The notes beneath the pieces were generated by a model. It was not told where the DNA came from and made no database searches. It was given only the letters and a program-made list of their open reading frames with translations. 64,000 bases of DNA from Bradyrhizobium sp. CB3481 (lineage in GTDB: Bacteria > Pseudomonadota > Alphaproteobacteria > Rhizobiales > Xanthobacteraceae): positions 3,430,501 to 3,494,500 of the forward strand of contig NZ_CP121647.1 of the NCBI RefSeq assembly GCF_029714305.1, written 5' to 3'. This document shows, piece after piece, positions 1 to 64,000 of the stretch. How positions within the stretch are numbered: the first letter of the stretch is position 1; each line of letters opens with the position of its first letter. The translations under genes and the position numbers were made by a program.

Positions 1-1
1 G

Positions 2-451
2 CCGGGCTTTTTGCCGGGCACCGCGCAGGAATATGGCGGCCTGATCAAGCACGGCGCGAAACTGCTGTTCGCCTATTCGCAGTGCACGGTGCCGCTCGTC
101 ACCGTCATCACCCGCAAAGCCTATGGCGGCGCCTTCGACGTCATGGCGTCAAAGGAAATCGGCGCCGATATGAACTACGCCTGGCCGACCGCGCAGATCG
201 CGGTGATGGGCGCCAAGGGCGCGGTGGAAATCATCTTCCGCAGCGACATGAACGATCCCGAGGCGATCGCCAAGCGCACCAAGGAATACGAGGACCGCTT
301 CCTGTCACCCTTCATCGCGGCCGAGCGCGGCTACATCGACGACGTCATCATGCCGCATTCGACCCGGCGCCGCATCGCGCGGGCGCTGGCGATGCTGAGA
401 GACAAGAAGGTGGAAATGCCAGCGAAGAAGCACGACAATTTGCCGTTGTAG
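2..451 (+). CDS. pccB: Acyl-CoA (propionyl-CoA) carboxylase carboxyltransferase beta subunit, 3' end
   Basis: Only the last 149 codons are in the window; the frame is open to the left edge, so the true start lies outside. The visible part begins with the family's [13 protein letters not shown] stretch and continues through the [24 protein letters not shown] region, which forms part of the C-terminal carboxyltransferase (crotonase-like) half that binds the acyl-CoA. The protein transfers carboxyl from biotin to propionyl- or acetyl-CoA in the cytoplasm as part of an alpha6-beta6 type complex. The [14 protein letters not shown] tail is typical of PccB in this group. Which acyl-CoA is preferred cannot be told from this fragment. 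It ends at TAG, followed at once by a palindromic repeat. Confidence 0.93.
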
Positions 452-459
452 GCACATGG

Positions 460-553
460 GTAGGGTGGGTTAGTTAGGCGAAGCCGTAACCCACCAAAGT
501 CTCGACGCGGTCGGTTCGGCTGGTGGGTTACGCCTTCGGCTAACCCACCCTAC
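460..553. repeat. Dispersed palindromic repeat, family A (GTAGGGTGGGTTA type), copy 1
   Basis: The ends are inverted repeats (GTAGGGTGGGTTAG at the left, CTAACCCACCCTAC at the right), with internal GTAACCCACC and GGTGGGTTAC arms. It lies between the convergent pccB and VOC genes. Related copies are at 9924-10023, 11366-11455 and, as a divergent GTAGGGTGGGCAAAG variant, 23716-23809. It looks like a REP/MITE-type non-coding element. Confidence 0.85.
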
Positions 554-565
554 GAAGCTTCGGCG

Positions 566-1024
566 CTACGCCGCCTTCTGCTTCTTGAACGCTTCCTCTG
601 CGCGCTTCTTCAGCTCCGCCGGCGACACGTCCTCGATATGCGTGCCGAAGAACCAGCTGTTGCCGGCGGCATCCTTCACGCCGCCGCTGCGATCGCCGTA
701 GAATTGATCCGCCGGCTCCATGATCGAGGTGGCGCCGGCTTTGATCGCGCGCTGATAGGCGGCATCGACGTCGGGCACGTAGAGATACAGCATCACGGGC
801 ATGGCTTTGACCTGCTCGGAGGCGTCGGAGATCATCACCATGGAATCTCCGACCTTGAGCGTCGCATGCATCACCGTGCCGTCGGGCCGCAAGGTCGGCT
901 CATGATCATGCTGGGCGCCGAGTGCCTGTTCCATGAAGCTGATGGTCTTCTTCGCGCCCTCGACGATGAGGTAGGGGGTCACGGTGTGAAACCCTTTCGG
1001 GATCGGTTTTACTTTCGCAGCCAT
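566..1024 (-). CDS. VOC-superfamily (PhnB/glyoxalase-like) protein
   Basis: A 152-aa cytoplasmic protein of the vicinal-oxygen-chelate fold in its PhnB-like branch. It starts with the typical PKGFHTVTPYLIVEGAKKTI segment, continues with the ALGAQHDHE and HATLKVGDSMVMISD strands, and ends in the second half-motif with GDRSGGVKDAAGNSWFFGTH. I chose the start at 1024 because AGGAGA stands about 7 bases before it; a longer frame to 1090 has no ribosome site and would add an unrelated 22-residue leader. Enzymes of this branch are often of unknown substrate, so function beyond the fold is not assigned. It is convergent with pccB across a repeat. Confidence 0.88.
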   Translation of the reverse strand: MAAKVKPIPKGFHTVTPYLIVEGAKKTISFMEQALGAQHDHEPTLRPDGTVMHATLKVGDSMVMISDASEQVKAMPVMLYLYVPDVDAAYQRAIKAGATSIMEPADQFYGDRSGGVKDAAGNSWFFGTHIEDVSPAELKKRAEEAFKKQKAA

Positions 1025-1180
1025 GGGCAGTCTCCTGTGGCGTTGAACGAACCGGAAATAACGCGGGGCGAGCAGATCGGTTTGCTGCAACCGATGGCTA
1101 AATTATCCGTTCGAAATGGCTCTGCGCCGATGGATCTGGCAAGGGTTCCGCATGTGTCTGCACGCCTGACCCAGCTGCGA

Positions 1181-1816
1181 TCAGCGTGATCGATCCGCCG
1201 CCGCGAAATGCGCCAATTGGTCTGCGTGCGCCTTCACGAAAGCCGGTCGGGCCGTGGCGCGTGCCATGTAGTCACGGCAGGCGGGATGGCCCGCCAGGCC
1301 GTCGAAGCGGTCGATGGGGCGCAGCACGTCGGACATGAGGATGTCGGCGACGGAGAAGGACCCCGCCAGCCATTCGCGTCGTGCCAGCACCGGTTCCAGG
1401 TACTTGAGCCGGATCTTGAGGAACTCGTCCAAAAACTTCGATGCCGGCTCGCCCATGAACTTGAACATGACCCAGGGCAGGCCCGCCATCTCGACCGAAT
1501 TCAGCGCAGCGAACACCCATTTGGTCACCTCGCTGCGGCCACGCGGGTCGGCTGGCATCAGCGCCGAACTCAGTTCGCCCAGATGGAGCAGGATCGCGCC
1601 GCTCTCGAAGATCGAGATGTCGCCATCGGTCAGCCACGGGACTTGCCCGAACGGCTGGTGCGCGAAATGCTCTGGCCCCCGGTCGCCGAATGGAACGCTG
1701 TTGACGCGGTAGGGCAGGCGCGCCTCTTCCAGCGCCCAGCGCACGCGAAGGTCGCGCACAAGACCCCGCGGCATCTCGGGAACCCAATCGAAGGTGGTCA
1801 GCGTCAGGTCGGCCAT
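1181..1816 (-). CDS. Glutathione S-transferase family protein
   Basis: 211 aa, the normal size of a cytosolic GST. The N-terminal thioredoxin-like half carries the VPWLTDGDISIFESGAILLHL segment, which is the cis-proline and glutathione-binding Glu-Ser motif of the family. The C-terminal helical domain contains WLAGSFSVADILMSDVLR, the conserved N-capping and hydrophobic-staple region. It probably conjugates or isomerises small electrophiles in the cytoplasm; the substrate cannot be read from sequence. The start at 1816 is preceded by GGAG, whereas the ATG 24 bases upstream lacks a ribosome site. It is a single gene in the same direction as the VOC gene, about 155 bases away. Confidence 0.9.
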   Translation of the reverse strand: MADLTLTTFDWVPEMPRGLVRDLRVRWALEEARLPYRVNSVPFGDRGPEHFAHQPFGQVPWLTDGDISIFESGAILLHLGELSSALMPADPRGRSEVTKWVFAALNSVEMAGLPWVMFKFMGEPASKFLDEFLKIRLKYLEPVLARREWLAGSFSVADILMSDVLRPIDRFDGLAGHPACRDYMARATARPAFVKAHADQLAHFAAADRSR

Positions 1817-2108
1817 TCGGTGTCTCCATGTCTTGTTCATGCATAGGACGGGCTAAGGGCTCGCCTTCCGACAGCGGCGACAGGTTTTTTCGCCGCGCCG
1901 TAGGATGGATGGAGGCGATGCGACGGTCGCAGTGTCGGCGTTTGAACGTGGAAAGTACCGACGAGAGAGGGGCAACAGCCTTCCGCCCGTTGTCAATCTT
2001 GGCGCGAATTTTGCTCCTGTAGCAGCCTAAGCATGCTCTGCGTGGTTTTGGCAGGAATCTTCTGCCGCTGCAGCTGGTCATGGGGCAGATTTTGCCTGGA
2101 GGAAAGTG

Positions 2109-2801
2109 ATGGCGGTGTCTTCGGTTGCAGGTGGCCTGTTTACACAGAACCCCCTGATGAAGGGGCGGCATGCGCCGGACCTGTCCGCGCCTTTCGCGCT
2201 GAGCCAGGACGATAGGCAGGTGCTATCGATGCGAGGCATGAGCGAGGGCCAGCAGGATGCGGTCAGTTCGCTCTACGCCAAGGCGCACTCTGCCGTTCAG
2301 GGCGGCCAGGGCAGGGGTTTCCTGGCGTCACTGGACACGCAATCACTGGCCTTGTTGCAGCAGGCGGCGAGCCTCGCTGCGCCCGTCAATGTTTCCACGC
2401 TTACGGAAGAGGGCGCCGAGAATCTGTTGCTGGCGCCTACCGAGGCGGTCGATCTCAACGGTGACGGCATGATCCAGGTCGGCGCGGCGCTGACATCCTC
2501 GTTTCCGCCCGTCAATGCCTCACCGGAGCTGCGTGCGGCCTGGGAGAAGACGGCTTCCGGCATGAACGAGAAAGACGCATTGACGCTGTCATTCAAGCTG
2601 AGTGGTGTGTCCACCAGCCTCGAGGGCGGCAGCGTAAAGGGACAGGATTTTTCCGGCGATTTTGACTGGAACGGCTATGTGCAGAAATTGATCGCCAGCA
2701 ACGACATGTCGAAACCCTACAATAGCCCGGAGCAATACCAGAAGGTTAGTGATCAGCTTCTCAGCTTCTGGGCGGCGCTGAAGGAGCAGGGACTGGCCTG
2801 A
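2109..2801 (+). CDS. Hypothetical protein with one EF-hand-like loop
   Basis: 230 aa, no signal peptide or membrane segment seen. I do not recognise the family. The ATG at 2109 directly follows GGAGGAAAG, a strong ribosome site (a GTG three bases earlier is possible). Around residue 120 the stretch DLNGDGMIQVG matches the calcium-binding loop of an EF-hand (Asp, Asn, Asp, Gly, then Gln at the glutamate position), but no second hand is obvious, so calcium binding is speculative. The rest is mixed alpha-helical, Ser/Ala/Gly-rich, with a Tyr-containing tail (KPYNSPEQYQKVSDQLLSFW). It stands alone, about 270 bases after the divergent GST start. Confidence 0.8.
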   Translation: MAVSSVAGGLFTQNPLMKGRHAPDLSAPFALSQDDRQVLSMRGMSEGQQDAVSSLYAKAHSAVQGGQGRGFLASLDTQSLALLQQAASLAAPVNVSTLTEEGAENLLLAPTEAVDLNGDGMIQVGAALTSSFPPVNASPELRAAWEKTASGMNEKDALTLSFKLSGVSTSLEGGSVKGQDFSGDFDWNGYVQKLIASNDMSKPYNSPEQYQKVSDQLLSFWAALKEQGLA

Positions 2802-2886
2802 TTTCGGGCGCAGCATACGTCGGCGGCCCGATGATCACTGACCGAGCGTCGTGAGCTTGCCTTGCTTGGCCGCCTCGACGGCCCGC

Positions 2887-3224
2887 CTAACGCGACACCA
2901 GCGGCACGAAATCGTATTCGCCGACGCCTTGCAGGACCAGGAAGGTGAGCGAGGTCGTACCGGCGTTGGTCACCAGATGCGGCCGCGTCGGCCTGACGAC
3001 ATAGACCTCGCCCGGCTTCAGGTTCACTTCCTCTTTCGGCTCCGCATCTGCCCTTCAAGAATATAGAACGTATCGGAGACCTTGCTGTGGGTGTGCCACG
3101 GCACCTTCTGGGTTGCAGAGAGCTGCAGCTCCATGATGCGAAAGCCGGGACGCGTGGCGTGTTCGGCACGGCGCTCGACCTCGTAAAGATGGCTGGCGTC
3201 CTTGACTGGCTGCGGCTTGTTCAT
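2887..3224 (-). pseudogene. Cupin-domain protein broken by a single frameshift
   Basis: Read from 3224, the first frame gives a cupin start (MNKPQPVKDASHLYEVERR, then MELQLSATQKVPWHTHSKVSDTFYILEGQ) and stops early at 3024. Shifting frame near 3042-3046 restores the second half of the cupin (PKEEVNLKPGEVYVVRPTRP, then HLVTNAGTTSLTFLVLQGVG) down to TAG at 2887. One missing base explains it. Joined, the protein would be about 112 aa, normal for a single-domain cupin, with metal-site residues HTH and a later His. A clear AGGAG precedes the start at 3224. It is either a recent pseudogene or a sequencing error. Confidence 0.82.
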
Positions 3225-3344
3225 GACGATCTCCTTGTCGTCCGCCCCCATCGCCGCGCGATGATAGCCGAAACCGGAGCCGCAGGGTGGCGCAAAGGCG
3301 CAACAGCGCCGTGCCCACCATTTTTCGAACCGCAGCCGTTTATT

Positions 3345-3400
3345 TATTCTGGGGGGCTTCGCTTCGCTCAGCTCACCCTACGAAGCTGGCCACCCCACGA
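3345..3400. repeat. Fragment of a family A-like palindromic repeat
   Basis: GGGGGGCTTCGCTTCGCTCAG followed by CTCACCCTACGAAGC resembles the right half of the family A repeat (CTAACCCACCCTACGAAG). The left half is missing, so this is a truncated copy between the broken cupin and the next small gene. Confidence 0.5.
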
Positions 3401-3405
3401 AACAG

Positions 3406-3615
3406 TCACTCCATCTCTTGGCGCTTGCGCTGCTCGCCCTCGCGCAGCCTTTGCGCGATCGCGGATCGCCGCGGGATCAGCGCAGCTTCATCGGCGAGCC
3501 GCTGCGCCAGATCGGCATGATATTGCTGCACGACGTCGAGCACCGCGTCCTTGGCGAGCTGGCGGTGGTAGTCGGCCAGGAATTTGTGCAGATCAGCGAG
3601 TTCGTCGTCATCCAT
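3406..3615 (-). CDS. Small hypothetical helical protein
   Basis: 69 aa, strongly charged and predicted to be all helical (for example DLHKFLADYHRQLAKDAVLD and a KRQEME end). No signal, membrane segment or known motif is visible. The ATG at 3615 has only a weak GAGGCG ribosome-like sequence upstream. The amino-acid composition and heptad-like spacing look like a real protein rather than a chance frame, but function is unknown. It is divergent from the 3834 gene, so it shares the intergenic region holding the CtrA box at 3740-3755; the site could act on either side. Confidence 0.5.
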   Translation of the reverse strand: MDDDELADLHKFLADYHRQLAKDAVLDVVQQYHADLAQRLADEAALIPRRSAIAQRLREGEQRKRQEME

Positions 3616-3739
3616 AGCTATCGCGCCTCAGCCGCGATGGCGGGATTATACTGCAAGCTGTTGATCCTACACCAGCTTTTCCCGCTGCGGGCAGCGCGTC
3701 GATCGGAAGAATAGGCGCCAAGCCACTGAGCGCCCTTTG

Positions 3740-3755
3740 TTAACCACTTGTTAAC
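3740..3755 (+). promoter_or_regulatory. Predicted CtrA-binding site (TTAA-N7-TTAAC)
   Basis: TTAA, seven bases, then TTAAC is an exact match to the full CtrA box known from Caulobacter and rhizobia. It lies about 80 bases before the 3834 start, which precedes the FtsZ paralogue. A nearly identical 23-base block (TTAACC-TTGTTAACCATAACG) recurs at 41597. Cell-cycle control by CtrA is inferred from the match and the context. Confidence 0.7.
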
Positions 3756-3833
3756 CATAACGCCGCTAGCCTCAGGTCACTATCCGGTCATGATCAGCCG
3801 ATTCCAGCGCGGTTCGTTCGAGGAGAACAGCCG

Positions 3834-4340
3834 ATGTCCGTTGAGATTCTGACCTATGCAGCCCTGGCCGCCCGCCTGAACATCTCGGTGGCGGCCGCCC
3901 GTTCGCTTGCCCGCAGGCTCCGGCTGCCGCGGTCGCTTTCGGACGATGGCAGGGCCCTGGTGAACGTTGATTTCGCTGAAGTCAGGCACAAGCCTCAGCC
4001 ACCGGTTGGTCACCGGGCGGGCGAGGCCGCTCAATTGAGGGCACTTGTCGGGACGCTGCAGGCGGAGATCGCGCAGCTGGAAGCCAGAGCAGCCGGTCAT
4101 CGCGCCGATTTTGAACACGAACGCGAGCGCGCCGATCGCCTGGTGACCGAACTGATGCAGATGACAGCCGAGACCAAGGCCGCCAGGGAGGCGGCGGCGC
4201 GGCTTGAGGGTGAGGTGACAGCGCTGCGGACCGCCCTCCATGCTGGCGGTTCCAGCGAGAATCACGGACATTCTGCGCGCCGGGTCGGTCATCTGGCGGC
4301 AAGCCTGGTAGAGTCGGACCGCAAGGCGGCGCGTAGGTAG
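3834..4340 (+). CDS. Helix-turn-helix / coiled-coil protein upstream of the FtsZ paralogue
   Basis: 168 aa, cytoplasmic. Residues about 5-35 (EILTYAALAARLNISVAAAR) read as a MerR- or plasmid-style helix-turn-helix. Residues about 60-140 form a long Ala/Glu/Arg-rich coiled coil (LVGTLQAEIAQLEARAAGHR). I do not recognise a named family; the arrangement resembles DNA-binding proteins with a dimerising coil. AGGAGAAC precedes the ATG. It ends 51 bases before the FtsZ paralogue in the same direction, so the two are probably co-transcribed from the promoter region with the CtrA box at 3740. That pairing suggests a cell-division or cell-cycle role, which is inference only. Confidence 0.8.
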   Translation: MSVEILTYAALAARLNISVAAARSLARRLRLPRSLSDDGRALVNVDFAEVRHKPQPPVGHRAGEAAQLRALVGTLQAEIAQLEARAAGHRADFEHERERADRLVTELMQMTAETKAAREAAARLEGEVTALRTALHAGGSSENHGHSARRVGHLAASLVESDRKAARR

Positions 4341-4391
4341 CAATCTCTTTTTTCTCATTCCGCGGTTTGGCGGAGCAACCGTGGGGCAAAA

Positions 4392-5615
4392 ATGACTGGC
4401 ACCGACATCCGCGAGCTGAGGGCCCGTATCATCGTATTCGGGGTCGGCGGCGCCGGGGGCAATGCCGTCAACAACATGATCGACGCCGGACTTGAAGGCG
4501 TCGAGTTCATCGTCGCCAACACCGACGCACAGGCGCTCACCAGCTCCAAGGCCCAGCGCGTCATCCAGATGGGGACGCAGGTGACCGGCGGCCTCGGCGC
4601 CGGTGCGCAGCCCGATATCGGCCGCGCTGCAGCCGAAGAGACCATCGATGAGATCCGCGATCACCTGACCGGCGCCCACATGGTGTTCATCACCGCCGGC
4701 ATGGGCGGCGGTACCGGCACCGGCGCCGCGCCCGTCATCGCCAAGGCCGCGCGCGACCTCGGCATTCTCACCATCGGCGTCGTCACCAAGCCGTTCCAGT
4801 TCGAGGGCCAGCGCCGCATGCGCTATGCCGAAGCCGGCATTGCCGAGCTGTTGAAGGCGGTCGACACGCTCCTGATCATTCCGAACCAGAACCTGTTCCG
4901 CGTTGCCAATGAGAAGACCACCTTTTCCGACGCGTTTGCGATGGCCGATCAGGTGCTCTATTCGGGCGTTGCCTGCATCAGCGACCTCATCGTCAAGGAA
5001 GGCCTGATCAATCTCGATTTCGCCGACGTCCTTTCGGTGATGCGCGAGAAGGGCAAGGCGATGATGGGCAGGGGCGAGGCTTCCGGCGACAAGCGCGTGC
5101 TCAATGCCGCCATCGCCGCGATCTCCAACCCGCTGATCGAAAATCCCTCGATCAAGCGCGCCAGCGGCCTGATCGTCTCCATCACCGGCGGGCGCGACCT
5201 GACGCTGTTCGAAGTCGACGAAGCTGCGACGCGCATCCGCGACGAGGCCGATCCGGATGCCAACATCATCGTCGGCGCCACCTTCGATGCCGATCTCGAT
5301 GGGGTCGTCCGCGTCTCTGTCGTGGCGACCGGCATCGACAATCTCGATGCGGCTGGCGCGGCGCATCAGGCGGAAGGCATGCTGTCGGACCTCGCCGGCC
5401 GGCTGAGCCACGACCGGCGCCGCATTGCCGATCGCGTGCCGCCGCCGTCGGTCCCCACGGCCCGCCACCTCGAAGCGCGAATGGGGGTCGCGGAACATTT
5501 GCGGCCGGCACCGTCGCAACGCCTCGATTCATTCGGCCGGGCGGCGCCCGTGCGCACGCCTGTCGAGGAAAAGGTGCTCGATATCCCGCCCTTCCTCGGC
5601 CGCAAGTCGTCCTGA
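4392..5615 (+). CDS. ftsZ: FtsZ-like GTPase, short paralogue outside the dcw cluster
   Basis: 407 aa. The tubulin-type GTPase core is intact: the Gly-rich N-terminal loop ([15 protein letters not shown]), the tubulin signature GGGTGTG at residues 105-111, and the catalytic T7-loop region NLDFADV near residue 207. Its linker is short, unlike the roughly 600-aa main FtsZ of many Bradyrhizobiaceae, but it keeps a C-terminal peptide, [13 protein letters not shown], resembling the FtsA/ZipA/ZapA-binding tail. None of its neighbours is ftsQ, ftsA or a mur gene, so this is a second copy rather than the division-cluster gene. It polymerises with GTP in the cytoplasm; whether it builds the Z ring or modulates it is unknown. 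Confidence 0.93.
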
Positions 5616-5698
5616 CGGGCAGCCGGCATCCGTTGTCGGCGCGGCCCGCGTCCAGTAGCATCCAGCCGTTTCACGGTATCACCATCGGCTAGTGGTTC

Positions 5699-6091
5699 GT
5701 GCGGCGGAAGCAACTGACGCATGGGTGCTCGATCTTGAATTCGATAGTTGAGGACGATCCCGCCGACGAGATTGCCGAGATCGAGGCGCGGCTCGAGCGG
5801 CTCGCCGAAGCCGCCGAGCGGTGCCGGAAGTTCATTCTGGCTTCCAAGGCGGCGATCGCCGGCGGTTTCGCGCTGCTGCTCGTGACGATGCTCGGGCTGT
5901 TCGCCGCCGGTCAGACCGCAGCACTTGGGTCGATTGCTCTGGTGCTCGGCGGTATCGTCTCGCTCGGATCGAATGTCAGCACGCTGCGCCAGACCATGGA
6001 TGCGATCAGCGCCGCCGAAGTTTTGCGTTCGAACCTGATCGGCCGGATCGATCTGCGTGTGGTCGCGGACAGTCCGATGAAGCTGATGTGA
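5699..6091 (+). CDS. Small membrane protein with N-terminal coil and two membrane segments
   Basis: 130 aa from the GTG at 5699, or 118 aa from the TTG at 5735; neither has a strong ribosome site, so the start is uncertain. The N-terminal part is acidic and helical (DEIAEIEARLERLAEAAERC), followed by two hydrophobic stretches (AAIAGGFALLLVTMLGLFAA and SIALVLGGIVSLGSNV) and a short conserved-looking tail. I do not recognise the family. It starts 83 bases after the FtsZ paralogue in the same direction and could belong to the same transcript. It probably sits in the inner membrane with the coil in the cytoplasm. Confidence 0.72.
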   Translation: MRRKQLTHGCSILNSIVEDDPADEIAEIEARLERLAEAAERCRKFILASKAAIAGGFALLLVTMLGLFAAGQTAALGSIALVLGGIVSLGSNVSTLRQTMDAISAAEVLRSNLIGRIDLRVVADSPMKLM

Positions 6092-6246
6092 TGCGCCAGC
6101 ACCGTGATCTCGACGGAGGAACCTGAAGGCTGATGCCCAAAATCAGCCCTATACCAGCCTTGCTTTAGTCAAAACGGCGGTACGGAGTAGTCTACATTCC
6201 GACGATCGCCCGTCCAGTTGACGGCAAAACTGGCAGGAGGCCACTC

Positions 6247-7050
6247 ATGGATTCCTCGGCGACTATCAGCCCAACTGATTCGCGCGACGTTAGTCCGGGA
6301 CTATCTACGCAAGACGCGGAGCTGGTCGCGCGTGCCGATCAACGGCTCGCGCATGCTTATGAACAGATCGCTCTCGCGGATGAGCAGCTCGCGCGCGTCA
6401 ATGAACAGATTTCCAAGTTGGAGAACGATGGCGCGCGGAAGAACAGCTCGCGTCGATCATCGCGTGGCAGACCGGCGCTACGCGGCTTTATCGGTCTGTT
6501 GCTGACAGCGGGCATCTGTACCGCTGCGTTCGCCTGGCATTCCTATGGTGACGCGGCGAGGCCGATGATCGCGCAGTGGGCGCCGCAACTGGCCGCAGCT
6601 TCGTCGTTGCCCTCGGAAACACCGAAGGTCGCCGCCGACAAGCCGCCAGCGGTTCAGCTGGCTGCGGCGGATGCGGCCATTTCGCAATTGCCAGCTCCGG
6701 CTCAAACCGCGGCACAGGACGCGGTGAACCCGATTGCTCCCGAGACCGCACAATTGCTTCAGACGATGGCGCGCGATCTCGCAAGCATGAGGCAAGAGAT
6801 CGAGCAGCTCAAGGCTGGCCAGGAAGTATTGGCCCGCGAAACGGCTGAGAATGCCGAGCAACTCAAGGAGAGCCGGGAGCAAACGGCGCGCGCGATTGCA
6901 GCTGTTTCCGAACAGAATCTGCGCCGGTCGTCAGTGGCTCCGCCGCCGCCGGCTGCCGGCCCGCCGCGCAAGCCAGTGTCAGCGCTTGCCCCAACAGAGG
7001 TTAGAACGCAAGCACGCCCGCCGGTGAGATTGCAGCCTCGGCAACAATAG
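6247..7050 (+). CDS. Membrane-anchored coiled-coil, Pro/Ala-rich protein
   Basis: 267 aa with one membrane segment near residues 79-97 (GFIGLLLTAGICTAAFAW). The cytoplasmic N-terminal part contains repeated heptads (ARADQRLAHAYEQIALADEQ, LARVNEQISKL). The presumed periplasmic part is Ala/Pro-rich, then a second coiled coil (LASMRQEIEQLKAGQEVL) and a basic, Pro-rich tail. AGGAGG precedes the ATG. The architecture resembles envelope spacers or scaffold proteins common in Bradyrhizobium genomes; no enzymatic motif is visible and no function is assigned. It stands alone, 155 bases after the preceding gene. Confidence 0.8.
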   Translation: MDSSATISPTDSRDVSPGLSTQDAELVARADQRLAHAYEQIALADEQLARVNEQISKLENDGARKNSSRRSSRGRPALRGFIGLLLTAGICTAAFAWHSYGDAARPMIAQWAPQLAAASSLPSETPKVAADKPPAVQLAAADAAISQLPAPAQTAAQDAVNPIAPETAQLLQTMARDLASMRQEIEQLKAGQEVLARETAENAEQLKESREQTARAIAAVSEQNLRRSSVAPPPPAAGPPRKPVSALAPTEVRTQARPPVRLQPRQQ

Positions 7051-7120
7051 GCTTCATGGTCGCAGGCCGAAGGCTAACGTTCTTGGGCCCGCAGCGATTG
7101 TGAACGTGCTTTGATATTGT

Positions 7121-7870
7121 ATGGCGGACCGCATGATCGCGAAGATCTTGCTGCTGCTCGTGCTGTTCATGGTTGCGGTCGCGCATGAAGTGGCCGCACA
7201 GGACACTGACTGCGTCCGCGAACGGGCCGCCATGGTCGAAACCGTCAGCGCCTACGCCCGATCCCACGCCAACGCCCTGGGCCAGGACGGGCTGTCAGAT
7301 AGAGTTCTTGAGGCCTTGCGGCGCACGAAACGCCATCTGTTCATCTCAGAGCGGTCCTGCTCCACCGCATACGCCGACACACCGCTTTCGATCGGCCACG
7401 GCCAGACCATATCGCAACCGCTCATCGTCGCCCTGATGACGGAGTTGGCTGCAGTTGCGCCCGATCACGTCGTGCTCGAGATCGGCACGGGTTCGGGCTA
7501 TCAGGCCGCCATCCTGGCACACCTGGCGCGGAAGGTCTGCACCATCGAGATCATCCCGTCATTGGCCGAGGCTGCCGCGAAATCGCTCCGGGACGCTGGG
7601 TATGACAATGTGAGCGTCAAGCTCGGCGACGGCTTCGTCGGTTGGCCGGAATGCGGTCCTTTCGACGCCATCGTGGTGACCGCCGCACTTGGTGAGGTGC
7701 CGCCGCCACTGATCGAGCAGCTCAAAGTGGGTGGCCGGCTCGTCATGCCGGTGGGAGCCGCCTACGCCTCGCAGCACCTCACCGTTGTCGAAAAATCGGC
7801 TCCCGACAGGACGACGGCGCGCGCCGTCGCGCTCGTGCGGTTTGTGCCTTTTACGCGTTCAAAGAAATAG
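7121..7870 (+). CDS. Protein-L-isoaspartate O-methyltransferase-like protein with a signal peptide
   Basis: 249 aa (245 from an ATG at 7133). Residues about 5-26 (MIAKILLLLVLFMVAVAHEV, then AAQ) form a classical signal peptide. The mature part is a SAM methyltransferase of the Pcm family: TPLSIGHGQTISQP is the isoaspartyl-substrate loop, VVLEIGTGSGYQAAILAHL is SAM motif I, and VTAALGEVPPPLIEQLKVGG is the conserved post-II/III region. Pcm repairs isoaspartate in damaged proteins. Cytoplasmic Pcm proteins lack a signal; here export to the periplasm is predicted, where SAM supply is unclear. It may be a lineage-specific periplasmic repair enzyme or a tethered one. Confidence 0.85.
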   Translation: MADRMIAKILLLLVLFMVAVAHEVAAQDTDCVRERAAMVETVSAYARSHANALGQDGLSDRVLEALRRTKRHLFISERSCSTAYADTPLSIGHGQTISQPLIVALMTELAAVAPDHVVLEIGTGSGYQAAILAHLARKVCTIEIIPSLAEAAAKSLRDAGYDNVSVKLGDGFVGWPECGPFDAIVVTAALGEVPPPLIEQLKVGGRLVMPVGAAYASQHLTVVEKSAPDRTTARAVALVRFVPFTRSKK

Positions 7871-8021
7871 GAGCCGGTTGGACACACCGGAAGCTGGGGG
7901 TCAAGCGGCTGGTGCCCTGGGGACGTGACCGCACATTTCGGAAATTGTGATCGCATGCAACCGACTGGAAAGAAGGCCTCCAGCATTTACATTGAGGGTG
8001 GATGATCGAGGGAACAACACG

Positions 8022-8618
8022 ATGTCGGCGGCGCCAGAAGTCGAATCCGCGGACGTGAACATCCGCTCACGCGCAATCAGTACCATTGTGCTTGGCTTTG
8101 CGGCCGACCCGATGGCGCGCTGGGTTTGGCCTGATGCGTCCGAATACCTCAGAATAACGCCTCGGTTCTTCGATGCCTTCGGCGGTCGGGCTTTCGAGCA
8201 TGGCACAGCCTACATCACTCCTGGGGCGCGTGCTGCCGCGTTGTGGCTGCCACCAGGCATCGAGCCGGACCAGGCTGAAATGGACGCCATCATGGAGGGG
8301 TCCCTGCGCCCGGAGATATCAGAGGATATCACAGCCCTGATAAACGGAATGGCCGAACATCATCCGTCCGAGCCCCATTGGTATCTGCCTCTTGTCGCCG
8401 CCGATCCGAGCTGGATCGGGCAAGGGCTCGGCACGCAGCTGATGAAACATGCGCTTCGACGCTGCGACGAGGAGGGTGTCGCGGCCTATCTCGAAAGCTC
8501 GAACCCGCGCAACATTTCCTTCTATCAACGCCTCGGGTTCAAAATCACCGGCCGAATCCAGAGCGGCTCTTCTCCCGTGCTGACGCCGATGCTGCGGCCG
8601 GCCAGCAAAATGGGTTAG
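8022..8618 (+). CDS. GNAT-family N-acetyltransferase
   Basis: 198 aa. The acetyl-CoA-binding core is visible in the C-terminal half: YLPLVAADPSWIGQGLGTQL gives the Gln-Gly-x-Gly-x-Gln/Ala-type motif A, and YLESSNPRNISFYQRLGFKI is motif B with the conserved Asn and Tyr. The N-terminal part (PMARWVWPDASEYLRITPRF) matches a group of uncharacterised bacterial GNATs with this WVWPD start. The substrate is unknown. GAGGGAACA precedes the ATG at 8022; an upstream in-frame ATG at 7947 has no ribosome site. It begins about 150 bases after the isoaspartyl methyltransferase gene. Confidence 0.88.
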   Translation: MSAAPEVESADVNIRSRAISTIVLGFAADPMARWVWPDASEYLRITPRFFDAFGGRAFEHGTAYITPGARAAALWLPPGIEPDQAEMDAIMEGSLRPEISEDITALINGMAEHHPSEPHWYLPLVAADPSWIGQGLGTQLMKHALRRCDEEGVAAYLESSNPRNISFYQRLGFKITGRIQSGSSPVLTPMLRPASKMG

Positions 8619-8928
8619 CCCTTCTGGCGCTTCTTGCTGCGCTCCGCGCTGCACGCTCTGCGGTAAGCACAGCTGAGTTCGGACGCAGAGTGAGAGTGGA
8701 GGTTTACACGTGTCGTGCGACAGGCCCGTGTCATCAAGACCACGGCCAACTGCTGGTCGTACACATTTTCCAGCTCTCGGAAAATCGTAGTGTAAAATAC
8801 CATCATCGAGCTAGCGCGCCACCGACTAGAGTCGAAAGCCCAAATAAAGTGCGCCAATCTGTCCCGGCGTTCGGATATGGCGGAAGCCGGGCGATGCGAT
8901 ACCTTCCTTGAAAAATCAAGGAGGAGAT
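8619..8928. other. Intergenic region, 310 bases
   Basis: An 80-codon minus-strand frame crosses 8615-8857 but has no ribosome site and no recognisable motif, so I do not call it. The last bases carry AAGGAGGAG, the ribosome site of the next gene. I see no terminator hairpin or known operator. Confidence 0.4.
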
Positions 8929-9918
8929 ATGCCCCTAAAATTAAACCGCCGTCATTTCATTGCCGCCGGTTCGGCCGCCGCCGCGATGCCGTTCCTTGGC
9001 CGCGGCGCCTCCGCGCAAGGCACGTGGCCGTCGCGCAATATCCGCATGGTCTGCAGCTATCCGGCGGGTGGACAGACCGACCTCTTGGCGCGCGCCTTCG
9101 GCGATTACATCGCAAGGCAGGTCGGACAGAACGTCGTCAATGAAAACAAGGCGGGTGCCTCCGGCTCGATCGGCGCGGCGGAGGTTGCACGCGCGGCGCC
9201 GGACGGTCACACCATCCTGTGCTCGATCTCGGCCACTTATGTGATGAACCGGGTGATGATGAAGAATCCCGGCTACGACATGGACAAGGACCTGACGCTC
9301 GTCAGCGTCATTCCGGGTGCCGGGCTTTTGCTGATTGCGAGCAAGGCGTCCGGCGTCAAAACACTGGACGATTTCGTCACGTTCGCGCGCAAGAAGGGCC
9401 AGGTGAATTTCGGCACCTATAGTGCCGGCTCGGCGCCGCACATGACGATCAACGAGCTCAACAAGCAGTATGGCCTGAAGATCGAGCCGATCCACTACCG
9501 CGGCGAAGCGCCGATGTGGACGGGTTTGATGGACGGCACGCTCGATGCCGCGATGGGCAGCTACACGGCCGCACAGGCCGTGCTGCAGAGTAATAACGGG
9601 GTGGTGTTCGGCGTGCATTCGAAGAAGGTGGCCGCGATCTCCGACGTCAAGACGCTGCCCGAGCAGGGCGCGACATCGAAGTTCTTTACTCTTAGCGGCT
9701 TCACCGGCTGGGCAGTACCGAAGGCGACGCCGCAGCCGATCGTCGAGCGGCTCTCCGAACTCTGTGTCGCCGCCAACAACGACCCGAAGGTGAAGGAGGT
9801 CCTGGCAACGTTTGCGCTGGAGCCGGCGATCGGCACCAAGGAAAGCAATGCGCTGTACCAGCGCGAACTGTCGTCCTGGATCGAGAGCGCGCAGGCGCTC
9901 GGGCTGGAGCCGGCGTAG
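8929..9918 (+). CDS. TctC/Bug-family periplasmic solute-binding protein
   Basis: 329 aa. The N-terminus (LNRRHFIAAGSAAAAMPFLG, then RGASAQG) is a twin-arginine-like or Sec signal with cleavage after SAQ. The mature protein has the family hallmarks WPSRNIRMVCSYPAGGQTDL and VVNENKAGASGSIGAAEVAR, the two beta-bridging segments of Bug receptors, and ends in the FALEPAIGT region. Such proteins capture carboxylates or amides in the periplasm, sometimes for a TctAB transporter; no tctA or tctB is nearby, as is common for these expanded families. GGAGGAGAT gives an excellent ribosome site at 8929. Confidence 0.92.
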   Translation: MPLKLNRRHFIAAGSAAAAMPFLGRGASAQGTWPSRNIRMVCSYPAGGQTDLLARAFGDYIARQVGQNVVNENKAGASGSIGAAEVARAAPDGHTILCSISATYVMNRVMMKNPGYDMDKDLTLVSVIPGAGLLLIASKASGVKTLDDFVTFARKKGQVNFGTYSAGSAPHMTINELNKQYGLKIEPIHYRGEAPMWTGLMDGTLDAAMGSYTAAQAVLQSNNGVVFGVHSKKVAAISDVKTLPEQGATSKFFTLSGFTGWAVPKATPQPIVERLSELCVAANNDPKVKEVLATFALEPAIGTKESNALYQRELSSWIESAQALGLEPA

Positions 9919-9923
9919 TTTGG

Positions 9924-10023
9924 CTTCGTAGGGTGGGTTAGCGAAGCGTAACCCACCAAGGTCTCAACGCGCGGATAGCCCTGCGGTGGGTTACGCCTTC
10001 GGCTACTAACCCACCCTACGAAG
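9924..10023. repeat. Palindromic repeat, family A, copy 2
   Basis: The ends CTTCGTAGGGTGGGTTAG and CTAACCCACCCTACGAAG are perfect inverted repeats, with internal GTAACCCACC / GGTGGGTTAC arms as in the copy at 460-553. It fills the gap between two convergent genes and may also act as a transcription barrier. Confidence 0.88.
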
Positions 10024-10033
10024 CGCCAATCCC

Positions 10034-11281
10034 TCACTTCATCCCCATGCAGCTCGCGTAAAACGTCGTCGTCGCCGGCCAGTCCGAGAACATGCCGCGC
10101 ACGCCGACCTGCCTGGCCAGCACGTCCAGCACCGTCAGCGTGTCGCCATCGCGGTCGATCGCGGCCCGGATCGGGCGGTGATAGAAGCCGCCGCCCTTGT
10201 GCAGCGGGCCGTCGCGTTCCAGCGACCAGCCGATCAGGTCGAGGCCCGCCGCCTTCGCCGCCTTGGCGTATTCGGACGGCACGATTTCCTTGTTGCCGTT
10301 CAGCGTCAGCATCATCGGGATCGGCGGCCCCAGGATCGCGACGCCCTGCGCCTTCAATTCCGCCATCGACGGTTTCCAGGTCTCCGGCTTACTCGGATCG
10401 AGACCCCGCTTCTCGTAGCGCTCTTCGAGGTAGACCGCCTGCTTGGCGAATTCCGGCTCGGTCTTCACCCAATAGAGCACGTCGCCGAGATCGAAGCTTT
10501 GCGCAAATACATCACCTGGCGGAATGCCGGCCTTCTTGTAGGCCGCGATCATCTGGCTCGCATATTTCTCCTGCGTGTAGTCGCCATCGAACGGCATCGA
10601 CACTTCCGGCGCCTTCAATTCTGGCGTGAATTTGGCGCCGAGGCTTTTGATCAGCGCGATGCTCTCGTCATGCGTCATCAGCGTGCCGGAATTGGCATAG
10701 AGGTCGGTGCGCCAGCGCGGCGTGCCGTTCTGGTATTCCTCCGGTGTCTTCGCATCGGGATTGAAGCCGTCCATCTTGGCCGAGAGCCGGCGGAAGTCGG
10801 CGAGCGTGATGTCGGAGGTGCAGCATTTTGCCGATGCCTTCTTGCCGGTGGCGGGATCGGCCGGGCTGAAGGGCTGGGTGCATTTGGCGGCAAGCTCCGG
10901 CACTGTCAGGATGTTGGTCGTGGTGTGCAGGTCGCATTGCGAGTGGCGGCAGACCAGTTCGCGGTCCCTGGTGAACGTCACGTCGCATTCGATGATGCCG
11001 GCGCCCATCCGGGCGGCCGCCATATAGGATTCCCTGGTATGCTCCGGAAATTCCAGCGCGGCGCCGCGGTGGCCGATGGAAAAGTCGGTCTTGCGAAATG
11101 GCCCGGTACATTGCGCGAGCTGCGTCTTCAGCGGACCGTCCTTCATCTTATCGACGAGATAGAATGGCCGCGGCCCGACCTGCGGCTCGCGGGGCAGGGC
11201 AATGTCCTCTGCCGCCGCAGGCATGGCCGCCGCCAGTAGGCAGAGCGCGGACAGAAGCAGGGAGCGATGGCTGGTGGGCAT
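10034..11281 (-). CDS. Exported glycerophosphodiester phosphodiesterase
   Basis: 415 aa with a Sec signal ([18 protein letters not shown]). The GDPD catalytic elements follow: [15 protein letters not shown] (His-Arg-Gly ... Pro-Glu-His-Thr in place of the usual Pro-Glu-Asn-Thr), [20 protein letters not shown] (Glu, Asp and His of the metal site), and in the C-terminal TIM-barrel [10 protein letters not shown]. It hydrolyses glycerophosphodiesters to glycerol 3-phosphate plus an alcohol in the periplasm. Several extra Cys residues (QCD, AAKCTQP, KCCTS) suggest disulfides. GAGGTG stands before the ATG at 11281; a longer frame to 11413 runs through a repeat and is not the real start. Confidence 0.92.
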
Positions 11282-11365
11282 AGGTGGCACCTCGGATAAC
11301 GCGTTGCGCGCGGCCTTGATATCACAGAGCATGTGACAGTTGTGAGTGGAGAGGTGCCGTTGCCT

Positions 11366-11455
11366 CGTAGGGTGAGTTAGCGAAGCGTAACCCACCGACA
11401 ACGATTGCCGCATCTTGCGCCATCGGTGGGTTACGCTTCGCTAACCCACCCTACG
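11366..11455. repeat. Palindromic repeat, family A, copy 3
   Basis: CGTAGGGTGAGTTAGCGAAG at the left is mirrored by CTTCGCTAACCCACCCTACG at the right (one mismatch), with internal GTAACCCACC / GGTGGGTTAC. It sits between divergent genes, ending 24 bases before the next start, so here it lies in a promoter region. Confidence 0.88.
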
Positions 11456-11479
11456 AAAATAATCGAGGGAGAAACCAAA

Positions 11480-11794
11480 ATGCCCGCAGCCTGTTTCGTC
11501 GTCCGCGCCACCGTCCCGGACCCCACCAAACGAGAGGCGTTCGACTCCTGGTATTCGCGCGAACATTTGCCGGATGCGCTGAAATCGTTCGGCGCAGCAA
11601 AGGCGTGGCGCTATTGGAGCGCCAGCGACTCGTCGCAGCATGTGGCGATGTACCAATTTCCCGACAAGGCTGCGCTCGATCGGGCGACCGAAGGGCCGGA
11701 GATGAAGCGCCTGGTCGCCGACTTCAACCGCGATTGGCCGGACGTGACGCGCACGCGGGAGGTGCTCGTTCTGGCCGAGGAGCTTGTGGCGTAA
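11480..11794 (+). CDS. Small dimeric alpha/beta-barrel-like protein
   Basis: 104 aa, no signal. The start (MPAACFVVRATVPDPTKREA), an early FDSWYSREHLPDALKSFGA segment and the pattern of strands and helices resemble ferredoxin-like dimeric barrel proteins (EthD, NIPSNAP and DUF4286-type). FDSWYxxEHLPD is typical of such small proteins that bind or convert hydrophobic molecules. The exact family and substrate are not certain. GAGGGAGAAACC gives a good ribosome site at 11480; the frame extends upstream only because it runs through the family A repeat. Confidence 0.78.
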   Translation: MPAACFVVRATVPDPTKREAFDSWYSREHLPDALKSFGAAKAWRYWSASDSSQHVAMYQFPDKAALDRATEGPEMKRLVADFNRDWPDVTRTREVLVLAEELVA

Positions 11795-11982
11795 ACGGGA
11801 TTTGTTCGATCTGCAGAAATGTCGCAAGGACGGCGAATGTTCCGACGCGAGCAACAGCGCGCGAAAATAATTTTCGATCGAGTCCGTTCGCGACAAAGCT
11901 GAACACGTAATTCAGCACGTGTTCATCTACATGGATCGAAACTCATCTTCTCTCGCACACAGCAGACGGAGGAGGAGATGTG

Positions 11983-12339
11983 ATGGAACGCCGCCACTTT
12001 CTGAAACTCGCCTTTGGATTTGCCGCCGGTGGCGTCGCGCTTGCCGCGAGCGCACAGGCTGCTCCGCTGATGCCGGCGCCGCTCGCCGATGATGCCAAAC
12101 TCCCCCCTGACAAGGATGTTCAGCCTGCTGTCACCAGCGGTGAAGAGGTCGAGCAACTCACGCCCGAGGAAGTGCGCTGGGGCCGCGGCCGTCATCGCGG
12201 CTGGGGCCGTCGTCACTGGGGCTGGCGCCGCCGGCACTGGGGATGGCGCCGTCGCCGCTGGCGTCGCAGGTATTGGGGCTGGCATCGCCGCCGTCGCTGG
12301 CGTCGCCGCTACTGGCGCCGTCGTCGTTACTACTGGTAA
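11983..12339 (+). CDS. Exported Arg/Trp-rich repeat protein with twin-arginine-type signal
   Basis: 118 aa. The N-terminus MERRHFLKLAFGFAAGGVAL has a Tat-type RRxFLK motif and a cleavage region near AQAA. A short acidic linker (PPDKDVQPAVTSGEEVEQLT) follows. From about residue 66 to the end the protein is an array of Arg and Trp (units like RRHWGWRRR and RRRYW) with almost no other residue types. A related family of 'Tat signal plus WGWRRRHW' proteins is, from memory, common in Bradyrhizobium; its role is unknown. Strong positive charge suggests binding to nucleic acid, lipopolysaccharide or anionic polymers. GGAGGAGAT precedes; GTG at 11980 is an alternative start. Confidence 0.82.
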   Translation: MERRHFLKLAFGFAAGGVALAASAQAAPLMPAPLADDAKLPPDKDVQPAVTSGEEVEQLTPEEVRWGRGRHRGWGRRHWGWRRRHWGWRRRRWRRRYWGWHRRRRWRRRYWRRRRYYW

Positions 12340-12372
12340 CGTACCGCCTGAGACTGTCGGAACAAGAAAAGG

Positions 12373-12398
12373 AAAAGCCCCGCGCGAGCGGGGCTTTT
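12373..12398. terminator. Bidirectional intrinsic terminator between convergent genes
   Basis: AAAAGCCCCGC, a GCGA loop, then GCGGGGCTTTT make an 11-bp perfect stem with A and T tracts on both sides, so it can end transcripts from both the Arg/Trp-rich gene and the minus-strand gene at 12419. Confidence 0.9.
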
Positions 12399-12418
12399 GT
12401 CGTTGCTTGAAAAGAAAA

Positions 12419-12667
12419 TCAGTAAACGCGGCAGCGTCCATAACGCCACACCGTGCCGGGAGGGCACACGCGGCCGGGCCGCACCACGACGACCGGAGCC
12501 GGCGCCACGACCACCGGGGCCGGACGAACGATCACGGCCCGGCGATTGGGTTGGCAACCACCATAGGGGCCACGGTGCCAGCCGGGACCGCATCCGCCCG
12601 CGGCTTCCGCCGCGCTGAAGCTGGCAACGGTGCCCAGGGCCAAAATTGCTGCAAAAAGGTACTTCAT
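12419..12667 (-). CDS. Small exported GCG_CRPN-type protein
   Basis: 82 aa with a clear signal peptide (MKYLFAAILALGTVASFSAA, then EAA). The mature start GGCGPGWHRGPYGGCQPN fits the short prefix domain known as GCG_CRPN (Gly-Cys-Gly ... His-Arg ... Cys-x-Pro-Asn). A Val/Pro-rich spacer (VVVAPAPVVVVRPGR) and a second Cys pair, VCPPGTVWRYGRCRVY, complete the protein. Four Cys suggest two disulfides in the periplasm or outside the cell. Function is unknown. CGGGAG precedes the ATG at 12667. It is convergent with the Arg/Trp-rich exported protein and shares its terminator. Confidence 0.85.
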   Translation of the reverse strand: MKYLFAAILALGTVASFSAAEAAGGCGPGWHRGPYGGCQPNRRAVIVRPAPVVVAPAPVVVVRPGRVCPPGTVWRYGRCRVY

Positions 12668-12764
12668 GTTTTCTCCCGTTCTTGGCCGCAAGGCGGCACG
12701 GTCGGAACCTAGTCACGAACGTCTGAATGGAACATGAATGTCGTGATTTGTCATCGCCCCACAA

Positions 12765-13775
12765 TCATGGGGCTGCGGCCAAAAATCCGAGCAGCAACTC
12801 GCGGTATCTGTCCGGCGCCTCCAGAAATACCAGATGGCCGGTATTCGCGATCACTTCGGCCCGGCCGTTTGCCATCCTGCCGGCAAGCGCTTTGGCGAGC
12901 TCGGCATTCTGGCCCATCTTCCCGCGCAGCGCTTCCGGCGCATTGGCTCTTCCAGGTGCATTGTGGTCGTCGGCGCCCATCACGAACAGCGTCGGCTGGG
13001 CGATCAGCGGAATCTCGTGCGCCACCGGCTCGCGATAGATCATCTGCGCCGAGCTGACGAAGGCACGCAGCCAGCGCAGATATTCAGCACTGGCCTTGAT
13101 GTTGAAACGCGCATCGATGAAGGGGGTGACCTGCTCGGGCGGTAGCTTCAACGCGTAATTGGTCTCGAGCTGCTTGCGGTAGCCGTCGGCCGTAAGCTTG
13201 TCTTCGTTCTCCAGAATCTTTTCGGTCGGCGTCGGCGGCACGTAGAGGCGGTAGTCCTCCAGGCCGATCGGCGCGGTCAGCACCAGATGGGCGACCCTGT
13301 CGGGATAGGCGCGTGCGATCCGCACGCCGAGCATGCTGCCGAGCGAATGCGCCACGATGTCGGCTTTGGCAATCTGCAGATGGTCGAGCAGCGCGATCGT
13401 GTTGCGCGCCAGCGTATCGAAGTGTAGCTCGCCCTGTGGTTTTGAGGATTTGCCGAATCCGATCTGGTCCGGCACCACCACGCGATAGCCGGCCTCGCTC
13501 AAGGTCTTGATAACAGGCGCCCAGTAGCTCGATGGAAAATTGCGGCCGTGCAGCAGCACCACGCTGCGCCCGTTCGGCTGCGCCGGCGCAATGTCCATAT
13601 AGGCCATCCGCACCTGCTCGCCGTCGTTCGCCAGCGGCAGCAAATGGACCGGGTAGGGATAGGCAAAGCCCTCGAGTGCGATGCCATAGGGCTCGCGCGC
13701 TGCAGGTTCGGCCGCGTGCGCGCAGGAGAGGCCGCCCACGATGAGAGAAAAGCAGATCATGATGACATGTCGCAT
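12765..13775 (-). CDS. Exported alpha/beta-hydrolase
   Basis: 336 aa with a signal peptide (MICFSLIVGGLSCAHAAEPA). The alpha/beta-hydrolase fold shows the oxyanion strand VVLLHGRNFPSSYW, the nucleophile elbow IVAHSLGSMLG (Ser in AHSLG), the acid-loop strand TLFVMGADDHNAPG and the C-terminal catalytic His in VIANTGHLVFLEAP. It is the typical size of haloalkane dehalogenase/esterase-like exported hydrolases. The substrate cannot be predicted. GGAG precedes the ATG at 13775. It is a single gene; repeats occupy the 330 bases upstream. Confidence 0.9.
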   Translation of the reverse strand: MRHVIMICFSLIVGGLSCAHAAEPAAREPYGIALEGFAYPYPVHLLPLANDGEQVRMAYMDIAPAQPNGRSVVLLHGRNFPSSYWAPVIKTLSEAGYRVVVPDQIGFGKSSKPQGELHFDTLARNTIALLDHLQIAKADIVAHSLGSMLGVRIARAYPDRVAHLVLTAPIGLEDYRLYVPPTPTEKILENEDKLTADGYRKQLETNYALKLPPEQVTPFIDARFNIKASAEYLRWLRAFVSSAQMIYREPVAHEIPLIAQPTLFVMGADDHNAPGRANAPEALRGKMGQNAELAKALAGRMANGRAEVIANTGHLVFLEAPDRYRELLLGFLAAAP

Positions 13776-13863
13776 CGCAGGCTCCGTCTCCGGAAGATGC
13801 GGCCTTATTGATGCGATGGACGCGTGCGGTAAAGCCGGTGCTGCTTCACGTTTTGGCGAGAGC

Positions 13864-14075
13864 GGTCCCCTTCATGGTGAGGAGGCGCGCAGCGCCGTCT
13901 CGAACCATGCAGGCCCGACTGGGGCTTTCATCCTTCGAGACGCCGCTGACGCGACTCCTCCGGATGAGGGGAGAGATTCGGGCGCTCCGCTATATCGACG
14001 TCGTTGCGAGCGCAGCGAAGCAATCCATCTATCCCCGAGCCGAGACGCGGATTGTTTCGCTGCGCTCGCAATGAC
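13864..14075. repeat. Composite repeat region: one CTTCGAGACG-type repeat and family B copy 1
   Basis: The first part (GGTGAGGAGGCGCGCAG through CTCCTCCGGATGAGGGG, about 13876-13976) resembles a dispersed CCTTCGAGAC-type repeat. The second part is a long hairpin: TTGCGAGCGCAGCGAAGCAA at 14004 is mirrored by TTGTTTCGCTGCGCTCGCAA ending at 14071, a 23-bp stem with one mismatch. A second copy of the latter is at 16643-16724. No gene is called in the 332 bases between 13776 and 14107. Confidence 0.75.
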
Positions 14076-14107
14076 GAAACTGGTCCGAGGGCGGGTTCGT
14101 ATGAGCA

Positions 14108-14617
14108 TCAGTCCGCTTTCAGCATGGCGCTGAAATCACCCTTCGTGTCCGTCGTATGCAGGTGCTTCAATTCGCCATTGTCGTCGATCAGGTAGTAGTG
14201 GTTGCCGCTGATGCCTTTCTCGTTTCGCATGCCGCGGAAGACGATGAGGCGGCTGTCTGCGCGGCTGACCACGGGCTTGAACTCTTCAGACACATTGCCC
14301 CAATCGGATACGACGAAGTGCTGCGTGATCCGCCCGGTGCGGACGTCGAGGAAGGTCGGGGCCTGGCATTCGGTGCCGCAGGGCAGGATCACGACGATGA
14401 AACGCCCGCCGGCGTTGATCTTGTCGTCTTCCATCGCCCCGCGATAGGTTTCGCTGCGGTCACGCCAGAATTCATGGTCAAGCCGCGGCTTGGCGCGCTT
14501 GCCGGCATAGACCTTCAGCTTGTGATCGCTGAATTTGGGCAGCTCCTCCGCCGAGGCGGGCAGGGCGTAGCATGCCACCACCATCGCGGCGGCAAGGGTT
14601 CGAAGCAAATGGTTCAT
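14108..14617 (-). CDS. Exported hypothetical protein
   Basis: 169 aa with a signal peptide (MVVACYALPASAEELP). The mature part is a compact beta-rich domain with two close cysteines (VVILPCGTECQAPTFLDV), a conserved-looking VSDWGNVSEEFKP stretch and a C-terminal HYYLIDDNGELKHLHTTD. I do not recognise the family; the pattern of a Cys pair and beta strands in a small periplasmic protein suggests an extracytoplasmic binding or structural role. There is no strong ribosome site at the ATG (14617). It is divergent from the Rnk-like pair about 320 bases away. Confidence 0.8.
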   Translation of the reverse strand: MNHLLRTLAAAMVVACYALPASAEELPKFSDHKLKVYAGKRAKPRLDHEFWRDRSETYRGAMEDDKINAGGRFIVVILPCGTECQAPTFLDVRTGRITQHFVVSDWGNVSEEFKPVVSRADSRLIVFRGMRNEKGISGNHYYLIDDNGELKHLHTTDTKGDFSAMLKAD

Positions 14618-14937
14618 GAAAATCTCGTCTGAAACGCAAAGGTCCCCCTTGGTCTCTGCTTCCGCCGGAAAAGTTCAAGAATGCTGCAGCGGCAAGGGCG
14701 CAGATGTGCGGTCTTTGGTCGCGATGCAGGGCACGGCAGAACGTCCTAGGTTAGCTGTACGATGATACACGTTCTCCAAATCGATCCGCGCATTGCGCGC
14801 CGCTGCCTGCACGCCGGACGCCTCCAAGCAGGAGCTTAGCCGGACGGTAGCTTTTGCCGTCCGGATATCCCTCTCGTTCATCAACAAATTTGATGTGTGG
14901 CTCTTCCGTGAGGAAAGCCCAAACAAGGAGGCATGTC
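14618..14937. other. Intergenic region, 320 bases, with a short hairpin
   Basis: No convincing gene. At 14840-14864 CCGGACGG and CCGTCCGG form an 8-bp stem with a 9-base loop, about 75 bases before the Rnk-like gene; it could be a leader structure or terminator. The last bases carry AAGGAGG, the ribosome site of that gene. Confidence 0.45.
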
Positions 14938-15420
14938 GTGAACAATCCCTCTATTCCGGACGTCACCCTTCCGGCGTCTGATCATCGGCGTTTGGAACGG
15001 CTTGCGCGGGTCGGCGCCGACCAAGGCGATAACGATGCACGTTTTCTGTTGAGTGAAATCAACCGTGCGGAAATCGTCCCCGATCGGGCAGCCAGGTTGG
15101 ACAGCATCGTCACCATGGGTTCGTGGGTGACGTTCTGGGTGAGTTGGGGCTTCCCCCCTGCGACGAGGCGACTGGTGTACCCCGAAGACTACACATCCGA
15201 GAGAACCCAGATTCCCGTGATGTCGCCGTTGGGTGCAGCGCTGGTGGGGCTGAAGGTCGGAAGCGAAATCCCCTTCTTCACCGCTGGCCGCACCAGCGTG
15301 GTCAGGGTCGAACGCGTCAGTCGAGGTGGTCCGAATGATGTTGTCAGGGCTCTGTTTTGCAATCCGGTGGTCAAGGGCAAAAAGCCCTTTGATGATGATC
15401 CGGGGCCATCGGCAGCTTAG
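14938..15420 (+). CDS. Rnk/GreA-C-like protein, first of a tandem pair
   Basis: 160 aa from GTG with AAGGAGG seven bases upstream. Residues about 20-50 form a short helical arm (RRLERLARVGADQGDNDARF), and the second half matches the GreA/GreB C-terminal FKBP-like domain: MGSWVTFWVSWGF, LVYPEDYTSERTQIPVMSPL, GAALVGLKVGSEIPFF. That pattern is typical of Rnk (regulator of nucleoside diphosphate kinase), which binds RNA polymerase through its secondary channel. A 25-residue tail rich in Pro, Lys and Asp is extra. It is followed 16 bases later by a paralogue, so the two form an operon. Confidence 0.82.
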   Translation: MNNPSIPDVTLPASDHRRLERLARVGADQGDNDARFLLSEINRAEIVPDRAARLDSIVTMGSWVTFWVSWGFPPATRRLVYPEDYTSERTQIPVMSPLGAALVGLKVGSEIPFFTAGRTSVVRVERVSRGGPNDVVRALFCNPVVKGKKPFDDDPGPSAA

Positions 15421-15436
15421 GAAAGGAGAGAAGGTG

Positions 15437-15850
15437 ATGAATAAGACTAATCGCAAGGGCAAGCCTGAATTCGCGTTGCCGCCCATCACCGTGATTGAGG
15501 ATGAGGCCAGGCGCCTGAATGCCCTGGCCAGTTCGAGCGCGGTGCTTTTTCCGCGCGTGGCCCATTTCCTTGCACAGGAGATGGAGCGTGCAAGCGTGGT
15601 GGCGAACAATTCCGATCTGCGCGACGTGGTACGCATGGGCTCGCAGGTCCGGTATTGCGATGACAAGACCGGCGAAGTCCGGGATGTAGTGTTGGTGTAT
15701 CCGCACGAAGCGGACATAACGCTAAAACGCGTTTCGGTTCTTACGCCGGTTGGAGCTGCGTTGATCGGTCTATCGGTTGGCCAGGCGATCGAGTTTCACA
15801 CGCCGGGCCACAACAAGCGGTCCTTGACCGTACTAAGCGTGTCCAACTGA
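15437..15850 (+). CDS. Rnk/GreA-C-like protein, second of a tandem pair
   Basis: 137 aa, close to the size of Rnk. The helical arm is followed by MGSQVRYCDDKTGEVRDVVL, VYPHEADITLKRVSVLTPVG and AALIGLSVGQAIEFHTPG, the GreA/GreB C-terminal fold. The C-terminal domain aligns with the preceding gene (MGSxVxxx, PLGAAL / PVGAAL, GLxVG), pointing to an old tandem duplication. GGAGAGAAGG gives a strong ribosome site. Rnk-like proteins compete with GreA/GreB and DksA for RNA polymerase; which promoters are affected here is unknown. Confidence 0.85.
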   Translation: MNKTNRKGKPEFALPPITVIEDEARRLNALASSSAVLFPRVAHFLAQEMERASVVANNSDLRDVVRMGSQVRYCDDKTGEVRDVVLVYPHEADITLKRVSVLTPVGAALIGLSVGQAIEFHTPGHNKRSLTVLSVSN

Positions 15851-15877
15851 AGGAGCCGATTTCAGGCGCCGTGTTCG

Positions 15878-16576
15878 TTATGCCGGCTCGCTCCCGAACA
15901 GCCCAGCAAAGCGCTTTTCGCCGGTGCGGGTGAAATTGACGACGCGGCTGCCCGGCGCGGTATCGCGTGCCGCCCAGTTCAATTCGGTGAAGCGGTTCAT
16001 CACGGCGGCGCCGAGGGTGCCGGCGAGATGGTGACGGCGCTCGCTCCAGTCGAGGCAAGCCTTGCACACCGGACGGCGCGGATGCGCCAGCGCATCGGTA
16101 TCGATCTGCAACGCCTCGGCCATGAAGCGCTTGCCTTCGCCGGTCAGCTCGATCGCCTGCTTGGTCTGCCGCACCAGTTTCTGCCGGCGCAGGCTGTCGA
16201 GCATCTGCACGCCAAGATCGCCGGCGAGATGGTCGTAGCAGATCCGCGCCCGCCGCAGCGCCGGCTCCTTCGGCCCCGTGCGCACGCGGGTATGGCCGGC
16301 GCGCTCGGCGAGGCCGGCGAGCCCTTCCAGCACATGCGCGACATCGGGGCCGGTGAGGCGGTAATAGCGGTGCCGGCCCTGTTTCTCCGGCTCGATCAGC
16401 CCGCCGGCCTCGAGCTTGGAGAGATGCGAGCTGGCGGTCTGCGGCGTGATGCCGGCCTGCTGCGCGAGTTCGCTTGCCGTCAGCGCGCGGCCGGTCATCA
16501 GCGCGGTCAGCATGTTGGCGCGCGCGGGATCGCCGACCAGCGAAGCGACCACGGCAATGTCGGGACCTGCTTTCAT
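15878..16576 (-). CDS. ArsR-family winged-helix transcriptional regulator
   Basis: 232 aa. The N-terminal DNA-binding domain is textbook ArsR: VASLVGDPARANMLTALMTG then ALTASELAQQAGITPQTASS (helix-turn-helix) and HLSKLEAGGLIEPEKQGRHR (wing). It is longer than the usual 100-aa sensor; the second half (residues about 100-232) contains VCKACLDWSERRHHLAGTLG with a Cys-x-x-Cys that could bind a metal or sense redox. It is divergent from a NIPSNAP gene with 170 bases between, much of it a repeat, and may regulate that unit. No ribosome site is obvious at the ATG (16576). Confidence 0.9.
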   Translation of the reverse strand: MKAGPDIAVVASLVGDPARANMLTALMTGRALTASELAQQAGITPQTASSHLSKLEAGGLIEPEKQGRHRYYRLTGPDVAHVLEGLAGLAERAGHTRVRTGPKEPALRRARICYDHLAGDLGVQMLDSLRRQKLVRQTKQAIELTGEGKRFMAEALQIDTDALAHPRRPVCKACLDWSERRHHLAGTLGAAVMNRFTELNWAARDTAPGSRVVNFTRTGEKRFAGLFGSEPA

Positions 16577-16642
16577 AGTTCGATGATAGCCGAAGCATCG
16601 AGGTCAGGCAAGCGGGTATTGTGTGCTCTCAGAAAGTTGCTC

Positions 16643-16724
16643 CGTCATTGCGAGCGCAGCGAAGCAATCCATGCCGCCGCAAGCGGAGGAATGGATTGCT
16701 TCGTCGCTTCGCTTCTCGCAATGA
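16643..16724. repeat. Palindromic repeat, family B, copy 2
   Basis: GTCATTGCGAGCGCAGCGAA with CAATCCA on the left is mirrored by TGGATTGCTTCG ... TTCTCGCAATGAC on the right; the middle is shorter than the copy at 14004-14071. It lies in the promoter region between ArsR and the NIPSNAP gene, and its right end is only 24 bases from the latter's start. Confidence 0.85.
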
Positions 16725-16747
16725 CAGTCCAAGCATAGGAGAACATC

Positions 16748-17056
16748 ATGACCGTCACCGTCTTCATCCGCTACCAGCTCGATCCCTTCAAGCGCGCGCT
16801 GTTCGAGCAGTATTCGAAGAACTGGCTCACCATCATCCCGAGATGCGGCGGCGATCTGCTCGGCTATTGGATGCCGCACGAGGGCACCAACAACATTGCG
16901 TTCGCGCTGATCTCGTTCGACAGCCTGGCGGCGTATGAAAGCTACCGAGCGCGGCTGCGCGCCGACAGCGAAGGCATGGCCAACTTTAATTTCGCCGAGG
17001 AGCACAAGTTCATTCTGGCCGAAGAGCGGACATTCCTGCGCCAGGTCGTGGCGTGA
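16748..17056 (+). CDS. NIPSNAP-family protein
   Basis: 102 aa, cytoplasmic. The start [20 protein letters not shown] with the Tyr-x-Leu-Asp-Pro-Phe-Lys pattern and the later [20 protein letters not shown] segment are typical of bacterial NIPSNAP dimeric alpha/beta barrels. Family members bind small molecules or stabilise complexes; a specific job is not known. AGGAGAACATC precedes the ATG. It is followed 67 bases later by a PEP-mutase/isocitrate-lyase-type gene in the same direction and is divergent from the ArsR regulator, so the pair is probably a small operon under that regulator. Confidence 0.88.
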
Positions 17057-17123
17057 CGTCTGGCGCAACAGGCGCTGCAGTCTTATCTACGCGGCGCCAA
17101 CGAACACCGGAGGGAAACGACCC

Positions 17124-17936
17124 ATGCTGACAACTGCTGACAAGCGCGCCGCATTCAGGAAATTGCACGAGAGCGGATGCTTCATCATCCCAAATCCCTT
17201 CGATGTCGGCAGCGCAAAGGCCCTGCAGCATCTCGGCTTCAAGGCGCTGGCCTCCACCAGCGCCGGCTTTGCCTGGACGCTCGGCAAGCCCGACAATCGC
17301 GTCACCGTCGACGACGTCTGCAACCATCTCGCCGCGATCTCCGCGGCGGTCGATATCCCCGTCAATGCCGATTTCGAGGACGGCTTTGCCCATGAGCCCG
17401 ACAAGGTCGGCGTCAATGTCGCCCGCGCGGTGGAGACCGGCGTCGCCGGCCTGTCGATCGAGGACTATACCGGCGACAACGCCAAGCCGCTGTTCGATCG
17501 CGCGCTGGCGGTCGATCGCATCAAGGCGGCGCGCCATGCGATCGACGCCGACAACAGCGGCGTCCTGCTCACCGGCCGCTGCGAGGCGTTCTTGCGCGGA
17601 CAGAAGGATCTCAAGCTCGTGATCGACCGGCTCACCGCCTATGCCGAGGCCGGCGCCGATTGCCTCTACGCGCCGGGCATTTCGACGGCTGAGGAAATAT
17701 CAGCCGTCGTGAAGGCGGTGCATCCGAAGCCGGTCAACCTTCTGGTCGGCGCGGCCGGACCGTCGCTGAAGGCGGCGTCCGATCTCGGCGTGCGCCGCAT
17801 CAGCGTCGGCGGCGCGCTGGCGCGGATGGCATGGGCCGGCTTCATGAAGGCGTCAAAGGAGATGGCGGAGAAGGGCAGCTTTGGCGAGTTCGCCAACGGC
17901 TATTCCGGCGGCGAACTCAACAAGATGTTTGGCTAG
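17124..17936 (+). CDS. Isocitrate lyase/PEP-mutase superfamily protein
   Basis: 270 aa. The ICL/PEPM TIM-barrel features are visible: GSAKALQHLGFKALASTSAG, the IPVNADFEDGF metal-binding segment (Asp, Glu, Asp), GVAGLSIEDYTG, and LLTGRCEAFLRG. The catalytic Cys-containing loop of true isocitrate lyases (KKCGH) is not present, so it belongs to the short PEP-mutase/2-methylisocitrate-lyase-like group, often acting as a C-C or C-P lyase or hydrolase on oxalacetate-like acids. GGAGGG precedes the ATG at 17124. It is cytoplasmic; the specific substrate is not known. Confidence 0.9.
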   Translation: MLTTADKRAAFRKLHESGCFIIPNPFDVGSAKALQHLGFKALASTSAGFAWTLGKPDNRVTVDDVCNHLAAISAAVDIPVNADFEDGFAHEPDKVGVNVARAVETGVAGLSIEDYTGDNAKPLFDRALAVDRIKAARHAIDADNSGVLLTGRCEAFLRGQKDLKLVIDRLTAYAEAGADCLYAPGISTAEEISAVVKAVHPKPVNLLVGAAGPSLKAASDLGVRRISVGGALARMAWAGFMKASKEMAEKGSFGEFANGYSGGELNKMFG

Positions 17937-17950
17937 GCGAACACGGATCG

Positions 17951-17977
17951 AAAAACAGCGGGCCGTTTGGCCCGCTG
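17951..17977 (-). terminator. Intrinsic terminator for the minus-strand gene at 18001
   Basis: CAGCGGGCC, a 4-base loop, then GGCCCGCTG form a 9-bp stem. Read on the minus strand it is followed by TTTTT, which fits termination of the gene ending at 18001; on the plus side no T run follows. Confidence 0.75.
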
Positions 17978-18000
17978 CTCGTTGCTTCAAAGATCAACTC

Positions 18001-18411
18001 TTACTGCTTGGCGCGATCGACCTCGGTGCCCGTCGGGTTCGGTGAGGCCGGCGTCGGACGATTGGTCGCGGCGCCCGTGGTCGTTCCCGGCTCGGTGTTG
18101 GCCTTCGGCGTTACGTCACGCATGCCGGGAGGCGCGGCCGGATTGGCCGGGGTAGTCTGCGCGGTCTGGTTCGGCGGCGACGTGCCGGCCTGGTTCACGG
18201 TGGTGTTGTTCAGGCCATAGAACAGCGCGCCGAGCACGACGGCGATGGCAACGGCAAACATCGCGACCTTCGCGCCGGAGGGCGCCCCTTCGCCGAGCGC
18301 GGGATCGGGCTGCAACTCATTATCGAGGCTGTTGAGCTGGGCCTGACGGCGGATTTCTTCATCACTCAGGCCGGTACGGTAGGGATCGTTCGGGTTGGGT
18401 TGGTATGCCAT
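18001..18411 (-). CDS. Single-pass membrane protein, unknown function
   Basis: 136 aa with one membrane segment near residues 47-66 (KVAMFAVAIAVVLGALFYGL). The N-terminus before it contains YRTGLSDEEIRRQAQLNSLD, suggesting a small cytoplasmic helix; the C-terminal 70 residues are Pro/Thr/Asn/Ala-rich and probably extended in the periplasm. I do not recognise a domain. GGAGG precedes the ATG at 18411. It is a common kind of small alphaproteobacterial membrane protein. It lies convergent with the PEP-mutase-like gene and shares the intergenic terminator. Confidence 0.78.
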   Translation of the reverse strand: MAYQPNPNDPYRTGLSDEEIRRQAQLNSLDNELQPDPALGEGAPSGAKVAMFAVAIAVVLGALFYGLNNTTVNQAGTSPPNQTAQTTPANPAAPPGMRDVTPKANTEPGTTTGAATNRPTPASPNPTGTEVDRAKQ

Positions 18412-18577
18412 GAATGGGTTCCTCCGTTAGCATCCCAAAGCTAAGTATTGGCGCGCGCGGATGTTCCGCGCCAAAGTTGCAACCCCGTAATGTTGGAACC
18501 TGTGATTCCCCATTGGTTCCGAATGTGAGGTTGCCATATCGAGCCTGCCGCCCGGCGAAGCAGCGCTAGTGTCTACG

Positions 18578-18690
18578 TTCCCCGGATGCTGCGCAGCGCG
18601 TAGCGGTGCGCTGCTGATCTGGGGTCCATTGTTGCCATGGGTCCCGGCTCTGCGGAGCACCGCTGCGCGCTGCACCGCGTCCGGGACATG
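18578..18690. repeat. Dispersed repeat, family C (CCCCGGATGC ... CGTCCGGGAC), copy 1
   Basis: TTCCCCGGATGCTGCGCAGC opens and GCGTCCGGGACATGATC closes the element, with inner GGTGCGCTGCTG and GGTCCCGGCTC arms. A close copy is at 27209-27328. It occupies most of the gap between 18412 and the cytochrome gene. Confidence 0.75.
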
Positions 18691-18691
18691 A

Positions 18692-19942
18692 TCATTTGCG
18701 TCGCGCCTTTGCGACTTCATCCGCCGCCACCAGCGGCGCTGCATTGCCCCAGGCATTGCGGATGTAGTTAGTGACATCCGCGATCTCCTGGTCGGTCATC
18801 TTCGCCGCGTAGCCCGGCATCGAACCCTTGTTCGGCGCGCGCGGCGTCGTCACGGTCTCGGCGCCGTCGAGAATGATGCGCAGCGTGCTCGTGGCGTCAG
18901 CCGATTGCAGATTGGCGTTGCCCGGCAGTGGCGGATAGATCCGCGGCGCGCCCGAGCCGTCCTCCTCGTGGCAGGCGACGCAGGCGCCGTTGTAGAGTTT
19001 TTGGCCAGCGGCCATCTGCGCCGGCGAGGGCGGAGTGGTCGTCGGCTCCGGCACACCGGCCGGCAGGCTTTTCAGGTACACCGCGATGGAGCGGACATCC
19101 GCTTCGCTCATTTTCGACGTCGAGTTGACCACGACTTCCGACATCAACTGGCCGGCATGGCTTTTCGCGTTGCGTCCGCTCTGCAGATATTCGGTGATGT
19201 CGTCCACGCTCCAGCTCTTCAGGCCGCTACGCTCGGCGCCGTCCAGCCGCGGCGCGAACATGCCTTGCACGATGCCGCCAGCCAACCTCTGGCTGCGGCC
19301 GCGCCTGTCGGCGCCGAACATGTTTTTCGGCGTATGGCAGGCGCCGCAATGCGCGACGCCTTCGACCAGATAGCGGCCTCTGTTCCACTCTGCGCTCTTG
19401 GTCTGGTCCGGCATCAAGATGCCCGGCTTGAAGAACAGCCAGTTCCAGCCGCGCATCACCAAGCGGTAGTTGAACGGAAAGCGCAGCTCCGGAGGGCGCG
19501 GCGGATTGTTCACCGGCGTCAGTGTCGCGAGGTAGGCGCGGATCGCAAAAATGTCCTGCCGCGTCAGCTTCGAAAAATTCGGATACGGGAAGGCCGGGTA
19601 ATAGCGCGAGCCGTCACGCGCGACGCCGAAACGAAGCGCGTGGTAGAAATCCTCGTCGCTCCATGCGCCGAGCCCGGTCTCGCGATCCGGCGTCAGGTTG
19701 GGGGCATAGATGCCGCCGAACGGCGTATCGATCCGCTTTCCCCCGGCAAACGGCCTGTTCGGTTCGGCGGTGTGGCAGCTTGCACAGTCGCCGGCCACGG
19801 TCAGCGCCTTGCCGCGCGCGATATCCTCAGTGGTCGGTTCTGCCTTGGGTTCAGCACTGGATTGAGCTTGGCCGCCGACAGCGGCGAATGCAGTGCACAA
19901 AAATACGCCGGCGAGAATCGTCCGCATGGGTCCCTGCACCAT
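18692..19942 (-). CDS. Triheme cytochrome c, membrane dehydrogenase subunit type
   Basis: 416 aa with an N-terminal signal (MRTILAGVFLCTAFAAVGGQ). Three c-type heme motifs are present: CASCH (about residues 53-57), CGACH (about 197-201) and CVACH (about 319-323), each followed by a domain with a distal Met or similar axial ligand. This three-domain layout is that of the cytochrome c subunit of alcohol, gluconate or sorbitol dehydrogenases, which passes electrons from the periplasm to quinone or a terminal oxidase. No dehydrogenase gene is adjacent, so the partner is unknown. GGAGGC precedes the start at 19942; an ATG 15 bases later is an alternative. Confidence 0.9.
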   Translation of the reverse strand: MVQGPMRTILAGVFLCTAFAAVGGQAQSSAEPKAEPTTEDIARGKALTVAGDCASCHTAEPNRPFAGGKRIDTPFGGIYAPNLTPDRETGLGAWSDEDFYHALRFGVARDGSRYYPAFPYPNFSKLTRQDIFAIRAYLATLTPVNNPPRPPELRFPFNYRLVMRGWNWLFFKPGILMPDQTKSAEWNRGRYLVEGVAHCGACHTPKNMFGADRRGRSQRLAGGIVQGMFAPRLDGAERSGLKSWSVDDITEYLQSGRNAKSHAGQLMSEVVVNSTSKMSEADVRSIAVYLKSLPAGVPEPTTTPPSPAQMAAGQKLYNGACVACHEEDGSGAPRIYPPLPGNANLQSADATSTLRIILDGAETVTTPRAPNKGSMPGYAAKMTDQEIADVTNYIRNAWGNAAPLVAADEVAKARRK

Positions 19943-20204
19943 ATGGCCTCCGGGGGCGTTATAGCGCGAAAGAGGAGCGAGGAGGGACGTCATGCCATTT
20001 CGCGCGGGGGCTTCCAGACGACACAAACCGAAATGCCCCGCCGTTATTCCCGGCACGAAATTGCGATCTTTCGAACTGCGGCTTCGAAGCCGAGATTTGT
20101 GCTGCGCGCGCGGAAAAATCCGACATAGACTGGTTCTAACAAGCAGAGATGACTAGCTAAAAAACAGTCGTCGCGATCAAGGCTCACCGGCAAAGAGGGC
20201 TGCA

Positions 20205-23200
20205 ATGGGAATCAACCAGGGTCCGATCAGTCTCGATCAGAAGTACACGCAAGGGACCGGCCACGTCTTCCTCACCGGTATCCAGGCGCTGGTTCGCCTG
20301 CCGATGGCGCAGATCCGCCGCGACCGCGCGATGGGGCTGAACACCGCCGGCTTCATCTCCGGCTACCGCGGCTCGCCGCTCGGCGGTTACGATCAGCAGC
20401 TGTTCGCCGCGCGAAAACATCTCGAGCAGTACAACATCAAGTTCCAACCCGGCGTGAACGAGGACCTCGCGGCGACCGCAATATGGGGTTCGCAGCAGCT
20501 CAACCTCTCGCCCGGCGCCAAATATGATGGCGTGGTCGGCATCTGGTACGGCAAGGGCCCCGGCGTCGACCGCTGCGGCGACGTGTTCCGCCACGGCAAC
20601 ACGGCCGGCTCAGCGAAAAACGGCGGCGTGCTCTGCCTTGCCGGCGACGACCACGGCGCAAAATCCTCCACCGTCCCGCATCAGTCGGACCACGCCTTCA
20701 TCTCCGCCCTGATGCCTTATCTCTACCCCTCCAGCATCCATGAAATGATCGAGATGGGCCTTTTGGGTATCGCGATGTCGCGCTACTCCGGCTGCTGGGT
20801 CGGCATGAAGGTGATCACCGAGACGGTGGAGACCACCGCCGAGATCGACCTCACCGATGAGATGAAGCCTTTTATCATTCCCTCCGATTTCGAGATGCCG
20901 CCGGGCGGCCTCAATCTGCGCTGGCCCGATGACCGCTTTGCCCAGGATTTGCGCCTGCAGGACTACAAGGGCTACGCCGCGATCGCCTTTGCCCGCGCCA
21001 ACAAGATCAACCGCATCACCATGGATTCGCCGAACGCCCGCTACGGCATCATGGCATCAGGCAAGAGCTACGAGGACATCCGCCAGGCGTTGCGCGAGCT
21101 CGGGATCACCGAGGAGATCGCCGCCAAGATCGGGCTCAGGCTCTACAAGATCGGTATGCCCTGGCCGTTGGAGCCGGAAGGCGTGCGCAATTTCGCCGTC
21201 GGCCTCGAGGAAATCTTCATCATCGAGGAGCGCCGCGAGATCGTCGAGAACCAGGTCAAGCAGGAGCTGTTCAACTGGCGCGACGACGTCCGCCCGCGCA
21301 TCGTCGGTAAGATGGACGACCACGACAAGCGCTTCCTCACCTTCGCTGCCGAACTTAGCGTCGCTTCGCTGGCGAGCTCGCTGACCGAGCGCCTGCTTCG
21401 ACTTAACCTCAATCCCGAAATCGCCGCGATGCTTCGCGCCAAGGCCGACTGGTTCAATGGCCGACAGGCGACTCAGATGCAGGCGGTCGCGCCGGTCACC
21501 CGCACGCCGTATTTCTGCTCGGGCTGTCCGCACAACACCTCGACCAAGGTGCCGGAAGGCAGCCGCGCCTTTGCCGGCATCGGCTGCCACTTCATGGCGC
21601 TATGGATGGACCGCAACACCGAGACCTACACCCATATGGGAGGCGAGGGCGTGCCGTGGGTCGGCGTTGCACCCTTCACCAAGGAAGAGCACGTCTTCGC
21701 CAATCTCGGCGACGGCACCTATTTCCATTCCGGCAGCCTTGCGATCCGCCAGGCGATCGCCTCGGGCGCCAACATCACCTACAAGATCCTCTATAACGAC
21801 GCGACCGCCATGACCGGCGGTCAGCATGTCGACGGCGAATTGTCGCCACAGCAGATCACCTTCCAGCTTCACAGCGAAGGCATCCGCAATATTTATCTCG
21901 TCTCGGAGAATCCGCACCTTTATCCCACGTCCGACATCGCACCCGGCGTCATCACACGTCACCGCGACGAGCTCGACGCCGTCATGAAGGAGTGCCGCGA
22001 GATCAAGGGCACCTCGGCCATCGTCTTCGTGCAGACCTGCGCCGCCGAAAAGCGCCGCCGCCGCAAGCGCGGCCTGATGGAAGACCCGGCGCGCCGCGTT
22101 ATGATCAATCCGGCCGTCTGCGAAGGCTGCGGCGATTGCTCGGTGCAGTCGAACTGTATTTCGGTCGAGCCGCTGGAGACCGAGCTGGGCCGCAAGCGCA
22201 CCATCAACCAGTCGACCTGCAACAAGGACTATTCGTGCCTGAAGGGCTTTTGCCCGTCCTTCGTCACCATCGACGGCGGCAAGCCGCGCCGCCGCGCGCC
22301 GGCCAGCCTTGATAGTTCAGGTCTTGGCGATATCGGCGATCTGCCGGAGCCGGCCTCGTTGCCGTCGCTGGAGCGCCCCTACAACATCGCGGTCGGCGGC
22401 GTCGGCGGCACCGGCGTGCTGACCATCGGCGCGCTGCTCGGCATGGCCGCGCATATCGAGGGCAAGGCCAGCATGATCCTCGACATGTCGGGCCTGGCAC
22501 AAAAGGGCGGGGCGGTGCTCAGCCACGTTCGCCTCTCCGAACACACCGCCGACGTCACCTGTTCGCGCATCGTCACCGGCACCGCCGATCTCGTGATGGC
22601 GGCCGATGAGGTGGTGGCGGTATCGAAGGATATGGTGACGCTGTGCGAGTCCACCCGCACCGTGGGCATCATCAACAGCCACGTCATTCCAACCGCGGAT
22701 TTCATCCTCAACCGCGACTTCAATTTCCAGACCCGCAAGCTCAACTCGGTGCTGGAGACCGAGCTGCGCAGGGATTCGTCCTTCTTCGATTTCACCACGC
22801 CGGCTGAAGCATTGTTAGGGGACTCCATCGCCACCAACATCATGATGCTGGGCTATGCCTATCAGCGCGGCCTGCTGCCGCTGTCGGCGAAGGCGATTCT
22901 GCAGGCGATCGAGGTCAACGGCGTCTCCATCAAGATGAACACGCAGGCGTTCCAGCTCGGCCGGCTCGCTGCCGCCGACCCGGCGCGGTTCAAGGAGATG
23001 ATGAAGGATCACGACGCCGTCGTCCCGGCGAAGACGCTTGATGCGATGTCACTCGACGAGATCATCACGCATCGGATGGGCCTCTTGACGGACTATCAGA
23101 GCGCGCGATTGGCCAAGCGCTACCGCAAGCTGGTCGACCGGGTGCGCAATGCCGCCACCGATGGCGGTTACGGCGAGGCACTGCCGCGCGCGGTTGCCAT

Positions 23201-23711
23201 CAACTACGCCAAGCTTCTCGCCTACAAGGACGAGTACGAAGTCGCGCGTCTCTTCACCGACGGAAAGTTCGAACAGCAGCTCCGCGACCAGTTCGAAGGC
23301 GACTTCAAGTTCAGCTTCAACCTCGCACCGCCGATCCTCGGTGGGCCTAAGGATGCGCTGGGCCGGCCGAAGAAGCGCGCCTTCGGCGCGTGGATGATGC
23401 CGGTGTTCCGGACATTGGCAAAACTGCGCATCCTGCGCGGCACACCGCTCGACATTTTTGGCTACTCGGCCGACCGCAAGCTGGAGCGGGAGTTGATCGC
23501 AGCCTACGAGAAGGACGTCGAAACGGCACTCGGCCTGTTGTCGCCCGTCACGCACGACACCGCCGTCGAGTTGCTTTCGCTGCCCGATCGCATCCGCGGT
23601 TACGGCCCGGTCAAGGAGAAGGCGGTCGCGGACGCCAAGGCACGCCACGCTCAACTCACCGCCGATCTCGCCAACCCGCCGCCCGCGCCGAGGCAGTTAG
23701 CGGCGGAATGA
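20205..23711 (+). CDS. Indolepyruvate ferredoxin oxidoreductase, fused alpha-beta protein
   Basis: 1168 aa, the size of the fused IorAB-type enzymes of proteobacteria. The N-terminal half carries the TPP-binding oxidoreductase parts (GFISGYRGSPLGGYDQQLFA; VPHQSDHAFISALMPYLYPS). Near residue 641 a ferredoxin-like site reads CEGCGDCSVQSNCISVEP, followed by a second Cys cluster (CNKDYSCLKGFC). The C-terminal half, from about residue 725 (VGGVGGTGVLTIGALLGMAA), is the gamma domain. It oxidatively decarboxylates arylpyruvates such as indolepyruvate to aryl-acetyl-CoA with ferredoxin in the cytoplasm, a step in aromatic amino-acid breakdown. GAGGGCTGCA precedes the ATG. Confidence 0.95.
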   Translation: MGINQGPISLDQKYTQGTGHVFLTGIQALVRLPMAQIRRDRAMGLNTAGFISGYRGSPLGGYDQQLFAARKHLEQYNIKFQPGVNEDLAATAIWGSQQLNLSPGAKYDGVVGIWYGKGPGVDRCGDVFRHGNTAGSAKNGGVLCLAGDDHGAKSSTVPHQSDHAFISALMPYLYPSSIHEMIEMGLLGIAMSRYSGCWVGMKVITETVETTAEIDLTDEMKPFIIPSDFEMPPGGLNLRWPDDRFAQDLRLQDYKGYAAIAFARANKINRITMDSPNARYGIMASGKSYEDIRQALRELGITEEIAAKIGLRLYKIGMPWPLEPEGVRNFAVGLEEIFIIEERREIVENQVKQELFNWRDDVRPRIVGKMDDHDKRFLTFAAELSVASLASSLTERLLRLNLNPEIAAMLRAKADWFNGRQATQMQAVAPVTRTPYFCSGCPHNTSTKVPEGSRAFAGIGCHFMALWMDRNTETYTHMGGEGVPWVGVAPFTKEEHVFANLGDGTYFHSGSLAIRQAIASGANITYKILYNDATAMTGGQHVDGELSPQQITFQLHSEGIRNIYLVSENPHLYPTSDIAPGVITRHRDELDAVMKECREIKGTSAIVFVQTCAAEKRRRRKRGLMEDPARRVMINPAVCEGCGDCSVQSNCISVEPLETELGRKRTINQSTCNKDYSCLKGFCPSFVTIDGGKPRRRAPASLDSSGLGDIGDLPEPASLPSLERPYNIAVGGVGGTGVLTIGALLGMAAHIEGKASMILDMSGLAQKGGAVLSHVRLSEHTADVTCSRIVTGTADLVMAADEVVAVSKDMVTLCESTRTVGIINSHVIPTADFILNRDFNFQTRKLNSVLETELRRDSSFFDFTTPAEALLGDSIATNIMMLGYAYQRGLLPLSAKAILQAIEVNGVSIKMNTQAFQLGRLAAADPARFKEMMKDHDAVVPAKTLDAMSLDEIITHRMGLLTDYQSARLAKRYRKLVDRVRNAATDGGYGEALPRAVAINYAKLLAYKDEYEVARLFTDGKFEQQLRDQFEGDFKFSFNLAPPILGGPKDALGRPKKRAFGAWMMPVFRTLAKLRILRGTPLDIFGYSADRKLERELIAAYEKDVETALGLLSPVTHDTAVELLSLPDRIRGYGPVKEKAVADAKARHAQLTADLANPPPAPRQLAAE

Positions 23712-23715
23712 TCGA

Positions 23716-23809
23716 GTAGGGTGGGCAAAGGAGCGCAAGCGACGTGCCCACCATCGATCACTGAGTATGCCGCCAGATGGTGGGCACCCTGTCGCTTTGC
23801 CCACCCTAC
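23716..23809. repeat. Palindromic repeat, family A variant
   Basis: GTAGGGTGGGCAAAG at the left and CTTTGCCCACCCTAC at the right are inverted, with internal GTGCCCACCA / TGGTGGGCAC arms. It has the same layout as the TAACCCACC copies but a different core, so it is a subfamily. Confidence 0.82.
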
Positions 23810-23815
23810 GGCAGC

Positions 23816-24340
23816 GGTGATTGTGACTGCCCGACGGGCAAATCACTTCCGATTTTCAGAAATTATGTCAAGCCAGGAATTTCTGAGAATCAGAAATATT
23901 CCGCTTCCGTTTTCACCCAAATCAGCGGCATAAATACCGCCGTCTCACCGCAGGATGAGGGGCGTTGGCCATCGTCACTGACGCGCGGGGAGATGCGATG
24001 GACGCCGAGGCCGTAACTGACGAGTGTGGCTGAGGCGTACGGTGAAGTCGTGTGGTTCTGGCGCCGTGGTGCTGGCGTTAAGCTCTCAAGACGCGAAAGC
24101 TGCTTGCGGGCGACGGAGGCAAAAGAGCCGTTCTCCGGGAAGAGCACGAAGTAAGCCGTAAAGCCATTGCGCAGGGAAGGCCGGGATGCTTCCGCCGAAC
24201 CTGTATGCTCGTGTGCACCTCTTGCTATGCGCATAATAGCACACGAGACCGCGGGTGCGGCGCGCACCCGGTCTTCCCTGCGCCCTCAGATTGGAGGGGG
24301 CGAAAGTTATCAGGCAAACCTCGGGCAAATCATGTCGCGA
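23816..24340. repeat. Long structured repeat element / candidate non-coding RNA
   Basis: About 520 bases that do not code. The core folds as a closed multi-hairpin: GCGCAGGGAAGGCCGGG (24169-24185) pairs with CCCGGTCTTCCCTGCGC (24267-24283), one G-U pair; inside, CTCGTGTGC (24208) pairs with GCACACGAG (24239), and GGGTGC with GCACCC (24253-24269). From memory a sequence of this type recurs in many Bradyrhizobiaceae genomes; that recollection is unverified. No promoter or terminator is evident, so it may be a mobile-element remnant rather than a transcript. Confidence 0.6.
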
Positions 24341-24459
24341 GAACGCAGCCTCATATTCAGTTGTCATCCCCGCGAAGGCGGGGATCCAGTACGCCGCGGC
24401 TTATCGGTTCAATCACTGACGTCTCTGGAATACTGGATCCCCGCCTGCGCGGGGATGAC
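24335..24459 (+). repeat. Dispersed repeat, family D, copy 1
   Basis: TCGCGAGAACGCAGCCTCATATTCAG, then a palindrome from GTCATCCCCGCGAAGGCGG to CCTGCGCGGGGATGAC with inner GGATCCAGTACGCCGCGG and GAATACTGGATCC arms. An inverted copy with the same flank is at 53472-53606. The gap between 23712 and the next gene (24604) contains nothing else I can call. Confidence 0.8.
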
Positions 24460-24603
24460 GGCCGTGTAATGCGGCTCTCACACGGGCCCACCGACTTGAG
24501 TCCAGTCGCTACCGTCTCGCCCTGCGGAATATCATGGCGCTTGCCAAGGCCGGTCCGACAGGCCAGAAAAAACCATGAAGAAGAAACGCCAGCGGAGATC
24601 GAT

Positions 24604-25761
24604 TTGACTATCAAGGGCAAAGCCTACATCGCCGGGATCTATGAGCATCCCACCCGGCACGCACCCGATAAATCCACCGCACAGCTCCATGCCGAGGTCG
24701 CCAAAGGCGCGATCGAGGATGCCGGCCTGACCAAGGACGACATCGACGGCTACTTCATGGCCGGCGATGCGCCGGGCGGGCTGTGGCCGATGGTCGATTA
24801 TCTCGGCCTCAACACGAAAAAACTCCGCCATGTCGATTCCACCGAGACCGGCGGCTGTTCCTATCTGATCCATCTCGGCCACGCTGCCGAGGCGATCGCC
24901 GCCGGCAAATGCTCGGTGGCGCTGGTGACGCTCGCCGGCAAGCCGCGCACCGGCCCGATGCCGGCGCGCGCGGCCGGAGCGGAGGCCGATTTCGAGGCCG
25001 CCTATGGCGCGACCACCCACAACGCCTACGGCATGTGTGCCATGCGCCACATGCACGACTACGGCACTACCAGCGAGCAGCTCGCCTGGATCAAGGTCGC
25101 GGCTTCCCACCACGCCCAGTACAACCCGCATGCGATGCTGAAGGAGGTTGTTACGGTCGAGGACGTCATCAACTCGCCGATGATTTCCGATCCGTTGCAT
25201 CGCATGGATTGCTGCGTCGTCACCGATGGCGGCGGTGCGATGATCGTGACCACGCCGGAGATCGCCAAGAGCCTGAAGAAGCCGCTGGTGCGCCTGATCG
25301 GCCATGGCGAGGCGATGAAGGGCCCGCGCGGCGGCAAGGATCTCGATCTCACTTATTCCGCCGGCGTCTGGTCCGGCCCGCGTGCATTCGAGGAAGCGGG
25401 CGTAGCGCCGAAGGACATCAAATACGCTTCGATCTATGACAGTTTCACCATCACGGTGCTGATGCAGCTCGAAGACCTCGGCTTCTGCAAGAAGGGCGAG
25501 GGCGGCAAGTTCGTCGCCGACGGCAATCTCATTTCGGGCGTCGGCAAGCTGCCGTTCAACACCGACGGCGGCGGCCTCTGCAGCAACCATCCGGTCAACC
25601 GCGGCGGCATGACGAAAGTCCTCGAAGCCGTCAGGCAATTGCGCGGCGAAGCGCATCCGAAAGTGCAGGTGCCAAATTGCGATCTCGCGATCGCGCACGG
25701 CACCGGCGGACTCCTTGGCGTGCGTCACGCCGCCTCGACCTGCATTCTGGAGCGCGTGTGA
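24604..25761 (+). CDS. Thiolase-family protein (acetyl-CoA acetyltransferase type)
   Basis: 385 aa from a TTG start with GGAG upstream; upstream in-frame sequence runs through a repeat. It belongs to the non-classical SCPx-thiolase-like group: HVDSTETGGCSYLIHLGHAA with the candidate nucleophile Cys, VINSPMISDPLHRMDCCVVT, and the C-terminal CDLAIAHGTGGLLGVRHAAS with the conserved His and Gly-rich loop. It would cleave or condense beta-ketoacyl-CoA in the cytoplasm. Its stop overlaps the next ATG by one base, and a Zn-ribbon OB-fold protein follows, the usual partner of SCPx-like thiolases. Together with the hydratase and dehydrogenase it forms a beta-oxidation-like unit. Confidence 0.9.
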   Translation: MTIKGKAYIAGIYEHPTRHAPDKSTAQLHAEVAKGAIEDAGLTKDDIDGYFMAGDAPGGLWPMVDYLGLNTKKLRHVDSTETGGCSYLIHLGHAAEAIAAGKCSVALVTLAGKPRTGPMPARAAGAEADFEAAYGATTHNAYGMCAMRHMHDYGTTSEQLAWIKVAASHHAQYNPHAMLKEVVTVEDVINSPMISDPLHRMDCCVVTDGGGAMIVTTPEIAKSLKKPLVRLIGHGEAMKGPRGGKDLDLTYSAGVWSGPRAFEEAGVAPKDIKYASIYDSFTITVLMQLEDLGFCKKGEGGKFVADGNLISGVGKLPFNTDGGGLCSNHPVNRGGMTKVLEAVRQLRGEAHPKVQVPNCDLAIAHGTGGLLGVRHAASTCILERV

Positions 25762-26150
25762 TGGCTGAAGCAAAGAAGTATCCAGCACCGGTGACCAATC
25801 CGGAAACCGCGCCGTTCTGGGAAGCGGCGAAGGCCGGCAAGTTCATCATCAAGCGCTGCACCGCCTGCGGCGAGCGGCACTATTTCCCGCGCTCGATCTG
25901 CCCGTTCTGCGCCTCCGACAAGACCGAGTGGGAGGAGGCGTCCGGCGAAGCGACGATCTACACCTATAGCCTGATGCGGAAGTCACCGACCGGTCCGTAC
26001 GCGATCGCCTATGTCACGCTGAAGGAAGGCCCGTCGCTGCAGACCAACATCGTCGACTGCGATCTGGAAAAACTGAAGATCGGCCAGAAGGTGAAGCTGG
26101 TGTGGAAGCCGACGGAAGGCGCGCCATTGCCGTTCTTCACCGCGGCCTAA
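25761..26150 (+). CDS. Zn-ribbon / OB-fold (DUF35-type) thiolase partner protein
   Basis: 129 aa. The rubredoxin-like zinc ribbon CTACGERHYFPRSICPFC (Cys-x2-Cys-x10-Cys-x2-Cys) is followed by an OB fold (WEEASGEATIYTYSLMRKSP; YAIAYVTLKEGPSLQTNIVD). Proteins of this family bind acyl-CoA or stabilise SCPx-like thiolases and are almost always encoded next to them. Its ATG overlaps the thiolase stop codon, a translationally coupled pair. It acts in the cytoplasm as a subunit of the thiolase complex; assignment of a specific pathway (sterol, fatty acid or aromatic side chain) is not possible from sequence. Confidence 0.92.
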   Translation: MAEAKKYPAPVTNPETAPFWEAAKAGKFIIKRCTACGERHYFPRSICPFCASDKTEWEEASGEATIYTYSLMRKSPTGPYAIAYVTLKEGPSLQTNIVDCDLEKLKIGQKVKLVWKPTEGAPLPFFTAA

Positions 26151-26155
26151 AAAGT

Positions 26156-26301
26156 ACCTTCCCCCCTTGCGGGGGAAGGTGGCGCGAAGCGCCGGATGAG
26201 GGGTTCTCTCCACGAGGGAGATGCGTTTGTGGAAGCAACCCCTCTCCCAATCGAGTTTGTGTTCGACGCCGGCGTAGCCCTCTCCCGCAAGGGGAGAGGG
26301 C
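26156..26301. repeat. Dispersed repeat, two-hairpin family E
   Basis: A first hairpin ACCTTCCCCC / GGGGGAAGGT (26156-26180) and a second GCCCTCTCCC / GGGAGAGGGC (26277-26301) bracket the element. It sits inside an operon-like gap between the OB-fold gene and the hydratase. Confidence 0.75.
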
Positions 26302-26345
26302 GCTGCAACGGGCACCGCAAACAAGAGTTCGGAGGAACAACCGAA

Positions 26346-27206
26346 ATGCCGATCAACTACGAACAACTGATGGCCCTGAAAAACCTCGGCCAGAAATATG
26401 CCTATACCGACCGCGAGGTGATGCTCTACGCCTACGGCATCGGTATGGGCGCCGATCCGATGGACGAAAAAGAACTCGCCTATGTCAACGAGGGCACCTT
26501 CACCCCGCGTCCGCTGAAGGTGGTGCCGACCTTCGCGTCAGTCGCGGCTTGGGGCTCGAATCCCGGCGAGATGAATCTGAACCGCGTGATGGTGGTCGAC
26601 GGCGAGCGCGACATCACCTTCCACAGGCCGTTGCCGAGTGCGGCGAAGATCACCGCCGACTCGACCGTGCTCGACGTGTTCGACAAGGGCAAAGACAAGG
26701 GCGCCGTCATCCGTCACCAGACCGTGCTGAAGGACGAGAACGGAGAGAAGCTGGCAACACTGGTCGCCTCGCGCTTCGCCCGCGGCGACGGCGGCTTTGG
26801 CGGGCCTTCGGAAGGCCAGCCCGAACCGCACAAGGTGCCGGAGCGCGCGCCGGACAAGATCGTCGACATCACGACGCGGCCGGACCAGGCGCTGGTCTAC
26901 CGCCTGTGCGGCGACCGCAATCCGCTGCACTCCGATCCCGAGTTTGCGAGGAAGGCCGGCTTCCCGCGGCCGATCCTGCACGGCATGTGCACCTACGGCA
27001 TCACCTGCCGCGGCGTGCTGCAGACCTACGCCGACTACGATCCATCCGCCTTCAAGCAGCACGTCGCGCGCTTCTCCTCGCCGGTCTATCCCGGCGAGAC
27101 CGTGACGATGGAATTGTGGAAGGACGGCAACATCGTCTCGTTCGAAGCCAAGGTGAAGGCGAGGGGCGTGACGGTGATCAAGAGCGGGAAGACGGTGCTG
27201 GGATAG
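26346..27206 (+). CDS. MaoC-family enoyl-CoA hydratase 2-like protein
   Basis: 286 aa, double hot-dog. The C-terminal hydratase-2 motif is clear: ALVYRLCGDRNPLHSDPEFA then RKAGFPRPILHGMCTYG (Asp and His of the active site). The N-terminal half (YAYGIGMGADPMDEKELAYV, VNEGTFTPRPLKVVPTFASV) is the catalytically inactive hot-dog typical of MFE-2 hydratase domains. It hydrates trans-2-enoyl-CoA to (R)-3-hydroxyacyl-CoA. GGAGGAACAAC precedes the ATG at 26346. It is followed by an SDR of the MFE-2 dehydrogenase type, so the two together do what the peroxisomal multifunctional enzyme does in one chain. Confidence 0.92.
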   Translation: MPINYEQLMALKNLGQKYAYTDREVMLYAYGIGMGADPMDEKELAYVNEGTFTPRPLKVVPTFASVAAWGSNPGEMNLNRVMVVDGERDITFHRPLPSAAKITADSTVLDVFDKGKDKGAVIRHQTVLKDENGEKLATLVASRFARGDGGFGGPSEGQPEPHKVPERAPDKIVDITTRPDQALVYRLCGDRNPLHSDPEFARKAGFPRPILHGMCTYGITCRGVLQTYADYDPSAFKQHVARFSSPVYPGETVTMELWKDGNIVSFEAKVKARGVTVIKSGKTVLG

Positions 27207-27208
27207 GT

Positions 27209-27328
27209 CTCGTGCCCCGGATGCAGCGCAGCACGCAAGTGGTGCGCTGCTGAGCCGGGGCCCACGCCGGCCATAGGTCCCGGCTCAGCGAAGCAGCGTT
27301 TCACGCTGCATCGCGTCCGGGACACGAG
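27209..27328. repeat. Dispersed repeat, family C, copy 2
   Basis: CTCGTGCCCCGGATGCAGCG at the left is mirrored by GCGTCCGGGACACGAG at the right. It lies between the hydratase and dehydrogenase genes and ends 26 bases before the latter's start, so the two genes are separated by a repeat without a strong terminator. Confidence 0.8.
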
Positions 27329-27354
27329 AACGGAAAACAAAACGGGAGAACACC

Positions 27355-28233
27355 ATGGGATTACTCGACGGCAAGGTCGCCATCATCACCGGCGCCGGCG
27401 GCGGGCTCGGTGAAGCCTATGCAAAGCTATTCGCGCGCGAGGGCGCGGCGGTTGTGGTCAACGATCTCGGCGGGCCGCGCGACGGCTCCGGCGCCGACGT
27501 GTCGATGGCGCAGAAGGTGGTCAATGCGATCAAAGAAGAGGGCGGCCGCGCGGTCGCCAACGGCGCGGACATCTCGACCATCGCGGGCGGGCAATCGGTG
27601 TTCGACGACGCCATCAAGAATTTCGGCCGCGCCGACATCTTGGTGAACAATGCCGGCATCCTGCTCGACGAGACGTTTGCGAAAGCCAAGGAAGCCAACT
27701 GGGACAAGGTGATCAAGGTGCACCTCAAGGGCACCTTCTGCTGCACCCAGCCGGTGTTCAAATGGATGCGCGAAAACGGCGGCGGCGTCATCGTCAACAC
27801 GTCCTCGACGTCGGGCCTGATCGGCAATTTCGGCCAGAGCAATTACGGCGCCGCCAAGGGCGGTATCTGGGGACTGTCGAACGTGCTGGCGATCGAGGGC
27901 CGCAAGTACAACATCCGGATCTGGACGCTCGCCCCGGGCGCGCTGACCCGCATGACCGCCGACCTGCCGCGCTACAAGGAAAATCCCGGCGCGGCGCTCG
28001 GCCCTGACGGCATCGCCCCGGCGGTGCTCTACATGGTCAGCGATCTCTCGGGCGACCAGACCGGCAAGGTGCTCGGCGTCTCCGGCCCGCGCGGCGTGCG
28101 CGAGATGCGGATGATGGAGATGGAAGGCTGGAAGCCGCCGTTCACGGGCTGGAAGGCCGAGGATATCGTGACCCACGCCAAGGAGATCTTTTTCTCCGAA
28201 GAGCAGATCAAGATGGGCGCGCGTAGGTTCTGA
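27355..28233 (+). CDS. SDR-family (MFE-2 type) hydroxyacyl-CoA dehydrogenase
   Basis: 292 aa. The Rossmann signature IITGAGGGLGEAYAKLFARE (Thr-Gly-x3-Gly-x-Gly) and the NNAG motif (ADILVNNAGILLDE) are followed by the catalytic Ser-Tyr-Lys set in VNTSSTSGLIGNFGQSNYGA (Ser, Tyr) and AKGG. This matches the dehydrogenase domain of peroxisomal multifunctional enzyme type 2, oxidising (R)-3-hydroxyacyl-CoA to 3-ketoacyl-CoA with NAD. GGGAG precedes the ATG. With the thiolase, OB-fold and MaoC genes it makes a complete hydratase-dehydrogenase-thiolase series; no acyl-CoA ligase or dehydrogenase is in this window. Confidence 0.93.
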   Translation: MGLLDGKVAIITGAGGGLGEAYAKLFAREGAAVVVNDLGGPRDGSGADVSMAQKVVNAIKEEGGRAVANGADISTIAGGQSVFDDAIKNFGRADILVNNAGILLDETFAKAKEANWDKVIKVHLKGTFCCTQPVFKWMRENGGGVIVNTSSTSGLIGNFGQSNYGAAKGGIWGLSNVLAIEGRKYNIRIWTLAPGALTRMTADLPRYKENPGAALGPDGIAPAVLYMVSDLSGDQTGKVLGVSGPRGVREMRMMEMEGWKPPFTGWKAEDIVTHAKEIFFSEEQIKMGARRF

Positions 28234-28254
28234 TTTGCCGGTGATGGAGGTGCC

Positions 28255-28707
28255 ATGCTCGCATTGCGGCCCGCGCGCCCCGAGGAAGGTGCAGAGCTCA
28301 CCGAGCTGTGCCTGCGCTCCAAGGCGGTGTGGGGCTATGACGATGCGTTCATGGCGGCGTGCCGCAAGGAGCTCACGTTGACGCCGGCCAGCATCCGGGC
28401 GTCGCAGGTGCAGGTGGCCGAACTCGACGGCCGCCTCGCCGGGATCGCCGAGGTGAAATCCGCAGGCCGCACAGCCCAGCTCGAAAAGCTGTTCGTCGAG
28501 CCGGCCATGCTCCGGACCGGAACGGGCCGAAGGCTGCTCGATTGGGCCAAGGCGGCAGCCCGCGCCGCGGGCGCCACGGCGCTGGTCATCGAGGCGGACC
28601 CCGATGCCGCCGAATTTTACCGCCGCATGGGGGCGGTTGATGACGGCCTTGTTCCATCGGGCTCGATCCCCGGCAGGCTGATTCCGCGGCTCAATCTGCT
28701 GCTTTGA
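28255..28707 (+). CDS. GNAT-family N-acetyltransferase
   Basis: 150 aa. The acetyl-CoA binding region reads KLFVEPAMLRTGTGRRLLDW (Arg-x-Gly-x-Gly-Arg), with ALVIEADPDAAEFYRRMGAV forming the second motif with the conserved Tyr in the FYRRMGA loop. The N-terminal MLALRPARPEEGAELTELCL is the typical GNAT opening. The substrate is unknown. GGAGG precedes the ATG at 28255, only 21 bases after the SDR stop, so it may be on the same transcript, but its role there is not clear. Confidence 0.88.
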   Translation: MLALRPARPEEGAELTELCLRSKAVWGYDDAFMAACRKELTLTPASIRASQVQVAELDGRLAGIAEVKSAGRTAQLEKLFVEPAMLRTGTGRRLLDWAKAAARAAGATALVIEADPDAAEFYRRMGAVDDGLVPSGSIPGRLIPRLNLLL

Positions 28708-28775
28708 GGGGGAGGTCGGTGATGCTATCCAAGACCGGAATATTCCGTCCCTAAGCCCCTGCAAAGAAGGTAATC

Positions 28776-29729
28776 ATGAAGCTCACCGCCCAGGCCGCAG
28801 GCACCTTTGCGATCGCCCCGACGCCGTTCCACGAGGACGGCCGGATCGACGAGAAATCGATCGACCGGCTAACCGATTTCTACGCCGAAGTCGGCTGCGA
28901 CGGCGTCACCGTACTCGGCATTCTGGGTGAGGCGCCGAAGCTCGACGCAGCCGAGGCGGAGCAGGTCGCGGTTCGCTTCGTCAAGCGCGCCAAGAACATG
29001 CAGATCATCGTCGGCGTCTCGGCGCCGGGTTTTGCCTCAATGCGCTCGCTCGCGAAAGCATCGATGGATGCCGGCGCCGCCGGCGTCATGATCGCGCCGC
29101 CGCCGCATTTGCGCACCGACGATCAGATCACGGGCTATTTCAAGCAGGCGCAGGAAGCGATCGGCGACGAGATTCCCTGGGTGCTGCAGGATTATCCGCT
29201 GACGCTCAACGTCATCTTCACCCCGGCCGTGATCCGCAAGATCGTGATGGATTCACCGTCCTGCGTGATGCTCAAGCATGAGGACTGGCCGGGCCTGGAG
29301 AAGATCACGACGCTGCGCAACTTCCAGAAGGACGGCTCGCTGCGGCCGCTCTCGATCCTGGTCGGCAATGGCGGCCTGTTCCTCGATTTTGAGATGGAGC
29401 GCGGCGCCGACGGCGCCATGACCGGTTACGCTTTCCCGGAACTGTTGATCGACGTCGTCAAGCTGTCGAAGGCCGGCAAGCGCGACGCGGCGCACGACCT
29501 GTTCGATGCGCATCTGCCGCTGATCCGCTACGAGCAGCAGCCGGGTGCGGGACTTTCCGTACGCAAATACGTGCTGCAGAAGCGCGGCATCATTTCCTCC
29601 AGCGCGCAGCGCAAGCCCGGCGCAACGATCACGGCGACTGCGAAGGCTGAGGTCGACTATCTGTTGTCGCGCGTGGCGCGCGTCGACCGCCGCGCCAATC
29701 TGCAACCCCAATCCAGCGCGGCGGGTTAG
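28776..29729 (+). CDS. Dihydrodipicolinate-synthase-family aldolase
   Basis: 317 aa TIM barrel. The DapA family motif GVTVLGILGEAPKLDAAEAE (Gly-x-x-Gly-Glu) and LQDYPL with the conserved Tyr are present, as is the Schiff-base Lys region CVMLKHEDWPGL. True DapA has Thr-Thr at the pyruvate site and lies near lysine genes; here VLGILGEAP replaces VGTTGE, so it belongs to the wider lyase/aldolase group acting on other oxo-acids. AAGAAGG precedes the ATG. It is followed four bases later by a NUDIX hydrolase gene, suggesting one transcript. Confidence 0.88.
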   Translation: MKLTAQAAGTFAIAPTPFHEDGRIDEKSIDRLTDFYAEVGCDGVTVLGILGEAPKLDAAEAEQVAVRFVKRAKNMQIIVGVSAPGFASMRSLAKASMDAGAAGVMIAPPPHLRTDDQITGYFKQAQEAIGDEIPWVLQDYPLTLNVIFTPAVIRKIVMDSPSCVMLKHEDWPGLEKITTLRNFQKDGSLRPLSILVGNGGLFLDFEMERGADGAMTGYAFPELLIDVVKLSKAGKRDAAHDLFDAHLPLIRYEQQPGAGLSVRKYVLQKRGIISSSAQRKPGATITATAKAEVDYLLSRVARVDRRANLQPQSSAAG

Positions 29730-29733
29730 TCAC

Positions 29734-30534
29734 ATGGCTGAAACCGTCGCCCCGCGCCCTGCCTCCACCATCCTGCTGCTGCGCGACAGCGCCGAGCGCA
29801 AGGAGATCGAGGTCTTCATGATGGTTCGCCATTATGAGATCGACTTCAATTCCGGCGCGCTGGTGTTTCCCGGCGGCAGCGTCGACAAGGGCGACAAGGA
29901 GATCATCGCGAACCCTGCGCTCTATTCGGGCGGCGAGGGGCTCGATGAGGTCACGCTCAGCTTCCGCATCGCCGCGATCCGTGAAACGTTTGAGGAAAGC
30001 GGCATCTTGCTGGCGCGGCCGAAGGGATCGCAGGCGCTGGTCGAGGCCAGGCGCGCCAGCGAGATCGAAGCGGCGCATCGTGCCGACCTCTGCGACGGCA
30101 AGATCACCTTCCTGAAGGTGCTCGCCGACAACGGCATGGTGCTGGCGCTCGATGAGCTCGTACCCTATGCGCACTGGATCACGCCGGAGGGCATGCCGAA
30201 GCGGTTCGACACCTGGTTCTTCCTCGCCGCCGCGCCGCCCGAACAGGTCGGCGCCCATGACGGCAAGGAATCCACCGACTCGATCTGGGTCTCGCCGCGC
30301 GAGGCGCTGGAAGGCGGCGAGACCGGGCGCTTCAAGCTGCCGTTCCCGACCACGCGCAACCTGATCAAGCTCGGCAAGCACGCGAGCGTGGCGTCGGCGC
30401 TCGATGACTCCAGAGGCAAATCGATCGTCACGGTGACGCCGGTCATGACCAGGAACAATGGCGGCCGGCAGCTCCGCATTCCGATCGAGGCGGGCTACGA
30501 CGGCGACGTGTTCGAGGTCGGCTCGGTCGGCTGA
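29734..30534 (+). CDS. NUDIX hydrolase
   Basis: 266 aa. The NUDIX signature is split by an insertion: NSGALVFPGGSVDKGD opens it, and RIAAIRETFEESGILLARPK supplies Arg-Glu-x-x-Glu-Glu-x-Gly-Ile about 30 residues later. Such inserted NUDIX boxes are typical of the NUDT19-like family that cleaves CoA or acyl-CoA. The C-terminal part (WVSPREALEGGETGRFKLPF) fits that group. It starts only four bases after the DapA-like stop, without a strong ribosome site, so translation may be coupled. Activity on CoA esters is inferred from family resemblance only. Confidence 0.87.
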   Translation: MAETVAPRPASTILLLRDSAERKEIEVFMMVRHYEIDFNSGALVFPGGSVDKGDKEIIANPALYSGGEGLDEVTLSFRIAAIRETFEESGILLARPKGSQALVEARRASEIEAAHRADLCDGKITFLKVLADNGMVLALDELVPYAHWITPEGMPKRFDTWFFLAAAPPEQVGAHDGKESTDSIWVSPREALEGGETGRFKLPFPTTRNLIKLGKHASVASALDDSRGKSIVTVTPVMTRNNGGRQLRIPIEAGYDGDVFEVGSVG

Positions 30535-30630
30535 GTCGGCTGCATCCACACTTCGTCGTGCACCGAAGTATTGCGGCGCTGACAGGCTGTAATGTCCGGT
30601 CCTGATATTGATCGAGACCGGGTCGGAGAC

Positions 30631-31542
30631 ATGGGTAAGGAGCAGCATACGGGTATCGCGAGCGAACTGGCGCTGCTGCTGGTGCTCGCGACGCTGTGGG
30701 GCGCTTCCTACACATTCCTGAAGGTGGCGGTGGCAACGATCCCGCCGGTCACGCTGATTGCAGGCCGCACCCTGATCGCCGGACTGCTGCTGATCGCGAT
30801 CATGCGCTGGCGCGGGATTGCCTTGCCGGCGGATGCCGCGAACTGGCGGCGCTTCCTGTTCCAGGCCTGTCTCAACAGCGTCATTCCCTGGACCATGGTG
30901 GCCTGGGGCACCCGAGCGCTGGATGCCGGGGTCGCAACCATCCTGAACTCGACGGCGCCGATCTTCACGTTCTTCCTGACCTTCGCGATCACCCGCCACG
31001 AGCCGGTGACGTTTCGTAAGCTGGTCGGCGTCGCCGCGGGGATGCTGGGCATCTGTCTGATCGTCGGCGTGCAGGCGCTGGCGGGGCTGGGCGAGCAACT
31101 GGCCGCGCAGATCGTCCTGTTGCTGGCCGCCGTCTGCTACGCGGGAGCGGCGATCTTCGGCCGCGCCTTCAGGGATCTCGATCCGATGACGCCGGCCGCG
31201 GGATCGCTGCTCTGCGGCGCCGCGGTCCTGATCCCGCTGAGCGTGGTGGTGGACCGGCCATGGACGCTGGCGCCGTCGACGAATTCGCTCCTGGCGCTAT
31301 TGGGGCTCGCGGTGTTCTCCACGGCATTCGCCTTCGTGATCTACTTCCGTCTGATCCAGACGCTTGGTTCGGTCGGCGCTACCGCGCAGGCCTATCTGCG
31401 CGTGCCGATCGGCGTCGCGGTGGGGGTGCTGTTCCTCGGCGAGCAGCTCAGCCCGACGGTCTGGATCGGGCTTGGCTGCGTCGTCGTCGGTGTCGCCGCG
31501 ATGACGATCCCCGCGCGCAAGTCGCCCCGCGCCGCCGCCTGA
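30631..31542 (+). CDS. EamA/DMT-family transporter
   Basis: 303 aa with ten hydrophobic segments arranged as two EamA repeats; the first opens with ELALLLVLATLWGASYTFLK and the second with LAAQIVLLLAAVCYAGAAIF, GRAF. The pattern is that of inner-membrane drug/metabolite exporters (RhaT/YddG-like). The substrate is not predictable; amino acids, nucleosides or small organic ions are exported by relatives. An in-frame ATG 39 bases upstream (30592) lacks a ribosome site, and I prefer 30631, preceded by GGTCGGAG. A second, different EamA transporter is at 48288. Confidence 0.88.
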   Translation: MGKEQHTGIASELALLLVLATLWGASYTFLKVAVATIPPVTLIAGRTLIAGLLLIAIMRWRGIALPADAANWRRFLFQACLNSVIPWTMVAWGTRALDAGVATILNSTAPIFTFFLTFAITRHEPVTFRKLVGVAAGMLGICLIVGVQALAGLGEQLAAQIVLLLAAVCYAGAAIFGRAFRDLDPMTPAAGSLLCGAAVLIPLSVVVDRPWTLAPSTNSLLALLGLAVFSTAFAFVIYFRLIQTLGSVGATAQAYLRVPIGVAVGVLFLGEQLSPTVWIGLGCVVVGVAAMTIPARKSPRAAA

Positions 31543-31704
31543 ACGCGCCATACGGTGCAAAATTGCGGCGATAGTGGCCGCCAAGCCGGCCCAGGCGCGG
31601 CCTGGGACGGGGTTCGGCCCGGCTTTACCATCGTTCCCGGCATGTTCCCTAAGCCCCGAAAGGCGTTGTATATACTAGGCCGACTGGAGCCCGGCCCCGA
31701 CCAC

Positions 31705-34383
31705 ATGACCGCTGAAACGCCGAATTCGACGCCGCCGCGATCGTTCTCGCTTTCGATCGGCCAACTGACCTTCGGCAGCTTCATGCTGGTGCTGGCGGTG
31801 ATCATCATCACCTCGACCGCCAGCGTCATCGCCATCCGCCACATCGATTCGACCTTTGCCGAGTTGCAGCGGCTGCAGGCCGTCGGCGATCTCGCCGAAG
31901 ATATCGACCGCCGCATGAACGAGTTGCGGCTGGCGGCGCGGGATTTCGTCACCGACCCCGGCAACCAGTCGCTCCAGGTCGGCGAGGCCGCGACCGCGCT
32001 CGGCGAGGTGCTGAAGAAGACCAGGCTGGAGCTTGCTCCCGAGCAGCAGGACATGATCGACGGCGTCACCGAGCGCCTGTCGACCTACCGCAGCGGGATC
32101 GAGCGGATTTCCGCGCTGATCAACCGCCGCGCCGAAATGATCGTGGCGCTTCCACCGCTGCGTGAGCAGTTCGACGCGGCGATTGCCGAGTCCACCGATC
32201 TTCATCTGGCGGCGAGCCTGTCCCAGACCCAGAGCCGCATCGCCTCGGCGCTATTGGCGCATAACCCCTCCGCGGCCGAACAGGCGGCGGAGAGCATGCG
32301 CTCGATGACGATCGCGGACCCGAAGCTGCGCGGCATTGTCGACGATTATGCGCTGGCGATCGCCAACATATCGATCCGCGAACGGCAGATATCCGACATC
32401 GACCGGGAAGTGCTGGGTGCCGAGGGCCGCCTGATCCAGCGCGTGACGGAACTATTGCGCGACGTCAGCGAGCGGCGGGGGCGTGTCCTCTCCCGCGATT
32501 TCGCCAGGACGCTGAGCGAGGCGAAGTGGCAGAGCATCGTGCTCGGCACCGCCGGCGTCCTGATCGGGCTGTTCGCCTCGCTGCTGGTGGTTCGCCGCAC
32601 CGTCCGCCCGCTGGCCGCGATTGCTGGCTCGATCCGCGCGGTCGCCGGCGGCGAAAAGAACGCCTCGATCCCGGCGACAGACGTCGACAACGAGATCGGC
32701 GACATCGCCCGGGCCGCCGAAGTATTCCGGCAGACGCTGGTCGATGCCGATGCGGCGCGCGAGGCGGCGGTGCGCGCGCTCGCCGAGCAGCGGCTTGCGG
32801 AGGAGAGCTACCGCAAGCTGTTCGAATCCTCGGTCGACGGAATTTACGTCACGACGCCAAGCGGAGCGCTGCTGAATGCCAACCCGGCGCTGGCGCGGAT
32901 GATGGGCTATGCCGCGCCGCAGGATCTGATGAGCGGCATCGGCGACATTGCGGAAGGTGTCTATGTCCATCCCGAGGCGCGGGCGGAATATGAGCGGCTG
33001 ATGCAGCGCGACGGCATGGTGCGCGAATACGAATATCAGGTTCGCACGCGCACCGGCTCGGTGCTCTGGCTCTCCGACAGCGCGAGCGCCGTGCACAACG
33101 AGGCCGGCGTCATCATCCGCTACGAGGGAACGGTGCGCGACATCACCGACCAGAAGCGCGCCGAGGATGCGATCGCCGAAGGCCGCCGCTTGCTGCAAAT
33201 GGTGATCGATACCGTACCCGCCGTCATCAACGTCAAGGACAAGAAGCTCCGCTATGTCCTGATGAACCGCTATATGGCCGGCATATTCGGCGTCGAGCCG
33301 AGCGATGCGATCGGACGTACCACGGCCGAACTGATGTCGCGCTACGGCGCGGAAAAGACCGACGAGCCCGACAAGCGGGTGCTGGCGGTCGGCAAGGAGC
33401 TCGGCTTCTACGAGGAGGAATACCGCGATTCCTCCGGCCAGATGCGGCAATGGCTGGTCAACAAGCTGCCGATCCTGGATGGGGCCGGCGAGATCGAGAA
33501 CATCGTGACGGTCGCGCTGGACATCGGCGAGCGCAAGCGCGTTGAGTCCGAGATGCGCAAGGCCAAGGATGCGGCCGAAGGGGCGCTGCGTAACCTGCGC
33601 GAGACGCAGAATTCGCTGATCGAGGCGGAAAAGCTCGCGGCATTGGGTCGGCTGGTGGCCGGCGTCGCCCACGAGGTCAACAATCCCGTCGGCATCAGCC
33701 TGACGGTCGCGTCCGCGCTGGAACGCAAGACGTCGAACTTCGCGGCCGAGGTTGCCCGTGGCGAACTGCGGCGCTCCAGCCTGAACGATTTTCTCGACAC
33801 CAGCCGTAACGCATCGTCACAGCTCGTCGCCAATCTCAATCGCGCCGCCGAGCTGATCCAGTCATTCAAGCAGGTTGCCGCCGATCGTAACTATTCGGAC
33901 CAGCGCACCTTCGATCTCGGCGATCTCACCGAGCAGGTGGTGATGAGCCTGCGTCCGGGCCTGCGCAAACACAATCTGACGCTCAATGTCGAGTGTCAGC
34001 CCAATCTGATGATGAACAGCTATCCTGGGCCGTACGGACAGGTGCTCACCAACCTGTTCCTCAATTCGGTGGCGCATGCGTTTCCGGACGGCAAGCCCGG
34101 CACAGTCGACATCCAGGTGCGCGAGTCCGGCAAGGACAATGTCGAGGTGATCTTTTCCGACAATGGATGCGGCATGAGCCTCGACGTCCGCCGCCGCGCC
34201 TTCGATCCATTCTTCACCACACGCCGCGATCAGGGCGGCACCGGGCTTGGCCTGCACATCGTCTACAGCATCGTGACGACGCGGCTCGGCGGTCGGCTCG
34301 ATCTTGATTCCGAACCGGGCGGCGGCACCCGTATCCAGATGATCCTGCCGCGCACCGCGCCGCTGGAGCAGGCGGCGGAGTAG
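31705..34383 (+). CDS. Membrane sensor histidine kinase (HAMP, two PAS, HisKA, HATPase)
   Basis: 892 aa. A membrane segment near residues 21-44 (LTFGSFMLVLAVIIITSTAS) precedes a long periplasmic helical sensor region; a second membrane span lies near 275-296, then HAMP, a first PAS (about 370, YRKLFESSVDGIYVT) and a second PAS (about 497, MVIDTVPAVINVKD). The kinase core shows the phosphorylated His in GRLVAGVAHEVNNPVGISLT (about residue 656), the N box LTNLFLNSVAHAF and the G boxes FSDNGCGM and GTGLGLHIV. It has no receiver, and no response-regulator gene follows, so its partner is encoded elsewhere. The start at 31705 is chosen by domain fit; ATG at 31642 is possible. Confidence 0.92.
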   Translation: MTAETPNSTPPRSFSLSIGQLTFGSFMLVLAVIIITSTASVIAIRHIDSTFAELQRLQAVGDLAEDIDRRMNELRLAARDFVTDPGNQSLQVGEAATALGEVLKKTRLELAPEQQDMIDGVTERLSTYRSGIERISALINRRAEMIVALPPLREQFDAAIAESTDLHLAASLSQTQSRIASALLAHNPSAAEQAAESMRSMTIADPKLRGIVDDYALAIANISIRERQISDIDREVLGAEGRLIQRVTELLRDVSERRGRVLSRDFARTLSEAKWQSIVLGTAGVLIGLFASLLVVRRTVRPLAAIAGSIRAVAGGEKNASIPATDVDNEIGDIARAAEVFRQTLVDADAAREAAVRALAEQRLAEESYRKLFESSVDGIYVTTPSGALLNANPALARMMGYAAPQDLMSGIGDIAEGVYVHPEARAEYERLMQRDGMVREYEYQVRTRTGSVLWLSDSASAVHNEAGVIIRYEGTVRDITDQKRAEDAIAEGRRLLQMVIDTVPAVINVKDKKLRYVLMNRYMAGIFGVEPSDAIGRTTAELMSRYGAEKTDEPDKRVLAVGKELGFYEEEYRDSSGQMRQWLVNKLPILDGAGEIENIVTVALDIGERKRVESEMRKAKDAAEGALRNLRETQNSLIEAEKLAALGRLVAGVAHEVNNPVGISLTVASALERKTSNFAAEVARGELRRSSLNDFLDTSRNASSQLVANLNRAAELIQSFKQVAADRNYSDQRTFDLGDLTEQVVMSLRPGLRKHNLTLNVECQPNLMMNSYPGPYGQVLTNLFLNSVAHAFPDGKPGTVDIQVRESGKDNVEVIFSDNGCGMSLDVRRRAFDPFFTTRRDQGGTGLGLHIVYSIVTTRLGGRLDLDSEPGGGTRIQMILPRTAPLEQAAE

Positions 34384-34413
34384 GCGGGCAGGCCGCCTTG
34401 GTTGACCGTTGCG

Positions 34414-34764
34414 CTAGTTGATATCCGCCAGCTTGTGCAGCGTGGCGCCGAAAATCTGGCTGGCTTTGCCGACGAGCGCGGTTCCATTCATGGTAGCGCG
34501 GGTGTCGCTGAAGGTGCCGGATACGCCGATGCCGACCGGATTGGGTCCGCCGAACAGCGGATTGTCGTTGTCGCGCGGGGTAGTGTGACGCTGCACCAGC
34601 ACCTCGCCTTTGAAGGTATCGCCCTTCACGGTGTAGCTGCCGGTATAAAATAGATAGGCGTCGCCGCCGAGAATCTGGCCATCCCGGAACAGAATAACGC
34701 CACTGCCCTTGCCGATGCGCCCATCCAGCAGGGTGACGTGGATCGAATACAGCCCGTTCTTCAT
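34414..34764 (-). CDS. GrlR-like small regulatory protein
   Basis: 116 aa with an early MKNGLYSIHVTLLDGRIGKG then GSGVILFRDGQILGG, which resembles the GrlR family start. GrlR is known from enterobacterial pathogens as a negative partner of the GrlA virulence activator; alphaproteobacterial relatives occur singly and have unknown partners. The remaining beta-rich segments (AYLFYTGSYTVKGDTFKGEV, NPVGIGVSGTFSDTRATMNG) fit a lipocalin-like or beta-barrel fold. No type III secretion genes are nearby, so no link to secretion is implied. The start at 34764 gives the recognised N-terminus; it is convergent with the histidine kinase. Confidence 0.7.
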   Translation of the reverse strand: MKNGLYSIHVTLLDGRIGKGSGVILFRDGQILGGDAYLFYTGSYTVKGDTFKGEVLVQRHTTPRDNDNPLFGGPNPVGIGVSGTFSDTRATMNGTALVGKASQIFGATLHKLADIN

Positions 34765-35062
34765 GACGTCCCAAGTGCCGGCCGCAGCGCCCACCGAGGC
34801 CAGTCAAGGAGTTATGCCAAAGCGCGGCCGGCACCGTCAACGCGTCAGGTTGACTGCCCAGTTCCCGCGCAGGCGGCAAACCACCAACCATGTCACGCCG
34901 GCGTGACACTGGGATGACGGCGACTCAGCTTGGCCCGCGAAATGCATAGCTTGTTGCAGCACCGGCTGGTTGGTGCTGGAGCACGAGAAACAGGTGACCA
35001 ACTGGATGAGTTCCGGCGGCCACGTGCCGTCTTCATACGCAGCGAATCGCAACCATCAAACC

Positions 35063-35443
35063 ATGGGCCGCCATCGCGCGGGCCGCTGGAAAAAGCTGCT
35101 GATCGTCGGCGGGATGTTGCTGATCACGCCGCTGACCTTCGCGCCCGGCGAGGCCCGCGATCCCGATGGCCGTTACGCCAACTCACCGCTCAAGCAGTGG
35201 TTCGACAGCTTGAGAAGCGGGAAGGGGCCATGCTGCTCCGACGCGGACGGCAGTGCCGTCAGCGACGTGGATTGGGAATCCAAAGGCGGGCACTACCGCG
35301 TTCGCATCGATAGCGAATGGTATGACGTGCCGGATGACGCCGTCATCACCGAGCCGAACCGGGTCGGAAGAACCATGGTCTGGCCGGTTCGCGGCTATCA
35401 GGGATTGAGCATCCGCTGCTTCATGCCGGGCAGCATGACGTAA
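35063..35443 (+). CDS. Small exported protein, unknown function
   Basis: 126 aa from the ATG at 35063. The N-terminus has a signal-like or membrane segment (WKKLLIVGGMLLITPLTFAP, then GEARDPDGRYANSPLKQWF). The mature part contains a conserved SGKGPCCSDADGSAVSDVD region with a Cys pair, then beta-rich sequence (GGHYRVRIDSEWYDVPDDAV) and an end with a lone Cys. From memory, proteins with this Cys-Cys-Ser-Asp-Ala-Asp pattern are frequent in Bradyrhizobium but uncharacterised. An upstream in-frame ATG (34970) would add a poor leader; no strong ribosome site marks either. Confidence 0.75.
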   Translation: MGRHRAGRWKKLLIVGGMLLITPLTFAPGEARDPDGRYANSPLKQWFDSLRSGKGPCCSDADGSAVSDVDWESKGGHYRVRIDSEWYDVPDDAVITEPNRVGRTMVWPVRGYQGLSIRCFMPGSMT

Positions 35444-35476
35444 AGCGAGCACTGACGGCCGACACGCCAAAGCGCG

Positions 35477-35860
35477 TCACGCATATTTCTTGTCGCGCTC
35501 GAGCAGCTCGATCGAAATGCCCTGCGGCCCGCGGATGAAGCAGATGCGGACGCCGGGCCGGATGGTGGTTGGTTCCTTCGTGAACTCGACGCCCTTGGCC
35601 TTGATCTCGGCGGCGACCGCGTCGATGTCCTTTACCGTCAGTCCGAAATGATCGAGCCCCTGATAGGGCGTCACTGGTGGGCTGTTGACGCCATCGCCGG
35701 CGGTGACGGGTGCGATGAAGACATTGGCGCCGCCGAGCTTGACGTCGATCCGCCCCGGCGCGCGAATGATCTCGCCGCCGAGAATATCTTGCAGCCATGT
35801 GGCGGTCGCCTCGGGGTCAGGACTGCGCAAATGAACATGGTCCCAGATAACGGTCGGCAT
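35477..35860 (-). CDS. VOC-superfamily (glyoxalase/dioxygenase-like) protein
   Basis: 127 aa. The fold opens with MPTVIWDHVHLRSPDPEATA (first metal His) and continues with the second half-domain GLDHFGLTVKDIDAVAAEIK, GPQGISIELLERD (second His and Glu). This is a compact two-module VOC protein like methylmalonyl-CoA epimerase or glyoxalase I. The enzyme reaction cannot be assigned. The start at 35860 places the fold correctly; the longer frame to 36121 runs through non-coding sequence. It is divergent from the 36166 gene, with a strong orphan hairpin between. Confidence 0.87.
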   Translation of the reverse strand: MPTVIWDHVHLRSPDPEATATWLQDILGGEIIRAPGRIDVKLGGANVFIAPVTAGDGVNSPPVTPYQGLDHFGLTVKDIDAVAAEIKAKGVEFTKEPTTIRPGVRICFIRGPQGISIELLERDKKYA

Positions 35861-36084
35861 CTTGGTCTCCCCATTGTTGTTGTTGCGGCCGCTGAAGGCC
35901 GGCTGCGGCCAGCCGATCCAGCCGCCGGGCACAATCCATCTTGCAAGAATCCATGTTGCAGGCCCGTAGGCTGCATTCTGCAAACTTGCGCCGTCGCCGC
36001 AATATCGTCGAGGTGGCATGGAACCATTTCCTCCCCGGATGATTGTTGACGGGCGGCGGGATCCCGTAAGCGGCAGTCGTAGCA

Positions 36085-36118
36085 AAAGCCGTACGGAAAA
36101 CGCCCGTAGGGCTTTTTT
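36085..36118 (+). terminator. Orphan intrinsic terminator upstream of 36166
   Basis: AAAGCC-G-TACGG, a 7-base loop, then CCGTA-G-GGCTTT and a run of six T form a textbook rho-independent terminator in the plus direction. It lies in the 305-base gap between divergent genes, so no known gene ends there; it implies a short transcript starting after about 35880. Confidence 0.8.
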
Positions 36119-36165
36119 CATGCGCGGCGCGGCGATCGCCGGCGCCGCCGGGTGAGGACACGGCT

Positions 36166-36765
36166 ATGAGAATCGCCGGGTGGTCGTTCGGGAAGCCCGA
36201 AGTGCGGCTCGCCGTGCTGCCAGCCATCGCCATTGCTGGATGCACCATCTGGCTGATGATTCCACAGGCAAGCGATGCCGAGAGCCATTCCGCGGCGACG
36301 CCGCCTGAAGTGAGCCGCCTCTCGCAAGACGCCTCCCGCGCGGACGACACGGCTGCGACTCAGGCGACGCTGTCGGGCACGCCACCATCATCGGCAGTAC
36401 CCGCCGATGCCAATCCGGCCACCGCCGCTGCGCCGGTGGATATCGCCCCGGCGGAAACGACGATGCCCGGATCGCCGCTCGACGGTCTGAGAATCGTCTC
36501 GCAATCGTGGCGCAGGGGTGGGCTCGGCTCGAAAGCGCTGGTGACTTTCACGCTTCGCAATGCCAACGAATATGCCGTGAAGGACATCGAGATTGCCTGC
36601 ACCTTCACCCGGCGCGATGGCAGCCACCTGACTGACCGCCGGCGCATCATTCCCGATACCGTGAACATGAAGAGCCGGAAGCGATATGCCGGCCTGCTGG
36701 TCGGGTTCGTCAACGTCAACGCAAATAAGGCGAAATGTTCACTGGTAACGGCCAGCCGTATTTAA
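36166..36765 (+). CDS. Exported or membrane-anchored hypothetical protein
   Basis: 199 aa with an N-terminal membrane anchor or signal (RLAVLPAIAIAGCTIWLMIP, then QASDAESHS). A long Ser/Ala/Thr/Pro-rich linker leads to a C-terminal beta domain (IVSQSWRRGGLGSKALVTFT then LRNANEYAVKDIEIACTFTR, RDGSHLTDRRRIIPDTVNMK), reminiscent of a small beta-sandwich such as DUF2393- or FxLYD-type domains. I do not recognise the family with certainty. GGTGAGGACACGG precedes the ATG. Forty-eight bases after the orphan terminator at 36085-36118, it could be regulated by attenuation if that hairpin is part of its leader. Confidence 0.75.
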   Translation: MRIAGWSFGKPEVRLAVLPAIAIAGCTIWLMIPQASDAESHSAATPPEVSRLSQDASRADDTAATQATLSGTPPSSAVPADANPATAAAPVDIAPAETTMPGSPLDGLRIVSQSWRRGGLGSKALVTFTLRNANEYAVKDIEIACTFTRRDGSHLTDRRRIIPDTVNMKSRKRYAGLLVGFVNVNANKAKCSLVTASRI

Positions 36766-36837
36766 CCCTGCGCGCCAGAACTTCGCGCGCCACCCCGGAA
36801 AATCTGACCCGCGCCTTTGAACCTTGCCGGTTGAGCA

Positions 36838-36862
36838 GGAACTAATCTCTATATCGCCCGTT
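36838..36862 (+). promoter_or_regulatory. EcfG-type promoter, exact GGAAC-N16-CGTT
   Basis: GGAAC at 36838-36842, sixteen bases, CGTT at 36859-36862. This is the consensus of the alphaproteobacterial general-stress sigma factor EcfG (RpoE2/SigT). It is 46 bases before the ATG at 36908, a normal distance. Confidence 0.65.
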
Positions 36863-36907
36863 GGGGCGGTTGAACCGCGCGTGGCTCGCGCGGGGGGAGC
36901 GAGACCA

Positions 36908-37384
36908 ATGCCCATTGCCCGTTATTTCCTGTTTGTCGGCGGCGTGCTGCTCGCCTTGCTGGTGGCGATCGACGCGCTATTCCCGCAACAGCAGCCGGCG
37001 GTGGTCAGCCAGGCCGTCCCCTCCATCGACAAGACCGTCGTGCGTATCCGCTCGGACCAGAAGCTGCCGGAGCGCGTGGTCTATGACACCAGCCTTCCGA
37101 CCATTGTCCCACCGGTGGTGACGGCGAAGGCCGCCACACCGCCCGCGCCGGCCGCTACCCCTGTCGCGGTCGATGTCCCGGCCCAGGCCCGGATGAGGGA
37201 GACATTTGCCCAACTCGTCCCGGAAGCAAAGAAGCCCGAGCCGCAGGTCCAACAGCGCAAGCGCAAGGTGGCCAGAGTTCGTCAAGCGCCGATGCAGTTC
37301 GCGCAACCGCCGCAAATGCGGGTCGCGCAGCAGTCGCATTTCGGCTTCTTCGGTGGTGGTCCGAGCTGGAATTCCACCTGGTAG
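36908..37384 (+). CDS. Single-pass membrane protein, predicted general-stress gene
   Basis: 158 aa with an N-terminal membrane segment (ARYFLFVGGVLLALLVAIDA). The following part is Pro/Val/Ala-rich (PTIVPPVVTAKAATPPAPAA), then a Lys/Gln-rich helical stretch (KKPEPQVQQRKRKVARVRQA) and a short FGFFGGGPSWNSTW tail. I do not recognise the domain; the layout suggests an inner-membrane anchored envelope protein. GGGGGAGCGAG precedes the ATG. Its promoter matches the EcfG consensus exactly, so induction under general stress is inferred. Confidence 0.78.
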   Translation: MPIARYFLFVGGVLLALLVAIDALFPQQQPAVVSQAVPSIDKTVVRIRSDQKLPERVVYDTSLPTIVPPVVTAKAATPPAPAATPVAVDVPAQARMRETFAQLVPEAKKPEPQVQQRKRKVARVRQAPMQFAQPPQMRVAQQSHFGFFGGGPSWNSTW

Positions 37385-37389
37385 AGCAC

Positions 37390-37409
37390 GCCGCGCTGTT
37401 TAGCGCGGC
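37390..37409. terminator. Hairpin between convergent genes
   Basis: GCCGCGCT, a four-base loop and AGCGCGGC form an 8-bp stem that overlaps the stop codon of the minus-strand gene at 37400. There is no T run, so it is at best a weak bidirectional terminator. Confidence 0.5.
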
Positions 37410-37771
37410 AGCTTCGGTATCTTGTCCGCAAAACCATTGAAGCAGGTCAACCGCTCGTCCTCCTCCTTGACGTGGCGACAGTCGCTGATGCTTTTCGCCG
37501 CCGCCGCCTTCGCTTTGGGCTGTGGCGTGTAGACGGCGTCATAGCAATTCAGGCGTTCCTTGGTGCCATCGTCGATATCCTGGCAGGCCTGCAGTTTTTG
37601 GGCGGCCGAAAGAGGTTTGGCCGGAGCTTCCTTCTTGCCCGCTGCCGCCTTCTTGGATCCGACCTGAACCAGGGGCTTGCCGCCGACGGTGGGAGGTTCG
37701 GCGGGGGCCGCGGTTTGCGCAAAGGCTGCGGCAGGATACAGCACCGCAAGCGCCAGTATGATTTTTCTCAT
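37400..37771 (-). CDS. Small exported Cys-containing protein
   Basis: 123 aa with a Sec signal (MRKIILALAVLYPAAAFAQT). The mature N-terminal half is Ala/Lys/Pro-rich; the C-terminal half has evenly spaced Cys residues in LQACQDIDDGTKERLNCYDA and SISDCRHVKEEDERLTCFNG, i.e. two Cys-x10+-Cys pairs within helical segments. This resembles small periplasmic proteins with a helical hairpin held by disulfides. I do not recognise the family. No ribosome site is visible before the ATG at 37771. It is convergent with the EcfG-type gene. Confidence 0.78.
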   Translation of the reverse strand: MRKIILALAVLYPAAAFAQTAAPAEPPTVGGKPLVQVGSKKAAAGKKEAPAKPLSAAQKLQACQDIDDGTKERLNCYDAVYTPQPKAKAAAAKSISDCRHVKEEDERLTCFNGFADKIPKLPR

Positions 37772-37800
37772 TTGAAATGTCCGAATAGCCGTTAGCGACG

Positions 37801-37846
37801 CGCGCGCCTGGAGAGACCATCACTCCCGACCTCGGAATCGAAATCC
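37801..37846 (-). repeat. Decayed copy of the 3' half of tRNA-Arg(TCG); attachment-site remnant
   Basis: The 46 bases match the plus-strand image of tRNA-Arg positions 44094-44139: GCGC, GGAGAGA, ACTCCCGACC and TCGGAATCGAAATCC are identical and in order (about 36 of 44 positions, one base lost). Homology runs from the acceptor end to the anticodon arm and then stops, the boundary expected for integration at an anticodon site. Its orientation is direct relative to the tRNA 6.3 kb to the right. Confidence 0.75.
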
Positions 37847-38094
37847 CGCTCGGCGCCAGCGATCTCTAGCACCATCCCCGCGCGTCTGTCTAACCCGTTG
37901 ATTTAATGGCTTTTCGAATCCACCGGCGGCAGACCGTAGGCTGTCGGGGGATATTTTGTGACCTCTGGTCGTGGGGATTTGACAGCCTGCCCCCGGCGGA
38001 GAGGCATCCGCCGGCATCAAACTTGTGCTCTATTGGACCGGCCTCGGCGTGCTCCTGAAGGCCGCCGGAGGTATTTGGTCCCAGGGAGTGCACC
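37847..38094. other. Intergenic region, left edge of the tRNA-bounded segment
   Basis: About 250 bases between the tRNA remnant and the oxalate decarboxylase start. I see no gene; GGGAGTG just before 38095 is the ribosome site of the next gene. No clear promoter or palindrome. Confidence 0.4.
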
Positions 38095-39267
38095 ATGTCC
38101 GATCAGCAACGCCGCGCGTTTCTCGCCGCCGCAGGCATCGCCTCGCTGGCGGCGCTGGGCGCGGCCCGGTCGGCCGCCGCGGGCGATCCAAGCTTCATGA
38201 ATAACGTTCCGGACCCGACGCTGGCGGGCAAGGATCTGCCGACCTTCAAATTCGCGCTCGAGAAGTCCGACGGCAAGGTCATCGGCAACAGCTACGGCAA
38301 GGAGGCGACGGTGACGCAACTGCCGATCTCCAAGGGGATCGCGGGGGTTTCGATGCGGCTGGAGCCCGGCGCGATGCGCGAGCTGCACTGGCACGCCACC
38401 GCCGCCGAATGGGCATTCGTCCTCGAGGGGCGGGTCCGCACCACCGTCGTCGATCCGAGCGGCCTTGCCGAGACCAACGATTTCGACCCCGGCGACGTCT
38501 GGTACTTTCCGCGCGGCCACGGCCACATGCTGCAATGCCTTGATGACAGGCCCTGTCACTTCATCCTGATTTTCGACAACGGCTATTTCTCCGAGTTCGG
38601 CACCTTCAGCATCACCGACTGGGTCGGACACACGCCACCGGCGCTGCTGGCCAAGAATTTCGGCCTGCCCGAGGCGACGTTTGCCAATTTCCCAAAGGCA
38701 GAGGTGTATTTCGCGCGCGGCAAGCCGCCGCCGGCAGCGCCTTCTGCGCCGTTGCAAGGCTGGAAGCTGCCGCCCGAGACCCACAAATACCGGCTGCTGG
38801 CACAGCCGCCGCACGCTACCTATCCGGGCGGCCGCGAGTGGCGCGTCGATTCCAGCCGCTTCCCGATCGCGAAGACGATCACGGGCGTCATCCTCGATCT
38901 CGATCCCGGTGCGCTGAGAACGCTGCACTGGCATCCGAACGCCGACGAATGGCAATACGTGATTGATGGTGAGGTGAGTGTCACTCTGTTCGGCTCGCAC
39001 GGACGCTTCCGGACCGAGCGATTGGAGAAGGGCGATGTCGGCTACATCCCGCAGGGCTATGGTCATTCGATCGAGAATGTCGGCAGCCGCGTCGCGCGGA
39101 TTTTGATCGGATTCAACGCCGGGATCTATGAGACCATCGACCTGTCGCAATGGATCGCGGCAAATCCGAAGGATGTGCTCGCAACGAATTTCGGCCAGCC
39201 GGCCGAACTGTTCGGGAAATTTCCCGACCGCGACGTGTTCATAGCGGCAAAAGACGGGAGCAGGTAG
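38095..39267 (+). CDS. Bicupin oxalate decarboxylase-type protein, exported
   Basis: 390 aa. The N-terminus (QQRRAFLAAAGIASLAALGA, then ARSAAAG) is a Tat-type signal. Two cupin domains each carry a full metal set: ELHWHATAAEW with GHGHM in the first half, TLHWHPNADEW with GYGHS in the second (His-x-His, Glu, later His). This is the layout of oxalate decarboxylase, a manganese enzyme that turns oxalate into formate and CO2; the Tat signal places it in the periplasm, where it may consume plant or fungal oxalate. The active-site lid that separates oxidase from decarboxylase was not checked, so an oxidase-like role remains possible. GGGAGTG precedes. Confidence 0.9.
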   Translation: MSDQQRRAFLAAAGIASLAALGAARSAAAGDPSFMNNVPDPTLAGKDLPTFKFALEKSDGKVIGNSYGKEATVTQLPISKGIAGVSMRLEPGAMRELHWHATAAEWAFVLEGRVRTTVVDPSGLAETNDFDPGDVWYFPRGHGHMLQCLDDRPCHFILIFDNGYFSEFGTFSITDWVGHTPPALLAKNFGLPEATFANFPKAEVYFARGKPPPAAPSAPLQGWKLPPETHKYRLLAQPPHATYPGGREWRVDSSRFPIAKTITGVILDLDPGALRTLHWHPNADEWQYVIDGEVSVTLFGSHGRFRTERLEKGDVGYIPQGYGHSIENVGSRVARILIGFNAGIYETIDLSQWIAANPKDVLATNFGQPAELFGKFPDRDVFIAAKDGSR

Positions 39268-39275
39268 GGAAAGAG

Positions 39276-39318
39276 CGCTGAACGCTTCCGGAGGAGATGA
39301 CCGCTCTCGCGTTCAGCG
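39276..39318. terminator. Shared hairpin between convergent genes
   Basis: CGCTGAACGC and GCGTTCAGCG form a perfect 10-bp stem with a 23-base loop, 9 bases after the oxalate decarboxylase stop and 23 bases after the stop of the minus-strand microprotein. It probably acts as a transcription barrier for both; the loop is large and lacks a T run. Confidence 0.55.
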
Positions 39319-39341
39319 TATCTACAAGTGCGATGACGGAT

Positions 39342-39428
39342 TTAACGCAGCCGATAAGCGTCAAATGCGTGAGCCAGGAATACACCGATGCTCACGAAGA
39401 CGAGGACTGCTGTTACGACTTCTGTCAT
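39342..39428 (-). CDS. 28-aa single-pass membrane microprotein
   Basis: Twenty-eight codons, ATG to TAA. The protein starts MTEVVTAVLVFVSIGVFLAH and ends AFDAYRLR. Residues 4-20 are a strongly hydrophobic helix; the end is basic (Arg, Leu, Arg), so a membrane-spanning microprotein with a cytoplasmic basic tail is predicted. An excellent ribosome site, GGGAGGAAGG, lies just upstream on the minus strand. I recall similar 'MTEVVTAVLVFVS' microproteins in Bradyrhizobium, but this is recollection and unverified. It is convergent with the oxalate decarboxylase gene. Function unknown; perhaps a small subunit of a membrane enzyme or a stress microprotein. Confidence 0.72.
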   Translation of the reverse strand: MTEVVTAVLVFVSIGVFLAHAFDAYRLR

Positions 39429-39742
39429 AGCCTTCCTCCCTGCATTGTCATGCCGACAAGGGCACGCTTGAGGAATTCGCGGTAAATGAGGTTCAGGACC
39501 GATACCAACATGATCTAACCCCGCTGTTCGACTGGCTGGACCGTAGCGGCCCTTTGTTTCGGGAGCGTTTCGCGGCGCGGGAGAATGGTTTCGTCGCGCG
39601 CCCGGGCGATCACAGAATCGCGACGGAACCGGAACGATCGATTCCTGTGAAGGATCTGGCTGTTACCCGCCCTTTTCTCGCCATGGTAATTCAGGAGACG
39701 TGCGGGGCCGGTGCTCAGGGGCGGGTTCCCAAAAGGTCCTAC

Positions 39743-40750
39743 GTGATCGTCCGACAATTGCAGCAACACGAGACTTCTGCGTCCCGCCGTACATTCCTGC
39801 GCGGGGTGGTTTCCTCGGCCAGCGTGCTTGCGCTCGGCGGATGCACCAGCATGGCCGCGACCGGCGCGCGTTACGACGCCGCGTCGCTCTCGGCGGAGCC
39901 GACATTGCTCGTCGCGACCACGCGCAAGCCGGTGAACGGCGGGCGCACGAAGCCGTGGTTCGGGCCGGAGCGCGCGACAAGGATGACCGTCGCCCGCGCG
40001 AAGCTGGTGCCGCCCGACGAGAGCCGTTTCTCACTCGCCGCGGCCGGTCTCGGCGACTGGCGCCTAGATGCAATCGAGCCTGCCGGCGACATCAGCGATC
40101 TCCTGACCGGTGGCGACGTTCTGATCTACGTGCACGGTTTCAAGCAGACATTCGAGACCGCAGCGCTCGATGCCGCGCATCTTGCCGACGGCATCAAATT
40201 CCGCGGCCAGACCATGGCATTCTCCTGGCCGTCAAAGGCGGGGCTGTTCGATTATGCCTATGATCGCGACAGTGCGATGTGGTCCCGCGACGATTTCGAG
40301 CGCGTGCTCAATTCCGTGGTCACGAGCCCGAGCGCCGGACGCGTTCACATCGTCGCGCACAGCATGGGCACCATGCTCACGCTTGAGAGCCTGCGACAGC
40401 TCTATGCGCGACATGGCGATACCGTTTCGGACAGGATTGGCGCCGTGGTGTTCGCCTCGCCGGATATCGACATGGACGTATTCTCGTCTTCGGTTACCCG
40501 CATGGGGCCGCTCGGCCGCAAGATCACCGTCGTTGCCGCGACCAACGACCGCGCGCTGGCGCTGTCGGGGCGGCTGGCCGGCGGGATGACGCGGGTCGGC
40601 GCCGCCGAGAAGGCCGCCATCGAGCGGCTCGGGGTGCGCGTCATCGATGCATCCGATGCCGGGTGGGGCATCATCAACCACGATCTGTTCCTGTCCAACG
40701 CCGAGGTGCGGCGGGTGATACGCCGCTCGATTGATACGTCGGCGGCGTAA
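39743..40750 (+). CDS. Tat-type lipoprotein alpha/beta-hydrolase (DUF900)
   Basis: 335 aa from GTG at 39743, preceded by AAAAGG. The leader has Arg-Arg and a hydrophobic core ending in a lipobox (SRRTFLRGVVSSASVLALGG then C), consistent with a Tat-exported lipoprotein. The hydrolase fold shows the oxyanion strand LIYVHGFKQTFETAALDAAH, the nucleophile elbow VHIVAHSMGTMLTLESLRQL (Ser in HSMGT), and a later acid strand KITVVAATNDRALALSGRLA; a His in GWGIINHDLF may complete the triad. The family (DUF900) is uncharacterised esterase/lipase-like proteins. An upstream ATG at 39554 lacks support. Confidence 0.83.
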   Translation: MIVRQLQQHETSASRRTFLRGVVSSASVLALGGCTSMAATGARYDAASLSAEPTLLVATTRKPVNGGRTKPWFGPERATRMTVARAKLVPPDESRFSLAAAGLGDWRLDAIEPAGDISDLLTGGDVLIYVHGFKQTFETAALDAAHLADGIKFRGQTMAFSWPSKAGLFDYAYDRDSAMWSRDDFERVLNSVVTSPSAGRVHIVAHSMGTMLTLESLRQLYARHGDTVSDRIGAVVFASPDIDMDVFSSSVTRMGPLGRKITVVAATNDRALALSGRLAGGMTRVGAAEKAAIERLGVRVIDASDAGWGIINHDLFLSNAEVRRVIRRSIDTSAA

Positions 40751-41075
40751 GTCCAGGTCCACTCATATCTGTGGCGCTGTGAAGGGCCACAACTCAAGCT
40801 AGAAGGCAACATGATCGCGACAGCCTGTTGCCATCGAGTGGCCGCCGCAACGTCACGTCGTCGTCACCCTTAATCTCGCCAAATTGAAGGAACATTTGTT
40901 CGTCGCCGGCACGATGGTGCCCAGTCTCGCCTTGAATCGCTAACGCTCGAACCACACAACGATAACAACGCCGACCGGTTGTCGGCGCGTGATGCTGTGC
41001 GCGTTCGACCAGGGCGATATGGGCGCCTGCCGGCGATCCTAATTGTTCGGTTGTTACAGGGGAGTTATAAAAATC
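40751..41075. other. Intergenic region, 325 bases
   Basis: No gene found. A short hairpin CGCCGAC / GTCGGCG (40969-40987, 5-base loop) sits 90 bases before the next start. GGGGAGTTATAAAAATC gives the ribosome site for 41076. No known promoter consensus. Confidence 0.4.
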
Positions 41076-41396
41076 ATGCGTCAAACAACATCGAAGGTCG
41101 GGGCACTTGTGGCGGGTATCGCAGGTCTCACGCTGCTCGCGGGCGTTACCGCGGCCAACGCACAGAGCACTGGCATCGCCGCTTGCGACGAATTCCTGAC
41201 CAAGTACGACGCTTGCGTCGGCTCCAAGGTCCCCGAGGCGCAGCGCGCGACGTTCAAGACCCAGATCGACCAGACGCGCAAGGTGTGGGTCGACATGGCC
41301 AAGAACCCGTCGACCAAGGCGACGATGGAAGCGACCTGCAAGCAGACGATGGATGCGACGAAGGCTTCGCTCACCGCGTATGGCTGCTCGTTCTGA
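41076..41396 (+). CDS. Small exported helical protein with two Cys pairs
   Basis: 106 aa with a signal peptide (VGALVAGIAGLTLLAGVTAA, then NAQS). The mature part has four Cys (AACDEFLTKYDACV, ATCKQTMDATKASLTAYGCS), each pair 7-19 residues apart, in amphipathic helices, suggesting a small disulfide-bonded helical bundle in the periplasm. I do not recognise a family. GGGGAG precedes the ATG. A hairpin (41417-41449) after the stop probably ends the transcript. Confidence 0.78.
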   Translation: MRQTTSKVGALVAGIAGLTLLAGVTAANAQSTGIAACDEFLTKYDACVGSKVPEAQRATFKTQIDQTRKVWVDMAKNPSTKATMEATCKQTMDATKASLTAYGCSF

Positions 41397-41416
41397 TCGG
41401 CACTTGCTCTGCTGAA

Positions 41417-41449
41417 AAGGAGCGGCCCCCCAAGTGAAAGCCGCTCCTT
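41417..41449 (+). terminator. Hairpin after the small exported gene
   Basis: AAGGAGCGGC and GCCGCTCCTT form a 10-bp perfect stem with a 13-base loop, 20 bases after the stop at 41396. Only CTTGAC follows, so there is no real T run; it may be a moderate terminator. Confidence 0.5.
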
Positions 41450-41596
41450 GACGGCGATGCGAGGACGGGCGACCCGGCGCGATGTTGGCCGCGCCGGGGC
41501 TTCCGGACCGCCGATCGAAACGGCATCTCCAGCGCATGCGCACGGTCCACGATGAGGCGAGCGTCCGTCCGGACGCCGTCGACGAACCTCCCGGCA

Positions 41597-41612
41597 TTAA
41601 CCTCTTGTTAAC
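41597..41612 (+). promoter_or_regulatory. Predicted CtrA-binding site (TTAA-N7-TTAAC)
   Basis: TTAA, seven bases (CCTCTTG), TTAAC: a perfect full CtrA box about 120 bases before the 38-aa membrane microprotein at 41733. The flanking block TTGTTAACCATAACG is identical to that around the box at 3740, hinting at a common origin or tight constraint. Confidence 0.65.
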
Positions 41613-41732
41613 CATAACGCCCCACCATTGCCTCTCCGTAGAGAGTCGCCACGGACCCTCGTCCTAAGGCGCGAAATTGATCGTTCATCTTGGGGGCGGG
41701 CAAAAGCTCGTGGGGCTCCAAGGAGTAACGTC

Positions 41733-41849
41733 ATGTCATCCTCCGTACGAGATCACGTAAGCCTGCTTTCGGAATTCGTCCCTGCGATATTCGGTGCGCT
41801 CGCGTTGGGTGTCCCGATTGCAATCGCGATTATTTGGATTTGTTCGTGA
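41733..41849 (+). CDS. 38-aa single-pass membrane microprotein
   Basis: Thirty-eight aa, MSSSVRDHVSLLSEFVPAIF then GALALGVPIAIAIIWICS. The second half is a clear membrane helix; the first half is short and polar, likely cytoplasmic. AAGGAGTAACG is a strong ribosome site before the ATG at 41733. A perfect CtrA box lies about 120 bases upstream, so cell-cycle control is inferred. It is single, followed after 20 bases by a GNAT frame in the same direction. Function is unknown. Confidence 0.7.
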   Translation: MSSSVRDHVSLLSEFVPAIFGALALGVPIAIAIIWICS

Positions 41850-41868
41850 GGGGTGAAACGCCGGTCTC

Positions 41869-42477
41869 TTGGCCGGCCATCGAAGCTGTCTAGCCAGCAT
41901 CGACGAAGCTGGTCGCGCAGGGCTGCGACTGGCCACTGCGTCGTTACGATGCTACCGTCCGGGAGCCGGTCAACAGGGGGCTGAGTTGCTTCCAGACGTT
42001 CTCGACCTTCATGGCCATGATTTGCCACGTAGCGCATTGCTTCGTGTGAACAATGCCAGTGTCCGTGAGACTTCGTTGCTGACGGCGGAGCGGTTCGACC
42101 GAATGATCGGCGCCGCCGGCATCGCGACGTTCATCGAGCCCGGTCAGGCATTTCTTCTCGCATTTGAACAGGCGGACGATTACGACGGCATCCACTTCAA
42201 GTGGTTTCGGAGCCGTTATGGGCGGTTTCTGTACGTCGACCGCGTCGTCGTCGCCGAGGAGGAGCGGGGCCGGGGGCTGGGCCGGACATTGTACGCCGAC
42301 CTGTTCACGCGGGCCGGGCAGCTTGGCCACGATCGCATTGTCTGCGAGATCAACATGCAGCCGCCGAATCCCGGCTCGGACCGATTTCACGCGGCGCAAG
42401 GGTTTTGCGAAGTCGGCCGGGCAACGCTCGACGATGGAGCGAAGACCGTCCGCTACCTTCTCTGGTGTCGAAATTGA
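41869..42477 (+). CDS. GNAT-family N-acetyltransferase, start uncertain
   Basis: The convincing part begins near the TTG at 41986 (LLPDVLDLHGHDLPRSALLR); upstream frame to 41869 is weaker, so the true length is 163-202 aa. The acetyl-CoA motif is VVVAEEERGRGLGRTLYADL (Arg-Gly-x-Gly-Leu-Gly-Arg). The N-terminal ALLRVNNASVRETSLLTAER and later GSDRFHAAQGFCEVGRATLD match a group of predicted acetyltransferases (COG3818-type). Its TGA overlaps the TTG start of the broken dapB (sharing TTGA), a coupled arrangement. The substrate is unknown. Confidence 0.8.
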   Translation: MAGHRSCLASIDEAGRAGLRLATASLRCYRPGAGQQGAELLPDVLDLHGHDLPRSALLRVNNASVRETSLLTAERFDRMIGAAGIATFIEPGQAFLLAFEQADDYDGIHFKWFRSRYGRFLYVDRVVVAEEERGRGLGRTLYADLFTRAGQLGHDRIVCEINMQPPNPGSDRFHAAQGFCEVGRATLDDGAKTVRYLLWCRN

Positions 42478-43245
42478 CCGCGCCTTGCAAAATCGTGGTG
42501 GCCGGCGGGCATGGACATATGGGCCAGGCAGTCGTTTCCAACCTGCGCGATGAACCTGCCTTTCTTCACGTTGGCAATCTGGGGCGCTGCGGAAGCAGCG
42601 GCGACGGGGTTATCAACCTCGCCACCGCGCTTGATGTCGCGGATGTGATTATTGATTTTACGACGGGTGAGGCGGCAACCGCGTTATCGGAAGCATGCGC
42701 GGCAAGAGGCGGACCTGCGCTGGTGATCGGCGCCACGGGTTTTACGCCGGAGCAGCTCGGCCGAATCAGGAACGCGGCGCGCAGCATCGCGATTGTGCGT
42801 TCCGGCAACTTTTCGCTTGGCGTCAACATGCTGGTTGGCCTGGTCAGGCAGCGCAGGTCTTCCCGCGCGAGACATGGGACATCGAAATTTTCGAGGCCCA
42901 TCATCGCCGCAAGGTCGATGCGCCTTCCGGAACCGCATTGATGCTGGGCGAAGCCGCCGCGCAAGGCCGCGGCGTTTGCCTCGCTTCCGTGGAGCGGCGC
43001 GGCCGGGATGGCGTCAGTGGTGAGCGCCCGATGGGCGAGATCGGCTTTGCGGTCATGCGGGGCGGGGCATCGTCGGTGAGCACAGCGTTACGTTCGCCGC
43101 GGCCGACGAGGTTGTGACCCTTTCACATCAGGCGCTCGATCGCAGCATGTTCGCGCACGGCGCGCTGGCGGCCGCGCGCTGGCTGATCGGGCGTGCGCCG
43201 GGTGAGTATGACATGCAGGATGTGCTGGGCTTGAAGCGTTACTAA
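42474..43245 (+). pseudogene. dapB: dapB-like gene (dihydrodipicolinate reductase family) with two frameshifts
   Basis: Starts with TTG overlapping the GNAT stop. The first frame gives CKIVVAGGHGHMGQAVVSNL (dinucleotide site) to [14 protein letters not shown]; near 42841-42853 one base is lost, and the next frame gives [20 protein letters not shown] (catalytic His, Lys and DAPSGTA motif). A second loss in a G run near 43062-43068 shifts again to [20 protein letters not shown] and QDVLGLKRY. Each shift is net minus one. Joined it would be about 257 aa, slightly short of the usual 270, with a shortened N-terminal domain. It is a pseudogene or a sequencing artefact in the assembly. Confidence 0.85.
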
Positions 43246-43955
43246 AGAAAGCGGGGGGCCACCTCAAAGAGAAACGCGCGGGCTTCTTCCAATTCAGCGG
43301 GGGGAATCGGAACCGGATACTTTTCCGGATCGGGGGCGTGCCGGTAGCAGTTCGCGGTACGAAACATCAGCCGCCAATACGTCCAATCTGGCCCCAGAGA
43401 GGCCTTTAACGCACTTTCTCCACCGGCCAACCTCCGCACCAGTTCCGCCGACCTGAAAATATCGTGCCAATTGTCTGCCCGCGTCAGATGCGAGAACAGC
43501 GCGGCACGCTTGTCGTCAGCATCGGCTTCCCGTAGCCAGCGCTGTACGGACGACTCCGATGCGGTTGGTGTTGCGGAGATAGCCGCCGGCGTTCGATCTC
43601 GTGTTCTTTCCAGGTTCAAGGTGAGCTTGGCAGAAGCAGCGGAAAGAATAGGTATGCGCTTCCCTGCGGCATCGAATTTCAAGACAAGACCAATGCCGAG
43701 CGGCCTGGCGTCCCTGTGGATGAGAATAGCTGCCCCGTTCAGACGCTCAACGATCCGCCTGGCATCGCGCGTAACATCTGCCGCCTTGATGATCGATGCC
43801 CATGCCTTGGTCCGAAGCAGCGAAACAACTACGCCGTCGCCGGCCAGATAGTCCTCGATCCAAGGGTCGAATGGCGGTCGAAGAACTTCGCGGGCATCGT
43901 CGATGTCAATCGTTTCGCCTTTGAGCTCGATCGCCCATCCTTCCGCGTTCTTCAT
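43242..43955 (-). CDS. Hypothetical protein next to tRNA-Arg
   Basis: 237 aa from the ATG at 43955, preceded by GGGGGG. It is cytoplasmic, with no signal or membrane segment. The N-terminal part ([20 protein letters not shown]) is mixed alpha/beta; the C-terminal part contains [20 protein letters not shown], a conserved-looking Trp/Tyr/Cys patch, and a Pro-rich [21 protein letters not shown] do not recognise it. It overlaps the end of the broken dapB by four bases, convergently, and lies 137 bases from the tRNA, the place where island genes are often found; it could be a remnant of such an element. Confidence 0.75.
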
Positions 43956-44091
43956 TGCAGCCCCCCACTGTACTGGCATGTCCGCACCGGTCGTCGACTC
44001 GGTCGAGCAACGTCAACAGCGTACAAGGTGCACGCAATTTCGGGTCTAAATTGGAATGAGAGGGAGGGATTGTCTGCAAGCGGCGAGGAAA

Positions 44092-44168
44092 TGGCGCGCT
44101 CGGAGAGATTCGAACTCCCGACCCTCGGAATCGAAATCCGATGCTCTATCCAGCTGAGCTACGAGCGC
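44092..44168 (-). tRNA. tRNA-Arg, anticodon TCG
   Basis: 77 bases with encoded CCA. The acceptor GCGCTCG pairs with CGAGCGC; the D arm is GCTC ... GAGC; the anticodon stem TCGGA / TCCGA encloses loop TTTCGAT, giving TCG (reads CGA); the T arm is GGGAG-TTCGAAT-CTCTC (one G-U). The discriminator is G. It is the right boundary of the segment that has a decayed 3' half copy at 37801-37846. Confidence 0.95.
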
Positions 44169-44218
44169 CTCGCGCTGGCTCGTATCAGACTTGGTCTGAT
44201 AGAGCCAGCCGCTCGATC

Positions 44219-44476
44219 CTAGTAGCAGGGATGCCGGCGGCGGTCCTGGCCGATATAGGCGGCGGCGCTCTGACGGCACAGGACCGTCGAGGGACCATCG
44301 TAGTAGGCAAAGGTGCCGGGTTGCGGGCCGGGGCCGTAATTGTGGAGGAAGCTGATCGGGTAGGGCAGGCCCCAATTGTGAAGGTGGTACCGATTATGGC
44401 GGGCATCCGCCAGGGTGGGGGCCAGGACCGCGATCGAGAGGAGGGCCGTGGCAACGCAAAACTTCGTTTTGGTCAT
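44219..44476 (-). CDS. Small exported His/Tyr-rich protein
   Basis: 85 aa with a signal peptide (KFCVATALLSIAVLAPTLAD). The mature part is short and His/Tyr/Pro-rich (ARHNRYHLHNWGLPYPISFL then HNYGPGPQPGTFAYYDGPST), with two Cys near the end (LCRQSA ... RRHPCY) that may form a disulfide. It resembles small periplasmic or surface proteins common in Bradyrhizobium; no function can be given. GGAG precedes the ATG at 44476. It stands on the same strand as the tRNA, about 50 bases upstream of it. Confidence 0.78.
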   Translation of the reverse strand: MTKTKFCVATALLSIAVLAPTLADARHNRYHLHNWGLPYPISFLHNYGPGPQPGTFAYYDGPSTVLCRQSAAAYIGQDRRRHPCY

Positions 44477-44807
44477 TTCGATTCTCCGGAAGTCCCACTG
44501 GACGATCGCACTTTCGGGCGGGATGCCCGTTTGCGTGAAGAAAGTACGTCAAAACAACAAGATAGAGGCGTGGCCTCCGATTCGGTCGAAGCTGTTCCCT
44601 CTCATATTGTGCCTGATCCGGCCCCGTATTCTAGGAGAAGCGGGAGGAAAAGCTGCGGAAAAACCACCTTAACCCGCCCCTTTTTGGCCTCAAGGGATGC
44701 TTAACGAATTCCCAACACAGTCCGGCCAAACTTTTGCTGTCCGGTCCCTGAGCTAGCGGGCCGAGCTATCCCGAATGTGACGAGGCTACCCGGTTCCCGA
44801 TCGACCC
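44477..44807. other. Intergenic region, 331 bases
   Basis: No gene, repeat or clear hairpin seen. It is the shared upstream region of two divergent exported proteins (44476 minus, 44808 plus). A TTAAC half-site occurs near 44701 but without a partner at the CtrA spacing. Confidence 0.4.
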
Positions 44808-45254
44808 ATGCGCATCACGCCCCTTGCCTTGCTGTTCCTCTCGCTCGCGGTTGCGAGCCCGGCGCGCGCCGATCTGCACATCACGCGCGATCACGGCGGC
44901 TATGTCGAGGAATACAAGACCAAGTACAAGCGAATCCGCGACCGCAAGGAGCGGGTGATCATCGACGGCATCTGCAATTCGGCCTGCACGCTGGTGTTCG
45001 GCATCGTGCCGATGAACAAGATTTGCGTTACGCCGAAAGCGAGCCTCGGCTTCCACCAGGCCTATTACGACAAGGCCTTCACCTTCGGCATCAAGGTCAC
45101 GAGCCTGGAGGGGACGTCGGATCTGATGTCCTATTACCCCGATACGGTGAAGGACTGGATCCGCAGGAATGGCGGGCTCACCACCGAGATGAAGAAGATC
45201 AAGAACGGCACCGAGCTCTGGAAGATCGTCGATCCCTGCCCGGAAGAGTGGTGA
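44808..45254 (+). CDS. Exported ClpP/crotonase-fold-like protein
   Basis: 148 aa with a signal peptide (ITPLALLFLSLAVASPARAD). The segment RVIIDGICNSACTLVFGIVP then MNKICVTPKASLGFHQAYYD resembles the Ser-containing loop (NSAC) and following strand of ClpP/SppA-type peptidases, where a Ser after Asn and a later His (here in GFHQAYY) form the active site. The fold is small, missing the C-terminal part of real ClpP. From memory, such periplasmic mini-ClpP-like proteins are widespread in rhizobia, with unknown activity. No ribosome site is seen. Proteolysis is a possibility, not a conclusion. Confidence 0.75.
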   Translation: MRITPLALLFLSLAVASPARADLHITRDHGGYVEEYKTKYKRIRDRKERVIIDGICNSACTLVFGIVPMNKICVTPKASLGFHQAYYDKAFTFGIKVTSLEGTSDLMSYYPDTVKDWIRRNGGLTTEMKKIKNGTELWKIVDPCPEEW

Positions 45255-45278
45255 GGCGCAGCGGGTTCTGCACCGGCG

Positions 45279-47537
45279 TCAATCTTTCCGGTTGGGCTCT
45301 CCATCCGCGATCAGCAAGACCGACACCTTCGATTTGCGGAGCACGGCGGCAGCGACGCTGCCAAAGCTCAGCAAATCCCCCTGGATCCGGTCAACACCCA
45401 GTACGACGAGGTTGGCGCTGCTTGTCCTGATTTCCTGAAGGATGGCCTCTTCAGGAGCCGCACTTGCGCGCAACGTTGTGTTCACGTTGACATCATAACG
45501 GGCCGCTGCCGCCGCGGCGTCCTTCAGGATGCTCTCCTCATTGGCGAGTGACATGCTGGCGCTATTCCGGCGCGTGCCCTTGTCCCGTGTCGTGGACACA
45601 TAAACCACGTTCAGTGGATGCGTGCTCAAGCGCGCCAGTGCGACCGCAACCTCCCCGCCCCGTCGCGATACCGCGCTGCCGGAAACCGCAACGAGTATCT
45701 TGAACTCCGCCTTGGCGGGCTGCCTCAGGTGGATACCCTTTGCCGCAACGAGCGCAATTGGCCCCTTGAACCTTGAAGTCGCGTCTTCGACCTTCTTGTC
45801 GAAACCGTCCTTGCCCAGGACATTCTCTACTCCGACGACGAGAAGATCGAAGCCCTTTCGCGCCTCTTCCACAACGGCGTCGGTGGTCCTTTCGGCCCGG
45901 GCGCGCGTCGTGACCTCGACGTCGTGGATGTTCATCTGATCGGCTTCCGCGCTTGCGGTGGCCGCTTTCCTGACGACGGTCTCGTGGCTCTCCGCATCCT
46001 CGCGCCTTCCTTCCTGCTGCTTTGCCCGGGCACCCACATGCAGAACCGTAATCGGCAGTCCGCGCTCTCCCGCGAGAAGGCCGGCGACATGAGCCGCGAA
46101 TTTCGCGTTCGCGCTCTCGTCCACCGCCAGCAGCAGGCGCTCGAGATTGGTGACAAAGCCCTTTTGTTCGAACTTCTCGCGCTCGAGCCGCACTTTCTCG
46201 TCATCGCCGAGCGGCAGGCGGGAAAGCGCGGCACGAAGCATCGGCGGCATCGCCATTGTCGTGAGGATTGCCATCGTCACGATCATCGAGAACAGGTTTT
46301 GGCTGAGCATGCCCATCGAAAGACCGATGGTTGCGATGATGACCTCGGTTGAGCCGCGCGCATTCATACCGCTTGCGAGCGCGTAGGATTCCTTTCGCGT
46401 AAGGCCGCCAAGCGCGCCGCCAGCGAAAGCGCCGCCGAATTTTCCGATGCTGGCAATCAGCACCAGTGCGATCGTCAGCAGCAGCAGGTTGGGGTCCCTG
46501 AGCACGGTCAGGTCTGCGCTCAACCCGGCCAGGCCGAAGAACACCGGCATGAACAGGCTGGAGATCAAGCCACGCAGCCGCTCGTCGATTTGGCGGGTAA
46601 GTATCGGCGATTCCCCGACCAGAACGCCGGCAACGAATGCGCCGAGCACGGTGTGAACGCCGATCAGGTGCGTGATCATCGCCATCGCGCTCATCAGCAA
46701 CAGGATCACGGTGATGACCGCTGCCGAGCTCACGAGATAATCGTTGGTCCAGCGGATCAAGCGAAACGCCAGTCGCCGGCCGATCGTGAAACTGACCGCG
46801 AGGAAGGCGAGGGTGCCGAGCACGGCCTGGCTGACGGAAAAAATATCAAGCGTGCCGTGCGATGCCAGGCTGAAGATCATGGCGATGATGATCCAGCCGA
46901 TGGTGTCGTCGATTATTGCTGTGGCAACAATGATCTGACCGACGTTGCGCCGCATGAAGTTCATTTCGCGCACGACGACCGCAACGATTTTCACCGACGA
47001 AATCGACAGTGCGGTGCCGAGAAACAGCGAAGCTACGAGACGGGACTCCGGATGCGGAAGCAGGCTCTGCGGCAGGAGCTGGCCGAGCGAGAAGCCGCAG
47101 ACGAATGGAACCACGATTCCCGCGATCGATATCGTGGCGGCGGCCCGGCCGACCTTGCGGACAAGCTTGAGGTCCGTTTCCATGCCGGTCAGCAGCAACA
47201 GCAACAATATCCCGAACTGCGCGATGCCCTCGATCAGCGCTTTCTGTTCCGGCGAGGGGGGAAAGATTGCGGTGTGCGCAGCCGGCCAGAGCCATCCGAA
47301 CAGGGAGGGGCCGAGCAACAGGCCACCCAACAGTTCCCCCATCACCGATGGCTGGCCGATCCGCTGCATCAGTTCGCCGAGCCCGCGGCCAACCACTATC
47401 AGGAGCGCGATCTGGGCGAGCAGCAGGAATTCGGACGGGCGGGTGGATTTTTCGCCAGCGGCGTCGGCGAGGGTCGTCGTCAGCAAGCATGCAGCGAACG
47501 CCAACAACACTATCTGCAGCCGCCGTCCCGCCGCCAT
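45279..47537 (-). CDS. Kef-type cation:proton antiporter with C-terminal USP-like domains
   Basis: 752 aa with a signal-like leader and a 12-13 segment antiporter domain (for example LAQIALLIVVGRGLGELMQR, LFMPVFFGLAGLSADLTVLR, NARGSTEVIIATIGLSMGML with the conserved Gly-Ser/Thr-Glu-Val). The C-terminal 300 residues hold two universal-stress-protein-like folds (GLPITVLHVGARAKQQEGRR; GFDLLVVGVENVLGKDGFDK; FKILVAVSGSAVSRRGGEVA). The combination suggests K+ or Na+/H+ exchange in the inner membrane controlled by nucleotide binding to the USP region. It is convergent with the ClpP-like gene and divergent from the DUF202 gene. Confidence 0.92.
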   Translation of the reverse strand: MAAGRRLQIVLLAFAACLLTTTLADAAGEKSTRPSEFLLLAQIALLIVVGRGLGELMQRIGQPSVMGELLGGLLLGPSLFGWLWPAAHTAIFPPSPEQKALIEGIAQFGILLLLLLTGMETDLKLVRKVGRAAATISIAGIVVPFVCGFSLGQLLPQSLLPHPESRLVASLFLGTALSISSVKIVAVVVREMNFMRRNVGQIIVATAIIDDTIGWIIIAMIFSLASHGTLDIFSVSQAVLGTLAFLAVSFTIGRRLAFRLIRWTNDYLVSSAAVITVILLLMSAMAMITHLIGVHTVLGAFVAGVLVGESPILTRQIDERLRGLISSLFMPVFFGLAGLSADLTVLRDPNLLLLTIALVLIASIGKFGGAFAGGALGGLTRKESYALASGMNARGSTEVIIATIGLSMGMLSQNLFSMIVTMAILTTMAMPPMLRAALSRLPLGDDEKVRLEREKFEQKGFVTNLERLLLAVDESANAKFAAHVAGLLAGERGLPITVLHVGARAKQQEGRREDAESHETVVRKAATASAEADQMNIHDVEVTTRARAERTTDAVVEEARKGFDLLVVGVENVLGKDGFDKKVEDATSRFKGPIALVAAKGIHLRQPAKAEFKILVAVSGSAVSRRGGEVAVALARLSTHPLNVVYVSTTRDKGTRRNSASMSLANEESILKDAAAAAARYDVNVNTTLRASAAPEEAILQEIRTSSANLVVLGVDRIQGDLLSFGSVAAAVLRKSKVSVLLIADGEPNRKD

Positions 47538-47684
47538 CCTTGATCCCCGACGCGCCGATTGCGCAATTTCATCAGGTTCCGAACCTTCCGGGGGTCAATT
47601 GCGTTCATTCCGATTGGTTTCACCAGACGACGGGCCTGGCACTCCATCAGGCGCGGCGAATGCGAATTTCATTAACGGTGATTC

Positions 47685-48131
47685 ATGGGCAAGAAAGCTG
47701 CGTCTACGGCGGTCGACATCCAAACCGCAAAAGTCGCCGACAGTGCCAAGAAGCTGAAAGAGAGCTCGGTCCGGATCGAGGACAGCGCCGATCGCCGCAC
47801 CGAACTCGCGTCCAACCGCACCGCGTTGGCGGCCGAGCGGACCTATAGTGCCTGGATCAGAACCGGGCTGTTTGCGCTCGCAAGCGGCGCAGGCGCGAAG
47901 ACCGTGCTCACCGGTCTGATGCCGGCCTGGATCATCCAGATCAACGGAAGCGCGTTGATCGTCTTCAGTATCTTCTGTTACGTCGCTGCCGTGTGGCGTT
48001 TCATCCATTCGGGCGCTGCCCGGCCAGCGCCCGACGTACCACGCATCGACGCGCGAATATTGACGGCGATGAGCGGATTCCTTTCGATCATTTCGATGGT
48101 AGCGCTGGTGGGGCTCTGGCTGGAGTACTAG
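47685..48131 (+). CDS. DUF202-family membrane protein
   Basis: 148 aa. After a 60-residue polar N-terminal part with Lys/Glu helices come the DUF202 hallmark (LAAERTYSAWIRTGLFALAS, where Arg-Thr-x2-Ala/Ser-Trp-Ile-Arg-Thr is conserved) and three membrane spans (GLFALASGAGAKTVLTGLMP, IQINGSALIVFSIFCYVAAV, ILTAMSGFLSIISMVALVGL). The role of DUF202 (YidH) proteins is unknown; they sit in the inner membrane and are often stress-linked. No ribosome site precedes the ATG at 47685. It is divergent from the Kef antiporter. Confidence 0.85.
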   Translation: MGKKAASTAVDIQTAKVADSAKKLKESSVRIEDSADRRTELASNRTALAAERTYSAWIRTGLFALASGAGAKTVLTGLMPAWIIQINGSALIVFSIFCYVAAVWRFIHSGAARPAPDVPRIDARILTAMSGFLSIISMVALVGLWLEY

Positions 48132-48287
48132 TCACCACGTGATGAATCGACACGCGGTTCATCCGCTCGTTGATCTCGTTCCTGGTTCGAAATCTTCGAT
48201 ATGACAGACTTCAGCATGTAGTCACGCCGTGGTCCGGCGCGATCAGTCCTTGCCGCATGGCACATGATCGGGCAACAGGGACGCCAG

Positions 48288-49163
48288 ATGACCGGCGACT
48301 TCGAAAAAATTGCCGCACGCGCGGCGCCCGCGATCTTTGTCGTGCTGTGGAGCACCGGCTTCATCGGCACCAAATATGCACTTGGTGGCGCCGAGCCGCT
48401 GACCTATCTCGCGATCCGCATGGCCTGCGTCGTCGGGCTGATGGCGATCATCGTCGCGGTCGCGCGGCCACGCTGGCCTGATCGCATCGGTATCGCGCAC
48501 AGCGCGGTTGCCGGCGTTCTGGTGCACGGCATCTATCTCGGCGGCACCGCGATCGCAATCGCCCATTCCATTCCGGCCGGGCTCTCGGCTTTGATCCCGG
48601 GGCTGCAGCCGATTCTTACCTCGACCATTGCGAGCCGTTGGCTCGGTGAGCGCGTCACGCCGCTGCAATGGGGCGGATTGCTGCTTGGGCTCGCCGGCGT
48701 CGGGCTGATCCTGCATGACCGGCCGATGGGCGGCGAGGCGGGCTGGGGCTGGTTCGCCTCGGCGGTCTCGCTAGTCAGCATCACCCTGGGGACGCTCTAC
48801 CAGCGGCGCTATTGCAGCGCGATCGACTGGCGGTCCGGCAATCTCGTGCAATACGTCGCGGTGACGATCTTCTTCGGCCTCGGCGCCTGGCTATTCGAGA
48901 CCAATGTGGTGCACTGGACCACCGAGTTCATCCTGGCGCTGGCCTGGCTTGCGGTCGTCCTGTCGATCGGATCGATCGGGCTGCTCTATTGGCTGATCCG
49001 CCGCTCGGCCGCGACGTCGGTAGCAAGCCTGTTCTATCTGGTGCCGGCGGTGACCTCGCTGATGGCCTTTGTCCTGTTCGGCGAGCGGCTCGACGCCGTC
49101 TCGGTCGCCGGTATGGCCGCCTGCGCAGCCGCGGTGCTGCTGGTCAACCGCCGCTCAGTTTGA
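48288..49163 (+). CDS. EamA/DMT-family transporter
   Basis: 291 aa from the ATG at 48288 (GGGACGCC upstream; the ATG 24 bases earlier has none). Two EamA repeats with ten membrane segments: the first opens APAIFVVLWSTGFIGTKYAL, the second WFASAVSLVSITLGTLYQRR. It is unrelated in detail to the DMT protein at 30631. Exporters of this group move amino acids, nucleobases or drugs across the inner membrane; no partner gene gives a hint of substrate. Confidence 0.88.
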   Translation: MTGDFEKIAARAAPAIFVVLWSTGFIGTKYALGGAEPLTYLAIRMACVVGLMAIIVAVARPRWPDRIGIAHSAVAGVLVHGIYLGGTAIAIAHSIPAGLSALIPGLQPILTSTIASRWLGERVTPLQWGGLLLGLAGVGLILHDRPMGGEAGWGWFASAVSLVSITLGTLYQRRYCSAIDWRSGNLVQYVAVTIFFGLGAWLFETNVVHWTTEFILALAWLAVVLSIGSIGLLYWLIRRSAATSVASLFYLVPAVTSLMAFVLFGERLDAVSVAGMAACAAAVLLVNRRSV

Positions 49164-49294
49164 AGTAGAGGGTTCCGGCGCCATACACGCATAAATTTCA
49201 TGAGACATGTCAGTAGTTTCCCTGAGTTGTGGCCATTAAGGCGATCGTAAGCAAAACGAGGCAGATTGGGCCCGGTTTTGGGGGATTTCTCATT

Positions 49295-51025
49295 ATGACC
49301 ACGCGTTCCAAGTTTCTGCCGGCACTCAAGCTGCGGCTCGGCACCAAGGCTGTGATCTCCGCCATTCTCCTGATTGCGGTAAATACCGCGCTGGTGGTGG
49401 GAGCGGCCCATTGGTCGCTGACCTCTGAGTTCGGCGACCGGGCGCTCCGCGACATCGAGATCAACCTCCGTACGCTGGGTCTGGCGTTCGCCGAGACCTA
49501 CAGCGACGCCAAGATCACGATCAAGGACGGGGCCGTCGCCCGCGCCGAAATTTCCAAGATGCCCGAATTCAAGGACCACGCGATCGTCGACCGCGCCGTG
49601 GGCTATACCGGCGGCAACGCCACGCTGTTCGTTTATGACGAGGCGAGCAATCAGTTTGTTCGCCGCACCACCAATGTGAAGAAGGAGAACGGCGACCGCG
49701 CCGTCGGCACCCAGCTCGCGCCCGACCATCCCGGGCAGGCGGTGGTGCGCCGGGGCGAGGCCTATCGGGGCCCGGCGACGCTGTTCGGCAAGACCTTCAT
49801 GACGGCCTATTATCCGATCATGAATTCGGCCGGCAAGGTGATCGGCCTTCTCTATGTCGGTATTCCGATGGCGCACTACGAGACCATGCTCTCGCACGCC
49901 ATCCAGAACATGGCGATCGCCGCCGGCATCGCCGCGTTAGTGGTGATGCTGCTGACCCTGCTGCTCGTCCGTCGCGTGACCAAGCCGCTGACCTCGGTCA
50001 CGGCTTCGCTCACTGCGATCGCAAATGGCAAGGCCGATGTCGAGATCGCCAGCGATGACCGGACGGACGAGATCGGCGAAATTGCGCGCAGTCTCGTGAT
50101 CTTCAGGAGCAACTCGCTCGAGCGCCGGCGCATGCGCGAGGAACAGACTGCGGCTGCTGTGGCCTCGGCCGAGCAGCGCAAGGGCGAACTGCGCGGCTTC
50201 GTCGAAGAGTTCCAAACCAGCGTCGGCAGCATCATCGACAAGGTGATGAACGCCTCCGGCGAATTCGAGCGCGTCGCACGCCAGCTCACCGAAACCGCGC
50301 GCACCACCGCGAGCCTGTCGGGCAAGTCGGCCGGCGCGTCCGAGACGGCCTCCGAGCACGTCCGCACCGCGGCAACGGCTTCCGACGAGCTTTCCAGCTC
50401 GATCGCCGAAATCACCCGCCGCGTGCAGGAATCGAATGGTATCGCCGCTGACGCCGTCAAGCAGGCGGCGGCCACCGACCAGCGCATCAACGAATTGTCA
50501 GAAGCCGGCGCCCGGATCGGTGACGTGGTGAAGCTGATCACCTCGATTGCCGAGCAGACCAACCTCCTGGCCCTCAACGCCACCATCGAAGCGGCGCGGG
50601 CGGGCGATGCCGGCCGCGGCTTTGCCGTGGTGGCGCAGGAGGTCAAGAGTCTCGCCGGCCAGACCGCGAAGGCGACCGAGGAGATTTCCAGCCAGATCGG
50701 CAGCATGCAGCTGGCGACTGAAGAGTCGGTCAGCGCCATCAAGGCGATCGGCCAGACCATCGAGCGCATCAGCGATATCGCCACCTCGATTTCGGCGGCG
50801 GTGGAGCAGCAGCGCGGCGCGACCCAGAACATTGCCCAGAGCGTTCGCGCGGCCGCCAGCGGCACGGCCGATGTCGCGGCCAACATCCGCAACGCAGCGC
50901 AGGGCGCCGAGGAGACCGGCGAGACGTCGAGCCAGATGTTTGCATCGGCGCAGAATCTGTCGAGCGAGAGTCTGCATCTGAAGGCCGAGGTCGATAAATT
51001 CCTCGACCGCGTCCGCGCCGCCTGA
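49295..51025 (+). CDS. Methyl-accepting chemotaxis protein with a Cache-type sensor
   Basis: 576 aa. Membrane segment near residues 19-40, a periplasmic Cache-like sensor of about 165 residues ([40 protein letters not shown]), second membrane span near 206-225, then HAMP ([20 protein letters not shown]) and the signalling hairpin with [20 protein letters not shown] then [20 protein letters not shown]. It detects small ligands (Cache domains often bind organic acids or amino acids) and steers the flagellar motor through CheA/CheW. No C-terminal CheR-binding pentapeptide is evident. It is single; no che genes are close. Confidence 0.93.
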
Positions 51026-51127
51026 GCCGCGGCGGCGCACCGCCGCCGCTGAAACCTGAAGCTTCCGCATTCGTAGTTTGCCTATACTTGCGAATGTTTG
51101 CCCTCGCTGACGGGCCGGAGGCTTTCC

Positions 51128-51529
51128 GTGAACCGATACGCCGCGCTCTATCTGGTGACGCTGCTCGTCATCGTGCCGCTCGATTTTCTGTTCCTTGGCG
51201 TCATCGCCAAGGACTTCTTCACCTCAGAGGTCGGCAATATGCTGGGCGAGATCAGGCCCGTGCCGGCGGTTCTGTTCTATCTGCTCTATGTGGCGGGTAC
51301 CGTGATCTTCGTCAGCGGCGGAGCAGGGGCCTCGTGGCCATCGACGCTGCTCTATGGCGCGCTGTTCGGCTTGTTTTGCTACGCGACGTTCGACTTTACG
51401 GCACTGGCGCTGCTCAAGCACTGGAGCTGGAAGGTAGCGGTCGTCGATGTCGCGTGGGGAGCGGCGGTAACGGCGATCGCGTCGACCGCCGGATTATTGG
51501 TGGCGGATTGGGTGGGCGCCAAGACCTAG
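51128..51529 (+). CDS. DUF2177-family membrane protein
   Basis: 133 aa from GTG at 51128, with GGAGG upstream. Four membrane spans: YAALYLVTLLVIVPLDFLFL, VPAVLFYLLYVAGTVIFVSG, TLLYGALFGLFCYATFDFTA and AVVDVAWGAAVTAIASTAGL. The conserved ATFDFTALALLKHWSWKVAV segment is the family hallmark. DUF2177 proteins are small inner-membrane proteins of unknown function. It is single, convergent with the peroxiredoxin gene, with a repeat and a long hairpin between. Confidence 0.85.
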   Translation: MNRYAALYLVTLLVIVPLDFLFLGVIAKDFFTSEVGNMLGEIRPVPAVLFYLLYVAGTVIFVSGGAGASWPSTLLYGALFGLFCYATFDFTALALLKHWSWKVAVVDVAWGAAVTAIASTAGLLVADWVGAKT

Positions 51530-51532
51530 GCT

Positions 51533-51615
51533 GTCGTTCCGGGGCGATGCGTAAGCATCGAACCCGGAACCTCGAGATCCCGGGTCTGGTGCTAGCGCAC
51601 CATCCCGGGATGACG
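51533..51615. repeat. Dispersed repeat, family F (GTTCCGGGGCGATGC type)
   Basis: A short element with GGGGCGATGCGTAAGCATCG and CCCGGAACC / GATCCCGGGTCTGGTGC / CACCATCCCGGGATGAC arms, flanked by the hairpin at 51611. I recall such elements as common in Bradyrhizobium; not verified. Confidence 0.6.
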
Positions 51616-51642
51616 GTTGCGATTGCTCTGCAATCGCAACCG

Positions 51643-51645
<3 letters not shown>
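51611..51645. terminator. 15-bp perfect hairpin overlapping the peroxiredoxin stop
   Basis: TGACGGTTGCGATTG, a five-base loop, CAATCGCAACCGTCA. The right arm overlaps the last codon and stop of the minus-strand gene (stop at 51643-51645). No T run follows in either direction. It likely blocks read-through between convergent genes. Confidence 0.6.
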
Positions 51646-52302
<657 letters not shown>

Positions 52303-52765
52303 GATGTGACCTCATCTTGTTCTAGTTACAGAAGAATTTGTCTTTGACAGTATAGGAGCGTGAAGCGGTTAAGTGAACCGGTTAGCGTAAAAGGTGAGAT
52401 CCTTCTCCGCGAGCCCGGAACTCCTAGCATCTTCTTTTGGACCGCGCCTCTGCGATGAAACGAACCGCTCCGCTCCTGCATTCGAGGGAGGTTGCCAGGC
52501 TTTGGCGATAACCTACGGCCTGATCGCGATCTTTTCATCACCGTTCCAGCTTTTTGCCGTCGCTGCCCCGATATTGCCTTTTATCGCCCCCATCACGCCG
52601 GGCCGCTTTGCAGGCGGGGTGCATTGGCCTGAACCGTGACCGACCTCACAGCGACCAATTGGCAACCATCTAACAATCTCGGCATGCGGGATTTGAATCG
52701 TTAACCGCTCGTTCATGCCCGGTATGGAAATTCTGGACTGAAATTAGAAATTGAGAAGTGCAATT
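52303..52765. other. Intergenic region, 463 bases
   Basis: I find no gene; short frames here lack ribosome sites and motifs. TTAA occurs near 52375 and 52700 but not with the CtrA spacing. No repeat of the six families seen elsewhere. Confidence 0.4.
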
Positions 52766-53335
52766 ATGTCTGCCCCGACTACCGCTGAAATCACCAGCGC
52801 CCTGCAACCCTCCTGCTGCCAGACCGCTGCCCATGCGCTCACCATCGTGCGCGACGGCGTGATCACTGGCGAAGGCCCTACCACCAAGGGCCGCATCCAT
52901 TTTTCCCGCGCACTCGATGCCGATGACGCCGCCTGGTGCGCGCGCATCCTGACCGCGAGCGCGGTCGTGCACGAGCCGCTCAGCCGCGCCGAGATCGAAG
53001 TGCTGTTCGAGATCAGCGACGCCGCTGCCGAGCGCACCGACGACGGCCGTTTCGACGATCTTCTGGCCAAGGCAGTTGCCCATCATGCGGCTTCCGAGTC
53101 CGGGCTGCCGGTGCCGCCGCGCACGGTCGCGCTGTCGCCGGATACCGATATCGAGAGCTGGGCGCCGACCAAGGCGGCCAATGTCGACACCAAGGTGCTG
53201 GAGTGGATTGCCAGCCAGATGCGCGGCAAGCGCCACAGCAACCAGCGCCTTGCCGCGCTGGTGGCAACCCTGATCGGCGTCGCTGCGCTGCCGCTCGCGC
53301 AACTGCCGGGCATGCTGGATATGGGAATGCTGTAA
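52766..53335 (+). CDS. Hypothetical protein with a hydrophobic C-terminal segment
   Basis: 189 aa from the ATG at 52766 (weak GAGAAG upstream). No signal peptide. The N-terminal part is acidic and mixed alpha/beta; the middle has AVVHEPLSRAEIEVLFEISD then AAAERTDDGRFDDLLAKAVA, and the C-terminal end has a hydrophobic helix (LAALVATLIGVAALPLAQLP) that may tether it to the membrane. I do not recognise the family. A strong terminator at 53363-53389 follows. Single gene, in the same direction as nothing else near. Confidence 0.75.
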   Translation: MSAPTTAEITSALQPSCCQTAAHALTIVRDGVITGEGPTTKGRIHFSRALDADDAAWCARILTASAVVHEPLSRAEIEVLFEISDAAAERTDDGRFDDLLAKAVAHHAASESGLPVPPRTVALSPDTDIESWAPTKAANVDTKVLEWIASQMRGKRHSNQRLAALVATLIGVAALPLAQLPGMLDMGML

Positions 53336-53362
53336 GTTCATCCGGCGATCATCGATTTCAGG

Positions 53363-53389
53363 ACGGCGGGGCAGGGCCTCGCCGTTTTT
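53363..53389 (+). terminator. Intrinsic terminator after 53335
   Basis: ACGGCGGGGC, a three-base loop, GCCTCGCCGT (one G-U), then TTTTT: a 10-bp stem with T tract, 27 bases after the stop codon. Confidence 0.88.
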
Positions 53390-53471
53390 ATTTCGTAGGA
53401 TGGCTGGAGCGCAGCGATACCAATCAATCCCCACGCGGTGAGATGATGGGTTTCGCTGCGCTATCCATCCG

Positions 53472-53606
53472 AGCTGTCATCCTCCGCGCAGGCGGAGGAT
53501 CCAGTACGCCGCGGCTTCTCGATTCAATCAATGCTGTCTCTGGAATACTGGATCGTCCGCTTTCGCGGACGATGACAGCTGAATGTGAGGCCGCCTTCTC
53601 GCGAGA
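53472..53606 (-). repeat. Dispersed repeat, family D, copy 2 (inverted)
   Basis: AGCTGTCATCCTCCGCGCAG opens and CGCGGACGATGACAGCT closes the palindrome, then GAATGTGAGGCCGCCTTCTCGCGA, the reverse complement of the flank at 24335. So this copy is inverted relative to copy 1. The stretch between 53390 and 53722 holds no gene. Confidence 0.8.
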
Positions 53607-53722
53607 TGGTGACGCCCTTTGTCCATCCACGACTTCGCAGTGTAGTCCGTATGAGCGTCGCGATATGCGGGGATGCAGTTCGACCGGATTTCGCTGCACT
53701 CATCCGGGCTAGCGGCCCCGCG

Positions 53723-55573
53723 CTATTTCCCCGCTGTCTTCTGCTTGCCGTCGCCCGCTTCCAGCCCCAATGTGCGGCCCGGAAAACCTGCGGCATCGAA
53801 ATAGCGCTGCGAACCGATACGCTGGAAGTTCAGCACGGTGCGGAGGCCGTTCGCCGCCGGCTTCGAACTCACGGTGCCGGAGGAGGCTTTTGGCGTAACG
53901 CCGTTCGGCATCGCTTCGGTCATGACGCGGCCGAGCAGCTTGCCTTTGGCCTTTTGCGTGAGGCCTAACAGCTTCGCCGCGGTGGCGCCGACGTCGGCAT
54001 TGCTGACGGGGAGGGGATCGATGTAGCCCGCTTTGAAGTCGGGCCCGATCGCCGCCGTGAAGTTCAAGGTGTCGCCGCGGCTGAAGCTGCCATGCATGCC
54101 CTGGCCCTGGCGCAGCACGGTGTCCGCAATGTGAACCGAGCAATTGGTGGGCACGTCGCAGCCCGACGACCAGGAGCGGAAATTGACCACGATCGACGGG
54201 TGCGGCACCACCGCCTTGCCCTTCAGGCCGAGCTGCGACATCGGCAGCGTGCCCGGGAAACTGCCGAACTCGTCGTCGACGAAGATGCCGCTGACGTAAT
54301 CCTGCGCCAGCAGCGCCTTGATGACGCGATCTGCAAGCTTGCGGTCCTTGCCGGGGATATAGATCAAATCCGAGCCGCCATTGGTCGCGACCACGACATC
54401 GGGCTTGGTGGGATCCTTACCGAGCAAACCGTTGCCGGCACGGGGATGCGCGTTATCGGCGACGTGGGCGTTTTTATCGTTGGGATCGAACAGCGGCAGG
54501 TCGAGCGCCTTGGCCAGATCAATGGCGACAAAGCCCATGGGGAGGAAATCCTTCGGCGTATCCTCATAGGAGATTTTTGCCGCGGGACTGGTCTTGCTCT
54601 CTTTTGAGATCGTCGAAAAACCGTGATCGGAGGAGACGATGATATTGGTCGACGCGGCAAGCCCGAGCTCGTCCAGCGCCTTGCGGATCTGGGCGAGGTT
54701 ATTGTCGGCGTTCTTGATGCCGGCCATCGAGGTCGGCCCGTTGATGCCGGGCGTGATGGTGTTGAGGCTGTCGCCGGTATTGTGCTGGCTGCCGTCGGGG
54801 TCGCGCGACCAGAACACCAGCACGAACGGCTTGTTGCGCGCCTTGAACATCGGCAGCACGACTTTGGCGGCGACGTCGGCCATGTAGGCCTGCTGCGCGA
54901 CATTGGCGCTGGTCGTGCCGGGCGTCTTGGCGTCGCCGGCCTTGGCATTCTCGCCGCGCGAGGGCGTCTCGTGCGGCAGGCCCGCCTTGGTCAGCGCTTC
55001 CTTCATTTCATCCGACAGCGGCACGCCGTTCTTGCCGCCGGTGGCATCGTCGATGATGACCGAATGCAGGCCGGCGGTGCCGACCTTGTCGGTATGGTCG
55101 AAGATGAAGGTCGGACCATGCTTGCCGATGGCCGCGGTGCTAAAACCCTTTTCGCGCGCCATCTTCAGCAGCGTCTCTTCGTTCAGATAGTCGCCGCCGA
55201 AATGCTCGTCGACCTCGAGCAGGACGGGATTGACTTCGAGGAACGGGGTGACGGTGTTGTTGGAATGGGCAATCGGGCGGGCGGTATAGATCGTGTTGCT
55301 GAAGGTGCCGGTATCGCCGAGGTAATGGCCGCTGGCCATCGCCGAGCCATTGGCCATGGTGAAGGTCGGAAACAACGAATGCGAGTTCTGGAAATTGACG
55401 CCCTTGTCGCGCAACTCCGCCATGGCGGGGGCCGTCTGCGGCGTCACGATGCGTCCGCGCAGGCCGTCCGGCACGAACAGGATCAGGTTGCGCGGGGTGG
55501 CGTTTTGCGCCGAGGCGGCGCTTGCGGTCAGCGCAACTAGGCCGGCGGTCAGCAGTATGATTGTGCGGCGCAT
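53723..55573 (-). CDS. Exported alkaline-phosphatase-superfamily phosphodiesterase
   Basis: 616 aa with a signal peptide (RTIILLTAGLVALTASAASA). The type I phosphodiesterase/nucleotide pyrophosphatase layout is clear: LILFVPDGLRGRIVTPQTAP (first metal Asp), SLFPTFTMANGSAMASGHYL (Thr nucleophile), LVFWSRDPDGSQHNTGDSLN (metal Asp, His), and TNIIVSSDHGFSTISKESKT (Asp-His). It would hydrolyse phosphodiester or pyrophosphate bonds in the periplasm. The start at 55573 gives the signal; the open frame to 55918 is not real. It is single. Substrate could be nucleotides, teichoic-type polymers or others. Confidence 0.92.
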   Translation of the reverse strand: MRRTIILLTAGLVALTASAASAQNATPRNLILFVPDGLRGRIVTPQTAPAMAELRDKGVNFQNSHSLFPTFTMANGSAMASGHYLGDTGTFSNTIYTARPIAHSNNTVTPFLEVNPVLLEVDEHFGGDYLNEETLLKMAREKGFSTAAIGKHGPTFIFDHTDKVGTAGLHSVIIDDATGGKNGVPLSDEMKEALTKAGLPHETPSRGENAKAGDAKTPGTTSANVAQQAYMADVAAKVVLPMFKARNKPFVLVFWSRDPDGSQHNTGDSLNTITPGINGPTSMAGIKNADNNLAQIRKALDELGLAASTNIIVSSDHGFSTISKESKTSPAAKISYEDTPKDFLPMGFVAIDLAKALDLPLFDPNDKNAHVADNAHPRAGNGLLGKDPTKPDVVVATNGGSDLIYIPGKDRKLADRVIKALLAQDYVSGIFVDDEFGSFPGTLPMSQLGLKGKAVVPHPSIVVNFRSWSSGCDVPTNCSVHIADTVLRQGQGMHGSFSRGDTLNFTAAIGPDFKAGYIDPLPVSNADVGATAAKLLGLTQKAKGKLLGRVMTEAMPNGVTPKASSGTVSSKPAANGLRTVLNFQRIGSQRYFDAAGFPGRTLGLEAGDGKQKTAGK

Positions 55574-55707
55574 AAATTCTCCCCCTCGAGGAAAGCGGTT
55601 GTCGGCGGTCCGCCGTCGCTCCCGTCTAATTTCGCTCTGCGACAGGATTGTTACATTGTGCGGAACCGGCCTCAAGGGTGGAGAGGGGCGGCTTTGGCCA
55701 TGCCAAC

Positions 55708-55732
55708 GGAAACATTGCTGCCTGACGCCGTT
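55708..55732 (+). promoter_or_regulatory. EcfG-like promoter (GGAAA-N16-CGTT)
   Basis: GGAAA at 55708, sixteen bases, CGTT at 55729-55732; one base off the GGAAC consensus. It ends 21 bases before the ATG at 55754, a very short leader, so the assignment is tentative. Confidence 0.4.
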
Positions 55733-55753
55733 CTTGGTTGGAAGGAGGCCGTC

Positions 55754-56056
55754 ATGAGCAAGTTCCAACAGAAGGCCGAGGCTCAGGCCAAACAGATCAT
55801 CGGGCAAATGCTCGGGGATCAGCTGCTGGTGGAAGAAGCGAAGGAGCAGCAACGTCTGGCGACCGAGCCGGGCGGTGATCACCACGATCAAGGCATCATC
55901 CGCGACGAGCGCGGACAAGAGCAGCCCAAAGACAAGGAACGCGCCCAGCGAGTGAGCCGGGTGGACAAAGGCAGCGATCCACCGGGAAAGAAGGGCAAGA
56001 ACGGGGAAACTGCCTCTGGGCGTACGGGATCAGCGACCGACCAGGGGACGGTCTGA
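55754..56056 (+). CDS. Small hydrophilic stress-type protein, CsbD-like
   Basis: 100 aa, very hydrophilic, without signal or membrane segment. The opening MSKFQQKAEAQAKQIIGQML then GDQLLVEEAKEQQRLATEPG recalls CsbD proteins (Gln/Lys/Glu-rich, a conserved Gly-Asp-x-Leu). The remainder is Asp/Gln/Arg-rich (DERGQEQPKDKERAQRVSRV) and probably disordered. CsbD-like proteins accumulate under osmotic or general stress; this assignment is weak. GGAAGGAGG is a strong ribosome site at 55754 and the promoter resembles the EcfG consensus. Confidence 0.7.
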   Translation: MSKFQQKAEAQAKQIIGQMLGDQLLVEEAKEQQRLATEPGGDHHDQGIIRDERGQEQPKDKERAQRVSRVDKGSDPPGKKGKNGETASGRTGSATDQGTV

Positions 56057-56076
56057 CCCCCACAAAACAAATCGCA

Positions 56077-56108
56077 CAAAAGAAAAGAGGCGGCCGACGG
56101 CCGCCTCT
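56077..56108 (-). terminator. Intrinsic terminator for the minus-strand gene at 56130
   Basis: AGAGGCGGCC, a three-base loop, GGCCGCCTCT: 10-bp stem. On the minus strand it is followed by TTTTCTTTTG. So it ends the transcript of 56130-56483; it also stands 30 bases after the plus-strand CsbD-like stop, where it has no T run. Confidence 0.8.
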
Positions 56109-56129
56109 CGAGTATCATGTGCGTTCTCG

Positions 56130-56483
56130 TTACTGACAGATGTGGCGTCGGCCGTCGTCGCCCATGAACGTCGTGCCGGGCTGACAGACGAAGCCGCTGT
56201 TGTAGCCGCCGTAATAACGACGTCCGTAATAGCCGTCATTATAGGCGTAGACGTCGTTTCTAAACGGTGCGGTCGCGATCGCGCCGGCCGTGCCGACCGC
56301 GCCGCCGACAACGCCGGCGGCTACGTCAGCCGGCCAGAATCCGCTGTTGTAATGATGATAGACCCGTTGCTGGGTTTGCGTGTTACGGATGGCGTCGGAC
56401 CTTCCGTGAGAGTCCTGCGCCAGCGCCGGCGCCGCGAGCGCCGTGGAAAGAACTGCGGCTGCGGTCAGGAACTTCAAGTTCAT
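56130..56483 (-). CDS. Small exported Tyr/Gly-rich protein
   Basis: 117 aa (or 118 from an ATG three bases upstream; GGAGG spacing favours the second). The signal peptide is LKFLTAAAVLSTALAAPALA. The mature part has SGFWPADVAAGVVGGAVGTA, a Gly-rich hydrophobic stretch typical of glycine-zipper proteins, then a Tyr-rich segment (YNDGYYGRRYYGGYNSGF) and a Cys-containing tail (VCQPGTTFMGDDGRRHICQ). Such proteins are envelope-associated in rhizobia; function unknown. The minus-strand promoter region contains a GGAAC-N16-TGTT site. Confidence 0.78.
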   Translation of the reverse strand: MNLKFLTAAAVLSTALAAPALAQDSHGRSDAIRNTQTQQRVYHHYNSGFWPADVAAGVVGGAVGTAGAIATAPFRNDVYAYNDGYYGRRYYGGYNSGFVCQPGTTFMGDDGRRHICQ

Positions 56484-56514
56484 CATGTGCCTCCGTTTGC
56501 AGTGACGTGAGGCC

Positions 56515-56539
56515 AACAAATAGCGATAGCGGCCGTTCC
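56515..56539 (-). promoter_or_regulatory. EcfG-like promoter (GGAAC-N16-TGTT), minus strand
   Basis: On the minus strand GGAAC (56535-56539), sixteen bases, TGTT (56515-56518): one base from the CGTT consensus and matching the looser GGAAC-N18-TT form. About 32 bases before the ATG at 56483. Confidence 0.5.
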
Positions 56540-56636
56540 GATATCGTGGTGGCAGCTTTTCAAACGGATGTGAGGTTTCAGTTCCGGTTTCATGCGCTGA
56601 ACATGCAACCATCGTTCCCGTCGGATCGATTGGGCG

Positions 56637-57545
56637 TTAGGCTGGCTGCCGCTCGGATCGTACCCGGTGCCAGACCGGATACGCCAGCCAGAATCCGAGC
56701 AGCGCTACCAACGCAGCCACGCCGGCGCTCAAGGCAACGCTTGTGCTTTCCGTCGTCTTGAAGAACACCACGGCAACGTCGGAGGAGATGCCAATGGCGA
56801 GCGGGATCGAGGCGGCGATGACGAGGCGCGAGCCGATCTTGAAAAACTCGGAATCGTCCTCGCCCTGGAAGCCGAGGCGGTGGACCGCGGCGGGCGTCAT
56901 CAGCAGGACGACGGCCAGCGCGACGGCGCACAGTCCGGCGCAGTGAATGTACTTGAAGAGTGCGGGCAGTTCGTTGAACGCCTTCGTCAGGGTCGCGACG
57001 AGCTGGAAGCCGAGCAAGGCCTGACCGCCTGGGATTATGACGCGCGCTTCCGTCAGCATCTGCTCGATCTTGGTCTTCAGCGGCGTCGCTTTCGAAGTTT
57101 CCTGCATGGGCTTTTTCCGATCCCGTTTCAGCGCAAAGCCTAGTCCGTAAAGTAGCGCGAGACCGACCACTGTGAAGGAAGTGCCGATCGCGACTCCCAG
57201 GGGACGGCCGAACAAATGCTCGAAGATCACAAAGGCGGATATCCCGAGCCCGACCGTCAGCGGCAATAAACTGGCGCCTGCCAGCAGCGTCGCGGCATCG
57301 ATTGCGGCCCGCCGGCTCTCGCCGCGGAAAATGATCTGGTGAAACAGCGAAGGGGCGATCAGAAGGCTGATGCTGATCAGCATCAGCACGAGCCCTGCGT
57401 TATGAATGAGCTGGCTCTCTGCGGAAATCTCCGGAAAGCGTTCCTGAAACACGGCTTCGAACTGGAATCCGAACAGAACTTGGGCGCCAAGGATCAGGAG
57501 CCTTGATTCATCCAGGGCAGTCTTCAACCGGCTGTCGATATCCAT
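56637..57545 (-). CDS. Membrane protein with tandem DUF6328-like domains
   Basis: 302 aa made of two copies of the same four-helix membrane module. The first has ESRLLILGAQVLFGFQFEAV ... LVLMLISISLLIAPSLFHQI; the second has EARVIIPGGQALLGFQLVAT ... CAVALAVVLLMTPAAVHRLG. Single-module relatives (DUF6328) occur in other bacteria, so this is an in-gene duplication. Function is unknown; the charged ends and hydrophobic core suggest an inner-membrane protein. GGAGG precedes the ATG at 57545. A GGAAC-N16-TGTT site stands upstream on the minus strand. Confidence 0.83.
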   Translation of the reverse strand: MDIDSRLKTALDESRLLILGAQVLFGFQFEAVFQERFPEISAESQLIHNAGLVLMLISISLLIAPSLFHQIIFRGESRRAAIDAATLLAGASLLPLTVGLGISAFVIFEHLFGRPLGVAIGTSFTVVGLALLYGLGFALKRDRKKPMQETSKATPLKTKIEQMLTEARVIIPGGQALLGFQLVATLTKAFNELPALFKYIHCAGLCAVALAVVLLMTPAAVHRLGFQGEDDSEFFKIGSRLVIAASIPLAIGISSDVAVVFFKTTESTSVALSAGVAALVALLGFWLAYPVWHRVRSERQPA

Positions 57546-57563
57546 TGGGGTCCTCCGCCCATC

Positions 57564-57588
57564 AACAATCCTGTCATTGCCGGGTTCC
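57564..57588 (-). promoter_or_regulatory. EcfG-like promoter (GGAAC-N16-TGTT), minus strand
   Basis: On the minus strand GGAAC (57584-57588), sixteen bases, TGTT (57564-57567), 19 bases before the start at 57545. The same variant occurs at 56515, supporting a common sigma factor. Confidence 0.5.
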
Positions 57589-57697
57589 TGGGTGGCTTGG
57601 GCCGGACCGGTCGGGAACGATGTCGCGCAGCGTCCATTGAGGGGATGGAAGGCCGGCGCCAAAACGCCGCGGCGGCTGATCGCATGCGAGGTTTCCG

Positions 57698-58144
57698 ATG
57701 AAAAGCAAACGCGTCGGCGCCGATGAGGAGGCCCAGGTCCATGTCGTGGTTTTGGATACCGGCGAGGAAGCGTTCGGTGCGCTGAGCCGCTTCGTCAACG
57801 AAGCGAACATTTCCGCGGCCTCTCTGACCGCGATTGGCGCTTTCAAGCGGGCGACCGTCGGTTGGTTTGATGTTGCTTCGAAGAGCTATCGCAAGATCGA
57901 GGTCAACGAACAGTGCGAGGTTCTGAGCGCGATCGGAGACGTCGCCGTCGGCGATGACGGTAAGTCCAGCCTTCATGTCCATATCGTGCTCGGGCTTGCC
58001 GACGGCTCGACCCGCGGCGGCCACCTGCTGGCAGGCACGGTGAGGCCCACGCTGGAGGTGATTCTGACCGAAGTTCCGTCAACGCTACGACGAAGGAGGA
58101 GGGCGGAGCTAGGCATCGCACTGATTGATCTTGGAAGCGGGTGA
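57698..58144 (+). CDS. PPC-domain (DUF296) protein
   Basis: 148 aa. The PPC/DUF296 fold shows VHVVVLDTGEEAFGALSRFV, the ISAASLTAIGAFKRATVGWF strand and LHVHIVLGLADGSTRGGHLL (the His-x-His near the trimer's metal/ligand site and the conserved GGHL). In bacteria these trimeric proteins are of unknown function, sometimes DNA- or nucleotide-binding; in plants PPC domains sit on AT-hook proteins. No AT-hook is present, only Arg-rich STLRRRRRAELG near the end. It is divergent from the DUF6328-like gene. GCGAGG precedes the ATG. Confidence 0.85.
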   Translation: MKSKRVGADEEAQVHVVVLDTGEEAFGALSRFVNEANISAASLTAIGAFKRATVGWFDVASKSYRKIEVNEQCEVLSAIGDVAVGDDGKSSLHVHIVLGLADGSTRGGHLLAGTVRPTLEVILTEVPSTLRRRRRAELGIALIDLGSG

Positions 58145-58197
58145 AACGGGATGTGGCCCTGCGTCGCGCACCGCTGGGGCTTGCGATCTTTCTCGGA

Positions 58198-58770
58198 TCA
58201 TTTCGGCGCTTCGCGGCGGGCCAATCCGAAACCGGTCCAGTGCCGCAGCAGACGCTCGACCGCGGCGCCGATTGCAAGGCCCGCGATCACGTCGGTGGTC
58301 CAGTGCGCCAAAAGCACGATCCGTGTCAAAACCAAACCGGCCCCAAGTGACCAGACCAGATTGCGTTTGCCTGAAGGCAGCACGGTCGCCGCTGAAGCCA
58401 TCGCGCCGACATGGATCGCATGGCCCGACGGGAAGGCGTCGTCCGGCTTTCCCGAGAAGGGCACGCCGTGCAGATGGCCGCGGATCATCACGCGGTCGGG
58501 CCGTTTCTGGTCAAAGATCGATTTGAGCAGATGCGGCAGGAGCGTTACCGCGACCGTCGTGAGCAGGATATGATTGCTGCTGGTGCGGGCCTGCTCGCTG
58601 TTTCGCCTGCAGTACAGCCACCAGGCGATTGCGAGCGCGCAAACGACATGCTCGTCGGCGCCCCAGGTCAGAATCTTCGAGAGCTGTTCGACCTGCGGGC
58701 TGGCATGATCGGCAATCCGCTCCGCGATCTCGATGTCGGCTCGGGTCGGCCGTATGCGAAACAACGCCAT
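58198..58770 (-). CDS. PAP2-family membrane phosphatase
   Basis: 190 aa with about five membrane segments. The three acid-phosphatase motifs are in place: KSIFDQKRPDR (Lys-x6-Arg-Pro), DDAFPSGHAIHVG (Pro-Ser-Gly-His) and LTRIVLLAHWTTDVIAG (Arg-x6-His-x3-Asp). It removes phosphate from lipid phosphates such as phosphatidic acid or undecaprenyl pyrophosphate at the outer face of the inner membrane. The start at 58770 gives the normal length. It is convergent with the PPC-domain gene. Confidence 0.9.
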   Translation of the reverse strand: MALFRIRPTRADIEIAERIADHASPQVEQLSKILTWGADEHVVCALAIAWWLYCRRNSEQARTSSNHILLTTVAVTLLPHLLKSIFDQKRPDRVMIRGHLHGVPFSGKPDDAFPSGHAIHVGAMASAATVLPSGKRNLVWSLGAGLVLTRIVLLAHWTTDVIAGLAIGAAVERLLRHWTGFGLARREAPK

Positions 58771-59107
58771 CGTCCGCCTTGTCGCCTGTCCAGACAAAAG
58801 GAGCCCCGCCAACCCCGTCGATGGGATTTTTCGCGGGGCTCTAGTTCGACGTTGCGGGGGAGGAAACGCCGATGCGGGAAAAACCCAAAGTGCGGCCGAT
58901 CGTTCCTGCAACGGGGTGGTTCCGGAGTTCGGGAAATGCCTGCGTCAATGCCGAAACTGGAACGAAGCGCTTTGGTAAAACGCCCGCCGAGGTAGTAATT
59001 TTACGTGACCGAACAAATATTTGCACTGATCACCGCAACGTAAGCAAACGTTTAGCGGCTGCCCGTAAAATACCGGCATCAATATTTGCATTAACCTCTG
59101 GTTAGTC
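58771..59107. other. Intergenic region, 337 bases, with a long-loop hairpin
   Basis: GAGCCCCGC (58801) and GCGGGGCTC (58833-58841) form a 9-bp stem with a 23-base loop. The far end carries a near CtrA box (59091). No gene is supported. Confidence 0.45.
59091..59106 (+). promoter_or_regulatory. Near-match CtrA-type box
   Basis: TTAA, seven bases (CCTCTGG), TTAGT: the last base and a middle base differ from the consensus. It abuts the ATG at 59108, so its use as an activator site is doubtful; a repressor role is possible. Confidence 0.3.
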
Positions 59108-59635
59108 ATGCGCCTTCTGCCGATGAAAGAGCCGGACAGGTCCTGGCGAGCGATCAAGGGCCAATGGAAGAAGGACGCTGAAAGCGTCGGCGAAGACTTT
59201 TCGACATTTTCGACGGGAATCTTCGGAGCCTACGACGCCCTGACCAAGGACGGCGACAATCCCAACCTTCATTGCCTTTCCGACGGCGAGCGGGTCCATG
59301 CGGCCTGCCAGGTCAGCCGCCTGATGATGAGCAAGTTTCCCAACCCGATCCTGCGCGCGCGCTTCATCGTGGTGTCGCCGATCTACGAGCTGGGGATCGC
59401 GGACGCCTCGCAATATGCCCAGATGATGGTCGCGCTGTTCTCCGGCATCGTCTGGCTGTCGCGGGACACGATGAGCGCAAGCCATATCCGCTTCTTCCTG
59501 AAGAGCCCCGGGGATGCGCAGTTCTTTGCGGCGCTGCGGGCTTCGGCGCCTGGCTCGCTGTTCTCGGAGTTCACGATCGGCGGCGCGCTGATCGAATGCA
59601 GTCTCAAGGAAGCTGAGGTGGCTGAACCCGCCTGA
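59108..59635 (+). CDS. Hypothetical cytoplasmic protein
   Basis: 175 aa without signal or membrane segment (start at 59108, or an ATG 15 bases later; neither has a clear ribosome site). The N-terminal region has an Arg/Lys/Trp-rich helix (SWRAIKGQWKKDAESVGEDF), the middle VHAACQVSRLMMSKFPNPIL then RARFIVVSPIYELGIADASQ, and a C-terminal beta part (SLFSEFTIGGALIECSLKEA). I do not recognise the family. It precedes the GGDEF-EAL gene by 92 bases in the same direction and could share its transcript or be a regulator of it. Confidence 0.72.
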   Translation: MRLLPMKEPDRSWRAIKGQWKKDAESVGEDFSTFSTGIFGAYDALTKDGDNPNLHCLSDGERVHAACQVSRLMMSKFPNPILRARFIVVSPIYELGIADASQYAQMMVALFSGIVWLSRDTMSASHIRFFLKSPGDAQFFAALRASAPGSLFSEFTIGGALIECSLKEAEVAEPA

Positions 59636-59727
59636 TTCTCAGGCCGCCTTTACCTTTCGATAACTGGCTTTGCTAACGCCCTCTTGGGTTGTGCTCCCTA
59701 CAAGAAGCGCCTGTGGGGGCAGCGAAA

Positions 59728-62436
59728 ATGCTAAAACGTTCATCGCTAGACGTCGCCGCGCAGAGCCGTGCCGGCATGCCGTGGCGGGCTCGGCTCGGGG
59801 CCATCCAATGGCTGATCCTGAGCGCGGGGACGCTGGTGCTCGCGATCATGCTCGGCACCTTCTATTTCGCGATGCAGTACCGCGAACGGGCCCTGGAAGT
59901 TGCCGAGCGCGGGCTCAACAATACAGCGCTGCTATTGTCGCGGCATTTCGACCAGCAGCTGAGCGATCTCCAGCACGTGCACGAGGACGTCGTCGCCGGC
60001 ATGTATGCCGACGGCATAGATACGGCCGACGAATTCGAACAGCGAATGTCAAGCTTGAGTGCGCACGAGATGCTGCGCGCAAAACTCGCAACGCTGCCGC
60101 ATGTCGGTGCGCTTAACCTGTGGAACGCCAAGGGGTGGCTGATCAATTCCTCGGAAATGTGGCCGGTGCCCGACGTGAGCATTTCGGACCGCCAGTATTT
60201 CAAGGATTTCCGGTCGGGTCGGCCGATGCCCGATGTAATCGTCGAGCCAGTGGTCAGCAAGGTAACGAAGAACTGGACTACGCTGTTCGCGCGCAAGATC
60301 GCCGGCCGCAACGGCGAGATCATCGGTTTCGCCAGCCGCGGCGTCGAGCCTTCGCATTTTGATGCGTTTGTCGGATCGCTGGAGTTGGGCAGCGATACGG
60401 CGATCTCGATGATTCACCGGAGCGGCACCATCATCGCCCGCTACCCCAAGGACGACAGCCTGATCGGCTTCAATGTTGCCGGCACCGAGGCGTTTGAACG
60501 CGCACTGGCGGTCGACGGCAATCTCTCCGGACGCTTCACTAGCGCGAGGCTGTCGGAGGACAAGGTCGGCGCGGTCAAATCCCTCAAGCATTTTCCGATC
60601 CTGATCGTCGCGACCACACGGACAGCGACGGCGCTTGCCGACTGGCGGGCGCAGACCAGGCTGCAGTTCTTCGCCGCGACGCTGGCGATCGTCGTCGTGA
60701 TCGTCATGGTCTTCCTGATCGTGCGCCAGCTCCGCCGCCAGCATGCCGCCGCGCAGGCGAAGCTTTCCGAGAAGAGCCAGCACCTCGACGCCGCGATCAA
60801 CAACATGACGCAGGGCTTGCTGCTGTTCGATTCCACCGGCCGCCTGGTGATCTGCAACCGCCGCTATATCGACATGTTCAACCTGTCGCCCGACGTCGTC
60901 AAACCGGGTTGCGATCTGCGCGACCTGATCCGCCATCGCCAGGAACGTGGCTCTTTCGTCGGCGATGTCGACGCCTATTGCGCGCGCTTTCTCGATCCCG
61001 ATGGCAGCCTGGTTCAGGACACCGTGACCTCGACGCCCGACGGGCGCACGATCCGCCTGATCTTCAAGCGGTCGCCGGACGGCGGCTGGGCCACCACGCT
61101 AGAGGACGTCACCGAGGGGCGGCGCGATCAGGCGAGGATCGAGCATCTTGCCCATTACGACGCGCTGACCAATTTGCCGAACCGGACCCTGTTCCAGCGT
61201 CACGCCGAAGGCTTGTTGCTGGAAACCGAGGGGCGGCAGTTTGCGATCCTCTATATCGACGTCGACGAGTTCAAGCGGATCAACGACACGCTGGGCCATC
61301 TGATCGGCGACGAGTTCCTCAAAGGCGTGGCGGAGCGGCTGCGGCAGTCGGTCGGCCCCGACGACTTCATCGCGCGCCTCGGCGGCGATGAATTCGCCAT
61401 CCTTCAGAACGGGGTTGATAGCGCTGAAGACGTGCATGTGCTGGTGACGCGGATCTATTCTGCGCTGCGCACGCCGTTCGATTGCGACGGCCATCAGCTC
61501 TCCAGCGACGCCAGCATCGGCATCGCGATCGCTCCGCGCGACGGCTCGGATCTGCTCGACCTGCTGAAGAACGCTGACCTTGCGATGTATGCGGCGAAGG
61601 CAGCGGGGCGCAGGACCTATCGCTTCTTCGACCCCGAGATGGAGCAGGAGGCCAATCACCGCCGCGAGCTGGAGGCCGATCTGCGCGAAGCCCTGGCGCA
61701 TGGTGGTTTCGAATTGCACTATCAGCCGCAGGTCGATCTCGGCAGCGACCGCGTCACCGGCTGCGAGGCGCTTTTGCGCTGGCGCCATCCGCTGCGCGGC
61801 ATGGTCTCGCCAGCCGATTTCGTGCCGGTCGCCGAGGAGACCGGCCTGATCGAGGAGATCGGGCAGTTTGTGCTGCGCACCGCCTGTGCCGAGGCAGCAA
61901 AGTGGCCAGCGCATGTCCGCATCGCCGTCAACGTCTCGCCGGTCCAGTTCCGTTCCGACACGCTGTCGCTGAAGGTGGCCGCCGCGCTCACCGAGAGCGG
62001 GCTCGATCCGCGCCGGCTCGAGCTGGAGATCACCGAAGCCGTGCTGATCGCCGACGACGATGCGGCGCTGGCGACGCTGAACCAGCTCCGCGCGCTCGGC
62101 ATTCACATCGCGCTCGACGATTTCGGCACCGGCTATTCGTCGCTGCAATATCTGCAGCGTTTTCCGTTCGACAAGATCAAGATCGATCGCTCCTTCGTCA
62201 AGGAAGTGACGCGCAACTCCTCGTCGGCCTCGATCATCCGCGCAGTGGTCAGCATCGCCGCCGATCGCCACATGGTCACGACGGCAGAGGGCGTCGAGAC
62301 GACGCAGCAGCGCGAGACCGTACAGAATCTCGGCTGCACCCAGATGCAGGGTTATCTGTTCAGTGCGGCGCGTCCGGCTGAGGAAGTCCGCGCGCTGCTG
62401 GGAGCGGGAGAGGGCGCCGTTGAGGCCGCGGCGTGA
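59728..62436 (+). CDS. Membrane GGDEF-EAL cyclic-di-GMP enzyme with PAS
   Basis: 902 aa. Two membrane segments (about 28-49 and 314-332) flank a periplasmic dCache-type sensor (PDVSISDRQYFKDFRSGRPM region). A PAS near 352 (AAINNMTQGLLLFDSTGRLV) leads to a GGDEF domain with intact GGDEF at about 552-556 (FIARLGGDEFAILQNG), without an obvious RxxD inhibitory site, and an EAL domain with CEALLRW near 679, DDFGTGYSSLQYLQRF and KIDRSFVKEV intact. Both diguanylate cyclase and phosphodiesterase activity are possible; the sensor input probably decides the balance. Start at 59728 chosen by GGGGGCAGC upstream. Confidence 0.93.
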   Translation: MLKRSSLDVAAQSRAGMPWRARLGAIQWLILSAGTLVLAIMLGTFYFAMQYRERALEVAERGLNNTALLLSRHFDQQLSDLQHVHEDVVAGMYADGIDTADEFEQRMSSLSAHEMLRAKLATLPHVGALNLWNAKGWLINSSEMWPVPDVSISDRQYFKDFRSGRPMPDVIVEPVVSKVTKNWTTLFARKIAGRNGEIIGFASRGVEPSHFDAFVGSLELGSDTAISMIHRSGTIIARYPKDDSLIGFNVAGTEAFERALAVDGNLSGRFTSARLSEDKVGAVKSLKHFPILIVATTRTATALADWRAQTRLQFFAATLAIVVVIVMVFLIVRQLRRQHAAAQAKLSEKSQHLDAAINNMTQGLLLFDSTGRLVICNRRYIDMFNLSPDVVKPGCDLRDLIRHRQERGSFVGDVDAYCARFLDPDGSLVQDTVTSTPDGRTIRLIFKRSPDGGWATTLEDVTEGRRDQARIEHLAHYDALTNLPNRTLFQRHAEGLLLETEGRQFAILYIDVDEFKRINDTLGHLIGDEFLKGVAERLRQSVGPDDFIARLGGDEFAILQNGVDSAEDVHVLVTRIYSALRTPFDCDGHQLSSDASIGIAIAPRDGSDLLDLLKNADLAMYAAKAAGRRTYRFFDPEMEQEANHRRELEADLREALAHGGFELHYQPQVDLGSDRVTGCEALLRWRHPLRGMVSPADFVPVAEETGLIEEIGQFVLRTACAEAAKWPAHVRIAVNVSPVQFRSDTLSLKVAAALTESGLDPRRLELEITEAVLIADDDAALATLNQLRALGIHIALDDFGTGYSSLQYLQRFPFDKIKIDRSFVKEVTRNSSSASIIRAVVSIAADRHMVTTAEGVETTQQRETVQNLGCTQMQGYLFSAARPAEEVRALLGAGEGAVEAAA

Positions 62437-62451
62437 AGCGTTCGCTTCGGC

Positions 62452-64000
62452 TTATGCCTGCGGCCGGGCCTCTGAGATTGCCTTCCTGAGAATTCGCGAC
62501 AGCAGCTCCACCGAATAGGGTTTCTGAATCAGCTCGAAGCCACGATGGGCGCTCTCGGCGAGCACGTTGCTGTAGCCGCTGGTCAGGACCACGGGCAGGC
62601 CGGGATAGCGCTCGCGTATGATGCCGGCGAGCTCGACGCCGTTCATGCCGGGCATGATGACGTCGGAAAACACCAGGTCGGCGGAGAACTCGTCCTGGGC
62701 GAGGATCGCGAGCGCGGCGTCCGCGCTGGCGACGCGGCGAACGGTGTAGCCGAGGTCTTCGAGCAGCTCGGTGGAGAACTGGCCGACGTCGTCATTGTCC
62801 TCAACCACCAGCACGCGGTAGCCGCGGCCGCGCGTGGCGGGTTCGCTGCCGGTCGCCGCCGCCTGCACGGCATCGGCCGGCGCCGGGGCCTGCGGCAGGT
62901 AGATCGTGAAAGTTGCGCCCTCGCCAGGCTCGCTCATAACAGCGATGTCGCCGTCGGACTGCTTGGCAAAACCGAAGGCTTGGCTGAGCCCGAGGCCGGT
63001 ACCCTTGCCGACTTCCTTGGTGGTGAAGAACGGCTCGAAGATGGTCTCGAGCAGGGCGGACGGGATGCCGATGCCGGTGTCGGTCACGGTGATGGCGACG
63101 AAGTCGCCGCTGCGGGCGGGCTGGGCGCGCAGCGGCGGAATCGCGTTCACCTTGCGGACCTGGATGGTCAGGTGGCCCTCGCTGTCCATGGCATCGCGGC
63201 TGTTGACGGCGAGGTTCATCAACGCCGTCTCGAACTGCGCGACGTCGGCGATCGCAAAACAGTTGAGATCGGCAATGTCGACATCGATCCTGATGCGGGC
63301 GCCGACGAGGGGCCGGATCAACTGCGCGACTGATTCAACCTGGGTGCCGACATTGAACACCTGCGGCTTGAGCGGCTGGCGGCGCGCGAACGCCAGTAGT
63401 TGCCCGGTCAGCTTGGAGGCGCGCTCCACGGTCTCGCCGATCGCGTCGATGTAGCGCCGGCGGCGCTCTTCGGGCAGCTCGCGGCGGCGGAGGAAGTCGG
63501 TCGCGGAGCGGATGATGGTCAAGAGGTTGTTGAAATCGTGCGCGACGCCGCCGGTCAATTGCCCGACCGCTTCCATCTTCTGTGATTGGCGTAGCGCCTC
63601 CTCGCCCTGGCGGCGCTCGGTGACGTCGATGGCTTCGGGCACCGCGCCGATCACGGTGCCATGGCGGTCGTGCAGCGGGCGCATCGCGAAGTCGAAATAG
63701 CGGTCGCCGATCGGCAGATGCAGCAGCATCTCGATCCCGACCTCTTCGCCGCGCATCGCGGCAATGAAGGCGTTGTGAACGGCATCGCGCATGCCTGGCG
63801 TCGCGGAGAACCATGGCGTGTCCCAGAACGGCTGGCCGACCACCGCGCTCGCCTCGTGGCGGATGCCGGCGAGCGCCGTGCGGTTGGCATAGAGCACGTC
63901 GCCATGCTGGTTGAGCAGCGCCTGATATTGATGGCTGGTCTCGAAGATTGCCCGCATCTGGGCTTCGCTGGACTCGAGCTGCGCGGTGCGCTCGGTGATC
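62452..64000 (-). CDS. Hybrid histidine kinase (PAS, HisKA, HATPase, receiver), 5' end outside the window
   Basis: The frame is open past 64000 on the minus strand, so the N-terminus is outside. Visible are a PAS (FETSHQYQALLNQHGDVLYA), HisKA with phosphorylated His in VGQLTGGVAHDFNNLLTIIR, HATPase (NLAVNSRDAMDSEGHLTIQV N box; ITVTDTGIGIPSALLETIFE; GKGTGLGLSQAF), and a C-terminal receiver (YRVLVVEDNDDVGQFSTELL; Asp acceptor in LVFSDVIMPGMNGVELAG). It phosphorylates its own receiver and probably passes the phosphate to a phosphotransferase elsewhere. It is convergent with the GGDEF-EAL gene, 15 bases apart. Membrane anchoring cannot be judged. Confidence 0.93.
   Translation of the reverse strand, partial: ITERTAQLESSEAQMRAIFETSHQYQALLNQHGDVLYANRTALAGIRHEASAVVGQPFWDTPWFSATPGMRDAVHNAFIAAMRGEEVGIEMLLHLPIGDRYFDFAMRPLHDRHGTVIGAVPEAIDVTERRQGEEALRQSQKMEAVGQLTGGVAHDFNNLLTIIRSATDFLRRRELPEERRRRYIDAIGETVERASKLTGQLLAFARRQPLKPQVFNVGTQVESVAQLIRPLVGARIRIDVDIADLNCFAIADVAQFETALMNLAVNSRDAMDSEGHLTIQVRKVNAIPPLRAQPARSGDFVAITVTDTGIGIPSALLETIFEPFFTTKEVGKGTGLGLSQAFGFAKQSDGDIAVMSEPGEGATFTIYLPQAPAPADAVQAAATGSEPATRGRGYRVLVVEDNDDVGQFSTELLEDLGYTVRRVASADAALAILAQDEFSADLVFSDVIMPGMNGVELAGIIRERYPGLPVVLTSGYSNVLAESAHRGFELIQKPYSVELLSRILRKAISEARPQA

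Follow-up and report, generated by a model that had tools for sequence, protein, structure and literature searches.

A relic tRNA-gene island without an integrase at tRNA-Arg(TCG) of Bradyrhizobium sp. CB3481, with a possibly recycled attachment arm

Genomic islands at tRNA genes are usually recognised via their integrase. The signature of such islands is defined in the Islander paper, in which anticodon-centred sites and 3' fragments are among the common types (PMC4383910). Islander applies length limits of 2-200 kb and rejects candidates without an integrase (PMC4383910). Within Bradyrhizobium, symbiosis ICEs use several tRNAs, and one strain, NK6, is reported to have a bipartite element at a tRNA-Arg, the passages on NK6 naming no specific tRNA-Arg (PMC9174649).

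Here we describe a segment in Bradyrhizobium sp. CB3481, for which the nearest type strain is B. hereditatis WSM 1738 (PMC11837538). The window is the whole stretch of DNA that was analysed, 64,000 nucleotides in length, corresponding to positions 3430501-3494500 of a genome that consists of one contig of 8,035,627 bp, and all positions below are those of the window unless noted otherwise. The segment shares with Islander-type islands a restored intact tRNA at one end, a downstream 3' fragment of the same tRNA in the same orientation, a breakpoint in the anticodon stem and a length between 2 and 200 kb, and differs from them in that it has no integrase gene, its scar is decayed and found clade-wide, and its cargo is partly under purifying selection (PMC4383910). 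Relatives with an empty site and an uninterrupted tRNA, the general hallmark of tRNA-gene islands, are also present. The segment is thus a relic of a tRNA-gene island, which retains the structural features of the class and lacks the integrase. It resembles the Bradyrhizobium symbiosis ICEs in having a tRNA attachment site, unlike them being neither hundreds of kb long nor a carrier of symbiosis genes (PMC9174649). The structure itself is of a kind already known, and its interesting part is possibly a recycled attachment arm; a search of the open-licence PMC literature, by title and abstract opening, found nothing describing this site or such an arm. The case shows what can remain after an integrase has gone, namely a scar common to a clade, some domesticated genes and, possibly, an arm recycled as a regulatory region, and searches for scars that do not depend on integrases, with confirmation by empty sites, would reveal how often islands become permanent host DNA.

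The single tRNA found by ARAGORN over the window is an intact tRNA-Arg(TCG) (44092-44168, minus strand), interpreted here as the restored target gene. When its surroundings (44041-44200) are compared with the whole window by BLASTN, the top non-self match lies at 37802-37846 (minus strand), with 46 aligned columns, 82.6% identity and E=3.5e-7, and the runner-up (E=0.027) is an inverted repeat adjoining the tRNA at 44184-44209. In a separate local-alignment scan the former scores 29, compared with 13-16 for the top match per shuffled locus (n=6 shuffles), and no second scar rises over background within the segment. This scar is a displaced and decayed 3' half of the tRNA, located ~6.2 kb from the intact gene. 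Its limit at 37846 corresponds to tRNA position 44139, within the anticodon stem (5' strand), and most of its base changes affect the acceptor and the T arm. The 3' ends of the scar and of the tRNA both point toward low coordinates, such that the scar lies downstream of the tRNA in equal orientation, as expected of a displaced 3' fragment. The half-copy of tRNA-Arg that the earlier note had described, in direct orientation and ending at the anticodon arm, is therefore real.

Related loci were obtained by scanning genome contigs with the left flank protein as query, and 45 of them were named; L069 and G024, L081 and G001, L086 and G012, and L090 and G035 were treated as the same genomes and each counted once in the dN/dS comparisons. 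The left flank gene (37400-37771, minus strand; gene 37400 below) codes for a protein of 123 aa with a weak, sub-threshold match to VasI as its sole match, and the right flank gene lies at 44219-44476 (minus strand). Four of the 45 loci (L087, L091, L097 and L104) are empty sites, in which a single intact tRNA connects both flanks. This tRNA occupies the exact position of the scar, with gene 37400 ~50 bp away and the right flank directly adjoining (window 44083-45258), and the right flank gene immediately follows it. L090 has the tRNA as in the empty-site loci, and is cut at that point by a contig end. The decayed scar replaces the tRNA at one breakpoint in 14 named loci (L069-L075 and L077-L083), and clade alignments, counted without L083 and L076, show that the breakpoint and the adjoining arm are common to the scar loci. 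Where both ends are present the scar-to-tRNA spacing varies from ~3.0 kb (L070) to 9.2 kb (L080), and reaches ~17.5 kb in G019, a closed genome. Two further loci, L076 and L085, have a strong arm (43-48/70) and a scar that is nearly gone (15-17), and another two, L084 and L086, have near-perfect scars, with no window cargo detected in their available DNA. The uninterrupted tRNA that the earlier note had proposed to look for in strains without the segment is thus present in the four empty loci. It had also regarded occurrence of the fragment alongside syntenic, ancestral genes as evidence against an island; the scar does occur where some of the genes are syntenic, yet the empty sites show the tRNA and both flanks without the segment.

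Neither an integrase gene nor any other gene for mobility could be recognised in the segment. None of the genome's own 16 Phage_integrase matches falls in the window, which agrees with the initial reading of the segment as integrase-free, and tblastn searches using three integrases gave no hit in the window (E up to 10) or in the clade loci (E up to 0.01). Integrases are present, though, at other insertions into this gene: each of five fresh scars at the same tRNA and breakpoint (G012, L084, G126, G255 and G033) lies 59-238 bp from a tyrosine integrase confirmed by Pfam, and G033 has one on each side of the scar. The Pfam check set aside fragments in L110, L106, L074, L107 and L102. Exact fresh scars in which the next base is not G were found in 4 of 265 genus genomes, a count that mismatched or G-followed scars escape. 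Among the matches listed, the window scar ends at the same base as the integrase-flanked fresh scars, and the tRNA-to-scar distance in G018 is 32 kb; an ORF beside the G018 tRNA (L054:4001-5491) looks integrase-like by eye and has no Pfam hit. Insertion at the tRNA-Arg(TCG) gene recurs within Bradyrhizobium, where different types of integrase act on it at one breakpoint. The elements in G255, G126, G012, G033 and L084 share both tRNA and breakpoint with the segment, but unlike it they keep an integrase and a near-perfect scar (47-49 matching bases). When 11 window proteins were used as queries against the fetched G255 and G126 stretches no match was found, except for the host flank protein at 36824-37384 in G255.

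The placement of the scar, the four empty sites and the integrase-bearing fresh scars at the same breakpoint together bear out the proposal that the scar results from integration in the 3' half of the tRNA. A tRNA pseudogene generated by segmental duplication or gene conversion, with no mobile element involved, would be in keeping with a segment that has no recognised mobility gene, and tRNA copies are able to decay. We consider this origin highly improbable, given that the scar ends at the very base used in fresh scars with an adjoining integrase, that the clade alignment contains no tRNA 5' half past the breakpoint, and that the empty-site tRNA sits exactly at the scar position.

It is very probable, in our view, that a mobile element inserted into tRNA-Arg(TCG), that its integrase was then lost and that its cargo was partly kept. 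Crossover within the anticodon stem-loop region would have brought in an element with a tyrosine integrase, no later than the ancestor of the B. jicamae/lablabi/retamae/hereditatis clade. The 3'-half copy borne by the element would have restored the tRNA at 44092-44168, with the old 3' half displaced to the far end at 37802-37846. Subsequent loss of the integrase would leave a remnant that is probably immobile, and for which no excision or transfer is therefore expected. Our best guess is that the lost integrase was of the Arm-DNA-bind_3 type, as in G255, although the segment itself has no integrase to place it with that element type. At E 1e-60 the CB3481 genome contains no match to the G255-type integrase, which is present in 7 of 257 genus genomes.

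The left part of the segment contains an oxalate decarboxylase-family bicupin (38095-39267, plus strand; TIGR03404, 341 bits), a 28-aa microprotein (39342-39428, minus strand), a DUF900 alpha/beta hydrolase (39554-40750, plus strand; PF05990), a 106-aa protein (41076-41396, plus strand) and a 38-aa microprotein (41733-41849, plus strand). The bicupin is complete here and in L069, L071, L081, L082 and G019, with remnants or nothing in the remaining scar loci. The 106-aa protein and the two microproteins are each found in 16 other loci, consisting of the clade and its kin. The coordinates given for the DUF900 gene are those of its longest ORF, with a conserved core starting at ~39731; the locus comparison did not detect the gene in L073, L076 or L079, and its core is stop-free in every locus where it was found. 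Median dN/dS relative to the window, omitting for each gene the loci that cover <60% of it, is 0.08 for the bicupin (4 loci), 0.14 for the DUF900 core (15 loci), 0.20 for the 106-aa protein (16 loci), and 0.05 and 0.11 for the 28-aa and 38-aa microproteins respectively (16 loci each), with values of 0.12-0.20 for five flanking genes. The DUF900 hydrolase, the 106-aa protein and both microproteins are thus maintained under purifying selection. Under the proposed history the left cargo would have been retained in part by selection, with the bicupin decaying or vanishing in most relatives. The genes listed in the earlier note are correct, and an acetyltransferase ORF at 41869-42477 had been missed; its description of an eroded island suits the bicupin, which most relatives have lost or retain in decayed form, but not the DUF900, 106-aa and microprotein genes that selection has kept. 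A GC contrast between inside and outside, also suggested there as a check, is not distinctive, with 62.2% within the segment and 63.0% over the window, and so provides no mark of foreign origin.

A tree of the flanks (1,625 columns, 37 rows) unites the window with the 14 scar loci in one clade (100/100), within which B. hereditatis (L070) is closest to the window, and places the empty and fresh-island loci in a neighbouring group with eight members (81/85), to which L102 also belongs. Because the scar is shared by this one clade the insertion is old, and the simplest history is a single insertion, at latest before the clade radiated, with an older one possible. Two loci outside the clade bear on its age. 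In L093 a DUF900 relative lies between gene 37400 and the tRNA side, without the arm and with a faint scar (score 19), and L102 has DUF900 at the site without the arm and without a visible scar beside gene 37400, which may mean an older insertion, or more than one arrival of DUF900 at the site. If older, the common ancestor of the jicamae and elkanii groups would already have been occupied and the empty strains would be products of exact excision, a history that also fits elkanii-type loci in which, where both can be seen, the tRNA lies ~5-8 kb or more from gene 37400. We think it somewhat unlikely, however, given the missing arm in both L093 and L102 and the lack of a visible scar in the elkanii-type loci examined other than L093; several integrases re-use the site, and repeated insertion would explain these observations equally well.

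A conserved arm (37847-37915, minus strand) borders the scar toward the element and is a candidate upstream region of gene 37400. Its mean pairwise identity is 0.89 (15 rows), compared with 0.47 and 0.37 for the next stretches outward, 0.83 for the scar and 0.74 for third codon positions of gene 37400. L083 (in which the match starts at residue 28 of gene 37400), L076 and L085 were left out of these identities and of the upstream-profile counts. The conservation profile of the arm is like those upstream of g36166, g44808, the 106-aa protein and the microproteins. The arm is kept despite decay of the bicupin, and it persists (47-48, with the scar at 15) in L076, where no cargo was found, and the cargo is therefore not the cause of its conservation. 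RNA structure as a cause is not supported, since in a consensus fold computed from 16 rows 3 of the 39 pairs show any two-sided change and the covariation term is -0.71.

Up to the junction the arm can be aligned with the G255 arm, located between that element's integrase and its scar, and in four clade rows none of the 500 shuffles per row equals the match. Tested against 3000 genomic decoys, the G255 arm is equalled by 0, 0, 0, 0, 0, 2 and 6 of them for seven clade rows, with the window row weakest, and as the clade rows are related these tests are not independent. The integrases of G126 and G080 are the closest relatives of that in G255; the G126 arm matches weakly (4-310 of 3000 decoys, judged from L114), and the G080 arm does not match (51-2602 of 3000 decoys). 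A 700-bp stretch by a distant integrase at another tRNA (L131) scores 22-22.5 with the arms, slightly over its 200 shuffles. These mixed results with G126, G080 and L131 count against the mobile-element explanation, as do the absence of an integrase, a GC content that is not foreign and the presence of DUF900 in L093 and L102.

We tentatively suggest, as a possibility still open to considerable doubt, that the arm and the discarded tRNA half have been taken over as the upstream regulatory region and leader of gene 37400-37771. This gene may once have been transcribed from the tRNA promoter, the two being on one strand and separated by a gap of ~50 bp in the empty strains, and the insertion would have severed that connection. 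The end of the element would since have been kept by selection, even in L076, where the scar is almost lost. No terminator was found between the tRNA and gene 37400 in the empty locus L087, which is compatible with ancestral read-through without demonstrating it. A sigma-70 pattern scan of 37600-38200 found no site, which either argues against a promoter or reflects a limit of the pattern. That null result would also suit an arm kept as a working attachment or integrase-binding site and not for gene 37400, as would its resemblance to the G255 arm and the variable length of the tRNA-adjacent stretch among relatives, which indicates that exchange at the locus continues. Such a role is nonetheless unlikely, because the clade loci have no similar integrase, the core of the scar has decayed beside an intact arm, most clearly in L076, and the arm is conserved in the manner of regions upstream of other genes.

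The right third of the segment is a later, strain-specific layer, and the DNA adjacent to the tRNA would have kept turning over to produce it. Among the clade loci, DNA similarity to this part (41850-44091) is confined to portions in L083. It contains the GNAT acetyltransferase ORF (41869-42477, plus strand; PF00583), partly common to L083, followed by a broken copy of dapB (42489-43069, plus strand) with its two Pfam domains, PF01113 and PF05173, in separate ORFs and frames; a further dapB elsewhere in the genome, at C1:165482, is open. Adjoining the 3' end of the tRNA is a gene for a 245-aa orphan protein (43242-43979, minus strand), which a genus search places in 7 of 195 genomes including its own, the others being 30-33% identical.

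The displaced 3' half of tRNA-Arg(TCG) that an integrated element leaves behind is here called a scar; one scar in the Bradyrhizobium genome G033 is flanked on both sides by a tyrosine integrase (L064:3359-6387), an arrangement that suggests the presence of tandem elements. Perfect copies of only the 3' end of tRNA-Arg(TCG), 25 and 23 bases in length, occur in two other Bradyrhizobium loci (L074:1941-1965 and L107:2056-2078 respectively), and these are probably scars from elements whose crossover was nearer the T arm. Partial tRNA-Arg copies of different extent are located at L106:4947-5012 and, corresponding to the 5' half, at L102:2683-2717.

An inverted repeat of the GCTGGCTC.TATCAGAC type lies immediately upstream of tRNA-Arg(TCG) in the window (44174-44209). 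The orientation of this tRNA is reversed between the same flank genes in 14 loci of other Bradyrhizobium genomes (L040, L041, L042, L046, L050, L051, L052, L056-L061 and L067), such that its 3' end faces the right flank; gene 37400, the left flank gene of the scar-to-tRNA segment in the window, was not found in these 14 loci.

Two microproteins of 28 aa (window 39342-39428, minus strand) and 38 aa (41733-41849, plus strand) have no Pfam or NCBIfam match, and each is conserved in 16 related loci with low dN/dS. Distant relatives of the 28-aa microprotein are present near the tRNA in L092 and at a similar place in L096.
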